Assembly (NCBI RefSeq): GCF_026151205.1
Contig: NC_087080.1
Location: 2,459,096 to 2,523,095 of the forward strand
DNA length: 64,000 bases
Direction of reading: 5' to 3'
Source: Bolinopsis microptera
Lineage: Eukaryota > Ctenophora > Tentaculata > Lobata > Bolinopsidae
Part shown: piece by piece, positions 1 through 64,000 of the stretch
Layout of the letters: every line of letters begins with the position of its first letter
Numbering within the stretch: the stretch's first letter is position 1
Position numbers and translations under genes: made by a program
Notes under the pieces: generated by a model
The model's database searches: none
What the model was told of the DNA's origin: nothing
The model's input: only the letters and a program-made list of their open reading frames with translations

Positions 1-939
1 TGTCCCACGGAGCGGTTCTTCAAAGATCTATCAGTCCGCTTGTTGATGATATCACTGTGTTAGATACAGATTATGCAGATGACATGGCTGTACTGGATAA
101 CAGCGAGGAAGGTCTTCAAGAAACAACTGACCTTTTGTGTATGTATGGTGCCCAGGGAGGTCTCAGAATCAATGGTAAAAAGACTGAGGCTATGGTCATT
201 GGTAAAGCAACCTCTCAACGGCCATACACGAAAGAAGCCACAGTGAACATCACTGTTGAAGACACGCCAGTGCAGCAAGTTAGTGACTTTACGTACTTAG
301 GTACAATTATTTCCAGCGACGGTACTATCGACCGTGAGCTGTCAGCGAGGATTCAGAAAGCTTCCGGAGCCTTCAATCAACTGAGTAATATATGGAAAAA
401 CCGCAACATCCAGTCTTATACAAAAATCAGGATTTATAAGGCAGCGGTTTTGACAATATTGCTATATGGTAGTGAGGTTTGGAACACAACCAAAAAGCAG
501 CTACATCGCTTTGAGGTGTTCCATCAGCGTTGCTTGAGGAGAATACTTAGGATAAGATGGCTCGATCGGGTTAGAAACACTGAAGTGCTGGAGCGTGCAA
601 AGATAAATCCAGTAGAGACGTACATAGGAGCAAACCGCCTGCGTTGGTTTGGCCATGTCACCAGAATGCCAGACACTAGGCTTCCTAAGTACCTGCTTAA
701 CTGGACCCCTGCCCATGGGAGAAGATCTAGGGGCCGTCCAAGAAAGAACTGGAGGAAATGTTTGCTGGAAGATGCTGCAGCGTTTACAGGAAACACTGAC
801 ATAGACCTAGAAGGAGCGAGCGTGATGGCTAGTGACCGCAAACTTTGGAGGGAGATGATACGTCACAAACGGGAGTTCATTGGTGCAGGCCACTCGAATG
901 ATTGAGGAGACCTAATCAAGTACAAGTAAGTAAGTAAGT
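1..939 (+). mobile_element. 3' part of a non-LTR retrotransposon (LINE)
   Basis: An open frame at 57-905 (282 codons) carries the end of a reverse transcriptase. A YADD catalytic box (YADDMAVLD) lies near the left edge. It is followed by the thumb and connection region, with LLYGSEVWNTTKKQLHRFE, RCLRRILRIRW, RWFGHVTRMP and RGRPRKNW, a set typical of APE-type LINEs. The fingers and the rest of the palm lie outside the window or are degraded in the first 56 bases. After the stop at 905 comes a short 3' untranslated stretch and a (TAAG)n tail at about 921-939, which I take as the 3' terminus. The element abuts the last visible exon of the polymerase gene on the other strand (964), so it landed in a following intron or replaced the gene's 3' end. 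Confidence 0.88.
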
Positions 940-963
940 TTAATAATTGCGTTACTCTGTTAC

Positions 964-3900
964 CTGGGGTCCTTAGATCGTATGCCGCATTGGATTTGCT
1001 GTCAATCCGTGGAAACCACTTCTTTTTAGCTTCCTCCCATTCTTGTGTCATTTCAGGCTTTACAACACTGTCTAAATCCATTCCACTGACAGCAAGATAC
1101 AAACTGTCTGAGGATTATAGTTTGAGATTTAGTATTTTAATATCCTGTGTAGATGTATTAGACCTATTTTAGATTCAATTATCTCACAATGTTAGGCTAT
1201 GTTTGTTAAAATTAAACCTGTATCCATCTCTAAAACACAGTAGTCTTGTCTGTCAACGAATCGATCGACAACATCGTAGTAAAAGCTAAGCATTCGCATC
1301 TTAGCATACTGATATACAAAGAAGCCTAACTGGATCGGTAGGTCGTGTTTGATAGACTTCTTTTTCAGCGTTATCTGGTATAATTAAATATTACGTGTTT
1401 CAAACTTTTAAAGCTAACACTTTTAATTTTATATCTTAAATATCTGATATGAAATCAATACATTAATTTCTTACTATTTCAAATAGGCGTCGAATAAATT
1501 ATACCTCGAACGTTTCTTCACCACACTCCTCAAATGAACTGAAGAAGGGATCGTTGATAGCTTTTGACGCTTTCTCGATTCCACAAAACTTAACCGCAGT
1601 GTGCTTCGATTTGTCCATGATCGAATGTCTATACACACTGTTACCTACGAAAGTGGTAGGATAGTTGTCACCCTTATTTTCTATTTATTTGCTAAAATTC
1701 ACCAATAAAATGTTAAAGTATAAAGTGGTATTCAAACCTATAAGCTTTGATGTATCACCAATGATCTTTTTACTGATGTCAGCGTCACCTGAATTGTCTT
1801 ATTTAAAACAAAGTACTCAAGGAGTTAAATCAATCTGGAAACAATGTTCATTATAAAGTTTGTAAATATTATTATAGCATGATGTAACACAAAAGTACTT
1901 TATTAAATTCTAAATAATTACACTCACCAGCTCTTCGGTCGTCAGACACTTCATCTCCGAATCGTTTGAAGCACTCCTTCGGATCGAATTGGATGACCTG
2001 GTATATCTTCGTCACTTTGAGTCCATGCTTTACATACCAAATCAGGAGTGGAGTTATCAAGAGAATTTTGGTTCCAAACATAGATCCAATTAAACATCTC
2101 CGATCGCGGAAATTCTGTTTGGATTTAGCCAAATGATCCGTCATGTAAACTCCAATGTCTGATAAGGATATAGTTGTGTTTTTGAAGATTGGTGTCATCT
2201 CAGTGAAATGATCTTTCAATCCTTCCGGAACCTCAATATCCACTTCAACTACACCAAACATGCTGCCGTCCATCACCATAGCTAGTATCTGGGACTCTCT
2301 CATGTAAACATTCGACTCTCCCGGATACAAGTATTTGTTTTTGAATTCGACAGTTTTCTTCAGATCTTTCCATTCGCACTCCCAAATCACCTCTAATCGA
2401 TACCCCTCATCAGTAATGTAGTCAGATACCTCTCCAGTGGCCTTATAGCGATCGTCAAAGGATCTCCAACCGTTACGAGATTCTTCACGGTTGTGTTGTG
2501 GAGACTTAAAACAGGAAAGACACCCGTGGAAGAAGCATCCGTGGAATTGAAATACAGTCTTTGATTCTCTGAAAAGAAAAAATTTGAAAAAATGCGTGAG
2601 GAATGACGCTGAGAGTTTATAAGTGACAACGATTAGATAAGTTAGGTATCGAAATGAAAGAATCAAAGTAAATTATTTAAAATAAAACCTGCAATAACCA
2701 TCCACCGGTATTTTTCTGCTCCCTACTCTAAATTCAGTCCCATTGCGTGCATGTTGTATATCAATCCCTCGTGTTGTTTCAAGATAACCCATCCATTCAC
2801 CACACACAGCAGAATGAGGTTTGGGATATTTCTTCTCGAATAGATCCTCCCGTTTTCTTCGAAGAAACATACCACAAGGCATTTGTTGCTGCATACACCC
2901 TAATAATTTTCATTCCACGTAAATAATAGCTTTTCTGTTCGACATAAACTTAGAAAATTTGGCTCAACCCTATTATCTGTAAGAAACATTAAACAAATAA
3001 AATAAAATATTAGTTCACTTACAGAGGTACAGCGCGTTTGCATCATAACCCAAAATTCTCTTACACTGCTTTCCTTCGTTGTTATGTCTGATATTTGTGA
3101 CACCTGTTCAAGAATATATATCATTAGTTAAAAATTTCTAGATCAAGTTATCAATTTTAGTATCATTCAAATTACGTTATCATTATTATTTTCACTCACC
3201 TGCTTCCTGATATCTATCGAAAATGATGGCAGGGCCACCAACATTATTTCCTCTGAAAAGTTCTACCAGATCTGCGTTTCTTTTATTGAATAGGAGAAAA
3301 TTTTCATCAGGTTTCAAAGTTTTGAACGCAAGCCAGGAACTGAAACCGAAAACATTATAAAAAGTGTATTTTACCTTCGCAACAGTAAAATAATTCAATT
3401 CATAATTTACTCCAAGAACTTCACCGTGTCGTTATAATATGATATTATTAATTCATAATTTTTATAATTTACAGTACCTATTTTACAGTTTAAATACCTA
3501 TCTTTTGATTTTATTAGTTACCTGAAAATCCGTCTTTGAAAGCGTCAACACCTCGGTCTATGTAGTACTTAGACATATTCTTTAGGGCACTTAAAAATGG
3601 TTTGACATCTGCATTGTTATAATGGATTAGATAATCCTTCATAGTCCATTTGTTTTCGTAGAACATGTTGCTTACTGTCTCATATCTCAGCTGAGAGATT
3701 TGGAACATTTCGTCGGAAGTAAGTGGAGTACCTTTCGACGGTTTTCTTCCTATAAGGTTAACTTCATCTGCACCCAAAATTTCCGTCGCAGTGGGTTGAA
3801 GTGTGTTGGATCCTTTTAATGAAGAGTAAAAGTCCTGGTAAGATGGGAAGCAATATGACTCAAGCTTCTTCAAGTCATTAAACCAATCATATGGAAAGAA

Positions 3901-6246
3901 ACCCTTCTGAGCGTTAGCACCGTAGGCGTGAAGGAACTGAGAATAGTTAAACGAAGGTGCGATGTAATACATTACATCAAGAAAACGCAGCTCTTCAGTC
4001 ACTATTGCCATGTAACTTGTACTTTTCTTTATGACAAACTTAAGTGAGTCTAGATCAATGATAACAGGGATAATAAACTCTTTTAAGATTCTCAAATCAT
4101 AACTGGCACCGTTAAACGATAGCACAGGCAACTGTGTTATATGCTCTTCAAATCTTTGAAGTGTCCTCTCTGAGCTTATCTGATCAAGATACTTCGAGTA
4201 CCTTTCACGTAGAATTGCAGATGAAGTTTCACTGATTTTCATGAGGTAATCAACAAACTTCTTCGCAAGCTGCTTTTGACCTCCCTCACAAGGCAAGATG
4301 AAACACTTCGGAGAGGTAAATCCAGGTACATTACTACATACCGAAACAGACGCAAGCTCATGTTTAGACGTATAGTTTATTTTGGCTGTGTCGTTGATAT
4401 CTACTTCCTTCTTTAACATACATTCAATGTCATAAGTGGCCATGAATGGAAATGGTCGAAGTTCAAGTGGCACGAACACTCCCTCCTCCTCAAGAGCCTC
4501 AAAAACAGTGGGTCGGAGCTCAAATGTACCGGTGCCGTATTTGTGTTTAACACCTGCTTCACAATTCCGAACATGTCTATGGAAGTTTCCCGAGCTAGAC
4601 CATATCTTATCACACTTTGAACACCTATAGGACTGTGAGTAAATGGCTAAGTTCTTGATAAAAGAAAAGTGCTCGCCGTACAGGTTAAGGTTCAGAGGAT
4701 TGTTAGACTCCGTGATGGTTCTAAATATCAAATCGGTGTTCCTCTTTTCATCCTGTTCATAAACATTTATTGCAACTTTGAAGATGCGCGATATCTCCTC
4801 TAGTTGATCCAAGGTGACACCTTCAAACTCCTTGATAGAAGCTTTTTCACAATACAAGTTTTTCAGCTCTTTTGCTTTCCCTTCCAGTCCATCAAGGGGC
4901 AGCCCCATGTGAAGACTAAGACTTCGGAAGAAACACAACTTGTCGTTGTAAGCCTTTCCCTTCCTTTTAGTTAAACTTATCAAACCTTTGTTGTTGGCAA
5001 GATGTGCTGGAAGTTCAACTGGTGACCCAATAGGAGTTCCTGTGAGCTTGTAGACGAAAAATGTAGCATTTGTGACTTTAGCGATGGTCCATTGACTGTT
5101 GGGTCTGGATATCGCTGTAATCAGATCCACACTTTCTAATTTCCGAATAAAGCTAGCCTTGTCACTGGAATTTCTAATAAGGATTGGTTGATCAAGAAGC
5201 AGCTGGTTGTTTTGGGAGCTTTTGTAAAAGGCATACTCCTCTGTGGTTTTGTTAAAGAGGATAGCTCCAATTGAAATTTTGATTTTGAAAGAGTTTTTCT
5301 GTGCTTTGAAAATCGACTTAAATCGATAAATGAGTTCATTTGGTGAAAATTGATCCATTTTGAAATTGAATGTATCCATTATTCGACCAAATTTGCTTGC
5401 TGTCTTAATGAATCGGTCGTACTCCTCATAGATGTCGTTAAATTCGCCCTGGTCTAAATCTTCGTCATCTGCATTTTGTGATAAGGAGGCAGATGACTCC
5501 GGGAAACTGTTCCTAAGATTCCATTCATGAATCTCCTTATGATCCTTAAATTCGGCCGGAGGCACTCGCTTTCCACAGTCTTTACAGCGAATTTTACACT
5601 TGCTGGCATGTCCTTTTAAGTTATCAGCACGCATAACTGAACCACAGTCGTTGCATTTAGTCTTTTTATGCCGGTTCTGAAGGGACCGACAGATAATGTA
5701 ATATACAAATCGCATAACAGCACGGGATATTTCATGAGCATCACGTTTCATTTATCAAAGTAAATATTTAAAAAATTGTATCATAATATCGTTTTAAATA
5801 AAAATACCTTAGATTTTAACGTTTCATCCGCAGCATTCTGTTGATCATTTCCTTCAGAGGAGGGTTCTTGAGATTGAGTTGAGGGATCTTGAGTTGAGGG
5901 ATCTTGAGATTCTCTCAATTCTTCAGTACACTGGTGACTTTCAAGTTCATCCTGATATTTTTTCAGTATTTAACTATGAGTTTCATAAAGTTATAAGTTT
6001 ATACTATTTTAAAACGTAATCAGATGTATTTGAATGTGATCGTATCTATTAAAACCTGGCGCAAATAAATTTTAGTTTTCTTTATTATTGTAAGAGTCGT
6101 GCTTACAGTATCCTCTTTCAAATAATTGTAAAAATGTACCTCGTTGTCAGCCAGAAATCCACAGTTCCTACAAGATGCCACCAGTTTCCTCCTTTTTCTC
6201 GGGATAGCGGTGTCAATATTAGACGGCCCAGCCACTTCATCAAGAA
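964..6246 (-). CDS. Multi-exon family B DNA polymerase gene, Polinton/adintovirus-like
   Basis: A protein-primed-type family B DNA polymerase read from twelve exons, 5' to 3' on the minus strand: 6246-6140, 5951-5808, 5676-3522, 3339-3200, 3103-3023, 2899-2689, 2568-1928, 1788-1738, 1644-1505, 1374-1218 and 1107-964, with at least one more 5' exon implied by phase. All junctions are GT-AG and, with one exception, phase agrees. Seen in order: C2H2-type zinc fingers, a region with Cys/His landmarks, the 3'-5' exonuclease motifs, palm motif A (GYDANALYL), a FHGCFFHGC stretch that recalls Vsr nucleases, the conserved EMTPIFKNT and IGSMFGTKILL blocks, motif B (KLIGNSVY), the IQLGFFVYQYAK block and motif C (DTDS). 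Entry into exon 3339-3200 needs phase 2 but the donor gives phase 1, so there is one net 1-base frame break. The 3' end is lost at the LINE. No integrase, packaging ATPase or capsid gene is visible nearby. Polymerase identity is secure; whether it is a decayed element or a host gene is open. Confidence 0.87.
3522..5676 (-). CDS. Large polymerase exon: zinc fingers, Cys/His region, exonuclease domain
   Basis: This 2,155-base exon holds about 718 codons of the polymerase. The open frame extends 5' to an ATG at 5751, but a pyrimidine-rich acceptor (CCCTTCAG) at 5677 and an in-phase donor at 5808 show that the first 25 codons of that frame are intronic. At the start are CNDCGSVMRADNLKGHASKC and a second CKDCGKRVPPAEFKDH finger. 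A third finger (CSKCDKIWSSSGNFHRHVRNC, split here as CSKCDKIW and HRHVRNC) lies near the middle. Between them LCFFRSLSLHMG and LNLYGEHFSFIKNL have the Cys and His landmarks seen in OTU-like peptidase folds; that reading is tentative. The exonuclease box Exo I is TYDIECM, Exo II is SFNGASYDL, Exo III is YNNADVKPF, so the proofreading residues look intact. Confidence 0.85.
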
Positions 6247-6389
6247 CTACAGGGTGTATCAGGACAGAAAGCATAAAAATGATTAACCATTTGCCGAATA
6301 ACCAGCAAATAAGTTTGTTCCACATTTCTATACAAAAAAAACAAAGGAACGCAGGAATATATTCTAATCAGTGTCAATAGTCAACAAAT

Positions 6390-7090
6390 GATAAAACGAA
6401 CAAATGAGAAATGAATGCGGCTGTAGCGGTAACTTGTATATAACCTCGGTTGGCTGGCAGAAACACTGTCGAGTTTCTTAGAAACAGTATGATCTAACAC
6501 CTGGCTGCTCTAATTGATGTGTGTGGGACCAGTGGAATGAGGGGCAACATTTTCACGTGGACCTACGTAGCAACATATAATGTCTGATATTTTAGAGGTA
6601 CCCTGATCATGTGGGGTACGATAATTGTTCAGGTGATCACTTGAAAACATTATGATCTAATAACACCGGGGTGATCTATACAAATTGTGATGTTAACAAA
6701 TTTTTGGGTCACATCGATCCAATGTTGCATCCAATACAGCTTCCACATGGAACGTAATATTACACCAATTATAAGGGTTAAAAATATTAATATGAGTCAC
6801 TCGAGTGATCTATAGGATAACGGATAGTGTGCTTGCGACACATTATAACTTCACTTTGACCCACTCTAATCCGGTAAGATTGTTACACGATAAGATCACA
6901 AATGTACCGTGAACAATGAACATGACGTAATAATCAAGTTACATCCAGTATAGTTTCCACATGGAACATGATATCACACTAATTACAAGGTCGCCGCCGG
7001 TAACATTACGTAATATGCTTACTTTCATTATTTGTGCCTAACTTTTTCCCAAAATGGCTATTGAAAAATGCATCATATACTACTCAGCCT
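6390..7090. other. Gene-free AT-rich spacer with a diverged direct repeat
   Basis: No convincing coding exon. It holds two related 53-bp stretches at 6724-6776 and 6938-6990, both built around TTCCACATGGAAC, a perfect 12-bp palindrome TTCCACATGGAA plus one base, 214 bp apart and about 80 percent alike by eye. The phrase gatctata also recurs. This could be the edge of an old element. Confidence 0.5.
6724..6776 (+). repeat. 53-bp direct repeat, copy 1 (copy 2 at 6938-6990)
   Basis: Both copies share the layout GTT(G/A)CATCCA-TA-AG(C/T)TTCCACATGGAAC followed by an A/T-rich block and AATTA-AAGG. Differences are scattered substitutions, mostly transitions, with no indel, suggesting an old duplication. 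Confidence 0.7.
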
Positions 7091-7561
7091 CACTCCAAGG
7101 TCTAAACGCAAAATGAAGTCGAAAGTCAAAAACCAAACTCGCTTGAGACTTATGCTCTTATGGGGATAAGGCTCAGGCAACATAAAGTTCGGAGAAGACT
7201 TCAGCTTGAAGCAAGTAGTGCAGGTCCTACAGTGGAGGTCGATGATAACGAAACAGCCAAAGCTCCAGCAGCAGAGGAAAACGTAAAAGAGCTAATCTGT
7301 GGGTTTGCAATTGCTAACTCTGTAGCAATTCCTGACATAAAAAAGATGAAGAGTGTGGTAGTTGAGGGTTTCAAGGAGAAAGTTCCTGTGAGGTTCCGGA
7401 GAGACACTCTTAGAATCCTACACAATAAGTTCCTATCAGAAAATACTGACGTTGAAGTGTCATTCTCGCACTTTGCGAAGCACTTTCCCACCGAAACTGT
7501 GGTAATCCCTGGAGCTGAAGATTAGGGTACTGCTGGTTGTGGGAAATGTCTCAATCCTCGC

Positions 7562-8743
7562 CAGAGGCACGTATTAGGTGCGATGGGTGCGGGATCGCAC
7601 AATTTACCGTTTTCCGCACATTTCCGCATAATTTATTGTTTTCCGCACATTATGTAATTTTCTGCATATTTCCGCATAATCTAGCAATTTCCGCGTAATT
7701 TCGCATAATTTTGAAATTTTCGCGTTAAGATATTCGAGTGTAAAAACCAAAATATGTTAAAAGTCGGGCCCTTTTAGGACCGTGACTCAGGCCCTTTTAA
7801 GACCGTGACTCAGGCCCTTTCGGGACCGTGACCCAGGCCCTTTTGGAACTCATACCTAGGCCACGTGACCCAGTTACCACGTGACCCAGGCCCTTTCGGG
7901 ACCGTGACCCAGGCCCTTTCGGAACCGTGACCCAGGCCCTTTCGGGACCCTGACCCAGGCCCTTTTGGAACTCATACCTAGGCCACGTGACCCAGTTACC
8001 ACGTGACCCAGGCCATTTCGGGACCCTGACCCAGGCCCTTTCGGGACCGTGACCCAGGCCCTTTTGGAACTCATGCCTAGGCCACGTGACCCGGTTACCA
8101 CGTGACCCAGGCCCTTTCGGGACAATGACCCAGGCCCTTTCGGGACCGTTACCCAGGCCCTTTCGGGACCGTGACCCTGGCCGTTATGGAACCCTCGTCG
8201 TTACCGTACTTCGATCATACTTGCAGCCCTTTTTATCGGGTAATGAGCTCTATTCGTTGTAACTTGTAGCGTTGGCTCTATAGTGGGCTTAATGGATCTT
8301 GGATCAAATGGTTTACAAGTACTGACGATCAATGCCAACAAGCGTGTCACATATTTGCGATCACGCATGGGATCTGATCGACTCTATCAAGAGGCGTCTT
8401 CAAATAACTGTCTCCTGATCTCTACCAGATCAAGTCACTGTTCTCAGATAACTGAATCTCAATATAGGTTCAATCATGGTCTTAGTAAAGAACTACACCC
8501 TCAGTAACACATAAACAGACCTATTTTTGATAAGAGCGGCGGTTATACGTTTAGAATTTCCAAAGTCCTTCAGAAAATGCAAAAGAAAACCGCACAATTC
8601 CCGCACAAATTTCGAAAAAATCGTCGCACATTTGCCGCATAATTGGTAAAAATTTACCGCACCTCACCGCACATTTTACCTTTATAGTCGGGTGCGGTAC
8701 CGCATAATTTCGATTTTTTTACCGCACCTAATATGTGCCTCTG
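7562..8743. mobile_element. 1,182-bp non-autonomous hAT-like element with 8-bp target duplication
   Basis: The ends are inverted: CAGAGGCACGTATTAGGTGC on the left and the complement of CAGAGGCACATATTAGGTGC on the right, one mismatch in 20. Both sides are flanked by ATCCTCGC (7554-7561 and 8744-8751). An 8-bp duplication and CAGAGG termini fit the hAT superfamily. Subterminal regions at about 7590-7720 and 8570-8720 are full of ccgcataat and ccgcacatt words on both strands, as expected of transposase-binding repeats. There is no transposase frame inside; the middle is minisatellite plus about 370 bp of unique sequence (8196-8565). Confidence 0.9.
7765..8195 (+). repeat. GC-rich 23-bp minisatellite with higher-order structure inside the hAT-like element
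   Basis: The basic unit is close to CAGGCCCTTTCGGGACCGTGACC. Some units are replaced by a longer block with GGAACTCATACCTAGGCCACG and two CACGTGACC words; that block recurs at about 7840, 7961 and 8060. The open frame on the minus strand here (7874-8125) is only the repeat read in phase and is not a gene. Confidence 0.85.
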
Positions 8744-10680
8744 ATCCTCGCTTCAAGGTTGAAGTTCTCCACAAAGCCGGATGTACAACAATTTCGGCGG
8801 AAGAAATGTGCGAACAAATGCGGTTGGTGACAAATACTACAAACAACACTACTGCCTGGAACCTCAACCTAGACAAGGATATCCCAGATGAAATAACATT
8901 TATGAAGTGGGTGAAAGTAGACGCTGACGGCTCAAGTGTGCCTATTGATAGAAAGGAACAGTTCACGAAATCTAAAAGCTTATTCCAAGCAGGTATTATA
9001 TTACTAGACTAATCAATCCTTTTGAATTTTCCTTCTTCTACAAAGTTATAACTTGTTAACATCATAAATATACGAGAGATGATAGTAATATATAATGCTT
9101 ATTACAATCGTTAATTCTATTTTAAACCCTCAGAGCTAACGCGTGAGTTGAGAGCCCTTAAGGAGCACCAAATGACGATCCGCTTGCAGTTCCGGAAAGT
9201 CAAGAGGGAAAAGGAGCTCATGTTAACTGATCCAGAAAAAGCTATAATCCATATGGACTGGTCAACTAACCTTGCTATAAAGCAGTCTCGTGCAGTACAG
9301 GAATATTTCTTTTTTAACAAGCAGTTATCGCTCCACCCAATGGTGTTGTGGCACCAGGGAGGCAGCTCTTCGATCTGTACGTTTTCCGATAGTATAACTA
9401 TATGTCACAAAGCAGATGCCACTTGGGCAGGAATCTCGGGTCTTCTATACGAAATACTAAGGGAAGGATACATAAAGATTGTCTTCATTTCAGACTCTCC
9501 AACTAAACAGTACCGAAACCGGTTTATTGCTAGTTTGCTTGAACATTGAGTAGACACCTACACCGAGGAAATCACTGTAAAATGGATCTACCTCGAGTCT
9601 GATCATGGAAAGGGAGCAGCAGATGGTGTCGGTGCCACTGTAAAGAGCAAGTTGAAAAAGATAACTGCAAGAGACGACAACTCCGATTTCTCTGCCGAGG
9701 AACTGAAGAAAAGTTATCTGGAAGAAGACCAAAATATTCGGGTCATAACTTACAGTAAGGATGATGTCGATAAGATCAAGAAAAAGTGTAGCTACATCAA
9801 TGCTGTCGCTAAGAAAGGTATTGCAAGCTGTCACGAAATAGTGACCACCCGGGGAAAGACAACATTGAAAAAAATATCTGGAGAACCAGTATGTAAGACA
9901 TTCACCCGTCATGTGTCCATCCCTGCGTCTGATGTTGCAACCCTAGCGATACCAGCGCCTGTCTCAACAACTCCAGCGAGGTCAGTCTTTGTCCCAGCTA
10001 CTCCGGGCTCGGCGAGCACTGTGGCTGATGAAATTTGTACTGCAACGTTGACAATTATCAACAGTTACTCCACGCCACCTCAAAATGCAGCTCAAGCCTA
10101 TACTCCAGGTTCATACAGGGAACTCCTTGACTGTGACTTTAATAAGAGATTATTTGATGATCTGATCTGGGTAGTGGTGAGGGTTCCAACCGTGAAACAG
10201 AAGAGAACTCTGCACTACGTGGGCCAGATCATGAGATACATCGAGGAAGATGGTCCAGCCGTATTCACTTACCAATAGCCCTGGGCCTGTAATGTTCCTC
10301 TTCAAGAAGCTCAATGAGCCAGAGTGCTATCTTGAAGAGGACATTCTTTTCACTTTAGAAAAGCCCTCAATTCTTCCTCGAAACAAAATTCAATTTTCAA
10401 CAATACCTAATTTTTCAAGTCTCACTGTTATGTAATCAGTTAATTTAACAATTTAAATTTTTTGTTGTTGCAGGGAAGTTTATATTTTCATCATTTTCTA
10501 CCATTCATCATCTATCATCATTGAGTTATTCCTATTGTAATCAGTAATGATAATACACTTTTGTAAATTTACATTATGTAGCTTAAAATCTAATCGTTTT
10601 ACTTTGTACAGGTGAAATTTATAAAAGATGATGAGTGGGTGAATAATGTACATCAATAAAGTAATAAGGTATACAAAAAA

Positions 10681-10880
10681 TCCGTTTGTAACGTGTTACA
10701 GGTGTAACATTTGAGAATTTGTAATACCCGTAACGTGTTACGGGTGTAACATTTGAGAATTTGTTATACCCGTAACGTGTTACGGGTGTAACACCCGTAA
10801 TGCGTTACGGGTGTAACATTTGAGAATTTGTTACACCCGTAATGCGTTACGGGTGTAACAGAAATCGTTACGGGTGTAAC
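10681..10880 (+). repeat. 42-bp tandem repeat made of nested palindromes
   Basis: Units start at about 10689, 10731, 10773 and 10840 with one shortened step. Each carries ACCCGTAACGTGTTACGGGT or a close variant, then a TTTGAGAATTTG spacer. At 10830-10859 the arms GTTACACCCGTAA and TTACGGGTGTAAC are perfect 13-bp complements around TGCG. At 10779-10799 TTACGGGTG and CACCCGTAA flank TAA. The array is CpG-rich in otherwise AT-rich DNA. Confidence 0.88.
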
Positions 10881-11191
10881 ACACTTAATTGCCAATCACT
10901 CATTAATTGGTGGGGCAAAATCTGACCCCTATACAGATTTAAGTAGAACAACTAACCCGATTTATCATAGTGTAATTTTTTTCGTTCTATGACCAATTTT
11001 CAAATCCCGTGTTTTTTGGGTCGGTTTTGATGAGAATCACCCATGAGTATATATATACAATATATTGTATACATGAGTATATATATATATATTGAGTAAT
11101 TCGAACAATTGAAACAAATCAAATTGGCGGGCAAACGATCCGTTTCATGATATGTATAAAAACAATACCAATCATCAGTGCCAAATAGAAT

Positions 11192-11266
11192 AATGAATTG
11201 TAGCGCTATGACATGTTGCTCCTTTATAAAATAAAGGAGCAACATGTCATAGCGCTACAATTCATT
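11192..11266. repeat. Perfect 36-bp inverted repeat with 3-base loop at the 5' edge of the Penelope-like element
   Basis: The arms 11192-11227 and 11231-11266 are exact complements around AAA. Penelope-like elements often carry terminal repeats in inverted orientation, so this probably marks a 5' truncation or inversion junction of the element that follows. It contains AGCGCT. Confidence 0.95.
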
Positions 11267-13285
11267 GAGTATATATATATATTCTTCCTTCTTAGTGAAG
11301 AAGATTATATTCAACGAATAGGTGTACATTTAAATGATAGATCTGTATATAGTATTGTAAATAATGTAGATGATTTAGTTGTAGAATTGATTGATAAAAT
11401 TTCGAATTGGACAATTGAGTTTAAAGATGAATTAGGTATGTCCAAGAAGGTCAAGGAGTGGGTTATTCCATGTACTGAGCTTAACCAGCCTGGAAACATG
11501 TACCTGAATCCCAAGGCACACAAACCACCTTTGTATCCTGGGAGGATGATTACCACCGGCTGTGGTTCATACATTGAAAACCTTTCTGCCTTGACTGCGT
11601 TTGAATTGAAGAAGGCTACTTTGAATTATAGAATTATTGATACCCCTCACTTTCTGAGGAAGATTGATAGCCTGAACGAGTCTAGCATATTGTTGGGAAA
11701 GGAGGTTATACATGTTGCCATCGATATATCTAACATGTTTACCAACATTCCTAGGGATATGGGGATCCAACAATGCACTAAGCACCTGAATAAAAGGAGT
11801 AGTGGTGATCAATTGTTTAGTACAGAATGCATTATTAGTGCACTAGAAATTACTCTTGATTACAACATTGCTTCTTTTAACGGTATAACATACCGCCAGG
11901 AGCGTGGAGCAGCGATGGGTCCTAAGAACTCATGTGAGTATGCTGATTGTGCTATGGATAAGATTGATATTTTAGTTAACGAAGGAGATCTAGAATATGG
12001 CCCGCCTCATAGACCAGCATTCTGGGGTAGATTACGTGATGACATTTATATGGCTTGGCCCGGTACTGTTGAGGAACTATTACAATTCATGGAATGGCTC
12101 AATAGTATCCACCCAAACCTTTTGTTTACTTACGACTACTCTAGGGACGGCGTTGAGTTTCTAGACACCTATGTCTATGCTGTTGGTGATGTTGTCCACA
12201 CCAAACTCTACTCTAAACCTAGTGACACCCACTGCTACCTTATCCCCACGTCATGCCATAGGAACCATGTTGTAAAAAACATACCTTTTGGAGTGGCGAG
12301 GCGGGTGAGACAGAACAACAGTGAAGACACTAACTTCTTGGAGCAGAGAGAGGTCTATACACGTTACCTTCTAGCCCGAGGTTATCATTCCAGTATTATA
12401 GAAGATGCCTTTAACAAATTTAGTGATATAGCTAATAGGAAAAACTTGTATACCCTTAAAGACAAGGATGAGTCGACTGCCTGTTTAATACCCATGGTGA
12501 TGGATCAAAATCCAGCACTTCCCAACATGGGGGGCATTATCCATAAGTATAAGCACCTTCTCAACCTTGATCCGGCCCTGAAGAAGCTGGTACGTGCGGA
12601 CAGTGTATTCGTGAGTCATCGAAAGAATCAAACTATCGGTGGCATGCTTGTACACAATAAGTACCGTGCCAGTGGAACTTTAAACTGTGATAATGAGAGA
12701 GAAACAACTGCAAGTCAGATCCAGGAACCAGACTCCGAAAGTCTAAGGGCGGTTCCCGGGGCTGTCGACCCAGGGTGCCATGCTTGTGGTAAATGCTATG
12801 TTTGTAAGCAAAATTTCCTGTCCCCCTGTTCCAACTTTAGTAGTCACCATTCTAAACAAGTTTTCCCTATAACTAAGTATATATCTTGTCAGAGTTATAA
12901 CCTCATTTATTTAATGGAGTGTAAGACTTGTAAACAGTCGTATGTCGGTTATACTACCTCAAATCTCCCTAAGAGATTCTCTAACCATAAGAGTCACATA
13001 AAGAAAGGTATAAGAAGTTGTAAATTAGTTAACCATTTTTTAGATATTGATCATGATTTAGATTTTAGTACCATAGCCTCCTATAATTCCTCACTTAGTA
13101 AGCACCTTTCTGTCATTATAGTAGACGCTTTAGTATTTGAGCCTAATATTAGTAAAGCAGACAAAGAAAAGGCTATGGAAGCTAGAGAGGGGTTCTACCA
13201 GACCCAATTGAAAACCCTTGAACGGTTTGGGGGTATGAACACCCTTGATAGTAACCATATACTTTTTAAATCTGCCGGAGCTTAG
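11213..13285 (+). CDS. Penelope-like reverse transcriptase with C-terminal GIY-YIG nuclease
   Basis: An uninterrupted 690-codon frame. The first ~20 codons come from the inverted repeat and AT tract and are probably not original. The reverse transcriptase starts near residue 80 (NMYLNPKAHKPPLYPGRMI). Motif A is VAIDISNMFTNIP, motif B includes GAAMGPKNSCEYAD, and motif C is RLRDDIYMAW, with RDD in place of the commoner VDD. FLDTYVY follows. The C-terminal third has a Cys cluster (CHACGKCYVCKQN) and a GIY-YIG domain: IYLMECKTCKQSYVGYT then KRFSNHKSHI. In this class the nuclease nicks the target and the transcriptase primes there. The region that normally precedes the fingers is missing, so the copy is 5'-truncated, yet the remaining frame is intact, suggesting a fairly recent insertion. 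Confidence 0.93.
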   Translation: MLLLYKIKEQHVIALQFIEYIYIFFLLSEEDYIQRIGVHLNDRSVYSIVNNVDDLVVELIDKISNWTIEFKDELGMSKKVKEWVIPCTELNQPGNMYLNPKAHKPPLYPGRMITTGCGSYIENLSALTAFELKKATLNYRIIDTPHFLRKIDSLNESSILLGKEVIHVAIDISNMFTNIPRDMGIQQCTKHLNKRSSGDQLFSTECIISALEITLDYNIASFNGITYRQERGAAMGPKNSCEYADCAMDKIDILVNEGDLEYGPPHRPAFWGRLRDDIYMAWPGTVEELLQFMEWLNSIHPNLLFTYDYSRDGVEFLDTYVYAVGDVVHTKLYSKPSDTHCYLIPTSCHRNHVVKNIPFGVARRVRQNNSEDTNFLEQREVYTRYLLARGYHSSIIEDAFNKFSDIANRKNLYTLKDKDESTACLIPMVMDQNPALPNMGGIIHKYKHLLNLDPALKKLVRADSVFVSHRKNQTIGGMLVHNKYRASGTLNCDNERETTASQIQEPDSESLRAVPGAVDPGCHACGKCYVCKQNFLSPCSNFSSHHSKQVFPITKYISCQSYNLIYLMECKTCKQSYVGYTTSNLPKRFSNHKSHIKKGIRSCKLVNHFLDIDHDLDFSTIASYNSSLSKHLSVIIVDALVFEPNISKADKEKAMEAREGFYQTQLKTLERFGGMNTLDSNHILFKSAGA

Positions 13286-13970
13286 TTTTAGTTTTAGTAT
13301 ATTTTGTAGATTTTATTTAGTTATACAATTATTCCAGAGACGTGCATATTACATTTTTTACTTAATTATAAATTTTACAGGTTTTTTGTTGTGATTTTAA
13401 GTGATTTTCCGAGAATCAGTTATCAGTATTTAGATTAGAGATAAGATAAGAGTACATTTCTAACGGCTTTCAGTTTCTTTTTTAAATTTTAGTTCATCAG
13501 ATTTTCCCACTGCTTTTAGTTTGTATTTATTCTCAATTGTATATGATTCGTATTTGTTGTAGTTACTTTAATGATATAATTTCTCAGAATTGATGTAAAT
13601 AAACGATGCAAAGACTTTCGAAGATCTAATCACAACCGCTTTATTTTATTGTGTAGAAGTCCAGCCATGAAATATATATATATATATATATATTGTAGTT
13701 TTTATGATTGAACCCCTATGCTCATTCTTTAAAGAATAGTTTTTATACGGATGAAGTTGTCCCTGATTATGCACAAAATATATGGACTAAAATTGAATGG
13801 ATGAGTATAAACTCAAGTGTATGAAATTAATAACTTTCTATGAATTATCCCCAATTCCTGTCTACCTTCAAGTAAATTTTAAATTCTGAAAACCAAATTT
13901 AACTTATAATGTACTTTAAATGTACATTTTCATAACATAATATTTTGGTTTTAGTTAAGCACATGAGAAA
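13286..13970. other. Penelope 3' flank and AT-rich spacer upstream of the secreted-protein gene
   Basis: No coding exon seen. Contains the element's 3' untranslated part, a (TA)n tract at 13672-13695 and then AT-rich DNA leading to the signal-peptide exon at 13971. No TATA box that I would defend. Confidence 0.5.
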
Positions 13971-15035
13971 ATGAGGGATAAGCGGAAGTTATACTTCCTT
14001 GTCTTGCTTTTCTTGATAGAACTTTCTTCACAGAATCTCAATGATCAAGAAACAGGTATAATTTTGTTGGCTGCCGGTCAGAAACGGGCGGAATTGTGTT
14101 CGCTGCCAGTTAATCAAGTTTTCCATAACCAAAAACTCAGATTTATCACAAATTAAAGAATGTTGTTTTTTGAATTAATTAATTAAACTGTAATAACTTT
14201 ATTTTCGCAATTTATATTCTGACATCATCAAACTTTATTATACATTGTACATAGTACGGAATATATTTATTATCTATACGGTACTCCCTATTCCTTAATT
14301 TTCCATCATCAGAACTAGTAGCAATTAAAGCAGTGACGGCATCACAGGCATCAACCATTGATGGGTATATAGCAGAAAACTGCATAGATGGCAACATAAA
14401 CACCTTTTGTCTTGGAAATTATGGACGAGAAGTTTGGTTTGAGATGGCGCTTAATATATATAAGTGGAACTTCTGTATTGATACAGTTAAAATAGTCGGT
14501 TATAAGACAGATGGTGAACAGAATCGCATGAATAAAGGGAAAATCACAGTTTTTAACTCAAATTGGCAGAGTCTGTGTGGTGTGCTACGGATAAGAGATG
14601 GTGAAGACCAGAACTATGATATTGAGTGCGGAGAATATGTGTGCGGGAACAGGGTTAAACTCAGTGTTATTCGAGACGAGAATGAGTATGAAGGAATGAT
14701 CGCTATGAGAGAAATTACTGTTTACTACTCAACCGGTAAGTGAAAAATCTTTTGTATTTTCTATTAAAACATCGATGAATTGATTAATTAATAAAAATTA
14801 CATCACTTCAAGATCCAATATCTCTAAAAAATCTAATATACTAAACTTTCAGAATGTAAGTACGCGCCAAAGTTCTGGAAAGGAATGATCTCGACAGACC
14901 CCGCATTACCAGTACCTGATAAAACAGTCCTGACATATACATGTACAGAGAGGAACACACTTATCAGAGGAGCGAATACAATCACATGTAGACAAGGAAA
15001 ACCTTACGCTGAGAAACCAAACTGTGAAGTATTCG
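13971..15035 (+). CDS. Secreted protein with F5/8C (fucolectin-like) and sushi domains, 3' end missing
   Basis: Three exons, all joined in phase 1: 13971-14055, 14313-14735 and 14853-15035. Exon 1 encodes a signal peptide (MRDKRKLYFLVLLFLIELSS). Exon 2 encodes one F5/8 type C or fucolectin-like sandwich: VTASQAS, a CIDGNINTFC block, VWFEMAL, IDTVKIVGYKTDG, ITVFNS and REITVYYS at its end. Exon 3 encodes one sushi (CCP) module with its four cysteines (ECKYAPKFW, YTCTE, ITCRQG, PNCEVF). One domain per exon with symmetrical phase-1 borders is the classic layout of shuffled extracellular modules. The last donor (15036) has no partner: the next 400 bp are low-complexity and then the tubulin gene begins on the other strand. 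It is probably a lectin-like or complement-like extracellular protein; no ligand can be inferred. Confidence 0.82.
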
Positions 15036-15104
15036 GTAAGTTCTTAAAGTTCCTGGTGATCATACCGAAACCTGAGAAGAATTTGCAGCTAACCTCCTAC
15101 TATA

Positions 15105-15190
15105 ATATATCACCCCAATCCCCACCCCCTCCCGGCTCCCACCCCCTCCCACCCCTCTCCACCCCCTCCCACCCCCTTCCACCCCCTAAC
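15105..15190 (+). repeat. CCCACCCCCTCC low-complexity tract
   Basis: A pyrimidine-rich tract of CCCACCCCCTCC variants directly after the last exon of the secreted-protein gene. G-rich on the other strand, so a G-quadruplex is conceivable. Confidence 0.85.
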
Positions 15191-15344
15191 CCCTATTGGC
15201 TTAACCTTCATTTTAATGGTTTTACAATGACCAGAGTGGAGGTGACCATTTTTCATTTGACCTTTAACATTTTAACAAAGATATCGTCGCAAATACCATT
15301 GAGCTTGCAAATACACATGTAGTTAGTCACCTACTTATCACCCT

Positions 15345-15440
15345 CTAATAACCCACTAATCACCAACTAATCACCAACTAATTACCAACTAATTATCCAC
15401 TAATTACACATTAATTACCCACTAATTACCCACTATTATA
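15345..15440 (+). repeat. 12-bp tandem repeat (CACTAATTACCC) next to the tubulin exon 7 donor
   Basis: About eight imperfect copies of CACTAATTACCC. On the gene strand the array follows the donor of tubulin exon 7, whose intron start GTAGGTGATTA resembles the repeat's GGGTAATTAGTG. The same repeat follows exon 5. Confidence 0.85.
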
Positions 15441-15449
15441 ATCACCTAC

Positions 15450-18400
15450 CAGTAAGATATTTGCCAAAGCCGGGATTGCAGTCAGCCATCATACTTTTGC
15501 TGTCGAACAGTTGACTTATCAAATCCTGTACTCTATGGGCACGGAACTTGGCGTTTGCCTCACTCAACAGTGGCGCGTAACCTGATAAATGTTAGTTCAG
15601 TGGTAGTGGCGCATAACCTGATAAATGTTAGTTCAGTGGTAGTGGCGCGTAACCTGATAAATGTTAGTTCAGTGGTAGTGGCGCATAACCTGATAAATGT
15701 TAGTTCAGTGGTAGTGGCGCATAACCTGATAAATGTTAGTTCAGTGGTAGTGGCGCATAACCTGATAAATGGTAGTTCAGTGGTAGTGGCGCATAACCTG
15801 ATAAATGGTAGTTCAGTGGTAGTGGCGCATAACCTGATAAATGTTAGTTCAGTGGTAGTGGCGCATAACCTGATAAGGGTCAATTCAGAGGTGTTTTTCA
15901 ATATCAGTCAACTGGAAACAATCGAAACTGCATTTCTGCACAAATAATGTCATATTGCTAATGTCTTTATAACTTTTAGCTGATTAACTCACTGGAAACA
16001 AAGAAATGGAGTCTTGGAAATGGCACCATGTTCACTGCTAACTTTCTAAGATCTGCATTTAACTGGGGGGAAAAGAAACTGATTACATTAAATTATGGGT
16101 TTTATCTAGATACTAATCCTATCTACCTTACTCGGGATTATTATGACCGGGATAAAGTGGTGGGTTTAGGGTAATTTCGCCATATTTTTCCCGAACCACA
16201 TTTTCACCGGTCGTTAATAAACCCGCCTACTCAGCTTTTAGGGTTCCCAAGGGGTATGGGTGCTCATATTTTAATCGTTGTCTTATATTCACTAAAGAAG
16301 ACTATTGGGAAACTTGTTGTAGGTTTTTCGACTTCATTTGGCTAAAATTGCAAAAAATTCACCTTTTTGCCCAATTCTTGTCATATATCCTTATTGTCAA
16401 ATTTGATTTAAATAGGCCAATTTTTAATTTCTTAGGTATTGACTATCTCTACATAATGAAATAGGACTCAAAGTAAAAGTAACAGTTAAATTAAAACTTG
16501 AATTAATTAAAACTGATGAAAGGGATGATCCAGATGAAGATAACGAAGATGATTACAACTTATTGGAAGACTAAACAGCTCTCCCTTTATCTTAATATCG
16601 ATCTGGTTGTTACGCTTCAAATGTTAAAAATTATTTTCCATCTAGTTTGATTAACCACGAGTCATTATTTCTGTCTACTTTCAACAATTATTGATAATTC
16701 GACTTGTTTCACAAGTTTTAGCAATGCGAAAATTTCTAAATTTGCTTATCTCTAATAAGGAAATTTACATCTGTGACAAAATTTTTGAATCTAAAATTGA
16801 AAGGTTGGACACCGGTAAAATGGCGACCGGGAAAATGTGGTGGGTTTTGAGCAATTTCGCCATATTTTTCCCGAACCATATTTTAACCGGTCGTTAATAA
16901 ACCCGTCGTAATAATCCCGAGTAAGGTAGATATTATCTAGATGCCAGCCCTACTGATTACATATTGTACAGTAGCTTTCGATTCATTTATCAATAATTAA
17001 ATCTTGATGATTGAGCAGCAAATACTCCGACAAACAAACTTAGTGGTCCCTACTTAGTACTTTAGTAGTCCCTTGTTTGTTGACATTTCTATGAATAACA
17101 ACCAAAAAGAACGACATAATTGTAAGGCGCACCTGTCCAGGGAACCCACTAATTACCCACTAATTACCCACTAATTACCCACTAATTACCCACTAATAAC
17201 CCACTAATAACCCACTAATCTCCCACTAATAACCAACTAATCCCCCACTAATGAGAGAGGTGTACCTGTCCAGGGAATCTGAGTGACGTTGTGATTCCCG
17301 CCATGGTGTTACACACAAGACCGTTAAGGTCTGAGTAGTTTGGAGTTTTTATCATCAGAGTTTCAGTGCAGATTCGATAGAGAGCCTCGTTGTCTAAGAA
17401 ACGGTGTGACGTTAATGTTGTTATGATATTAACGTTGTGACGTTAATTTTGTTATGATATTAACGTTGTGACGTTAATTTTGTTATGATATTAACGGTGT
17501 GACGTTAATGTTGTTATGATATTAACGTCTGATGTTAATGTTGAGTATTTGTATTTGAGATATTCACGTAGAACAAAGGTAGCTGGTTAAAGTTCCAATG
17601 TAACTGCAAAAAATCAGGATATAACATCTAATATTAAAATTGCAGTTTTTGTTGTTGTTGATTAAACAATTAACTGAAGTGAATATCATGATACTGAATA
17701 TCATAATGCTCAAAGAAAAGCACAAATATTTAGCAATAGATACAATGTTAGAATGCTGACCAAAACAAAAAGATTCGTCAGTATTCTCAATAAGTTGGTG
17801 CATAGAGAGAAGGGCATTATACGGTTCCACAACAACGTCAGACACTTTAGGAGACGGATACACGGAGAAGCTCATGATGATTCTATCATAGTATTCCTCT
17901 CTGAGGCGGTTTAGAAGGAGAGTACCGAACCCGGAACCAGTGCCCCCTCCTAGAGAGTGACAGAGCTGGAACCCCTGGGGACTGTCACATGCTTCAAATT
18001 CCTTTCTCACTACTTCCATAACGTTGTCAGCGAGTTCAGCCCCTTCTGTGTAATGACCTGTTGCCCAGTTGTTGCCTGGGGGAGGTATTTATTAGAGTAT
18101 TAGTGACAATACAAGCTGCCACTATTGGTATTATAAATTGAAATTGCAATATTAAAATTATAAAAAAATGTTGACTATTACAACTTTACAGTGTGTCTAG
18201 AATTACACATTCGTCAGAAATAAAGGATTTTGAAATTCAGTTTCTGACCTGCTCCATTCTGACCATGAACAAAGTTGTCAGGTCTAAAGGCTTCACCATA
18301 TTTGCTTGCTTTGATGACGTCGATAACTCCTGGTTCCAAGTCTATTACCACAGCACGAGGAACGTACCTGAATCTCGTGTTACGCACGTGATCATATAAA

Positions 18401-18946
18401 AATAAGTTCAGAACTTAAATAATTTCATAACTAAAATAAATTTACAACTAAAATAAGTTCATGACTAAAATAATTTCATAACTAAAATAAACAACCTGTC
18501 CCCGGACACCTCATTCCAGTACACATCTATTCTGTCCAAGCTCTCTTCGATTTCATTATTTTCATCGAAATGTCCATTAGGCAGTATACCATGTTCAGCA
18601 CTTATCGTCTCCCAAAACTGAAATGATAAATGGTATTAATAGTCATGAATAAACTGAATGACGATTTTATTTTATAATAGCCTAAATTAGTGTCGGATGG
18701 TTAATGGTTATGCTGGTTTTGCCTCCCAGTAATGTGGCATCCACTATCTAAATATGAATAACATGTGTTTCATTGCAAAAGACGACAAGAAAAACAGTTT
18801 AACAATGCCTGAAAGTGTAAGTAGTTCCATCCTATTATACTCATATAATAATAATGTTGTATGTTATACTCACATATAATATTGCCTACCTTCAATCCGA
18901 CCTGATTGCCACACTGTCCAACTTGAAGATGCAATACCTCCCTCAT
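15450..18946 (-). CDS. Divergent beta-tubulin, seven exons, C-terminal part missing
   Basis: Exons on the minus strand: 18946-18890, 18617-18496, 18367-18249, 18075-17761, 17393-17266, 16062-15993 and 15581-15450. All phases close, giving about 314 codons of the usual ~445. The start [17 protein letters not shown] is beta-type and keeps an MRE(I/V) opening, which in beta-tubulins is the signal for autoregulated mRNA decay. The nucleotide-binding loop GGGTGSG is present ([15 protein letters not shown]), as are [52 protein letters not shown] and LRFPGQ. Exon 6 reads [20 protein letters not shown]. Many usually invariant residues differ, so this is a fast-evolving paralogue. The last donor at 15449 has no partner before the convergent gene, so helices H11-H12 and the tail are absent. 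It is either truncated by rearrangement or has a distant last exon. Confidence 0.9.
15571..15880 (+). repeat. 36-bp minisatellite that copies the tubulin exon 7 splice acceptor
   Basis: Nine copies at exactly 36 bp (the word CCTGATAA starts at 15581, 15617 and so on to 15869). On the gene strand each unit contains TTTATCAG/GTTA(C/T)GCGCCACT. The copy nearest the exon supplies the real 3' splice site and first codons of tubulin exon 7. Because 36 is a multiple of 3, long open frames appear on both strands (15555-15947 and 15560-15901); I do not consider them genes. Confidence 0.92.
16122..16930. mobile_element. 809-bp TIR element (TA target) in the tubulin intron 5
   Basis: Ends are TCTACCTTACTCGGGATTAT on the left and its exact complement on the right, extending to about 25 of 26 matching bases. 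TA flanks both sides (16120-16121 and 16931-16932), as in mariner-type targets. Inside each end sits a ~70-bp direct repeat (about 16158-16231 and 16836-16908) with TTCGCCATATTTTTCCCGAA and ACCGGTCGTTAATAAACCCG. No transposase frame is present. A small relative lies at 49921-50027. Confidence 0.85.
17145..17245 (+). repeat. 12-bp tandem repeat next to the tubulin exon 5 donor
   Basis: About eight copies of CACTAATTACCC and variants. It is bounded on the far side by a duplicate of the exon 5 end and donor: CACCTGTCCAGGGAA appears at 17132-17146 area and again, as TACCTGTCCAGGGAA, at the real junction around 17264. Confidence 0.85.
17402..17540 (+). repeat. 31-bp tandem repeat ending at the tubulin exon 5 acceptor
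   Basis: About four and a half copies of a unit containing GTGACGTTAAT, GTTATGATATTAACG; the word TGTGA recurs at 17405, 17436, 17467 and 17498. The array ends within ten bases of the acceptor at 17394. Confidence 0.88.
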
Positions 18947-20250
18947 TATCTAGAAAAGAGTACACGATCACAATTATCTCAGTTAAATATCATGGCACTC
19001 AATTTTAAATAAATAAATAATTAATTCTAACATTTTAATAAATATTCAGACCAAAAGTTGCGGGTATGAGGGATTGTGTCCACGGATAAAGTGAAGTTAT
19101 AGAGTTCTAAGTAGCGATGGTTATAAATGTATCATGGGTGTATACTGTATAATTGTGGCGTGCTGAGTTGGTATTGATATATCTATAATTTAGGGGTCAC
19201 GAAATCCTCTCCGAACCTCCACGTGGTGTGGCCTGGTTGGCACTAACGGGTGGTGTGCTCTCTTGTTGAGTACTAAGGTTGGGACTTGCCAACTCAAAGT
19301 TCCCATGGGAACCAGGAAGTCAACAATAACAGCTACCAAGCACCAGGAAATTTCTCTTTCAGATATCAGGTTACAAGATAGTACACACACAAATGACGAT
19401 ACGTTAGACACAGATACCTAGCTCTAAGAGCTATTAAATCACCAGGAAATTCTCTTCCAGCTTTCAGGTCCCATCGAAGTCACCCACCACAGGGCTAGTA
19501 TATATATAGTATAGGGATTCCAATTCGCTCATCCTGACTACAAGGACACACTGATAATGAGTAGTCTTGGCACTTCTCCCTCCAGTGACCACTTTTCAGG
19601 TCTTTTCAGTTAAGACAGCTAATGCGTAAGGGCTGACACACGCTAGACACAGGCTCGTGATAAGACAGAATTAGGGATTTCAACTCTGACTACGAGGACA
19701 CAATGATAACGAGAATTCCTGGAACTTCTTCCTCCAGTAACCACTTTTCAGGGACCGGGTTAGCTTTGCCACACTCTTTATTGAAGTGTGACTGGACGCT
19801 CTACAATCATCTAGTAGCAGCAGAGTTTGACTGACATCCTTACTGGTTCTATTCAGTTTCTACAGCGGAAGTTTTCAACACTCGAATCAGTTCATCTCGG
19901 ACATCCTGCAGAGATGCTTTATCACAGCCTGCCCCATTACACGGGGAACCCTTAGATCTACAGTACCCTGGTGGACAGCTTAGCTCATTAAAGCATAGTG
20001 GACCTCTTTATTTCTGAGACGCAAAGCTAACCGGACCAGGAATAAACATCAATGCAATGCTTAGGGGATGCAAATAGGACATACAACGTTTAACGATTTA
20101 CTCGAACTTTTGATTCATTTTTAAGCTCGACGTTACATGGTATCAATTCAGGACAGATATTCCTTCTTCAGGTTCATTGAGGAAATCGTACCCGCTATTT
20201 GCGTTATACATGGCAAGTATCTGGACTAATGATAACTTAGGATCTCAATC
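18947..20250. other. Spacer upstream of tubulin with a duplicated ~85-bp block
   Basis: No gene recognised. Two related blocks at about 19514-19602 and 19674-19757 share AGGGATT, GACTAC-AGGACACA, TGATAA-GAG and CCTCCAGT-ACCACTTTTCAG. The tubulin promoter should lie just above 18946 on the minus strand, but I see no clear core element. Confidence 0.5.
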
Positions 20251-20264
20251 AATCATAAATTCCT

Positions 20265-20846
20265 CTCAGATTCCCAGGCTGCATTTAAAGCCCTTAACAG
20301 CACCAATTTTAACTCCAGGTTCGTTCTGAACATCTCAGACCAACTCAACTCGCTAGGTTTTCTCATCGAGTAGAACTTTGTTCCAGGACATGAAGGAGTA
20401 TACGGTAAAGAACTATAATCAACACCCAAATAAAAGATTACCTCTTCAATCTCCATATCAAGAAGTATAAACAGGTGGCACTCAGTGATAAAGGAAAAAC
20501 CCCACTAACATTTTTCCTCAACAAAAACAGGTACAAGAAAATTAACATCACAGGTACTCACATCAGATGGCTAACATGGCTACTATCAGGACACAGCCCA
20601 CTAGCATACTTCCAGACGGTAGCAAACAACTCCAATTTCGAAACACAAGACTGTGAACACTGCCCAGGGGAAGCAGAAACATCACAACACTTCCTATGTG
20701 AATGCATCCAGCTGATGACAACTAGAATGAGGATATTTGGTAAACCCATCCTAACAATTGAGGAACTCATCAATAGTAAACTCGACCACATTATCAAATT
20801 CGTGGAACAGTCAACAAGGTTTGACAGAGACGATCTATTTGGATAA
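20265..20846 (+). pseudogene. LINE remnant: RNase H domain and C-terminal zinc knuckle
   Basis: Two neighbouring pieces. At about 20265-20410 a frame with one in-frame TAG reads SDSQAAFKALNS and then NFVPGHEGVYG, the second and later acidic/His landmarks of an RNase H domain. At 20475-20846 a 123-codon frame has THIRWLTWLLSGHSPL, DCEHCPGEAETSQHFLCEC, a Cys-Cys-His-Cys knuckle found after RNase H in I-type non-LTR elements. The reverse transcriptase is not nearby. The 3' side to about 21,140 is probably its untranslated end. The copy is decayed. Confidence 0.7.
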
Positions 20847-21143
20847 GCATCTAGGACATACACCAAGGTTCATAAACAATCATACACTAGACCCACACAG
20901 GACTATCTCAGATAGTGACACATATTCAGGTGTGGACCATGCTCGGAAGTCCCTCGCCTGCCCGCCAAAGAAGAACATCTGAAGTGGGTTTGCTCTGAGC
21001 AAGGTAGTAACAGCTTCGAGACTCCAGAGGTCTGTTGCGTTGATATCTATTATTCTATGTTTTTGTATATACTTAGGGAGTCCTGGAGTGTGGCTAGCAG
21101 GAGTCACACTCTGTGGGCACGGCGAGAAGGCCTCCCTCTTCAC

Positions 21144-22560
21144 TAGGAGGCCAGAAACCGTTGACCAAAACAGAGAGAGAGAGATCTATAATTTAGATCG
21201 CCTAAAAAAGTCTGATGACTTTAAGTGTGATGGGATTATCAAACTCCAGCGCCAAAATAAAAGAGTTTTCTTGACGTCTAATACCAGCCACTGCATATCA
21301 GTATTGATGATCAAAGATAAAAGTCCAAATATACTTTTTACAATGGACATTTCAATTGTTTCAAAGATAACTGAATTGTAAATCGTGGAAAAACTAAGCT
21401 GATAGTGTTATTATTAATGTAATAAATATGAGTGTGAAGCAGTGGTCGACTAGGATCCTGCTGAAATTTATTTTTAAACTTTGTTTTGCAAGCGATTTTT
21501 ACTTTTAAAATTACGAAACCTTCAGCAAATTGCCCTCAAAGCTTGCCTGACGCCTGTGATCACTTCATCTCATACTTCATAATTATTCCATACTCTGTCC
21601 TAAATATTTAGAATACAAATTGAGAAGGATGATTTGAGGGTGTGTTGGTGATTTTACCTGGGAAGCTGGGATTAAATATTTTCAATATCATAAAAGTAAA
21701 ATACTGGAAAACATTCATTAGATAATGATTTTAAGAGTTGAGACTGTTTTAAAGCTGTGGAGGTATACACACAGTATATATATATAATATACAATGTATA
21801 CTGTATGTATAGTATACATACAGTATGCTCTTCTATTAAGCTCTCCCTGGTATGTACTTGTATACTAGGTGAGGACTGGAAACTTATGGTTACAAAATAT
21901 CGGTAATAGTTAATACTGATGTATAGTATGAAACCAAATAATTATTATTAACGATCTTACACCAACTATGACTAAATTAGTTTATGCCATTACAATAATC
22001 TAGACATGCCATAACAAGACTGTTAACGACAACCTCTATCTGTTTGAGACTCAGTAGGAATCTGATTTTTCTGATTTTACGCATTAATCTATTGAAACAT
22101 TTCTTCTTGAGATTTATTATCTGATTATCTGTTTATCGAATACCAGCTGATTGTCAAGAACTAACCCAATGTTCCTAACAGTAGGCACAAGCATTATTAA
22201 TGTGTTAGGTGCGATTTCAGCCACTTAACTAGGTCCAAAGAATATAAGTTGAGTTTTAGAATCATTTAGCTGCAGATAATATTAAGACATCTAATTCTTT
22301 ATCCTCAAGACGCAATTTTTAAGTTGGTTTGCTATAGTTTTGACCTGATCTGAGATTGCAATATATAGTAAAATTTAGCTATATATTGAGTTATTTACAT
22401 CATGTAATACTTTCAACACTACTATATAACAAATAATTTGAGGTTTTTACTGCGTTTTAAACGACGACCAACAGCTTTTAGTGGGTTAATCAAGTACTTT
22501 TCAGCACTTACCACCATATTTATTTGGTTTGAGTTAAAGTAGAGAAGTCTCAAATCCTTT
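21144..22560. other. Spacer with a TA-rich hairpin
   Basis: No gene found. At about 21775-21835 alternating TA words form an imperfect hairpin around GTATACTGTATGTATAGTAT. The final ~120 bp are presumably the 5' untranslated part of the LINE whose first frame starts at 22567. Confidence 0.45.
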
Positions 22561-22566
22561 ACAGCA

Positions 22567-23796
22567 ATGGTTATCACTGATGTCTATGACAAGATGGAAA
22601 AGGAGTTGGAAACGATCAACAAAAGTTTAAAAGGTAAGAAGAAGTTGGATACTCTAATTGCAGATTCTTTAGAGTTACCCCAAGGGAATACGAAGCTGGA
22701 TATGTTTGAAGTTATAAAGGAACTATACAGTTTAAGTAAGAGGGCCCTGTCACTACTGAAGACCAAGTCTATACTAGAGACACCTGCACCACAGGAAGGG
22801 ACAGCTACTGAGGCCCTAGATATAGTGAGAAAGGATCTAGCACAATTTAGACAAATTCTCATTGAGCACAATAAAGGTGGTCCAGATATTATACCTGAGA
22901 TTAATAACAATCTCGGACCCAGTGAGACTCATACTTTAACTCTGGAAGGGCAGAATGAGGCAGATAAGATAACAGAAGAATTCTGGTCCTCAAAGGTGAA
23001 GAAACATGTTGCATCAATACTGCCCAGCATCCCTATTAAGGGGGTCTCAGGTGTCAAAGAAGGCACAGCAAGGTTAATATTTAAGAACAAGGAACTTATG
23101 GAGAAAGCTAAAGATGCTCTTAGTGTGGACTACAAAGTGTCTGCAAAATCCCACACCGTGACAATGCTTGAACCTAAGCTTACTATGTATGATCTCAAGG
23201 GAGATTTTATTGAGTCATCTGAAGAATTGCGCCAGAGCATCCTTGATAAGAACAGTTCTATTAAGAGTTTAGTTGAAGATGATAACAACACTTTCAAGGT
23301 TATTTTCCTGGAGAAAAACAAGACCTGGGCATGCCTACAAGTGTCAGTGAAAATCAGGCAGTCTATAAGGGAGTCAGGTGACTTTGTACACGCTGATCTT
23401 GGACAGTATAAAGTTAAGGATAGGTATCATGTAATCCAGTGCTTTGACTGTCAGAGCTTCGGACACATGAGTGGCAGTGATTACTGTAAGTGTAAGATGT
23501 ATAATGCCGACCCAGTGTGCTTCTACTGTGCAGGTGCCCATAAATCGAAAGATTGTGAGAAGAAAACGGCGGGCCGAAGATCTAGTATCAAGTGTACGAA
23601 CTGTAGCAACAGTAAAGACAAGAATGTCAAAGATAAATGCAAGACACATTCTGCAGCTGACAGATTATGCCCATCTTATGTGAGAGAGCAGAGTTATATC
23701 ATGGCCAGAACGAGCGGATGTGAAACATCAAAAAACTCGTATCTCCAGTGGGCAAAGATTCGACAAGCTCTCTTTAGAGAGCTTGGGATAAACTAG
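22567..23796 (+). CDS. LINE ORF1: Gag-like protein with zinc knuckles
   Basis: An intact 409-codon frame. The N-terminal third is charged and helical (KMEKELETINKSLKGKKKL). The middle has a compact domain with KGVSGVKEGTARLIFKNKEL, like the RNA-recognition-type fold before the knuckles in Jockey/CR1-type ORF1 proteins. Knuckles follow: CFDCQSFGHM, CFYCAGAHKSKDC (a perfect CX2CX4HX4C) and CTNCSNSKD with later His and Cys. Such proteins bind the element RNA and form its ribonucleoprotein. ORF2 begins about 10 bases downstream on the same strand. The protein is intact whereas the nuclease after it is broken. Confidence 0.82.
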   Translation: MVITDVYDKMEKELETINKSLKGKKKLDTLIADSLELPQGNTKLDMFEVIKELYSLSKRALSLLKTKSILETPAPQEGTATEALDIVRKDLAQFRQILIEHNKGGPDIIPEINNNLGPSETHTLTLEGQNEADKITEEFWSSKVKKHVASILPSIPIKGVSGVKEGTARLIFKNKELMEKAKDALSVDYKVSAKSHTVTMLEPKLTMYDLKGDFIESSEELRQSILDKNSSIKSLVEDDNNTFKVIFLEKNKTWACLQVSVKIRQSIRESGDFVHADLGQYKVKDRYHVIQCFDCQSFGHMSGSDYCKCKMYNADPVCFYCAGAHKSKDCEKKTAGRRSSIKCTNCSNSKDKNVKDKCKTHSAADRLCPSYVREQSYIMARTSGCETSKNSYLQWAKIRQALFRELGIN

Positions 23797-23799
23797 TCT

Positions 23800-24600
23800 T
23801 AGCCACGTTTAATGTTAATCGTCTAGTGAACAAGACAGTAGAGGTTCTTGAGCATCTAACTGATGAGGGGGTTGATATCTGTTTTCTTCAGGAATATTTT
23901 CTTAAGGAAGCAGATACTGCAAAAATACAAGAGATACGAGATTGTGGTTGGGGTATTTTATCCAACCCAAGGAAGCATCGTAGTGGCGGAGGAATAGGTA
24001 TGATTTTCAATAAGAACCTTAAGTTGAAAAGCAACGGTAGAGTCAAGAAGTAAAAGTCTTACCAAGTCATGGAAGTTGTACTGGAAACAAATAGTGGGAT
24101 AATCAGACTTATTGATGTGTATAGACCGCCTTACACCAAAAAGGCCAGGTACACTGAGTGCCACTTCTTGGAAGAATTCAGTGAATACCTGTGTGATTTT
24201 TCTGGTAAGCCAGGAACCCCGGTGATTGCAGGGGATTTTAATTTACATATTGAAAGACCTAAATATCTTTACCACGCAAAGTTTCTTTCCCTTCTTGATC
24301 AGCTTGGTTTCATCCAATGTGTACCACTAGAAAAGTAAAAGGACTCACAATCAAGGAGGAACTCTTGACCTCGTGATAACAACCAAAGTCTTTAAAGACT
24401 CTATAACTTCTATCAACATTGTGGAATCTGGGACTAGATCAGATCATTTTCTTGTTAAATTTGTAGTGTCTGAGAGCCTGAAGACCTCTTTGAATGATAC
24501 AAGGGTGATGAACTACCGTGATTTTAAAAGTATTGTGGTTGAGGATTGTGAGATAGACTGTGCGATTTCAAGAATAATTTGACTGCTCCAGAGAAGAATT
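23800..24600 (+). pseudogene. LINE ORF2 fragment: broken APE-type endonuclease
   Basis: Three pieces (23826-24053, 24069-24338, 24373-24582) spell an AP-endonuclease-like domain: LQEYFL, SGGGIGMIF, DVYRPP, VIAGDFNLH and SDHFLV in the right order. There is a TAA after 24050 in the same frame and a +1 frame change near 24340. Homology fades after 24600 and no reverse transcriptase follows, so the copy is 3'-truncated, which is unusual for LINEs and suggests a later deletion. Confidence 0.82.
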
Positions 24601-24996
24601 GATGATCAATTTTTGATAGCATACGTCAAGACTTAGTGAATAGTGGCACCAACTATTGTCAAGTTACAAAGACCCTGACATGTCAAATAGGAGCTCTATT
24701 CAAAAAGGTAGACAATTTGTCTTCTTTGGACAATGTAACTGATTAAAGTCATAGTTAACAGATACTGCTCAGAGACAGAGCAAGATAACTCTATCGTATT
24801 TTATATTTAGCAATATTACTATTTTTGTAAAATAACACATCACTATTTTCTAAAATAGCACATCACTGCAGTATAAGTAGAGGAGCTAACTTGTTGCAGA
24901 ACATTTTCTTCAAGATTTTTTCAGCGTTCAGTTGGTTCACAAGATCAAGGTTATCTGTCAGTACACTCCAGGCCAGCAGTTGAAACTTTAATCGGT

Positions 24997-25064
24997 TATA
25001 TAAGGTCTGTTCTGTCTCAATTCTCACTCGCAACGGAGCAGCATCTTTGTAACTTTATATCAGG
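24997..25064 (+). promoter_or_regulatory. Probable core promoter and 5' untranslated exon of the receptor gene
   Basis: TATATAAG at 24997-25004 is followed about 20-30 bases later by TCTCAATTCTCACTC, a plausible initiator. A donor (ATATCAG/GTAATT) at 25064 and an acceptor (CATTCCAG) at 25229 flank a small intron that ends five bases before the ATG at 25234. All inferred from sequence. Confidence 0.55.
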
Positions 25065-25233
25065 TAATTAAAGTTTTTATTTTTCTCAAATTCATTATTC
25101 AATACAGTCTAATATCAGGATATTAAGCCAATAGTTTACTAATAATTACACATAATTAAGGGTCTGGAAGGTAGCTCTGAATAATTAACTAAATTAATCC
25201 ATTTTAAAATATATTTCCTTTCATTCCAGTTCA

Positions 25234-28200
25234 ATGAATCTACTTGCTTTCATTCTAACGTGTTGGTTACTTAATCGAACTAAAGAAACAAGTAAGACAT
25301 ATTCATAGTTAATTATACTAGTTGAAGTTAATTAAAATTATTATGAATTGGTCCGTATCAGATGATTTTGAACAATTTTATGATTATGATGACATTGCTT
25401 TTTGAGTTCATAGCTTAGTACAAATGTGCAAGTTTGAATAAGATATATAAAGATCTGAGGCAAACAGATATAGTAGAGTAGGGCCAAAATTAAGACAGCA
25501 AAGTATGCCACTTTTGGCCCCCAGTGTGATATAATTATAAACTGAAGCCGTGAAATTTAACGACAAGCTTGAAAACGTGTTTTTTACAGAGAGAGTTCAA
25601 TTTGAATTATACAGATGGAATGGACTTCCTAGTAAAGCCACGGTTGGAATTGTTGTTGCTAGAACATCCACAGAGGTATTTTCTTGACTTATATTTTAAT
25701 TATACCACTATTTATAAATTAAAGGTATGTAATATAATGGATGCAAGAAATAGTTGCGACTACTACCACCTCACTGGAGATATATTTAAATTAGTAATTG
25801 AGTTTGTAATTTGTGTTACAAAACTGGTTACAAAAATCAGCGAATAAATTCGTAAATATATTATAAACAATACAAATTTTATATATTGTTGTTCTTCATG
25901 TGATGGTTGAGACAACAGATATCATTACAGGTAGTGACAGTCGCTGTCTCGAGTGTCACAGACCACATCGCAGATTTGATATGCAAGGATATGGGATTTA
26001 ATCATTCTGTGGATTAGTTTGGTTTGGTTATGTTCTATAGACTTAGGAAAGGAAATTTGAATGACAATACCATTAATGATAGGTTAAAGGCATATAAAAG
26101 ATGGTAAGTAAATTCGCACTAGTGCAAAGACAAAATAGTTATTTTACCAAGTTACTTTGTTGAGCTTCCTTAACAAGGCCAATAGTGTAGAACGTATGTC
26201 ATTAAAATCTAAGTGAAGATTGACATCTTTCATACAGACAGACAGAGGAAGGTTATGTCTCAGTGACATGGGGCACTTTAAAGTTTTATTAAGGTATAGC
26301 TATGCTGGGAAACTACGAACCCACTCCAGCCAGTTTACCGCTTTTACCTGATTATAAAGCGAGGGAACCACAATAATGCAACTAAAGTTCATTATCTTTT
26401 AATATGTAGTTAGTGTACTCTTATCTCTATGGTTAGTAGATAGGCTAAGTCCCAACAACTTAGAAGCATTAAGAAAACGGTCAACCCTGGTCACTGTTCA
26501 CCAATTTACTTGCTTTAAGGCGACCTCGGAGTTTCGACGTTGTCTTTCCAAAGCTTTTGTTTGCCTTAAGCCCCAAAACAATTAACATGCCTGCGTTTTC
26601 CACCCGGTGTTCCAAAGGATGTCTGCAGATATGAGCGGTGGTTGGTTTCCACCCTGCCCTCTTGATCCATGGTCGGGTTCCAACTTTTTTTTTTAATCTC
26701 ACACTTATTTTACTTCGGAGTATTCCAACAGCCACATTGTTACACAATTGTAACTAGCCAATTACAGGAAGCCGAAGGATTTAATTAGGCCAGTGACGGT
26801 TAAGGTAGTGTGTACCATACTTTCTTCGCCCGAGACTTCGCTGCAATGGACAGCTTCTCATTTAACCCTCACACACGATTTCTCGAATATTCGGCTGAGT
26901 AGACCGGGGGGCTGCATAGACCACTCAGGATCTTTAGCTGAATGTCGACGACACTCACCCCACGACTAGGCAGGCAGTGGGTTTCGAACTCGCAATCTCA
27001 CGATTACAAATCCGATGATTAACCAACTACGCTACCTGGCCGTTAAAAAACGAAAACGAAATTTTTTCGTCCCTGGATATGTCCAGACTCCAGCCAATGG
27101 CATTATTTGGTCCTGTAATTCTAAACTCACACTAGGGAACAAGGCAACGAGTTCCTTTCTGGTTCGGTGTTCTCTCCACTAGTATATCATGTTTATTTTA
27201 TTCAAGTTTTGGTTAGACTTTAATAAGTGGCATAAATTGAACGTTTTGTTCGACTGGAGTTCCCTGTTTTCTACCTTAAACTGCAATCTTTGTCCTTACC
27301 TTTATCTGTAGCACCAATCTGTGAGTAAACAATTCAGGTACATTTCACTGGTTGAAGAACAAGAAAATACTCCACAAAACCTCCGGAAATTCGAAAATCG
27401 CTTACAAGGAACAAAAGCAATGGATAATATTATCTGTGGTAAAAGTGAACGAAATTTCGATGAATGCCCTATTTATTCGATTGGGGAAAATAACAGTGAT
27501 TATAGATTGGGGCTTGCTTGTGTACCAAAACCCGGTAAGACTGAATTTGGTAATTTTTAAGGGGCTTTATCTTATGTTAACTGATGTTCCGTTTTCAAAG
27601 ATTGATTATTAGCCATCATTCAAATAGATTGTATCAAAAACACAATATAGAAACTACGCTATTTATGGTCATTGTAAAGTTTGCTTTGCCCAAATTTGAC
27701 TGCCAAAATTGGTACAATTTGACCGGTTGAGCTATTTAGTGAGCTAGCATGCCACCTGGTGTTCACCCTTTGTTAATATTTCACCCAGATGGAAACAAAT
27801 GTTCACTGGACACTTTAACATGTAATCTATATGGGTTACTCAGCCAATGTGGAGCATATCAGTGCTTCAAAGTGACATTTTAAAACTTTTTGCAATCTCG
27901 TTGGTAACTGAATCTGGCAGTCAAAACAGGTTGAGACTCTCAGAAAAAGGTCCCATCTACACAGAAAGCCCCGGTTGAGACAACTTTTAATGCTCAGCCT
28001 GTGTGGAGCAGTAGCTTGAAAGTTAGGCAATTTTCAAGACCAAAAATCATACGCTAAACAGTCAAGTTTTTGGTTGAACCTCTATGAACTTTTTAGCTGA
28101 AACCCCTCTCAAGAGTTTTTGACTATTTGCGATAACACACCATGTCTCAACCGACGTGGAGCGAGGTTTTGGCAATGTAGAAATTTGTAAATTTTTAATT

Positions 28201-31200
28201 TATTAGCTTTTCATAATGCTTTTGTTTAGATCTGTAAGATTTTTTTAGCTTGGTAACTCTTACTAACTCTATTTTGAGTACTGAAACGGATATTTATATT
28301 CAGTACACTTTTCTCAACCCTGTGGAGCCCAAAATGGTTAAAAATTTGCCAACTTTTAAATTCTTTCTGGGTTGAGATAAAGTGACTTCTGTGATTTACA
28401 TCTTGACTCCTGTATCTATATTTTCACCGTTGATGCAGACTCTTTAGTCGAGAACAGCCTATCTCAACCATGTGGAGCAAAAAGAGGTCTTCCTTTTGAT
28501 CAATCGAGACAACTTTTAAGTGCTTCATGGGATATTATTTTTATTCATTCTAGAGAAAATATGTTATAATATTGGTGGTCAATAAACTTACTTCACGGGA
28601 ACTATTCAGTGCTCAACCTGTGTGGAGCAGAGATGATTTCTGTTGTATTAGATTTTCGAAGCTCACTACTTCATTCTACAGCCGCATGCAAGAGAGATCT
28701 TCATCAAATGTTAGGCAGTTGAGGAATCCCGTACATGACATGTCATTTCTAGCTCTGCTCCACTCTGGATGAACAGTTCTGGAACATCAATCATGGCCCA
28801 ATCATGGTAAGAAAAGTATTTAAAGTATATCAGTAAACTTTAAATTGCATTACGTACAAATTGGCTACAGATCGACCATCATGGAGACTCTTTTTACCGT
28901 AGAAAAGCCTGTTGCTCCTCACGGTTGAGCATATTGTCTTTTTCTATGGTGGCATATTTCTCTTTAAAGGACACAGTACTACATACATCAACAGCTTCTT
29001 AAGTATTGATAATATCATTCCTCCTTTATCCTAATATAACAACACTGATCCTTACAAATAGTTGTGTTATCAATCTATCATTCCATTCTGCTCCTCTCTG
29101 GTTGAGCCTATTAAATACAATTTTTCAATCTGTTCTGCTAGTAATTTATTGTAAAAGCTAAAATACTCATTCTAATTTCTCATCCAAGTCATATCAGCCG
29201 ATGAGGAGTCATGTTATGCAGTAAAAGTCCTCTGCTCCACATGGTTGAGCATTACTAGGTTTATCAGCAGTTCCAAAGAATAGAGTCAGGGGGTCTGAAC
29301 ATAATCACAAGAAAAAATGATATTTTTATGGCCTGATTAGATATATTTATCGTTTTTAATCACACTCACTTTCAAAACTCAGTTTCTTCCCAATCAGTAT
29401 TTCCAACTAAGGTATAATAGTTTCGTGCTCCGCATCGGTTGAGCAAGGTGTACCATTATTGATAATGTTATCTGGTGCGTATTCCTTTAAACTAAGATTT
29501 TGTGAAAAGACGGAGATTCTACTGTAATGTTTACCCCTGGTTGAGACGAAAAATATGAGGATATTTCGACTGCTCCACACTGGCTGAGGTCCATTTTATG
29601 ATTTGGCAGTGAAAATATTTTGCAATTAACGTCCAGGATCTATTTGTTAAATGGCGATCAAAATAGTCAAAAAGCATAGATTTTATTGGGGTGCTCCACA
29701 CTTTTTTGCTCCACATCGAAAACCAGGTCACAACTTTTGCTCCACATGAGATAGAAACTTCATTCCAAAGAATTCAGAAAATTCGGAATCTTCAGATGAA
29801 AATGATATCAGAAAGGATTAAATTGCTCTTTATCAACCTGCTCAAAAATTTAAATCAAAAAGTAAGCAAAATGGGCAAAGCAAAATTGACAATGACCTTA
29901 TACACGTTTATTAATAATTTTACATCCGAACAAGAATTATTTTTTCCAGGAGATTGCACCTTTGTCCAAAAAGGGGTTTTTATAAAAAACCTTTGTTACC
30001 GGGATGAACAATACGAACTTTACAAATGTCCTGACATGTCCACATATTACACTTCTGAGCTCATCGGTGAAAATTACGAAAAAATGTCGAGTTACGTGAC
30101 GATTAGCCGTGCAACGAAAAAGTGCCCCGATGATCCTCGTGGATACCAAAAATGTTTTGGTAGGTTGCATAATAAGAAGTTAGGCAACATCTCAATACCT
30201 TTCTGCAGAGGATACTTCAAAAAATATATCAACATAGGAGATAGGTTCATGTACGAGCTGGAACAGACATATGGCACAGATAGTAAGTATAATAATGATG
30301 GCCCTGATAGTATAAGTAAATGTGATGGAATCTGTAATGATCGTAATTGTCTTGATGAAGCATCCTGTAATGGTTTCTATTACGGGCTTTACTGTGGTGG
30401 CATCACTTCTAGGGCTTCTAATACATTATATGTTAGCCCTGTGCAAATATGTGACGGCAAATCTGATTGTATAAATGAGGAGGACGAAGCTGGATGTTTA
30501 GAATTCAGTATTAAAACGGATGGTTTAAATCGCAATTATTCTAGTGAAGTTGGAAGTTTAGACCAGGTTAAGAAGTCGGAATGGTGCATCAATTCAGGGA
30601 ATAGCGAGATATTTAAAAAACAGATACACAACTTTACCCGATGTTCCTCACTTAATTATTATAACAAGGGATTTATTTCATTTTGTAAATACTTTTACGA
30701 CCAAACTAATTGCTCGGATCCTATGAGAGGAGTGGTCCCCTGCCTAATTGACGGCAGGTCATCTACGGTGTCGAATTTTGCCACTTGTATGCAAAAGCCT
30801 GGTCTATGCGATGATGGATTTGACAACCTCTGTGTGAAAACTTCTGTTTTATGCTACGTTCACAAACACCAACTATGTGATGGAATATTGGACTGTTCTG
30901 ATGAAAGTGACGAAACATACAGAATCTGTACATCAATGACTGTATCTAAGTGTTACCGTAGATATCGACACAAGACAAAACTCCCCATACCTATCAGCTG
31001 GCTGGGAGACGGATTTGAAGATTGTAAAAATGGAGACGACGAAAAAGACATTTGGCCAAAATGTGGAGTCGGTGAATGGTCTCATTTTGTAATCGACAAC
31101 AGTAAATGTGAAGATGTCTTTAAGTGCAGCGTCAGGTCATCGGAATTTGTGCAATTCCAAAGTTTGTGTCATGGTCTCAACATCTGTGATCATGAAAGAA

Positions 31201-33174
31201 TATGCAGTAAAACCAGGAAACATGAGCATATTTATGAAAAACCGATTGCCATCGGAGGAGAAAAACCATTAGAATTTCTTGTGCATTGTTTACCGGGTGT
31301 CATTAAAAGTCTAGGCCACTACATATCACCATGTGTCAAATATGACTTCACACCATTGCAGATTTTTGGATCAATTGAACCAACAGCATCATTAATGTTA
31401 CCCAAAATAGCTAGAGACTGTAGAAACGTATTCGGAAAAGTATACATTTATCTCAGCTGTTCCAACAAATGCACTGACCAACCTACATGTCCTTTAAAAC
31501 CACTTAACTTTGATTCTTGTGAAATTGAAAATCAATTTAAAGACAGGATATACACAATGAATATGAAGAACAAGAATCAACTCACCTTTTTGATTAAAAA
31601 CGAAAGAAGTGGAGAATACGAACAAAGAAACTTCCGATGCAAGAATGATCGATGCATCAGCTTCGAAAAAGTTTGCAACTTGCTTGACGAATGTAATGAT
31701 GGCTCAGACGAAGAAAATTGCTCAAACAACTACGCTTGTGACACTCCAAAGCATTACATAAGACACAATCAAAAATGTGATGGACAAATAGACTGTGATG
31801 ACTACACCGACGAATGCAATGAACAGTGTGGTATGACCATCATACCTAACAACTCAATGGAGGTGTTCAGTTGGGTCATTGGTTGTGCAGCAGTTATCTT
31901 AAATTCCATAAAGATTTTTAAAAGTCTCAGGCTACTGGCCACAAAAACATTTACCTCTGCTCAGAACAATAAGGCATTGACATGTGTCATTCATGTCGGT
32001 GATCTGATTACAGGATCTTACCTTATCACAATTGCAATCGTAAACTCGTATGTATATGGGAATTCATTCTGCAAAAAAAAGAGCTAATTGGTTGTCAAGC
32101 GATGAGTGTGCATTTTTAGGAGTCTTTAGTACATTTGGAAGTCAAATATCACTCTTTTCTATGACCTGCCTCAGTATTTTCCGTGCTCTTGGCGTGATCA
32201 AAGTTCAAAAGATTACATCTAAAAATGCGGCCGCCAAAATGGCAATCCTCATTCTGATAATGGGAGTAGCATCATTTTTTTGGGCATATATTCCTTTAAT
32301 GACGTTTAGTGAGGACTTCTTTGTTAACGGTATGACTTATAATCCAAAAATCAAAGCATTTTCTGCGTTTGTTAACAAAGAAAGACACATTAACATTATA
32401 AAATTATATTTTGGAAGGATATCTATCTCAGCAGTCTCCACTTGGGCTAAGATTAATCATTTGATTGGCGATATGTTTTCCAAACAATATGACGGGATAG
32501 GACGAAGGAAGATTCACTTCTATGGTAACGATGGTGTCTGTCTTTTCAAATACTTTGTTTCGAGAAATGACTCCCAAAAAGCATATGTTTGGACAAATCT
32601 TTTGCTTAACTTGCTATGCTTTTCAATTATTTTCGTCTGTTACATCAAAGTCCTGTTTTTTTCTAAGTGCTCTAGAAAACGCAGGAACAGAAACATGGAA
32701 CAAAACAGACGGGCCAGAGATAAACAAGAGACAGAGAGATACATTGCCATAATAATCGTGACAGATTTTCTATGTTGGATCCCGTTCATCTTGGTGTGTA
32801 TGCTGCACTATTTTGAAGTTATGGACGCAACAGCCCTGTATCCAATATCGTCTATTGTGATTCTCCCAATAAACTCTGTGATAAATCCTCTCCTTTACAA
32901 CAACTACATTACCCGCATAGTCAAAACAATATTGAATTGGCTAACTCTAGTATACATGTTCTTGTTGAGAATATTGGTTTCAGATGCTGAAAAAAAAACA
33001 ATCAAGGGACAATGCAGAAAGCAGGAAGACATTAAATTGGATCAACAACCAATCACGAAACCAGAGCATAACATGGGCCAGAAAGACGCAGACATTGAAA
33101 GGGATTGCATTATTCTACATAGGATGAGAACGATAACTAAAAAATCTGTTGACAAAATTGACATTCAAAAATAG
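25234..33174 (+). CDS. LDLa-rich class A G-protein-coupled receptor, four coding exons, one frame break
   Basis: Coding exons: 25234-25291 (signal peptide MNLLAFILTCWLLN), 25590-25675, 27312-27534 and 29950-33174. Phases agree at every junction (1, 0, 1). The open frame at 29691-29949 before the last exon is excluded because the acceptor TTTTTTCCAG at 29949 joins the 27534 donor in phase. The ectodomain is about 750 residues and Cys-rich, with LDL-receptor class A repeats, then seven membrane segments. It resembles the relaxin-receptor/LGR group in architecture but no leucine-rich repeats are seen. At 32073-32080 a run of eight A shifts the frame by one; seven would read through. That could be a real null allele or a sequencing error. 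Introns contain a SINE and a striking periodic motif array. The 3' untranslated end is not defined. Confidence 0.82.
26685..27041 (-). mobile_element. tRNA-derived SINE, copy 1 (in receptor intron 2)
   Basis: On the minus strand it starts GGCCAGGTAGCGTAGTTGGT (A box) with a B box GAGTTCGAAACCC. The head folds like a tRNA. A ~250-base body follows (TTAAATGAGAAGC, TCTCGGGCGAAGAAAG, CCTTCGGCTTCCTGTAATTG) and it ends in an A-tail of ten at 26685-26694. It matches the copy at 44011 almost throughout the shared parts and is the longer one. Confidence 0.92.
27839..29746. repeat. ~150-bp periodic array of a 16-17-bp imperfect palindrome in receptor intron 3
   Basis: Consensus CTCAACC(n)TGTGGAGC and its complement GCTCCACA(n)GGTTGAG. 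Forward copies start at 27839, 27993, 28146, 28313, 28463 and 28612. Reverse copies start at 28757, 28914, 29090, 29234, 29427 and 29572; three half-copies GCTCCACA lie at 29693, 29708 and 29739. Start-to-start steps are 154, 153, 167, 150, 149, 145, 157, 176, 144, 193, 145 and 121. DNA between copies looks unrelated. The orientation flips once near 28,690, so copies pair off at nearly equal distances from that centre. Each copy could itself form a short stem (GCTCCAC with GTTGAGC, one mismatch). Extra GGTTGAGA half-words occur at about 27930, 27974, 28372 and 29537. Function unknown; dimeric protein sites or RNA pairing rungs are possible. Confidence 0.9.
29950..33174 (+). CDS. Main receptor exon: ectodomain and seven transmembrane segments
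   Basis: LDLa-type blocks: CDGKSDCINEEDEAGC (30448-30500), CDGILDCSDESDE (30876-30914), FRCKNDRCISFEKVC through CNDGSDEENC (31633-31722) and CDGQIDCDDYTDEC (31774-31817), each with the acidic calcium-binding pattern. Another block at 30319-30396 (CDGICNDRNCLDEASC) is unlike standard LDLa. Membrane segments: TM1 about 31862-31920, TM2 31981-32058, TM3 32107-32190, TM4 32239-32300, TM5 32584-32660, TM6 32740-32820, TM7 32835-32915. TM6 has FLCWIP and TM7 ends INPLLY, the class A CWxP and NPxxY signatures. The DRY position after TM3 reads FRALG, so the Asp/Glu is absent. The loop between TM4 and TM5 is long (about 90 residues). The tail is lysine-rich. Confidence 0.85.
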
Positions 33175-34560
33175 GCAATGATCGAAAATAAGGCAACCCA
33201 TTTGACATGAAAGAGTTTCTAAAAAAATAGCCTGATCAAAAAGTTATTGGAAGGCAATTTATTTCCTCAAATTAGCTTTGCATTTCAGAACTATGAGTGG
33301 TAGTTGATGAAAAACTTATTTTATGACTGGTGATTGACAGATTTTCATTTTTGCTCATTCTTAAAGTTGCATAAATTCCAATCCTTATTTAAACCTTTAT
33401 CTATCCTATTTTAAATGCTTGCACGTACTACGTGACGCACTTGGTTCACAAGTAAATAATCCAATGCACTGTATGACGGTCGTGCGCTACTGCAAGAACC
33501 AGATGGCTTTGGTTAAAGTGATTTAAAGCGTTTGTCTAAATCAAGGTCGCTAATTCTTTTATTAAATCGACTACAATATCATTCTGAAGTCAATATAAAA
33601 CAGTTGTTTTGTTTCATTTTGTTAATCTTAACCACAATTTCACCAGGATGTTTCACAAGGATGTTTAACTACTCAATGTGCTTTCGCGTCATTGCGGGCG
33701 CCCTCGTATCACTAAAAGCGCAAAGGCTCTGGTTGAAGCAAATTTGGTTGAAGCAAATTTGCAAAAAAAAAGAGCACAGCTTACCACAATATAAACTCAG
33801 AGTTGAGACACAGTTAATAAACTGCGGAGTGACTCAAAATTTTTACTGAAATTTTTGTTTAACTGAAATGCTATACAGAAAAACAGAAGGCTCCAACCAA
33901 ACATTCCACCTACTGATCTTAACCACCCTAACAACTCTCTAACTCTCTCTCTCTTGAACCCTCATTCCCTCACTCCTCTTGGTGCACAAAACCATTCTAA
34001 CCTATGTATGTCCCCCCTACGGGTTCCACAAGCCCAACGGTACATAGTTAGATGAAAAACAGAGAGGCCTTGATTGCCAGATCAAGGACTGCATCAGTAG
34101 CAGCGAAATACGGATATACCCTCTCCCTTACAGTCAGCGAGCTGACAAAAATCTGACTGTGTCTTTTAGGCCTTACCACACCATCTTCGCTATTGCATCC
34201 ACTCGCCCGTTTTCACTGACACACGAGTTGAGATACAGCAGCAAACAGGACATGGATCAGAATCATCAGTTACAAACCTGACACCGTTTCAGGCTTTAAT
34301 CGCGATACGGTTTCCTGTCAGGCGCCCCAGCAGTCCACCCTTGGACCACCATCAGATCCGAGAGTCACTTGAGGAGACATGTTAGAGCTCCCAATTGGCT
34401 ACGAGATAACGTTTATGGTACCTCTAGATGTTAAGTGAACTCTTAAGCATCAACCTTCCTGAACTCCTACTCCCTCTTCCTTGATAACAAGTAGATCCAT
34501 CTGGAACAGTGAGCTGCTTCTTTCCCACTATCCCGTACCAGCTTCTTCAGCTCTCTTCTT
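33175..34560. other. Receptor 3' flank, then probable LINE 3' sequence
   Basis: No gene. A GC-rich stretch at 33655-33760 (GGGCGCCCTCG, AGGCTCTGGTTGAAGCAA) resembles pieces at 39700-39800 and 43060-43130, so it is probably the same small repeat. From about 33900 the text is compositionally like the 3' untranslated part of the minus-strand LINE fragment that follows. Confidence 0.45.
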
Positions 34561-34582
34561 TTAAATGTATAGATGCCACCAT

Positions 34583-35045
34583 CTATACCTTACACCCAGC
34601 CAAAATGTGCTGAATGGTGCCCATCCTCTCTTCACATAACTTGCACTTCCCATCCTCATCTTCACTCCACTTGGAGACCATAGAGGGGGTGCCGAACACA
34701 GCACTTAGCATGATCCCAATAAGTGAGTTACCATACTTAAAAAGTGTATGCCAGCTCATATCCTTCTTCATTACGAGCTCTCTCCACTCACCCCACCTGC
34801 TCTGCATCTCCAGAGAACCTACTTGCACCTCCCTCTCTCTTTCCCGTTCATCCATCCTCTCCCAAGGTTTTTTCCAGTCACCAAAACCGATGCCAACTCT
34901 TTTTTGCGGTTGCACCATCCCTCACACCGATTCACAGACCAAATCTCTTCTTGCCTCTTCCAGAACGAACTTGGGGCTGGACTGCTTTTATCTGGTCATC
35001 CTTAGATGTCTGATAAGATTGCAACAGTCAACACTTCTCTATCTT
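34583..35045 (-). pseudogene. LINE fragment: C-terminal zinc knuckle region
   Basis: The frame 34918-34583 contains SWHTLFKYGNSLIG, GTPSMVSKWSEDEDGKCKLC and GTIQHILAGC, the Cys-Cys-His-Cys knuckle region that ends many non-LTR polyproteins. An in-frame stop lies just upstream and related coding text (FVLEEARRDLVCESV) runs on to about 35045. No reverse transcriptase is attached. Confidence 0.7.
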
Positions 35046-35627
35046 TAAATAAAATAAAATTTTTTTAAAAAGGGGGACCCCCAACCCATGTAGCTGAGAC
35101 ACCTCACAGCAAGTAGACCAAAGTGGCTCTTGCTTGAGAGAGGTTATCAACTACCCGCCGAGGCGGTGGGTTGGGAGTTCCCCTTGGGATCATTTCGTCC
35201 GTAAAATTTTACACAATTATATAAAAGCTACAATAAATTATCTATAAATAAACTTAAGAGACCTCAAAGCTCGTCTTCTGAGGAATGAGATTGAAGGATA
35301 CGTCAAGCTGGGCTTTTTATCTTCCTCTGATTCCCCTGAGTGCTATGAGTGTGCTTCGTAGCAGATCAAACCTGAATTGTGTTCTGATGTGATTTTTGAC
35401 CTGGCTCTTAGCTTCTTTATTGTGGTCAGCTATCCTTTCAGAAATACGATCTACAAACACAGTGCAGAGTCCTTAGTGGGACAAAGGACCCTTTCACTGA
35501 CTGAAGTACTCTCTCCTCATAGAGATCTTTCTTCTCTTTCTCATGCGCACTGTAGATTTTATGTAGTGGCTTAAATGTATTGGAGTCGCAATTAGGATGA
35601 GTGACCCTGATGTCAAAGAATGTTCTT

Positions 35628-36191
35628 TCAAATCCTGGAATATGAAATTGGTTGGACAGGTAGGAGTGCAGATTCTATCCTTACATCCTTACACTTTGCT
35701 TCTTGAAGGAAGAAAGCTGCAGTGTCTCTAATGGCATTGTGGCGCATGCAAACGTATCCACCTAATTTACAATCAAGGGAGTGGTAGACACTGTTTGCAT
35801 GTCCGCAAGCACATTTAGAGGGCACTCCTTGGATCTTCCATCCATAGCGTAGGCGTATGCTGTCTTGGAACTCTTGCTTGTTTAGAACATAGTTGAGGTC
35901 CTTAAGAGGTAATGCTGAAAGCCATGTTGATGCTCCCTTCTCTCTTGCTTGGTTTAAGTGGTTCTTAAGAAGATGATCTGACCCATTATAAAGCATCTTG
36001 AACCTTTGTGATAGAAACTCATCTTTCTGTTTTCTCAGTTCTTCTTTCTTTTCTTTCATCTTGCCCATATCCAGCTTGGTGATATCCTGGTCTTGTTGGT
36101 TGATTAAACTCACAAGATCTTTAGTGAGTGCCACTGAGAATGCATATTCACGAGATGCTATCCTGACGGGATTGACTTCTCTATCTTCCAT
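35628..36191 (-). CDS. LINE-associated C-terminal protein fragment (187 codons)
   Basis: The sequence has ASTWLSALPLKDLNYVLNKQ, EFQDSIRLRYGW, PSKCACGHANSVYHSLDC, GGYVCMRHNAIRDTAA, a set of Cys/His and GG-x-RHN-x-RD landmarks that I know as the region after the reverse transcriptase in one group of animal non-LTR elements. The frame is open but lacks its own transcriptase; the element at 36212-38368 has its own 3' end in between, so this piece belongs to another copy into which that element probably inserted. Confidence 0.65.
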   Translation of the reverse strand: MEDREVNPVRIASREYAFSVALTKDLVSLINQQDQDITKLDMGKMKEKKEELRKQKDEFLSQRFKMLYNGSDHLLKNHLNQAREKGASTWLSALPLKDLNYVLNKQEFQDSIRLRYGWKIQGVPSKCACGHANSVYHSLDCKLGGYVCMRHNAIRDTAAFFLQEAKCKDVRIESALLPVQPISYSRI

Positions 36192-36321
36192 GTATCTGTC
36201 AAGCTGCTCACCAGTAATATATATTATTATTATATAACTTTATTCAAATCAAAAATAGAACATAAATGAACATCTTAAAGATCTGATAAGTAGCCAGAAA
36301 AAAGAAAAACTGATACACAAG

Positions 36322-38292
36322 CTATAACAACTTCTTCCATCCCGCTCTATCAGAGGCTAAAAGTCTTAAATTGTACAAATCGTCTGTATTTACAAATGGA
36401 ATGTTCCTGCTACCTAAATCAAATTTAATAGTCTTAAGCAAGTTCGACTGGTGTCTACCTACTCTACCCTTTTTAGTACTCTGACTCTCTACTGCAAAGT
36501 GTAATGCAAGCTGTGCAGGTGAGTTGTTATCACTGCGAAGGACATGTCCGAGCATCCTCCATCGTGCACATGCAACACGCTCACTGAGTGGAACCACTTC
36601 ACATCTCTTGTAAAGGGTGTCGTTTTTGATTATATTAGGGTAAGTCATTCTGATGATTTGCCTCAGATGCTTTCTGTGGCAAATATCCAGTTTACTCAGT
36701 AGCTGCTTTGAAGCTGCCCAGCAGCTACAATTATACATTATGACAGAGACCACCTGGGCTTCGTAGATCTTAAGTCTGGTCTTAAGAGGTATGCGTTTAC
36801 CTTGTTCCCAAACTTTCTTGTAGGTTTGGAAAGCAAGATTTACCAGAATACATCGTCTTTTTATGTCCTCGTTGCTGCACAATTTGGAACCAAGTGAGAT
36901 AGATGATCTCCAGGGCTCTCTTCCTCGAAGTGGCTCTCCTTTGTCATCAACTTCGTTCTTCTCGGCCAGATAGATATGTGTGAACTCTGTTTTTGATTCG
37001 TTGACAAAAAGATTCCACTCCTCCAATATCTCCTTGCATATTGGTAACATGGACTCCAAATTCTTTTTATCCTCGTCTGTGAAGTCTGCGTCGTCTGCGT
37101 ACTCCCACTCAAGAGGTAGCAGGTTTTCAGCAAACGGAGGGTTGGGTCTTAGATAAGACATGAAGGCACGAAGGTGGTAGAGTGCGCCAGCCAAATACAG
37201 GGTGAAAAGGTTTCCAGACAAACTATCACCTTGGAACGCACCTATCGTGACAATGAACTCCCCTGATACGGTAGACCTCACTTTAATCTTCAGTTTGGTA
37301 CATGAGAGTAGGTACCTTACCAGTCGGATGTCGTCTTCACTACAACCAGCATCAGCAAGAAGTTCTAGCAAAACTGATCTCTTAATGGTGTCGAATGCAG
37401 ATGACATATCAATACCCATTTTGTGTAGAGACCAGCGTTTCTCCTTCACAACTGAAACTAGGATCCGTTGTGTCCAATCAATATTTGCACAGCTATGGCC
37501 AGGCTTGTAGGCATTTTGCCAAGGTCCAGTGTACTGAGAAACTTGTCTTTGAATGCGTCTAAGGACTATCATGGACAATATCTTCCTGGTGCCGTTTAAA
37601 AGACAAAGAGGGCGCAAACTTTTTAAAGGTCCACGTGGCTTACCAGGTTTTTGCAGTGGGGTAAAGAATCCTTCAGTGAATGAAGGTACATGTTCATGAC
37701 GTTCAAAAGATTGATTGGTCAGCTGTGCAAATGTAGAATAGAAAATAGGTGGGGAGTGTTTAAGGAATTCGTTTGGTATACCATCAGGACCAACAGCCTT
37801 ACCATTTCTTAGCTTTTTGGCAGCTTGTTCCACTTCAAAGGATGTTATGGGATTGTTTAGTGGCTGAGGACTGCCAACAAACGGCTCAAGTGGAGGTTCA
37901 CTGTCTGGTCCTGTGTAATGTTGCTCAAAATAGTTGCGTATAATGTCAGCTTTGTCACTCTCATTATCTACCAGTTGATTCTTGTCATTAAAAACAGAGA
38001 TGGAGTCTGATTTCTTGTTACCTGATAGTTGCCGGACAGCTTCAAACATTTTACGGCCGTCGTCTGTATTATTGATAGAGTCTGCAAGACTGTTTGCAAC
38101 TTCTATTCTGAGAGTATTCAGTCGCTTCTTAATGTCATTTGAGAGTTTGTTAATTTTTGATCTCAAGTCCTTTCTGTCTCTGTATTCATTATTATTCAGA
38201 AGTTGTAGCAATCGTTTTCTTTCGTCTGACATTTCAACAACTTCACTATCAGAAGAGTGGTGTCTCTTTCGCTGTGGCTCGCGTAGACCCAC
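36322..38292 (-). CDS. Non-LTR reverse transcriptase, intact frame
   Basis: Residues 1-60 are charged. The palm and fingers follow: AVGPDGIPNEFLKH (motif 1), TPLQKPGKPR, SLRPLCLLNGTRKILS, PWQNAYKPGHSC, MGIDMSSAFDTIKR (motif A), GAFQGDSLSGNLFTLYL (motif B) and LEWEYADDADFTDE (motif C, YADD). The thumb region has YNCSCWAASKQLLSKLD, HRKHLRQIIRMTYP, RWRMLGHVLR, as in RTE/L1-like groups. All catalytic residues are present without a stop. The listed start is a GTG; the frame is open further upstream, so the real start is lost with the 5' part. Enzyme copying element RNA at a nicked target. Confidence 0.92.
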   Translation of the reverse strand: MGLREPQRKRHHSSDSEVVEMSDERKRLLQLLNNNEYRDRKDLRSKINKLSNDIKKRLNTLRIEVANSLADSINNTDDGRKMFEAVRQLSGNKKSDSISVFNDKNQLVDNESDKADIIRNYFEQHYTGPDSEPPLEPFVGSPQPLNNPITSFEVEQAAKKLRNGKAVGPDGIPNEFLKHSPPIFYSTFAQLTNQSFERHEHVPSFTEGFFTPLQKPGKPRGPLKSLRPLCLLNGTRKILSMIVLRRIQRQVSQYTGPWQNAYKPGHSCANIDWTQRILVSVVKEKRWSLHKMGIDMSSAFDTIKRSVLLELLADAGCSEDDIRLVRYLLSCTKLKIKVRSTVSGEFIVTIGAFQGDSLSGNLFTLYLAGALYHLRAFMSYLRPNPPFAENLLPLEWEYADDADFTDEDKKNLESMLPICKEILEEWNLFVNESKTEFTHIYLAEKNEVDDKGEPLRGREPWRSSISLGSKLCSNEDIKRRCILVNLAFQTYKKVWEQGKRIPLKTRLKIYEAQVVSVIMYNCSCWAASKQLLSKLDICHRKHLRQIIRMTYPNIIKNDTLYKRCEVVPLSERVACARWRMLGHVLRSDNNSPAQLALHFAVESQSTKKGRVGRHQSNLLKTIKFDLGSRNIPFVNTDDLYNLRLLASDRAGWKKLL

Positions 38293-38321
38293 AGTGGAGA
38301 TGGCAGCAGTCTCAACACTAC

Positions 38322-38368
38322 AGTCTAATATATATATTATATATATATAATATATAATATATAATATA
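38322..38368. repeat. TA microsatellite at the 5' edge of the RT element
   Basis: Alternating TA with ATATAAT interruptions; able to form a hairpin or cruciform. Confidence 0.9.
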
Positions 38369-38604
38369 AGGCCACACTGGATGATTGACTGAACAGATAA
38401 AGACCACTCAGGGTGTGCCCCACCCCTAACTACTTTCTAATAAGGAAACTATTGGTTTGGCGCTTAGGCGCAGTGCCGCGTCTAAGCAGCAAAAGAGTTA
38501 TTTATTTTAAAATTTATTTTTGTATCTCAAAAATGATGTAAAGTTTTTAATATAACGTAGAATTGAAGCTATTTCCGTACAGCCTAAGTATGCTCGTTAG
38601 AAAA

Positions 38605-38745
38605 ACAATGAACATGCTAGCTTACTTCATTTTTGTTAGTCGGCTGACATCTTGGGTTGTACTGGATGTAAACAAGTTTATTATCGCATGTCTACTTATA
38701 TTTATTATGATATCATTATTCATTGTAATGGCAATAAAATATAAA
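38605..38745 (+). repeat. Segmental repeat copy 1: empty site for a small transposon
   Basis: Matches 40165-40400 from ATGCTAGCTTAC-TTC through GGCAATAAAAT, but reads straight across CTTGGGTTGTACTGGATGTA, without the 93-bp insert present in the other copy. It therefore preserves the pre-insertion state. Confidence 0.88.
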
Positions 38746-39159
38746 TTTTGTTTAACCTAAATTTTGTTTAACTTAAATTTTGTTTAACTTGTTTTAACGA
38801 GTGATACTCGTAAAATATCTGTTCCATATATTGGACCGTCGACAAGTCCAACTCGGCGCGCGTCCTGGTAGGTTGTAAACCTACAAAACTTTTTCCCACC
38901 TGGTAACTGTTGTGATCGGAATATCATACTAGATGGCAAGAGGCCACTTCAGTTTTAAAAGGACCATGTACTGATATCCCAAGCACTTCTGGAGTCCAGT
39001 AAGGGAACTTTCATCGAGTCTCCGAAGAAAAGTGTTAAGGTCGACCTTGGTTGACTCGATACGATGACTGATTTGTCATTTCCTACCTCACCACCCAACT
39101 GCAAACACATCTCTTTCTCTCTTCACTTCCTTCTCTCCTACTGCTACCTACTCAACCCA

Positions 39160-39367
39160 CCTCACAGCCACTCCATTCTTCAACACCAGTGCTCTGGACT
39201 TGATGGGACTTTAACTTAAATCTGGACCAGTCCACGTACTTCTGAAACACATTGAGTAACTTTTGCATGTCCTCTGCACGTGCAGTGGTCAGACAGCTAT
39301 CGTCCATAAACAGCTCCAGAGTTGGTATCGGTTTGGCATACGTTGTTTGGAGGACTTCGCCGCGCAA
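39160..39367 (-). pseudogene. Reverse transcriptase fragment with FMDD box
   Basis: About 70 codons: IPTLELFMDDSCLTTARAED and QKYVDWSRFKLK. FMDD with a following TT and the WxRFKLK helix matches motif C and the next helix of a distinct non-LTR group. The frame breaks after LKS and continues one frame over (ALVLKNGVAVRW). No more of the domain is nearby. Confidence 0.65.
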
Positions 39368-39449
39368 ACTAGTATTCTTGCTTCGTATCGATCATTGCTC
39401 TGCCTCGCAGAGCAACGATCTCGACGGATTGACATCGTCAATCAAATAC

Positions 39450-39560
39450 GTTGTATGACCCGCCGCGCAAGAGTGCGCGGCACCCCCTGTATCGTCGAAA
39501 CTCTATAGTGAAACGCCATAGTGAAACGACCGTGGGGGTCATGACGTGATATATTATACA
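39450..39560 (+). mobile_element. GC-rich small TIR element, copy 2
   Basis: Shares TACGTTGTATGACCCGCCGC, CCCCCTGTATCGTC and TAGTGAAACGACCGTGGGGG with the 93-bp element at 40224-40316, with an extra duplicated TAGTGAAACG inside. CpG-rich within AT-rich DNA. Boundaries approximate. Confidence 0.75.
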
Positions 39561-39639
39561 AGTTAAGTATCGGTGTGACATCCTTGATGTACTCAATGTT
39601 AGACTTAGACTTTAGGTGTTCATGCCCACGGTTCAGCTA

Positions 39640-39900
39640 GCAGCTAGACGGCACAGAATACGTTTTATAGTTGATTTTTAGCGCGATGCACTACTGGGTC
39701 GCGCCTTCACCTAACCATGTGCTTTCGGGCGCGCTTGTTTACCGCCGTGAGGCGGGCGCGCGGTACTGCAAGCGCAAGGGCTCTGGATAGAGCAAGGTCG
39801 CGCCAACTTTATCGAGTACACAATAGTTAGGAAAACAAATTTCTTGCAGTAGTGAGTAGCGCGACCGCCGAAGGCGTAAACACATGGCTATGTCATATGT
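39640..39900. repeat. GC- and CpG-rich block
   Basis: Words such as GCGCGCTTGTTTACCGCC, GGGCTCTGGATAGAGCAAGG and GTAGCGCGACCGCC recur in altered form at 33655-33760 and 43055-43130, so this is a dispersed repeat. GGCTCTGG-TAGAGC is itself an imperfect hairpin. Confidence 0.55.
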
Positions 39901-40164
39901 GAAAATAGTTGTAATTCTGAAATAATTTAAGTTAAGAACAATTTCAATTATTAACAGATGTGTTGGAATTAATAATAAATAATTTAATAAATAAATTATT
40001 TAAATAATTTATAAATAAATAATTTAAAAATGTTATGTTATGCTAGTTTAAAAATAAATCAAATTTGTAGAATTCCGCGACTGTAAAATGTAAAATGATT
40101 TATAGCACGCTCAGCCGCATTGACTTTTCCGAATCCGTTTTACATTTTATAATTTACCGAATGC

Positions 40165-40400
40165 TCATTCACTAGCTTTCTTTATTTTTGTAAGTCGCGT
40201 CGGCTGACATCTTGGGTTGTACTTGGCATACGTTGTATGACCCGCCGCGCACGAGTGTACGGCTCCCCCTGTATCGTCCATAGTGAAACGACCGTGGGGG
40301 TCGCAACGTGATACAAGGTTGTACTGGATGTAACAAGTTTATTATCGGATGTCTACTTATATTTATTATGATATCATTATTCATTGTAATGGCAATAAAA
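40165..40400 (+). repeat. Segmental repeat copy 2: site occupied by a 93-bp transposon
   Basis: Same sequence as 38605-38745 apart from scattered changes and an insert at 40224-40316 with a duplicated GGTTGTACT. See the insert and the empty-site copy. Confidence 0.88.
40224..40316. mobile_element. 93-bp miniature element with 9-bp target duplication
   Basis: Flanked by GGTTGTACT at 40215-40223 and 40317-40325; the empty site at 38655-38663 has one copy. It begins TGGCATACGTTGTATGACCC and ends GTCGCAACGTGATACAA. The ends are weakly inverted (ATACGTTGTATGAC against TTGTATCACGTTGCGAC). A 9-bp duplication is typical of Mutator-like elements, but without a transposase that assignment is tentative. 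Relatives at 39450-39560 and 43133-43190. Confidence 0.85.
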
Positions 40401-40789
40401 TTTAAAAATTTTGTTTTACTTTTTTACTGGTACAGTTACTCACGCCGCATGTATTATATAGTCTAATAATATTTATTTGTTATGTTCTCTAACAAGCATT
40501 CTGTAAAATTGTGTAAATCGGAGTCAGGAGTGTAATGTATTTAGAACTAGCCATCCAACTTGCAACTATCGCATTATAATTTAAGTAATAATCTTTCAAG
40601 TGTCTACGCAGAACTGCGTACTGCTCAGTCCTCATGCTTGATGCTTGAGCTGATCAGCGATACCGATGTTCACAGAGGCGCGCGCTCAGTCACAAATCAT
40701 GAGCGCACGGATTTTGGAATTTCTCCATAATTGGCAGGTCGCAGTAAAAATTTTTTGGTGTAGTAATTGATGAAAAACTTAGCTGGGCC

Positions 40790-41034
40790 CACATATAGAA
40801 TATCTAAGGAAAAAAGTTAAATCCACTACAGCATACAGAATTAAACATTCAGTTCCAGGGGAACACTACCACTGCATTATTGGAATCACATCTTGCTTAC
40901 GGAATAAGTGTTTGGGGCTCAGCCCTCAAAGACCAACCAAACGATAAGCTATTCATAACTTAGAAACGTTGTATAAGAATCCTTTTTGGAGACCTAAATG
41001 CATACTTACTTTACTTTACTTTACTTTACTTTAC
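40790..41034 (+). pseudogene. LINE remnant with (CTTTA)n tail
   Basis: A short degraded frame reads ALLESHLAYGISVWGSALKD and then RCIRILFGDLNAYL, the thumb region after the YADD box. It is followed at once by ACTTTACTTTACTTTACTTT (about 41008-41034), a pentanucleotide tail that I take for the 3' end. Confidence 0.72.
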
Positions 41035-41456
41035 GCAGTGCAGTTGGCAGTGTTCACGGCCTGTACTGCGCGAACGACAGAAATTTCCCTAAAACTTATT
41101 CTGCTTCTGAAATTTTGGCTCTAGTAATTAATAAATCTGACATTTACTCCATACTCGTTGTATTGTACTATACTTATAGACTCATCAAAACGTGATACAA
41201 ACAATGTCATAATCCTCCCAAGAAAAACCAACACGTTTCTTTATACAGCCTCCAAATTATTATTAATTAAAATTGAAATTTAAAAACACCACTATTAAGC
41301 GTACACTTTTACTCAGCAGTGTCACTACAACTAGTTTACAAAAATACTTTTAAAACTATATATCAAAAGCAAAATAAAGTTCTATGTATAAATTCGTTCA
41401 TAAAACTTCCAAAAAGCTAATATAATTTAGATAAGTCAAAGAGAGGGTTAAAATTA

Positions 41457-42200
41457 TTAATAAAACATTTTTGCTACCTCAGTGTCAGATAAAGTAAACA
41501 AATAAGTCTTCAGTGCGGACTTAAACGCCTCAACAGAATAACATTGTTTAACTGAGTCTGGTAGTGCATTAAAAACTCGTGGACCAACCACACTAAAACT
41601 ACGATCACCAAAACCCTTGGTTGAACGATAAGGGACTATGAGCCTAACAGTGTGTCCATGGTGAGCATACTTAAACATATCTTGAAGGTACAGTGGCGCT
41701 ATTCCATTAATAGCCTTAAAAGATAGGAGACATATTTTAAAAATCACTCTTTTAGGTATATTAAGCCAGTGCAATTTATCAAGATCATCGCCTAGGTGAT
41801 CAAATTTATATTTTCCAGTTACTGCTTTTGCACAGGCATTTTGAATAAGCTGTAGTTGATGTATGAGGTACTTGGAGATGCCGTAAAACATGGCGTTACA
41901 GTAGTCCAAACAAGAAACAACGAGGCTATTAACAATTGTCTTAAGCTGTTTTGTAGTCAGCAGAAACCGTATCTTAGTGAGGTTGCGTAGTGTTAGGAAA
42001 CATTTCTTCTTCAACTCAACAACATGGTTGCTCATAGTAAGCCCAGAGTCCATATGTATCCCAAGATTCTTAACTGTGCTCACAAATCGAATAGTTGTGT
42101 CACTCCCAAAATTCACTCCCTTTATATTGATCTCTCGTAAGACGGACATAGGACCAAAAACGATTATCTGTGTTTTACTGTCATTCATTGCTAGAAAGTT
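41457..42200 (-). pseudogene. CR1/L2-type LINE, 3' portion of the reverse transcriptase
   Basis: The frame 42326-41457 is CR1-like from about 42195 on: NDSKTQIIVFGP, KNLGIHMDSGLTMSNHV, VNSLVVSCLDYCNAMFYG, LQLIQNACAKAVTG, LHWLNIPKRVIFKICLL, GDRSFSVVGPRVFNALP and FKSALKTYLFTL. These are the late reverse-transcriptase and C-terminal blocks in the right order. The catalytic boxes are missing, the usual 5' truncation. The first ~45 codons of the frame have no match and are flanking DNA. A second remnant of the same kind is at 44735-45005. Confidence 0.87.
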
Positions 42201-42329
42201 GTGGAATAGCATACATAAACGGATTCTAAATGAGAATGGGGAAATCCTCACTACTTCTGTATCTTTGGTTAAATTACGCTGTAAAAGTATCATCCTGGGA
42301 TCCCAATCCATCAACAATAATAACACCTG

Positions 42330-43990
42330 GACTTACCACAACTTTCACATCGCCCCTCACTCAGTCACAGACCAAACCAGTTCATCACTCACTCACCAAA
42401 TTGCCGACCCAATATCTATTGAAGTGGCGAAAATTTTCTAGACAAATTACATATCGATATTATTGCTGCAGCAGATACAAATACCAACATTATTATATTC
42501 CCAAACGTTTGAACCATTAAATTAACTAGGAAATTCAATCCTCAACTTAACTTTTACTGTTTTAAACTGATATGATGATATTAACTTAACTTAATATTAT
42601 TTTTTTTACATACTTCTTCTTAGTGTGGTGACTTGGGGTCCATAAATATAACAATACAAGCTGATAAAACAAAAAGAACAACTGGGGTAGGTAGGTAGCC
42701 CTGGTGGGTGCGTAAACTTTACGGTCTGCTCTCTCCAAGATCAGCCTGCTTCTCCATTTTACCGTGAAGCCTAATTTCTAGTTTTTATAAATACAATGCA
42801 AGTGCAGGTTTACTAATCTTAATCTACTTAACAAATCAATAGCCCAAGTCACCATACCCGTAGTATATTCCATGGTAATAGAAGAACTTTAAAGTTTTTC
42901 AAATTGTCGCTATAATTGATTTAAATAAAAATTTGTTGTTTTCTTGAGATCAGCGAGATGCGAAGGATTGGCATCGTGAATCAAAAAATTATGTATTGAC
43001 TGTTTTGTGGTAAATAAAATTTTTGTATTTCTTCTTTAAAGTGACATGAGTCAAAATGTTGCTCTAACCAGAGCCCTCTCGCTTGCAGTATCGCGCGACC
43101 GAAACAAGCGCGTCACGCAGTACGCGTATATTGTATCACGTTGTGACCCCCACGGTCGTTTCACTATAGTGCGCGGCGGGTCATACAATGTATGACAACG
43201 CCTATACACAGTACATGGCTATGTGAAGTCAAAATGGTACGCTTAAATGCCAGCCATGGTTTTTGAAAAGTAAAATGAGACTAGCTGAGACATCATGTGA
43301 GTTTACTATGTCATCCCGGTCTGATCCAGCTCTTCCGGCACAATTGAGCGTTTGGTGCGGTTTTAAAAAAATAATCTTCTTGTTTTTTCGCGGGGGAGTG
43401 ATGTCAGGGGCCTTTTATATATTATATGAGTATAATACATTTTACCTTATAATTAACCATCACTCCCATCTAGGAAATACTATGTATTTGTGTATGTAAT
43501 TGAGATCGTATCAGCGCCTTTCATTCTACTCAACGCGTTTCATTCTACTCTAAACAAGCTTGATGATAGAATGGATGTCTTAAACTATAATTGCAGAATG
43601 GATGTCTTAAACTATAATTTCGTTGTCACTAATAATCTATTGACTTTCAAAGTTGAATTTTAGTTAAGTATGAAATGGCAACACATCATAGTTAGGGTAA
43701 AATATTATTCTTAAATTTTAAAATTGAGAAGATTGCTCTATGACTTAAAATTTAAAATTTAAGAAAAAGCTATATAATTTTTAAATAGTTGGTTACAGTT
43801 TATGACAGTACTGGCATGATCAATTTTATTGTGGCTGGTAAAAGGACCCAGTTGTCTGTAAGGGCTTTACCGAACCCCTGCGGACCAAAATGTGATAAGA
43901 TCAGGCCAGATGTTTCCTTGTAGAGCAATTTATTTATTTCGGAGCTATGGTTTCATGATATAGCTACTGGTAGTGTTTAAAGGTCAGTTT
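42330..43990. other. Gene-free spacer with repeat pieces
   Basis: AT-rich, no credible coding exon. Contains a copy of the small GC-rich element at 43133-43190 and a GC-rich block just before it. A short doublet ATTGCAGAATGGATGTCTTAAACTATAAT repeats in tandem at about 43565-43620 (its 19-base core is GGATGTCTTAAACTATAAT). Confidence 0.5.
43133..43190 (-). mobile_element. GC-rich small element, copy 3 (reversed)
   Basis: Complementary to the family at 40224: TTGTATCACGTTGTGACCCC then CGGTCGTTTCACTATAGTGC and GGCGGGTCATACAATG. The shortest copy, lacking the CCCCCTGTATCGTC segment. Confidence 0.75.
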
Positions 43991-44010
43991 ATCTTTGTAT
44001 GCTAATTATT

Positions 44011-44312
44011 GGCCAGGTAGCGCAGTTGGTTAGAACGCCAGCTTTGCAATCGTGAGGTTGCGGGTTCAAATCCCACTGTCTGCCTGGTCGTGTGGTGAGC
44101 GTTGTTGTGTGAAATCGGGTGTGAAATCGGGTGTGAGGGTTAAATGCGGAGCTGCACATTGCAGCAAAGTCTCGGGCAAAGAAAGTATGGTACACACTAC
44201 CTTAACCGTCACTGGCTAAAAACAAATCCTTCGGCTTCCTGTAATTGGCTGGTTGCACTTGTGTAACAATGTGGCTGTTGGGATACTCTAAAATAAAATA
44301 AGTGTCTTTCTT
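44011..44312 (+). mobile_element. tRNA-derived SINE, copy 2
   Basis: Head GGCCAGGTAGCGCAGTTGGT with B box GGGTTCAAATCCC. The acceptor arms GGCCAGG and CCTGGTC still pair and the anticodon loop TTTGCAA has TGC (alanine) at the anticodon place. The body lacks about 45 bases present in copy 1 and has GTGAAATCGG duplicated instead. It ends near AAATAAAATAAGTGTC, without a long A-tail. It is not a working tRNA gene because the tRNA part runs into the SINE body. Confidence 0.92.
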
Positions 44313-44734
44313 CTTTTATCAGTTGTGACGGAATTGTAATGAACAAAATCCATATATAATTATTTATGATATGTTTGATTTTTTGTTATTGTATGTCATT
44401 CAAATTTGGTAGACGGCCCCAACGTTAATGTGGCTCTTGCTATGTGTTGGTTCAGCCGAATTAATTATTATGTAATCAAGTTTATTTTTCTCTTTATGTT
44501 AGTTGTCATCCGGCCAAACATTAAGCAACTTATATTGCAGTACCATTTATCAATTAGTATATCAAAATATGTCATTGTAATTTTGCAATTTGCATGGCTG
44601 AAATGTAACGCTTGATTTATATATATAATAATTAATTGAATTTTCAAATTTTAAAAATTAAAAAAAATCCATCCAGATGCTTAGTGATGTGAGTAAATCA
44701 CAAAGAATTGTACAACATTGGACTCTTTTAAAGT

Positions 44735-45005
44735 GTATCTGAAAACATTTCTTTTCAAACGTGCTCATAATATTGTATCTTAATATTTTTCAATCCTAGT
44801 TTTCCCTAACTGGTTCTAACTGGAAAATGCATACACATTATCGTTTATTTAGTGTATCAAGTCTAATCACCCTTATCTGGTTTAGAATATAATGTGGGTT
44901 GCTTTTTCAGGTTTTATTGTATCCTGAATTGTTTTCGTGGCACACATGTGCATTTTAAGTTGTTGTGCCACTATAATATAAAAGTTTAAATTATTATTAT
45001 TTATT
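44735..45005 (+). pseudogene. CR1/L2-type LINE 3' terminus with (ATT)n tail
   Basis: About 24 codons at 44735-44782 read TTLDSFKVYLKTFLFKRAHN, the final block of CR1-type proteins (compare FKSALKTYLFTL at 41490). A ~200-base 3' untranslated part follows, ending in ATTATTATTATTTATTAAT near 44990-45008. It lies just upstream of the cramped gene. Confidence 0.75.
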
Positions 45006-45258
45006 AATCATGCCCTTCTACGATATATAAGGTCTAACCATAAATTTGTTTTATAAATCAATCAACTGTGATGTCTGCTTCTGTATTGTATTACCATTTG
45101 CTATGATTCAAACCATTCATTTCCTTGTTTACATTGCCACCTCAACAGACCAGAAACACTCACTTCATCTTTTTTTATGTCATCTTAATTTTAGCATTAA
45201 TATGTTAAATATATATATATATTTAGCATATAGATGGGACAATGGAACATCAATCACA

Positions 45259-48200
45259 ATGGATAGCGCAACAGCGCAACCAAAGGGTGAGTATTTAGTT
45301 CTGGAATCTGACTTATAAATCCTTTTTGTTAATCTAAATAGAATCATTGAAACAAGTACCACAGTGTGACCGAATGACCAAACTATGTTTTCCTTATTAG
45401 GCAAGCGGCGTCGTATAGAATCCAGTAAATCCAGTGAGTCAGAATCGAATGTCTCAAAGAAGGAAAAAGCGGCAGTCATCCCTACTGCATCTGGGTCAAA
45501 AGGTATTACTATTAGTGTTATTGACGATTTTTAGGGTGATAATGCATTCATGTTTACATATCTTGTTTTTATTTAACTTGAATTTTCTAATCTACTTGTG
45601 ATCATTATTTGAATATTCAAAGATGATGTACATATTTACAAAGTATTGGATAATTATGAGTTCTCCCTCCAGATGGTATAAAGACCTGTAATAGAAACTC
45701 ACAAATGATGTGGGATACCACTAAAAAGGGAATATTCTTTGATGCTGTCAATGAGGTATTTATACAATGTTATTAGTATTTATACCTTGTTATGAGGTAT
45801 TTATACCTTGTTAGTTGTTATTGGTATTTATACATTGTTATTGACTGTGAGGTATTTATACAATGTTATTGATTGTGTGAGCTCAGTTATACAAGTGCAT
45901 TATTCAAATAGAAGTCGCTGATCTGCATGATTTATTCTTATCTTTCAAGTTTCAATATTAGCAAAGACAAACATGTATATTGTTGGGCATCTCTTATCTT
46001 TAAAGGAATTGCTAACATTGATATCATACCATCTAATACTAGCATTCTAATTTCTGATACATACTTTGCGTTTCAGTTCGGAAAAGATTTCGACAAGATA
46101 CACAACTACTTCAATACTAAGATAAAGAAAGTGTATGGTAATGTGGACACTTATCATGCTATCAAAAAGGAGCAGGTTGGAGTACCACTCATAATGAGTG
46201 ACTCATTTCAAATTCATTTTAAAACGAACCAAAACTAAAAAGTAGAAGAATAATTCGTTTTGCTGTCCAATTATACTGAATTCTATTGTGTTCTCTTTCT
46301 TTCACTCATCTGAAGTTTATATCTTCGTAGGTCAAGGATTTTTATCAGAACACCTTGAAAAAGACGTATCAAATCGTTGATGCCAAAAAACTGCACAATC
46401 TTATTGTTGGAGGTACGACTCAAATTTATAAATAATTTAAACTAAAATTCACACTATTATATACTAGGGCAGCTTTGGGTTTGTTGCTGTAGTGGCACTT
46501 AGATTTTTGCAGAAGTACGAGCTTCTACATTTGCCAATTACCATAAACCCATTGGGTGAGCTAAGGACCTTGTGTCTGACCATCTCCAGCGTTGTAGCAA
46601 TGTAGGATTGTAGGATTGTAGGATTGTAGCAATGTAGGATTATAGCACTGTAGCAATGTAGGATTATAGCACTGTAGCAATGTTGGATTGTTGAAATGTA
46701 GCAATATAGGATTGTAGCAATGTAGGATTATATGAATGTAACAATGTAGGATTGTAGCAATGTAGGATTGTAGCAATGTAGGATTGTTAGATTCTTCAGT
46801 TTCCTGTAATAAGTCGGTTACTTGGTAACCACTATTGGAACTTTAATACATAAATGATTGCGTAAAATATACTGTTGTCATCCAGCAATACGTATTGTTC
46901 AAGTAAAGATTCACGGAGTACAGTTTTTTCACAAATGTTTTTGTATAACCATTTCATTTATCATTCGAATACAACAAGCTTTATTGTTCTAATAAATGTA
47001 TTATACATCGTAAATTATACATTAAACATAATAATTGTATTATACATAGTAGATTATACCTTATACATAATAAATGTATTATAAATGTATATACATTATA
47101 CAATATACATAATAAATGTATTATACATTGTAAATTATACATTATACATAATACATGTATTATACATTGTAGATTACACATTATACATAATAAATGTATT
47201 ATACATTGTAGATTATACATTATACATAATAAATGTTTTATACATTGTAGATTATATACATTATACATAATAAATGTATTATAAATGTATAAATCGTTTA
47301 CAGAAGGTAGTGTTGATGAGGCAAACATTAGAGAGTACAGAGAAGTAATCATTCTACTATCGTACTGGCAGGTTTGTTCAACAAACAATCTGTATGCTCA
47401 TTTTCTAATAAGTTTATCAATTTAAAATACAATTTAGTTTCTGCTGAACATTTTTGATCGACTATTTAATGAACACTAATCGTCCGATTGTAAACTTTAA
47501 ATGCTTTTGACTATTTTAAACGATCCAAAATCTAATTGCTTACACGAAGTTAACACAGAGTTAACACGAAGTTAACACAGAGTTAACATGGAATTAACGT
47601 TATTGCTTTATAATCTTCCACGGTTAATTGTTGGCAGGTAATGAAACATTCTAAAAGAATGAAGTGGCCGACAGATAAACTTCACAGCAAAGTGAATGAG
47701 CTCATCTTCCAAGGATCAACCTGTCTCCGAATGAAGGTTTTTAACTTTAACATAATTGAAGCCTTTATATCTCCCTCTTACTTGTTATCACTAATTGAGT
47801 TCAAAATGAATAACAACCAATCTATGATATTTTTTATTCCTCATTTTAGCATTCTCTACTTATCCTGCTTTTAAAATTATACGATCCTAATAAGTTCGCA
47901 TAATCAAGGTATAATTAAACCTGATACCCCTGGCTTGCGAGTTGTTATGTAATTCGACTACCAAGTCTCAGGCAGTTACATTCCAGAGTTAGATGAGCTA
48001 TATTTCGTGAAGAAATTAGAATGAACGATTTGAACTTGTTTATGTAGTATAATACACACCAGTTACTATCAGTACGCCCATATAAACACAGATCCCATTT
48101 CAGTCTCGCAACTTCTACGTCCAGAGAGTCACGCCCAAATATTTCGTTGGAAGAAGAGTTGGTCGGGTTCCAGCTGAATTCACTGTTGATATTCTGCCCT

Positions 48201-51200
48201 TTAATAGTTGGAGTTGGGGCGTAGTGCAAAACATTGCTCAAAACCCAAGGATCAGGTATGTTGTGGAGTATGATATTTTTTATATTCTAGGGGTCTTTTA
48301 AAATTCAACTTAACTGTACACTAAAAGTTTGGATGATGGCCCAACTATTTTGGAAGAAGGCCAAAATAGCTGGTTACAGACCACAGAATTGTATTACGAT
48401 AACACGCAGTATTGTGGGTATGTCGTCTCATGGAAGAATATCTAAGTGTCTTTGTGCTCTTAACATTGAGACAACAATAGAATGCTGGACAGCTGAAGAT
48501 CTTCAACCATTTTCCTTGACAATTTAGTAAAATAACTATTCGAATTCACTGAATTTGTTTAATCTCATCAAGCCTGAGATGAAATTAAACATCTCTTTTA
48601 TTTGTAACATTGGACATTTAGATTGGTTTCATCATTATTATCTTTATTTGCAAGCATGAAACATTTGAACTCATTGCAGTGTTTGATAACAATGAGCTTG
48701 AAAACCGTGCCGACTGCCAAGCATGTTATACATGCAAAATTTTAAAAATAATTTCATATAGTAATAGTATTGTAACAAATAACGTTTTAAGCGATATAAA
48801 ATGTATAACATCTTTGGTCGTTGGTCGTCAAAAAGCGTTCGTGTCGACTAAAATTCTATTTGTATCCCATATCATAGACATGATCCGTTCTATAGCTCTT
48901 ATTTACGATATTTTTAAACAAAATATTTCCCTTGGCTCAATGTTTTGAGTAGTTCTGAACATAATTATAAATGATTATTAAACATGATAATTAAACATAA
49001 TTAGCTTAATATACTAATTCTTAAGTTAATATACTAATTCTTAATATATACTAATTCTTAAGACACTCTTTATCTGCCGCGCTATTGTCATGTTCTCCCC
49101 TTCCATGTTTATTAGTTCTATTATATGATTGGTAACTTACACTCCATATTATATTATAAGAATAATATGAATATAAAATATTATTAGTTGCTTAATAATT
49201 CTCAGCAAGGATATTATTTAGTACATAGAGTGTAATATATCATTTTATCGTTACAGGTTAAAGGTTTCATCAAAGAAAAGCGTCTCGGAGATCCTAAAGA
49301 TACTGATCAGTAAATGGGAGAAAGCAAAACAATGTGTATCCTTTTGTACTGACAAATATTGACTTGAACTTAATTTTATGTAATTCATTTAAACTACTTT
49401 TGCCACCTAAGTATTAAATTATTATTGGTTAATAAGCTGTTACCAAACAAGCTTTTGTTATAATCACCTACACATGATGTAACGTCTCTGTGAACACCCA
49501 TTAGAAAATTAGTTGCACTGCTTGCACACTTTCCAAGAATCATCTTTTATTATGAACCCCCTAGTCAATGATGATTGGTATGATTGGTATGTTTGGTATG
49601 ATTGTCAAATCAAATTTTAATGTAATTTTTCTCACTCCAGCTGCAGTCTGGTAGTGTTGAGTCTCAGGAATATTTTTCTAGCTCTCATTTACCTTGTTTT
49701 TTAAATAAAAATCCTTAACCCAACTAACAGTCCACATTAGAGACACTCAACCTGTGTCTCCGAGCTCCCACCTCCTCTAAATACCGACCCGAACATACCA
49801 AAACAACTGCTGATTCTTCTGCAGGTTTCGCATTTTACAGAGTTTATATTTGTTTATTATTAATGTAGCAGTTTATATACTACCAAAAATATGACGATTA
49901 TACACGAATTAAGATATTTTATGTTACTCGACAGTATTAATACGGGTTTATTAACAGCCGGGAAAATATTGCGAAGTTTTCAAAAACTCGTCGCATTATC
50001 CCGGTCGTAATAATGCCGAGTAAGGTATGCACTATGCAGCAGGCTATTGCACAAAAGGTAAATTCAAATCACTCTACCCTCTACGCCCATATCCAAAAAA
50101 TTTTTAATTTCCTACATTCTCAATTTTTTCGTTTTCTGTGGCCCGCTCGCATAAAGAGTCTTTGTATTCGCGCGGTTCAAAGATTTTTCATGGCGGATTC
50201 CAGATTCTCAATTTTACTTTTTTAGGGCCCGGAATACTTTTTAATAGATAATCCTAGGTTACTTTTGGGGGCGAAGCCCCCGAAAATTTTGGAAATTTAA
50301 ACTAGAGTTGGCCTCCTGGAACGAATCTGACAATGGAGAACGATTTTAGCATACTATTTTCTGATTTCAATTTTTATTGGGATAAATTGTCTGGATTCTA
50401 GAATCCCTAAACACTTGGCTTAACTAAAGCACGAAATAGGAGACAGCATGAAGTATCAAGAGTTTATAATTTTGGCACAAATGTTTTCTCATCTACTACC
50501 ATCACTTTCTGCTTTCAAGCTATAAACTAATACAGGGTTAAGGGAATTTGGAGAAGGAAGCAAGTATGAGACCAAATATTCAAAAAACAAGGAATTTAAA
50601 TTTTCCAAAAATATAATAATGACTATAATTAGTATTTACTATTTAAATAAGATAGGAAACGCAACAAAGAATGCTTATGCATTATGCATGTTTAGACGTA
50701 TTACATCAACTCATAATACTATATAATGTTCTTTGAACTCCTGACATAAAGTTATTACTATTGCATTGATGACCGTTCACAACATTACATGATTGATAAT
50801 GCTATTATCAAAACTGGAATGGTAGTCTATATTGGGATTTGCAGAAGTTTTCTATAGCCGCCCCCATCCCCCCATGGGTGGTTTTCAGAAAAGAGTGGTT
50901 TCTTGCCATTCTCGTAGCAACCTGTTGAACAAGCTTTTCACCCTCAGCAGAACATGGTGATGGGGCCATCAGCCTAATCTGGAGCTCTTTTTGCACTCTT
51001 CTGTCATCCCTATCTGTAATTCTTATAAGATGATTGGACCTCGGATTTAGACTTGAACTTTGGACGATTCATGATTAATAGGAAGTTCAACAACCCAATG
51101 TAAGCAACAAAAGCAAGCGGGCAGAGCGACTAATTAAAAAACTAGAAAAAGTCCAATTCTCACGCCCATTCTAGCATCATCGTACAGATTAGTTAAAACG

Positions 51201-54200
51201 CCCTGTTTTTCTGATATTTTCTCACGCCACACGAATTTGGGCTGGGTGTGTGCAGTGTGATACACACATTGAAGACGTGATGTGTATATGCTACTGCTTG
51301 CCAATACAGATATCGGGTGACACTGTAGACATATCCGGTTTCATAGACTAGATAAGTAGATAGTAAAATGTTAATAGAGTAATAATGACAACTATTTATG
51401 TCGTGTACGCGAAAATGCCCCAATAATTAGCATCTGGTTAGTGGTTACTTGATGCACAGATTTTGTAGCTAATAGCAACAAACTTTGGTCTGTGAAACGA
51501 AATTTGATAGACTGGATCAGTGGATCCCTGACTGAGGACATTTAAATAACGGTCCAGCAACTTTTAGTCTGCTCTTTCACTTAAATTCCTACTGAAATAT
51601 TATCGAAAATTCTCAGAGTTGGCTCTCGAATTTCCTACTTTTTGTCAAAAATTTCCTACTTTTAAAAATTTCCTACATTCTTAGAATGCGAGAATGCGGG
51701 TTTTTGGATATGGGCCTCTACGATTACAGGTACTATTTTACTACTAATTTTGTCACTCAGGAAGGTTAAGAAAACAGAGTGTGTCTCTGAATTCTGAAGA
51801 TACCAGTAAAAACAAAACCTCCACCAAAACCCCAATACCACGTACCAAACCAACTGCTCCAGAATCAGCTGACGAACACAACGTTATCCTTAACAATCTT
51901 GCTAATGAGGTAAAACTTAATTGTCTGCATCGAAAATTGGAGTATATCACATAGTATTGGTATGATTACGTCTCGTAATATACACTTTCTTTATTACTTC
52001 ACAGTAAACTGTATCAACTATCAGTTGAGTAACATGATACTTTGGTACACATTCTGATTCAGCTCACATCCACTTGAAAAGTATTCGCTTACTTGTTGTA
52101 GTTTATAATATTACAAAACTACAGGTAAACACAGTGCTGTGCCAATATATGGCAATATGTGCTAATATGTGCCAATATGTGCCAATATGTGGCATGAAAA
52201 ATATCGATTGAATTAAATACAAGTTGCTGTGATAATATATTACAATGTTCCAGGTGGACATAACGTGTAACGTGGAGGCTCCAGCTGCCGCAAACACAGT
52301 GACAGTACACAGCGAGGACTTGGGTGATGTTGTCACGGATCCTACTCTAATCGATCAGGTGAGTTAATGTGAACCTTTGGTGGCCAGAATGGTTTAACTG
52401 AAGATTTAAAATCTAAAATTCTGCAGAAATTAGATTACATGGTAATGTTAAATTGATGGACGCTAAGTACGAATATATCTGAAGTAAAGTTATAATTTGA
52501 TCCGGCCTTAGCTGGTCTAGGATTATGTCTTCCACTGTCCAGTCATCATTATGTGTACCTCCAAATATGTGCTGAACATTTCACGATTTACGTTGAATGA
52601 ATTATCAGGGTAAGGATCAGAATACATCGGTCACAGAAGAAGAGCTGAACGATATTATTGATTCAGTGGAACCACCACTTTCAGATCAGTCTCAAGAGAC
52701 GCCCACTATCAAGAGCAAGGTAATTTGATCTTAAGTATGAACTGTCAACTGGCTTACTGGCTAACTTCCTCTTTGTTGAACATCATCATGTTTTATAATA
52801 TGTGCTCTTGAACTGTAAAACTTACGCATAAGCTCAAATCCTGGGGAACAATTATAGAGTACCTCAGATTTTGTAAATTGCATTAGATTTTGTGGGTAAA
52901 CGCGAAGAATTTCCCTAGCTTGCAAATTGTTAGATCCGGTTTACGGCGGGCCACTCCTGCATCTAAATTAAAAACGCGGGAAACAGGAAGCCTTGTATGT
53001 GGGACATCCGGAGTAGAATCCTTCAAGATGTCGTGACGCGCGAGAATAGTTTTGTCGACTTTATAACGCGCCAAGATCAATTATCACGCGCGCGCGCATG
53101 TGCAACGCGCGAAATTAAACTAAATTTTAGCCATGTACCAAATTCCAGCCAAGCTAAATATCTTGCCAGGGCTTAAATAACAATCGAAGCAAGGTTACTG
53201 CTGAGACAAATTTGTCGGCAGTTGTAAACTCAACCTACCACGTACTACGACCTACTCATTGGTCATAGGTTCCCAACACTTTTACTGAAAAAAAATGTTG
53301 AAATTTTTCGTTTGAGAATCAGTGAATCTTTCGTAGAGAAGTAAGTGATAAAATTCGTGTGAACCGAACTTAGCCTACAATTAAAATCAAATGTGATTTT
53401 GCGACACCAGAATTGAAGGATAACCAGCTAGTAACGTCTTCAAACCTACTTTCAGTGTCCGACGGAAGTCAGAAAACCTGGAAAAACCTTCTTCCATGAC
53501 AAGGTATTGTGGCATCAGTTTAATCGTGGCTCATTTTAAAACTTCATACGTTATATTAAAATATCATTTTATTTGGTGTGTATTTCACTACTTGAGACGC
53601 TACATTTTACAGCACAAAGATACCGACGAGCTGGCTGCGGAAAAAGACAGACTTGCTGCCCTTGAGTGCTGGGACTCTACAACCCCGAGTTCGTTAACCA
53701 TCGGCCACGTCTATATGAAGGTAAATATTAATCTAGTATTGCTCGAAAAATTACGTGGGATACGTCTCGGGGACATTGGAGAATTTTGTGGTAATCCTCA
53801 TCCGTGAAGATGGTCTCTGACCATTCATTGTAATTGTAGATTTTAAAGGTACTATTGATTCCTAACCACAGTTTGCTCCTGTGACAAACAGCAAAGAATT
53901 CCACATAGAGTACGAGTGGAGGATTGACTCTGGAGAGACGTCCATAAACTCAGCTCACAATACCTTGTCCCTGAAGAGGTTATTCAACTTAGGAAGCACT
54001 GAGTTTCAGCGCCTGTCTAAACAGGTAAATTGTAAAACTTGCTTCTTTTTCATTTTACCGAATACTAATAGTGTTGATCTAAGGATTATTTTTAAAGCTT
54101 TCGTAACGTCAATGGTCAGGAATCCGTGACCTTTTAATATCAAGATGCTCGCAAAACACATAATTCTTCTAACTATCTGCCCACAAATATGGCTTTATTA

Positions 54201-57200
54201 GATTACCATCCTCAACGCAAAGTCATTTAAAAATTAATATATGGAGATGGGTAAGATGGGTATTGGATAAGATGTCAGCTCCCTCGTAAATAAGTTTTTA
54301 CCATGCTGTGGCAGGGTCTCATTTAAAGGAGCATGATCAACACACAAACGAATAATTGAACATGAAACCTAAGATAGATATGAATAGCTTAACGCTTGTA
54401 AATATGATTTGTGTGTCAGAATAAAGTGTGAACAGTACAGAGGCAACTGACAGTTACTATAATTATTAGGGAATTGTCTGTTCTCTAATGATATTTAAGG
54501 AAGGAAATTTGTTTCCTGCATATATTTACATACTTATTCGCATAAGTTTGTTTTTCAGAACGTCTTAGAGCTTAAATTTTACTACTGTTTCATAGGCCTG
54601 TCACATTTTTAAATGCAGATTTATTCATACACTTTAAAACGTTGGGATGGGTAGAATTTTTAACTTAAGTTTTTAAATGAAGATTTTAAATGAAGTTCTC
54701 AACCCTTTAAATTTTAAAGAGCATATCGTGAATCGTTTAAATCTCCCACATTAAAATTTCAGCATTCACGTCACAGACTATTATAGAGTGACCGTAGATC
54801 GTTTTCGAGTGCGAAAAAACCTAATATGGATATGAAATCATTGACGACGGTACAATTGATAAGGATACCGATTATAATATCACTGGCGAAGAGTAACACT
54901 AAGAGTCGTATCTTATTGCTAATTGGTTTACTGGTAGACATGACACCAGAATAAGGTGATAAACTAACTGTTAGACATCACACCTGTCTGCAGTGACGTA
55001 ACACCTACTCCTCTGCATTATTGTCTCTTGAAGAGAACACGTTAAACTTTTACGAAATGCGAACAATTGTCCTTTTCGAAACCAGAGTTATAATGTATTA
55101 CGTGTCGTATGGAAAATACCGATATTCCAAAGTGCACCCCTAGTTAATCCCTAACACCCAAATTGGCATGCCTTAGGGGACCTTTAGGGTATCTTAAGGC
55201 TCAATAGTCGACCCCTAAGCTAAGGAGAAGTGTTCCCCGAATCGCACTTGTCTCCCACTTTAGGGTCAATGGTATAAATTATGTGTTCTCTCGGGCCACT
55301 ACTCACCTAGAAATGATTAGGAAACTGTAAAACATAGTGATATCAATATAATCAATATTTGGGGTGCTTCCTTGAATACGTTCATCGAAAAAACTCACCT
55401 AGTCACCTGTAACATCGTATTATCATATTGTGTTATGCATTTCTCGCTAACACTGCATTTCTTGGAAAATTGTTTGTCTACTTCTATGGGGACGTGACTG
55501 TTGAATATATTGTTATCTATTAACATGGAATGTCAGATTACAGCTTCATCGCTGCATGTAAGTGTTTATGGGTGTGTTAACAAAGTGCTGCAAGAGCAGT
55601 TGTAATATTCAATATTAACCGGATCAGTACTAACCCCTTAAAATTAATATATTGGAAATATTGACATGTTTAAAATTGCTATTCAATAAACAAATTAAAC
55701 ATGGCATCTTTACCTACTAACAATTATAAATAAAGAACTTAAAAGGGCTTTACTATCCTTCTTCTCGTGGCAACTGGCAAGGTATGTGAGGCTGTGAGGC
55801 TGAGGGGACCACCTCAAGTCTCTGGTGGCATTGCCACATAGCTTGAAGGTATGTGTGCTGATAACAGTGCGTCACCAGACATTGCCATTGAGTGTCTGTT
55901 TGTGTGTCAACTAGAGCTGCATAGCTAGTGGTGACGACACGAATAACATGACCCTTGTACCAAATCAAATGCAGTGGAAACGGCTCTGCTTTTACTTGAC
56001 CTCGAGGTGACCTGATTTAGAGGTTCTAACCCTCTCCGAAACGGGAATATATTATATTATATATTCACTTGGCTAGCTATTGAGTATTTCTAGGAGATGT
56101 GTGATCTATACATAGCACGATACATGGAGGGCTCAAGACGATGAGAACTACAAGATCCCGGTTGAACTAATTTGATCCCATATATCCCGACAGTCCCTTG
56201 TTAACACTTACAGTGTCCTTAAAGTGTCCGTCCGTTTACCGTTAGAGACCATAGTCAATTGTGCGTCGACTGTGCGTCAACCGTGAGTTTAATCAATTTT
56301 TAATGGGGTTAAACGTGTGTTAAGTGTCCGTCGACAGACTTCCAAATTGCCTATAAATTGTGTTGTATGATTTGCCCTCAGCTTGCAAGAATTCCTTGAT
56401 AAGCGGGAATATTTGAAGAAGGATTTTGCTTCAACTTAAAGGGGTTAAATTTGTTTCTTAATTCCCAGTTTGCAGTATTTAGATGCTATTGTAGCTGTTT
56501 TTGACGTTGCCAAGGTATCAGCTATTTCTTATTGTGAATGTGAAGAATGTTCTTCTTCAAACTCGTCAAAAACGTAGATAATACAGTTTCTGGACGGTTC
56601 CTTATCTTAACTCCTCTAATAGTGATAGCTACCTTAACTGTTTTCTTATTCGGTAATTGTTTTGTTCTCACTGCTATTCTTCACCATATCCACTCTGCTC
56701 TTGACTTCAGTTTCTCCCGTGACTTTCAGAACAATCTGGTTGTGCTCAATTTCTGAAAGTTCCTTCTAATTTTCTTTCTGTTTTTTATATGGCCAATCTT
56801 AACGGCAGTTGAATAACGTTAATTACTACATTATTTAAACGGTCAAAATCTTTTTACGGACTATTCGAGGGACGTTCAAGAATTTTGCATTCCAATCATT
56901 AATTATAGAGTGATATCTGAAGTCATAAAAAATATTTTCTTCTCCGTCCGCGTCCCATAGATATAAAGTTGAGATAACCTCAAGGGGGCCGACCACTTAC
57001 TTTAGCGGTAATCTTTTTCCTGAGAGCCAGGTTCTACTGTCCATGTCGGACAAGTTCAGGTCATATTATTGTGTTACTTCAGCGCAGGTTTTACACAAGT
57101 GTTAATTGTGTATTATTAGTTTCCTCCTCTTCAGATGTGCAATGTCGGGGATGCGTTAATTATAACGTTGTTTATAGCCGTTATTACTGATATGCAATTT

Positions 57201-60200
57201 ATCAATAAAACATAAGTGTGAGAAATGAGGCAAAGGTGTTTTTCGGAACCTACAGATTTCATGAATTATGTTTTGGGAACCAGAAGTTCTTATTCCTACG
57301 TATGAAAAATATTGTACAACGATTATTTGGTGGAAACGCTTTAATTTTCCGATCAGTTTATATCATGGTCTTGTTCAAAATTGATTTTACGTCAGCAATA
57401 CAACCCAGTCCTGAATACTGGATAAAATACAGTCTTCTGAATTCTTGAAGAAGGACCTACAATTGTCTTAGTCGAAATCTCAGCTCTAACTCAAGTGAAC
57501 GCCTAAAATTGCCCAAATCAGGGCATTATTGCTAAATTACCGTGAAATCCCTAAAATAACCACACCCATCACTTCATTACCCCCACTCAAAACTTCCTGC
57601 GTTAGTCATTTGATGCCCCCTAGGAGCGGATGGGTGGAGATACTAAATATACCACGTAAAGTGTAAAACTCCCAATTTTCAAATTTTGTTTCTGTAACTC
57701 CATACCAGTAAATATGAATTTATTTTTATTGATGAAGTAGTGTCTTAAATTTTTGCAACTTGTTAAACGCGTGGTCGTCACAAAACCTACCCGAATAATA
57801 TTCAAAGTCCCGTCATAGCCTTGCTTTAATGAGTTTTCCGCGCTATGGACTAATAAACAGAATAAAAAGTTCCAAGTTTTGCACTGCTTGACATTGTTGA
57901 CAGGTGAATGGTGTGATCTCGGTGGTCTCAGTATTAGTATGACTGTAACCTGTATAGTGTGCCGAGGAGACACTGTTGCATGTTCTGTAGTTAACGTGCG
58001 GAAACAAAGCTATGTTTAGTAATAGGAGTAATAACAATAGAAAAATTCTTGGACTATTCCCAAACCTGCTTTCCTTCGGATAACTCTATGGAAGAAAGTC
58101 TCCTAATTTCTGATTTTCCAAGTACTACACAATAATTCTTGGAAATCGTTTTAATGCTTCTTTGGGGATATTGTCCAATTTGGCAGTTTAGTTACACAAA
58201 ATGAAGAAGTTGTAGGAACTACGAGAACACATAAAGTTCGGGGGGTTATTTTGGGGCAAATCTGTGGAGCAATTCAAATACCTGAACACTCAGCTCGCAT
58301 TTAATTTTAATTTTATTTGGAATCGTACCGGGAGGAAGTGAGGTCTCATCGAGCAGTCGATTGAATATTCACCTTTTTTGGATTTTTTTACATCGTGAGA
58401 TCTGGTTTAACAGAATAACCCGGTATATTGTCTGGAATTGAACTGATTTAGCCTTATCAGCCCTATAATTGAAAAGGCCGTTATAATTTATATCAGATTT
58501 CAAAATAATGATGCTTATCATTATAACTTATCATATAAGCGGTCGAGGCCATGTGTACCTACTAATTACAATTTCATACTAAATTTGAAACCGGATTTTA
58601 AAATTAGAATTCTCCAGAATCTTTTGAGATTCTCAAGAATTAGGACCTGAAGAAAAATGCCTGGTAAAGCTCGATTAGTTATCTGAAGATTTATTGCATG
58701 AAATTTCGAAATTACGTAAAAAACCGAGAACGGAAAGATGTTGAAAAGAGTTAACGCTAGAGCATGACGGATCTTGATTAAGATAATTAAGATGCCACAA
58801 CAAGTCGTGCTGGGTTATTAACAATCGACATTGTGGCGCGCCGCACTTTTGCTTCCGGACTACTCTCCCTCGGTACTCGCACTCACCCGGACACGATATA
58901 CTGTGTTATATCTGGGTGTCTCCACAGTAGGTTGTTACTAAAAGAAAGCTGCCAAGTGTGCAGCTGACACGCCTCACACACGCCTTCAAGGGTTGTAACC
59001 TCTAACTTGTAGTCCGCAACATAAACCTGGAGAGTATGCCTCCGCACATCCCTGGTTCTGAGGGTCGTGGCAGTTTAAAATCTGAGTTTCAGGAGAATAT
59101 CTCAAGGCTCACCGTCTGTTCGGTCTTTGGAAGTGTGTCGGCCTATTAACAGTTTAAAGTATACTGTTTTGACAAGGCTTCACGGCTTCAAATTTCGGGT
59201 TCAAAGCGGAGGTCGGCATGGAAATACATTTAGAGACCTTATCAAATGAAATACCGTGAATTGTTATATCTCACCGCAGGGAAAGTTCAAAGACCTGTTC
59301 ATTACCCTGAACATGGACAAGTGGACTAGCATCCTGCCTAACAGCAAATCTGTGGAAACGCAGACTGACATGTTGGAATCAGCCCTCCCCAAGCCACAGG
59401 TGACTAATAAATTAACTTAAACTTACTTGTTTTTATTAAACAATTAAATTAACTTACATTTTAACTTAAACTTACTTGACTACCTGACCTTATTAATATT
59501 AAACAGCGTATTATACGTGTCAAGGGAATTGCAACTTTCGTGTTACAAATAAGGTGACAAAAAGTTGTTTCGAATGCATGTTTAACGGCTCCTCCCTATG
59601 ACCTGGCCCTACAGACCAGTCTTCAACACAAAGGGGGAGTCTCTGGAGTACGTGATTTCTTTTAAAATCACGACTGATGAGAATCTGACAAGTGACAGTA
59701 AACAGAGATTGAATTTTTAACATAAATTCTAATGGTAACCAAGTTCTAATGTTATAATAGCTGTTGGGACAGTGGGAGAGTTACTGAACAGGTCAGTTGA
59801 GCTGTCCTGCACATACCAGTAGCATTACGTGGTAACTGGTAAATAGTGAAGAATGAAAAGTCACAGACTCCTTGACTCTTCGGATTATAAATGAAATGTC
59901 TTTGCCTCTATTTCAATTCTCTATGGTTTCTCTGTCTGTCAAACGATTTACCAGCATCTACTCTAAAGCGCCAGTCACAGACAGATTGTTTGCACTAAAA
60001 AAGCATTCCCGGTGCTTCGAATCAGCCTTGTTTCGGCAGAGAGACGGGTAATTTCTACAATATGCCAATAATCCTGGGATCAGGGATCATTATGATACAC
60101 TAGTAGTGTGGGAAGACATTTGATTGTTTGAAACTTTCAAAACTTTCAAATCCACTACTACAATATATTTTTCTGAGTAAAAAGCTTTTCAATTTCGGCA

Positions 60201-62962
60201 TAAAAGTTGAAAAGGTTTTGAAGGGTTGCCACGGATCTGATAGCTGCGTTTTGATAGGCGAGTATTATTAGAAACAGAGGTTATTTAGTGTCGAGGACAG
60301 AAGAACCTGACACGATTTCGACCGAGAACTGGGTGGTACTCGTGTCAAAAACTCGTCGCTACAATGGACAAATAGAAAATTTACCTTCCATTATTAGCTT
60401 CACCGCGCTGCCTTGACACCTGTAGATCTCCGACAAAGTGACTCCAATCACAGAATAATTGATCACACTACGTGCCCTGCATTTCCTCATTATGGTTAAA
60501 CCGCGGTTAGGTACCTACTAGGGTTGTGTCCTATGTATGAACGTGTTATACGTCGTGTCATATATCCTAATCAAAGTGCTTTACACCGGCGCTACATGTG
60601 CTTTACACCGGCGCTATATGTGCTTTACACCGGCGCTACATGTGCTTTACACCGGCGCTATATGTGCTTTACACCGGCGCTATATGTGCTTTACACCGGC
60701 GCTATATGTGCTTTATACCGGCGCTACATGTGCTTTACACCGGCGGTATATGTGCGAGTGTTACACAAACAATTAATAACACCTCTCCTCCGCAGGTGGT
60801 ATCAGTTGCAGTCCAGGTGGGCAAGGACCGGCTCATCCTCCCGCAGCCCACTAAGCTGGGCGGGTTTATTGTGCCCGCTCCTGTGCTACCTCCTCCGAAC
60901 ATGGCACCTAAAACCCCTCCCAGCTCCTCTTTCAACTTACCCAACCGGCCTAAAACTAAACGAAAACAAACTGTTAGTACATTTTAACCCTGAAAGTATT
61001 CTTGCCCTTTCGCTGCTTGTTTTCAAATAACTTGAATTCTTGTGTCAAAAATGTATCCAAAAACAGGAATTCCAAGAATTTTCCTAACATTATTCGTCTC
61101 ATCCCCATGCAGATACAACGAGTTTTGCTGCCCAAGCCTGCCCTGAACGTTACTTCAACACAACTTGTCGTTCCACGAGACATAGGTTAGAGATATAATG
61201 GATAGTATTTAACCCTATATTTAGAACAAGTTTATTATGTTTACTACCTCTTATAATATCGGTAAAACGAGTGAGCTGTCAATGACTCTGCCGGAGTATG
61301 TTGTTACTCTACTCTACTTTATATGATGATTTATGTATCTAGTGCGAGCGGCCAATTATATTTTGCTGCGATGGAATGCAATGTTATTAACGGCAAAAAG
61401 GAAGAATGCAAATAACAGCATGCCAAATTTTTATGAAGAAAGTGATTGGACAATAGAGAAGCTAAGAATGCATCCATTGAGCCCAACCTTTGTAAAAAAC
61501 CCAGTGTGCACTTCAAACCAACTCTTTAGAGGCTGGAACACCATAAGAAAATCATCGTATGCTGTTCATTGAATGAGGATGGTGTTTACTGAATGAGAAT
61601 ACTAGATTATCAGTACATCGACACATACCGTTCTGTAAAAACCAACTCCACGGGATTATGCATCTAAAATTACTCTGTCACGTACCGATCACAGAAAAAT
61701 CCCGATTTACCGTACTTTTTTTCTTTCCCTCATAAATCGTGCGATAAATTCAGGTTTCACTGTGTCATGAAATAAATTTACGGAGAGTACCGCGATTTAC
61801 AATCTATTCTGCTTCAGGCTGTGCCGCGCAAGTGAAAGCGGCGCCATTCTGTGACGCCAATATCTCTACCACTACGACTTCTAGCTACGACTCCGGGAAC
61901 TTGACAGTTTCAATTGGTGGTGCAGGCGGCTTGGTGGCGCCAGTAGGCGAGGGAGGAGGAGTTGATTTGAGCTCATTGGTACCTGACATTGGTCACGACA
62001 AACAGGTTGACTAGTCCTGGTTTTTAATTACAAATCTTTACGAGTTCTTCTTCTAACTCTTTCATCATTTGTCTTCCTTATATGGTCTCAAAAAAACTTT
62101 AATTCTATTGTAGGACCACTGGACCGCTGCCTAATTTCGTAACAATGACTTAATTGTTAACTTGCTGATTTCTGATTAGTAACAAGTTATATTACATGTA
62201 TAGTTATTAATAATATCTCTCCTCAGCAGCTGTACAAACATCACCTGTATTGTGATCGACAGTTTGGAGACATCATGAATTACTCTCAGTGCAACGTAAG
62301 AATTTAAACCCTGTGAAATTTGTAATTGAAATATTTAAGTTTCCAAGTAAAATCTGGTTTGAATAATTCACAAAAGTTTGGTCCTTCATATCACTCCTAC
62401 AAACTTTCCATCAACAAAGCATTAAGCCTGTAAAATATGTTTTGACATGAAAACTTTTCTTTGTATATTTTATCCCATTCCGTCGTGACTTTGTAACTAG
62501 CTGGCGATGAAGGCAATGATTAGGCAAGTATCTCCCCTATTATCACTACTTATACACTTTATCCACCAAGGTGGCTTGTCTGTTACAATGTCTATTATAA
62601 CAGCATTTATCTGTCTTACGCATGAAGCCGACCACTCAGTAACTGGACTTATCTCTTGGATTGCTGTCTGGCAGTCTGGGGAAAGTAACTTTTAGTGCGA
62701 ACACTACCGGGATTCTGGCCGGATCAAATCTATACAACCACACATTTATATATTACAACTTCAAATACCAGAGATTTGGGGGTTCATTTAGGGAGGGATC
62801 TGGCTTGCCAGTCGCAACATAGTACCGTCAATATTATCCCAACAAATTCATACTGGAAGCTTTAACAGTGTAGCCCCAATGGCGTTACTGAGTAGTGAAT
62901 GAATCTGGTTTTTGCAGGGATACGATTCAACAGAAATGACTCCGTGGAACTCAAGTGGAACG
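45259..62962 (+). CDS. CRAMP1: Cramped (CRAMP1) homologue, SANT-domain chromatin protein, 22 exons
   Basis: Exons: 45259-45286, 45401-45502, 45673-45755, 46077-46175, 46331-46412, 47304-47371, 47638-47736, 48104-48255, 49257-49335, 49731-49824, 51761-51909, 52254-52358, 52609-52719, 53456-53503, 53613-53720, 53872-54024, 59280-59399, 60796-60972, 61113-61185, 61818-62005, 62227-62295, 62918-62962. All phases close, giving 744 codons and no stop, so it continues beyond. Residues 45-130 form a SANT domain (MWDTTKKGIFFDAVNE, FGKDFDKIHNYF, KEQVKDFYQNTLKKTY). Exon 7 has KLHSKVNELIFQGSTCLRMK and exon 8 SWGVVQNIAQNPRIR, then KWEKAKQ, all in Cramped order. Exons 15-16 (TIGHVYMK, FHIEYEWR) match the conserved later region. 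The family is Polycomb-linked and tied to histone-gene expression. The N terminus has a basic KRRR cluster. Exon 10 is the least certain. Confidence 0.92.
45752..45870 (+). repeat. Tandem duplication of the cramped exon 3 donor
   Basis: GAGGTATTTATAC occurs at the real donor (45753) and again at about 45793 and 45849, with further partial GTATTTATAC copies between, so the 5' splice site is copied within the intron. Confidence 0.8.
46590..46790 (+). repeat. Minisatellite, TGTAGCAATGTAGGATTG units
   Basis: Units of about 10 and 20 bp in cramped intron 5, built from TGTAGCAATGTAGGATT and TATAGCAC variants. Open frames here are artefacts. Confidence 0.88.
46975..47300 (+). repeat. AT-rich minisatellite running into the cramped exon 6 acceptor
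   Basis: About seven imperfect copies of a roughly 40-45-bp unit with ATAATAAATGTATTATACAT and AGATTATACATTATACAT. The array runs to within about 20 bp of the acceptor at 47303. Confidence 0.88.
49921..50027. mobile_element. ~107-bp miniature relative of the 16122 TIR element
   Basis: Left end TTACTCGACAGTATTAATAC and right end complement of TACCTTACTCGGCATTATTA, with ACGGGTTTATTAAC inside as in the larger element's subterminal repeat. It lies in cramped intron 10. Confidence 0.75.
50086..51714. mobile_element. 1.63-kb TIR element with 8-bp target duplication in cramped intron 10
   Basis: Ends CCCATATCCAAAAA and its complement, flanked by CCTCTACG at 50078-50085 and 51715-51722. TTTCCTACATTCT words occur near both ends. 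Inside, a 62-codon minus frame (50996-50808) has no recognised match and no transposase is visible. The 8-bp duplication fits hAT or a related group; the terminus is not the usual CAG. Confidence 0.75.
52920..53110. other. CpG-rich block in cramped intron 13
   Basis: Words GACGCGCGAGAATAG, TAACGCGCCAAGATC, CACGCGCGCGCGCATG and AACGCGCGAAATT give an evenly spaced series of CGCG sites in AT-rich surroundings. It may be a fragment of a GC-rich repeat or an intragenic regulatory element. Confidence 0.5.
54025..59279 (+). other. Cramped intron 16 (5.3 kb)
   Basis: The longest intron of the gene. I found no in-phase exon and no recognisable element. It includes a more GC-rich part at 58830-59160 and a short tandem GTGCGTC series near 56260. 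It may hide an unrecognised element. Confidence 0.45.
60579..60754 (+). repeat. 22-bp minisatellite upstream of cramped exon 18
   Basis: Eight exact-length copies of CTTTACACCGGCGCTA(C/T)ATG plus TG, ending 41 bp before the exon 18 acceptor. The unit has no stop in any forward frame, which gives three overlapping open frames that are not genes. Confidence 0.92.
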
Positions 62963-64000
62963 GTAAGTGAGAAATTATTTCCTTCTTGAAAATCAGAGTC
63001 GGACGAAATAGTACAGGGCGAGATGAGCCAATATGCATACATTGTATCATGTCTAACAACAGTTCAAAAGAATATACTCTTAATTTTATAATTTTACTAC
63101 TGAGTACTGAGTACAGTGTTTTCAGCTGTCCTTAAGGGGGCAGGGGGGTCTCCATGAAGATCCCCCTTACCTAACACCCCCTTCATTAAATACTGAGAAA
63201 TTTTGACTTTACTTCAAATTTTCCCATTTGTAAAAAAATCAGAAATGTTTATAGATGTTGGTTGGTAAAATCTGCTCCTATCTAAATCCAGGTTAATATA
63301 AATCATTATCAACATTGGTGCTGTGAAATAATTTCGATAAAGCTTATCAGACCATTTCGTGTAATCTTTTTTCTCCCTTTGAGCAAGCAACTCTCCTGGC
63401 CCTCCCTAGGTGGTTCAAGTAATATGTAAACGGTCGTAAAATGTAAAAAATCATTTGAAAGTATAAATTTTCAAGATTTGCTGGTTTGAGATTATTGTAG
63501 AGTATTATAGAAGACTGTAATCTTGGGAGGGAACCCAAGCTACGTGGGATGATAGTATGGATTTTAACGGGTGATGCGAATGTTCGAGATTGCCAAATTT
63601 TATGCAGCCTCTAATGCAGCATACTAACTCAGTAATTAAATATGATTTATAATGCTTATGTTGGAGGTTATTTCTTGCGAAATGTATGGTTCAGCAGCCC
63701 TAAATAACCTTGATTGATAAATAATGATCTATGTTATAATTATGATATCTTATAACATATTTAAAGATAATTTTAGTCTAAATATTATGTTTTTTGCTCT
63801 AAAAATACGCAGTCTGTTTAGAGTTAAACAAGAATGCCTTGGTATATCTATACTGACCAAACTAAGGTTTAGCGTCATTTTAAGTTTAGTCGGTAAAATT
63901 TTAGTGCATAGGTGTCAGACGGCATTGATAATTGAAGGAAATTTGAGCTTTTAAGTTTAGAGAAAAAAGCATGCAGACTACCATACTGGGTCTTCAAATT
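62963..64000. other. Downstream of the last visible cramped exon
   Basis: A donor (ACG/GTAAGT) at 62962 shows that the gene continues, but no in-phase exon is convincing before the window ends. AT-rich, with one GGGGGCAGGGGGG stretch near 63136. Confidence 0.5.

Follow-up and report, generated by a model that had tools for sequence, protein, structure and literature searches.

Short sequence motifs are usually kept while the distances between them drift. In CACTA transposons (En/Spm, Tam1, and soybean Tgm), subterminal repeats are bound by TNPA-like proteins, and non-autonomous derivatives are mobile if these subterminal motifs are kept (PMC2613891). A CAC/GTG terminus rule is stated for Chapaev (PMC4079192), and solo units of KolobokP are accompanied by duplications of 3–5 bp (PMC9587614). 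In ctenophores, DNA transposons have been associated with looping (PMC12221973). Described here are three families from one ctenophore genome, that of Bolinopsis microptera, in which the outer distances agree to within a few bp while the intervening DNA, for hundreds of bp at each end, has decayed almost to background.

The array that drew attention to the locus was initially taken as a property of a receptor intron. It is instead the interior of a recently inserted DNA transposon with terminal inverted repeats (TIRs), family A, which arrived whole: 14 other near-full, both-ended copies exist, and the receptor paralogue on C9 is without it. Within the window (the whole 64-kb stretch of DNA analysed), the element and its surroundings are as follows.

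27535–29949, plus strand: host intron with the insertion, LDLa + 7TM receptor-like gene (borders by eye against the paralogue)
27663–27666, no strand: left target-site duplication TTAT
27667–29897, plus strand: family A element, a TIR DNA transposon without evident coding region, 2,231 bp
27667–27691, plus strand: left TIR
29873–29897, minus strand: right TIR
29898–29901, no strand: right target-site duplication TTAT, present once at the empty paralogous site L033/L060

The left end is termed the short-lead (S) end and the right end the long-lead (L) end. TIR arms measure 29 nt and are 90% complementary when counted from 27664, i.e., with three flanking bases included, and family A copies have the termini GGTCATTG/CAATGACC. 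These copies occur at many loci and are mostly 98.7%–99.6% identical; all 15 near-full copies with both ends in the genome have matching 4-bp duplications (15/15), TTAA in two of them, and the C9 paralogue represents the empty site for the insertion. No ORF of more than 80 aa lies wholly within the element by ORF scan, and the one longer frame that overlaps it (29667–32087, 806 aa) continues into a receptor exon. An LDLa domain was detected in the host gene, homologues of which carry PF00057 and PF00001; Rfam returned 0 matches at gathering thresholds over 27000–30500.

With a site defined as TCAACC(N1–3)GTGGAG with at most one mismatch, the element contains 12 sites within 1.75 kb (27839–29588), six in plus and then six in minus orientation, accompanied by half-sites.

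27839–27855, plus strand: site 1, GTGGAG 183 from the S end
27973–27978, plus strand: half-site GGTTGA, 307 from the S end (counterparts B 307, C 308)
27993–28009, plus strand: site 2, 337 from the S end
28146–28162, plus strand: site 3, 490 from the S end
28313–28328, plus strand: site 4, 656 from the S end
28463–28478, plus strand: site 5, 806 from the S end
28612–28628, plus strand: site 6, 956 from the S end
28757–28773, minus strand: site 7, 1135 from the L end
28914–28929, minus strand: site 8, 978 from the L end
29090–29106, minus strand: site 9, 802 from the L end
29234–29249, minus strand: site 10, 658 from the L end
29427–29443, minus strand: site 11, 465 from the L end, reading GCGGAG
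29539–29544, minus strand: half-site TCAACC, 354 from the L end (counterparts B 351, C 361)
29572–29588, minus strand: site 12, 320 from the L end
29694–29699, minus strand: half-site GTGGAG, 199 from the L end (counterparts B 197, C 206)
29709–29714, minus strand: half-site GTGGAG, 184 from the L end (counterparts B 183, C 193)
29740–29745, minus strand: half-site GTGGAG, 153 from the L end (B and C without a GTGGAG counterpart)

The twelve-copy array noted initially, six each way, is real: across 200 dinucleotide-shuffled versions of the element, sites average 0.015 and never exceed one, and the same motif with at most one mismatch gives 0 sites in the remainder of the window. The three half copies of the initial annotation correspond to the minus-strand GTGGAG half-sites. 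The consensus, roughly GCTCAACC(n1–2)GGTGGAGC, is semi-palindromic, and the motif length of 17 bp first given holds for some sites, others being 16 bp. Spacing is near-regular at ~150 bp, as had been claimed, ranging from 143.5 to 193.5 bp (CV 0.099), a regularity equalled in 0 of 200,000 random placements. Spacers within the element, described earlier as unrelated, are indeed barely similar to one another (mean z 0.18 local and 0.27 global over 45 pairs), with 4/45 pairs at p ≤ 0.05 by local and 4/45 by global comparison and the top single pair reaching a local z of 4.8. The proposed mirror symmetry about 28,690 applies only approximately; conservation lies in how far the sites are from each element end, and the two ends carry unlike site series (183, 337, 490... 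versus 184, 199, 320, 465, 658...). One dimeric site per nucleosome, another early suggestion, would be awkward, since a 153-bp period leaves a linker of ~6 bp beside the 147-bp core for a 17-bp site.

Two more families in the same genome, B and C, have GGTCA ends and the motif in common with family A. TIRs are present in A, B, and C—a 35-nt match at 97% in B, three flanking bases included, and 27 bp at 100% in C—and, together with duplications of constant length and an empty site (seen for family A only), they mark these elements as TIR DNA transposons, probably non-autonomous. Matching 4-bp duplications flank 3/3 family B insertions and two of the three family C copies examined, the mismatched copy (L070) having TTCT/ATCT; among the copies scored, family C has 39 that are uninterrupted and full. 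Sites point with the TCAACC arm outward and are sorted in A, with one interleaved out-of-order site each in B (at 1088) and C (at 723).

At the S end, GTGGAG lies at 183/337/490 in A, 183/336/489 in B, and 183/337/489 in C, the first three sites thus agreeing to 0–1 bp across families. At the L end, the positions are 184/199/320/465/658 in A, 183/197/318/463/656 in B, and 193/206/329/471/664 in C, and these five sites agree to 0–3 bp once C is shifted by 9 bp. Beyond these outer sites the positions drift, differing by 13–19 bp or more, and some sites are unmatched (L end: A 153, B 62, C 52 and 371; S end: B 274). A free 6-mer scan of positions 46–700 found eight 6-mers (S) and three (L, C shifted by 9) common to all three families within 2 bp, against a mean of 0.01 and a maximum of 1 over 1,422 other shifts, and by eye 10 of these 11 are or overlap motif pieces. 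Spacers between families show 26%–44% identity against 27%–31% when shuffled, with residual similarity at p ≤ 0.01 in 5/12 comparisons ungapped and 8/12 by global alignment (identity up to 44%); this weak similarity implies that shared ancestry is part of the positional agreement. In a neutral-indel simulation at 0.5–1.5 substitutions per site, such agreement had P ≤ about 5e-4 for every family pair, the indel rate resting on only 6 indels among 11 copies. The selection on motif and spacing suggested by the initial annotation is supported for the transposon rather than for this receptor intron.

Variation among copies is uneven. Copy L046 has 78 differences in its 601-bp centre, of which just one falls among the 66 site bases (p 0.003); the other copies show no deficit of changes at site bases (8/113 versus about 10 expected). 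Several copies stand as counterpoints to the lattice. The L end of L046 is shifted by 5 bp, L063 is shifted by +10 bp at the L end, where a half-site is lost, and by 2–7 bp at the S end, and the family C copy L071 carries 15 extra bp after S 183; these shifts may, but need not, have arisen after insertion. One family B variant is without L-end positions 176–747, yet has matching duplications; it occurs at four places with common flanks and thus represents one insertion. Finally, a 412-bp derivative of family A is without any full site, its duplication matching at one of two places with one mismatch at the other.

Could the families simply share an ancestor, with few indels and only the motif sequence kept, so that spacing is under no constraint? 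The residual similarity in several spacers would fit, as would the pairwise 6-mers at fixed distance, not all of which derive from the motif (10/24 do for A–B at the S end). An identity of 26%–44%, however, translates into roughly one or more substitutions per site (Jukes–Cantor by hand), at which 26–52 indels per end are expected from the within-family rate, and the simulated P stays that low even at 0.5 per site; indels do occur within families, and this account is quite improbable. It is also unlikely, if less so, that a host factor, such as a zinc-finger silencer or a loop or architectural protein, binds the sites, with the elements exploiting or being restrained by it and the spacing reflecting chromatin geometry rather than a transpososome. 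In the ctenophore Mnemiopsis, CTEP1 and CTEP2, both C2H2 proteins, bind at loop anchors, and >90% of looped promoters carry a DNA-transposon insertion (PMC12221973). The loop motif as described there is GC-rich with two CpG (PMC12221973), whereas the fixed site arms here are without CpG; the variable site centre yields one or two CpG in some sites, e.g., TCAACCGCGGTGGAG in family C. Sites moreover keep fixed distances to the element ends, different ones at the two ends, and end recognition therefore fits better than a host factor.

The initial annotation also offered an intron RNA folding as a ladder of nested rungs, whereby pairing of plus with minus sites in the transcript would be the selected function. 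Minimum free energies have z scores of −5.3, −7.1, and −6.5 against full shuffles, and the family A structure pairs sites 2–12, 3–11, 5–10, and 6–9, i.e., 8/12 sites. When the spacers alone are shuffled and motifs and TIRs are kept, however, z is 0.04 (A), −1.42 (B), and −0.86 (C) (24 shuffles each), and with the energy thus unchanged the fold needs nothing beyond inverted motifs and TIRs. Half-sites also vary without a matching change in their own partner arm (GCGGAG or GAGGAG with TCAACC, by eye), the series at the L and S ends do not mirror each other, and the ladder is left very improbable. As for a decayed tandem satellite in the host intron, which the initial annotation had doubted, its period near 150 bp is set against TIRs, target duplications, and barely any similarity between spacers; no tandem array was reported between 24,868 and 33,637, and the dispersed copies and the empty site refute it, leaving it a negligible chance.

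The reading preferred here, to which we give a probability of about two in three, is that of a non-autonomous TIR DNA transposon, active recently, with a subterminal semi-palindromic lattice for a protein that bridges the ends before cutting. It builds on family A having inserted as a single unit, the three families, the orientation rule, the kept end distances, and the eroded spacers, from which we infer a binding protein, its supply in trans, and a synaptic complex. Acting in trans from an autonomous element, a transposon-encoded DNA-binding protein (transposase or TnpA-like accessory) would occupy the sites, although the protein may instead be a recruited one. By binding along both ends and bridging them, it would form a synaptic complex licensing cutting at the GGTCA termini, with the fixed spacing setting the geometry of the complex. 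The outer positions (three S, five L) would matter most, as those are fixed between families. If the lattice is a transpososome scaffold, the families would amount to a natural test of how DNA geometry bears on transposition, from which permitted distances could be read, and the lattice offers a sequence signature for locating the autonomous element and protein in ctenophores.

Our searches found no autonomous element, transposase, or binding protein. Long copies were considered as the autonomous partner and rejected: L039, L040, and L055 (family A) and L065 (C) contain reverse-transcriptase ORFs as inserts (by Pfam for L039 and L040, homologues for L055, and eye for L065), and no transposase was seen in them. 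The family A TIR pattern occurs at 35 places, all in known copies; a looser version gave 23 extra places with 2–3 mismatches, fewer than the 27 control matches and thus attributable to chance. The family B TIR pattern gave six pairs, a paired-site search gave 62 places (A, B, plus C12:3675077, resembling family C by eye), and an L-end search gave 59 places, by eye 58 family C and one B (control 2). None of the TIR, paired-site, or L-end searches revealed a new family; a further search with 341 matches (control 27) showed none among the matches listed, and others may hide there. Literature searches met no published description of these elements, which is no proof that none exists.

CACTA elements, as described, are alike in that both of their subterminal regions contain many short-motif copies, direct and inverted and palindrome-capable, which act in cis (PMC2613891). 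They differ in that the ends here are GGTCA rather than CACTA, with duplications of 4 rather than 3 bp, and in that sites here lie ~150 bp apart over 0.6–1.2 kb per side, whereas the soybean Tgmt* motifs are packed in 159 and 732 bp (PMC2613891). A further difference is that positions here are fixed between families. Membership of CACTA/CMC was rejected, the termini being GGTCA...TGACC rather than CAC...GTG.

Sleeping Beauty has ~165 bp between its two DRs. Its IR/DR structure is alike in that each end has multiple transposase sites at defined places, the ends are unequal, one side has a half-site enhancer, and assembly is ordered; it differs in having two sites per end, against four or more here, a TA target, and a TIR of about 220 bp (PMC7827188). 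Sola2 shares AT-rich 4-bp duplications (ATAT and AAAT among them), which the family A duplications fit, and short TIRs; no lattice is mentioned in its description, and the comparison is by duplications and TIRs only (PMC3627910). The 5′-RR...YY-3′ termini of Kolobok and KolobokP fit GG...CC here (PMC9587614); a difference is that no transposase was found here. Canonical Kolobok targets TTAA (PMC9587614), seen here in only 2/15 family A copies, and was rejected. KolobokP was rejected in its form with long direct repeats at the termini (~450 or ~660 bp), which are absent from A (repeat scan) and from one B and one C copy (self-blast). Ginger, with TGTNR termini and CCGG/CCGT or RTATAY targets (PMC2836005), disagrees with the GGTCA termini.

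These elements may, tentatively, form an undescribed ctenophore transposon group that measures its own ends: a protein would read a ruler of ~9–12 semi-palindromic sites, near bp-fixed over the outer 0.5–0.66 kb of each end, and wrap the DNA into a large two-ended complex for which spacer sequence is free and spacer length fixed. To our knowledge, transposase-site regions are far shorter than a lattice of ~1 kb per end, which speaks against the preferred reading. Such a ruler would resemble the RSS 12/23 spacer in its fixed length and free sequence, but at a far larger scale.

In the window, the motif TCAACC(N1-3)GTGGAG, allowing at most one mismatch, occurs 12 times at 27839-29588, with six sites on the plus strand followed by six on the minus strand, as against a mean of 0.015 in the shuffled element; no such site lies elsewhere in the 64 kb outside the element. 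This bears out the initial annotation, which had described a mirror-oriented palindromic motif spaced by about 150 bp with unrelated DNA between its copies. The spacing has a coefficient of variation of 0.099, a regularity equalled in 0 of 200,000 random placements, and the spacers within the element have little likeness to one another: over 45 pairs, z averages 0.18 in one measure and 0.27 in the other, with p ≤ 0.05 in 4/45 pairs in each and a local z of 4.8 for the top pair. Separate tandem arrays with palindromic units lie at window 7767-8182 (GGCCCTTTCGGGACC...) and 10688-10881 (GTAACGCGTTAC...).

The array belongs to an element with terminal inverted repeats (TIRs), designated family A, which spans window 27667-29897 and recurs at other loci with identity of mostly 98.7%–99.6%. 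Fifteen near-full copies with both ends are present, including the window copy and one pieced from loci L028 and L041; three are broken by inserts, and all 15 are flanked by matching 4-bp target duplications (atat five; aaat, ttat, and ttaa two each; atac, atgt, ataa, and atag one each), with TA as the central two bases in 12. The insertion lies in an intron (borders judged by eye) of a gene with an LDLa-domain exon, whose homologues, one of them a named Bolinopsis microptera homologue, combine LDLa and 7TM domains. A receptor paralogue at C9:2.18 Mb is uninterrupted and carries a single TTAT; given the repeated copies, the target duplications, and this empty site, the window array came in through transposition of a family A element.

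The exact 16-bp motif has 44 matches genome-wide (control 0), of which, by our own count, 43 are inside family A copies; the other, at G000:C13:6250014, is isolated in surroundings without an element match. A right-end fragment is found at C9:1737491. A 412-bp deletion form is present twice, in common flanks that trace both occurrences to a single insertion; the target duplications around it agree fully in one case and differ by one base in the other. In 4/4 long copies examined (L039, L040, and L055 of family A, and L065 of family C, described below), reverse transcriptase (RT) ORFs are present as inserts, accompanied in L040 by an endonuclease domain. The L039 and L040 inserts interrupt the element a few bp apart (window ~29139-29146), with ORFs oppositely oriented relative to it, and since the L039 insert has its own inverted repeats, beginning CGGGTATCGGCC, its RT ORF seems to be located within another element. 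The L055 ORF (residues 1-500) shares up to 70% identity with Mnemiopsis proteins.

Allowing two mismatches yielded 93 matches (control 9) and, with them, two further families with GGTCA-type TIRs and the motif:

Reference copies of the further families
Family B: L062, 2,281 bp, duplication TTAT
Family C: L064, 1,531 bp, duplication ATAT

Family B is represented by two independent full-length insertions and by a deletion variant found four times (L066-L069); the four loci have common flanks, which shows that the surrounding host DNA is itself present in several copies. For family C, 40 of 65 candidates were scored; they yielded 39 full-length copies without interruption, a copy divided by a second C copy, and an incomplete one. 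The pattern of its long-lead (L) end occurs at 59 places genome-wide, 58 of them assigned to family C by reading. Duplications match in two of three C copies extracted for inspection, L070 being the exception. At G000:C6:16055395-16058463, one C copy is nested near the middle of another in opposite orientation. The outward orientation of sites is broken by one interleaved site in each family (B 1088; C 723).

Lattice positions in families A, B, and C of this single genome (distance from the element end to the start of GTGGAG; S, left, short-lead end; L, right, long-lead end; B and C from one copy each, checked on five further B and two further C copies)
S end, A: 183, 337, 490, 656, 806, 956
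S end, B: 183, 336, 489, 654, 809, 950
S end, C: 183, 337, 489, 643
S-end half-site GGTTGA: A 307, B 307, C 308
L end, A: 184, 199, 320, 465 (reads GCGGAG), 658
L end, B: 183, 197, 318, 463, 656
L end, C: 193, 206, 329, 471, 664
L-end half-site TCAACC: A 354, B 351, C 361

Family C is offset by 8–10 bp at the L end, inner positions drift (A/B/C: S end 656/654/643; L end 802/821/828), and some sites have no counterpart: at the L end 153 in A, 62 in B, and both 52 and 371 in C, and at the S end 274 in B. When all 6-mers at positions 46-700 were compared, with C shifted by 9 at the L end, eight at the S end and three at the L end were common to the three families within 2 bp, compared with a mean of 0.01 and at most 1 at 1,422 other shifts; 10 of these 11 equal or overlap motif pieces, the remaining one being AAATTT. 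The three family pairs share 24, 17, and 15 6-mers at the S end (10, 9, and 8 motif-derived) and 20, 13, and 23 at the L end (13, 7, and 15), with means of 1.4–2.0 and maxima of 8–15 at other shifts.

Between families, blastn finds motif-scale and a few other short matches, the longest being 54 bp. Spacer identity in register is 26%–44% (27%–31% shuffled), with p ≤ 0.01 in 5/12 comparisons ungapped and 8/12 by global alignment. This residual similarity shows that A, B, and C are of common ancestry, the likeness of their spacers having almost, though not entirely, gone.

Among 11 A copies (L046 excluded), there are 6 indels to 113 substitutions (the sum of rows; the binned total shows 112). At this within-A ratio, 13–52 indels per end would be expected between families that differ by 0.5–1.5 substitutions per site. 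For every family pair, interval differences such as those observed have a probability of at most about 5e-4, at a rate based on six indel events. Copies L063, L071, and L046 break the lattice. In L046, 78 of 89 differences are concentrated at element positions 1000-1600, while its ends resemble other copies; the centre is chimeric, perhaps through gene conversion from an unseen subfamily. Within this diverged 601 bp, 1/66 site bases is changed (8.6 expected, p 0.003), and this sparing shows that the motif is protected between subfamilies. In the other 11 copies, 8/113 changes affect site bases, which make up 200 of the 2,231 bp (~10 changes expected); their sequences thus give no sign of selection after insertion, a pattern as in dead copies.

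What, then, is the lattice for? An RNA folding as a ladder of nested rungs had been proposed, and minimum free energies do fall below those of full shuffles (z -5.3, -7.1, and -6.5); however, the effect is gone once motifs and TIRs are retained (z 0.04, -1.42, and -0.86). What the data establish is that the element inserts in one piece, that it has related families, how its sites are oriented, and how far they lie from the ends. The best-supported reading is that the lattice provides subterminal sites for a putative transposon-borne DNA-binding protein. Such a protein, presumably supplied in trans, would bind these sites and lead to synapsis of the element ends. The semi-palindromic site suggests binding as a dimer; as family A sites are both 16 and 17 bp long, the half-sites would be rotated by ~35 degrees, so that a flexible dimer or independently binding halves would be needed.

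No autonomous element, transposase, or superfamily was found for A, B, or C, and the ends fit no family that could be tested: CACTA and Ginger are ruled out by the termini and canonical Kolobok by the target, and Sola2 agrees in duplication only. Subterminal sites of this kind are also known from CACTA elements and from IR/DR ends, but the lattice described here is much longer than either, and its outer distances are fixed.
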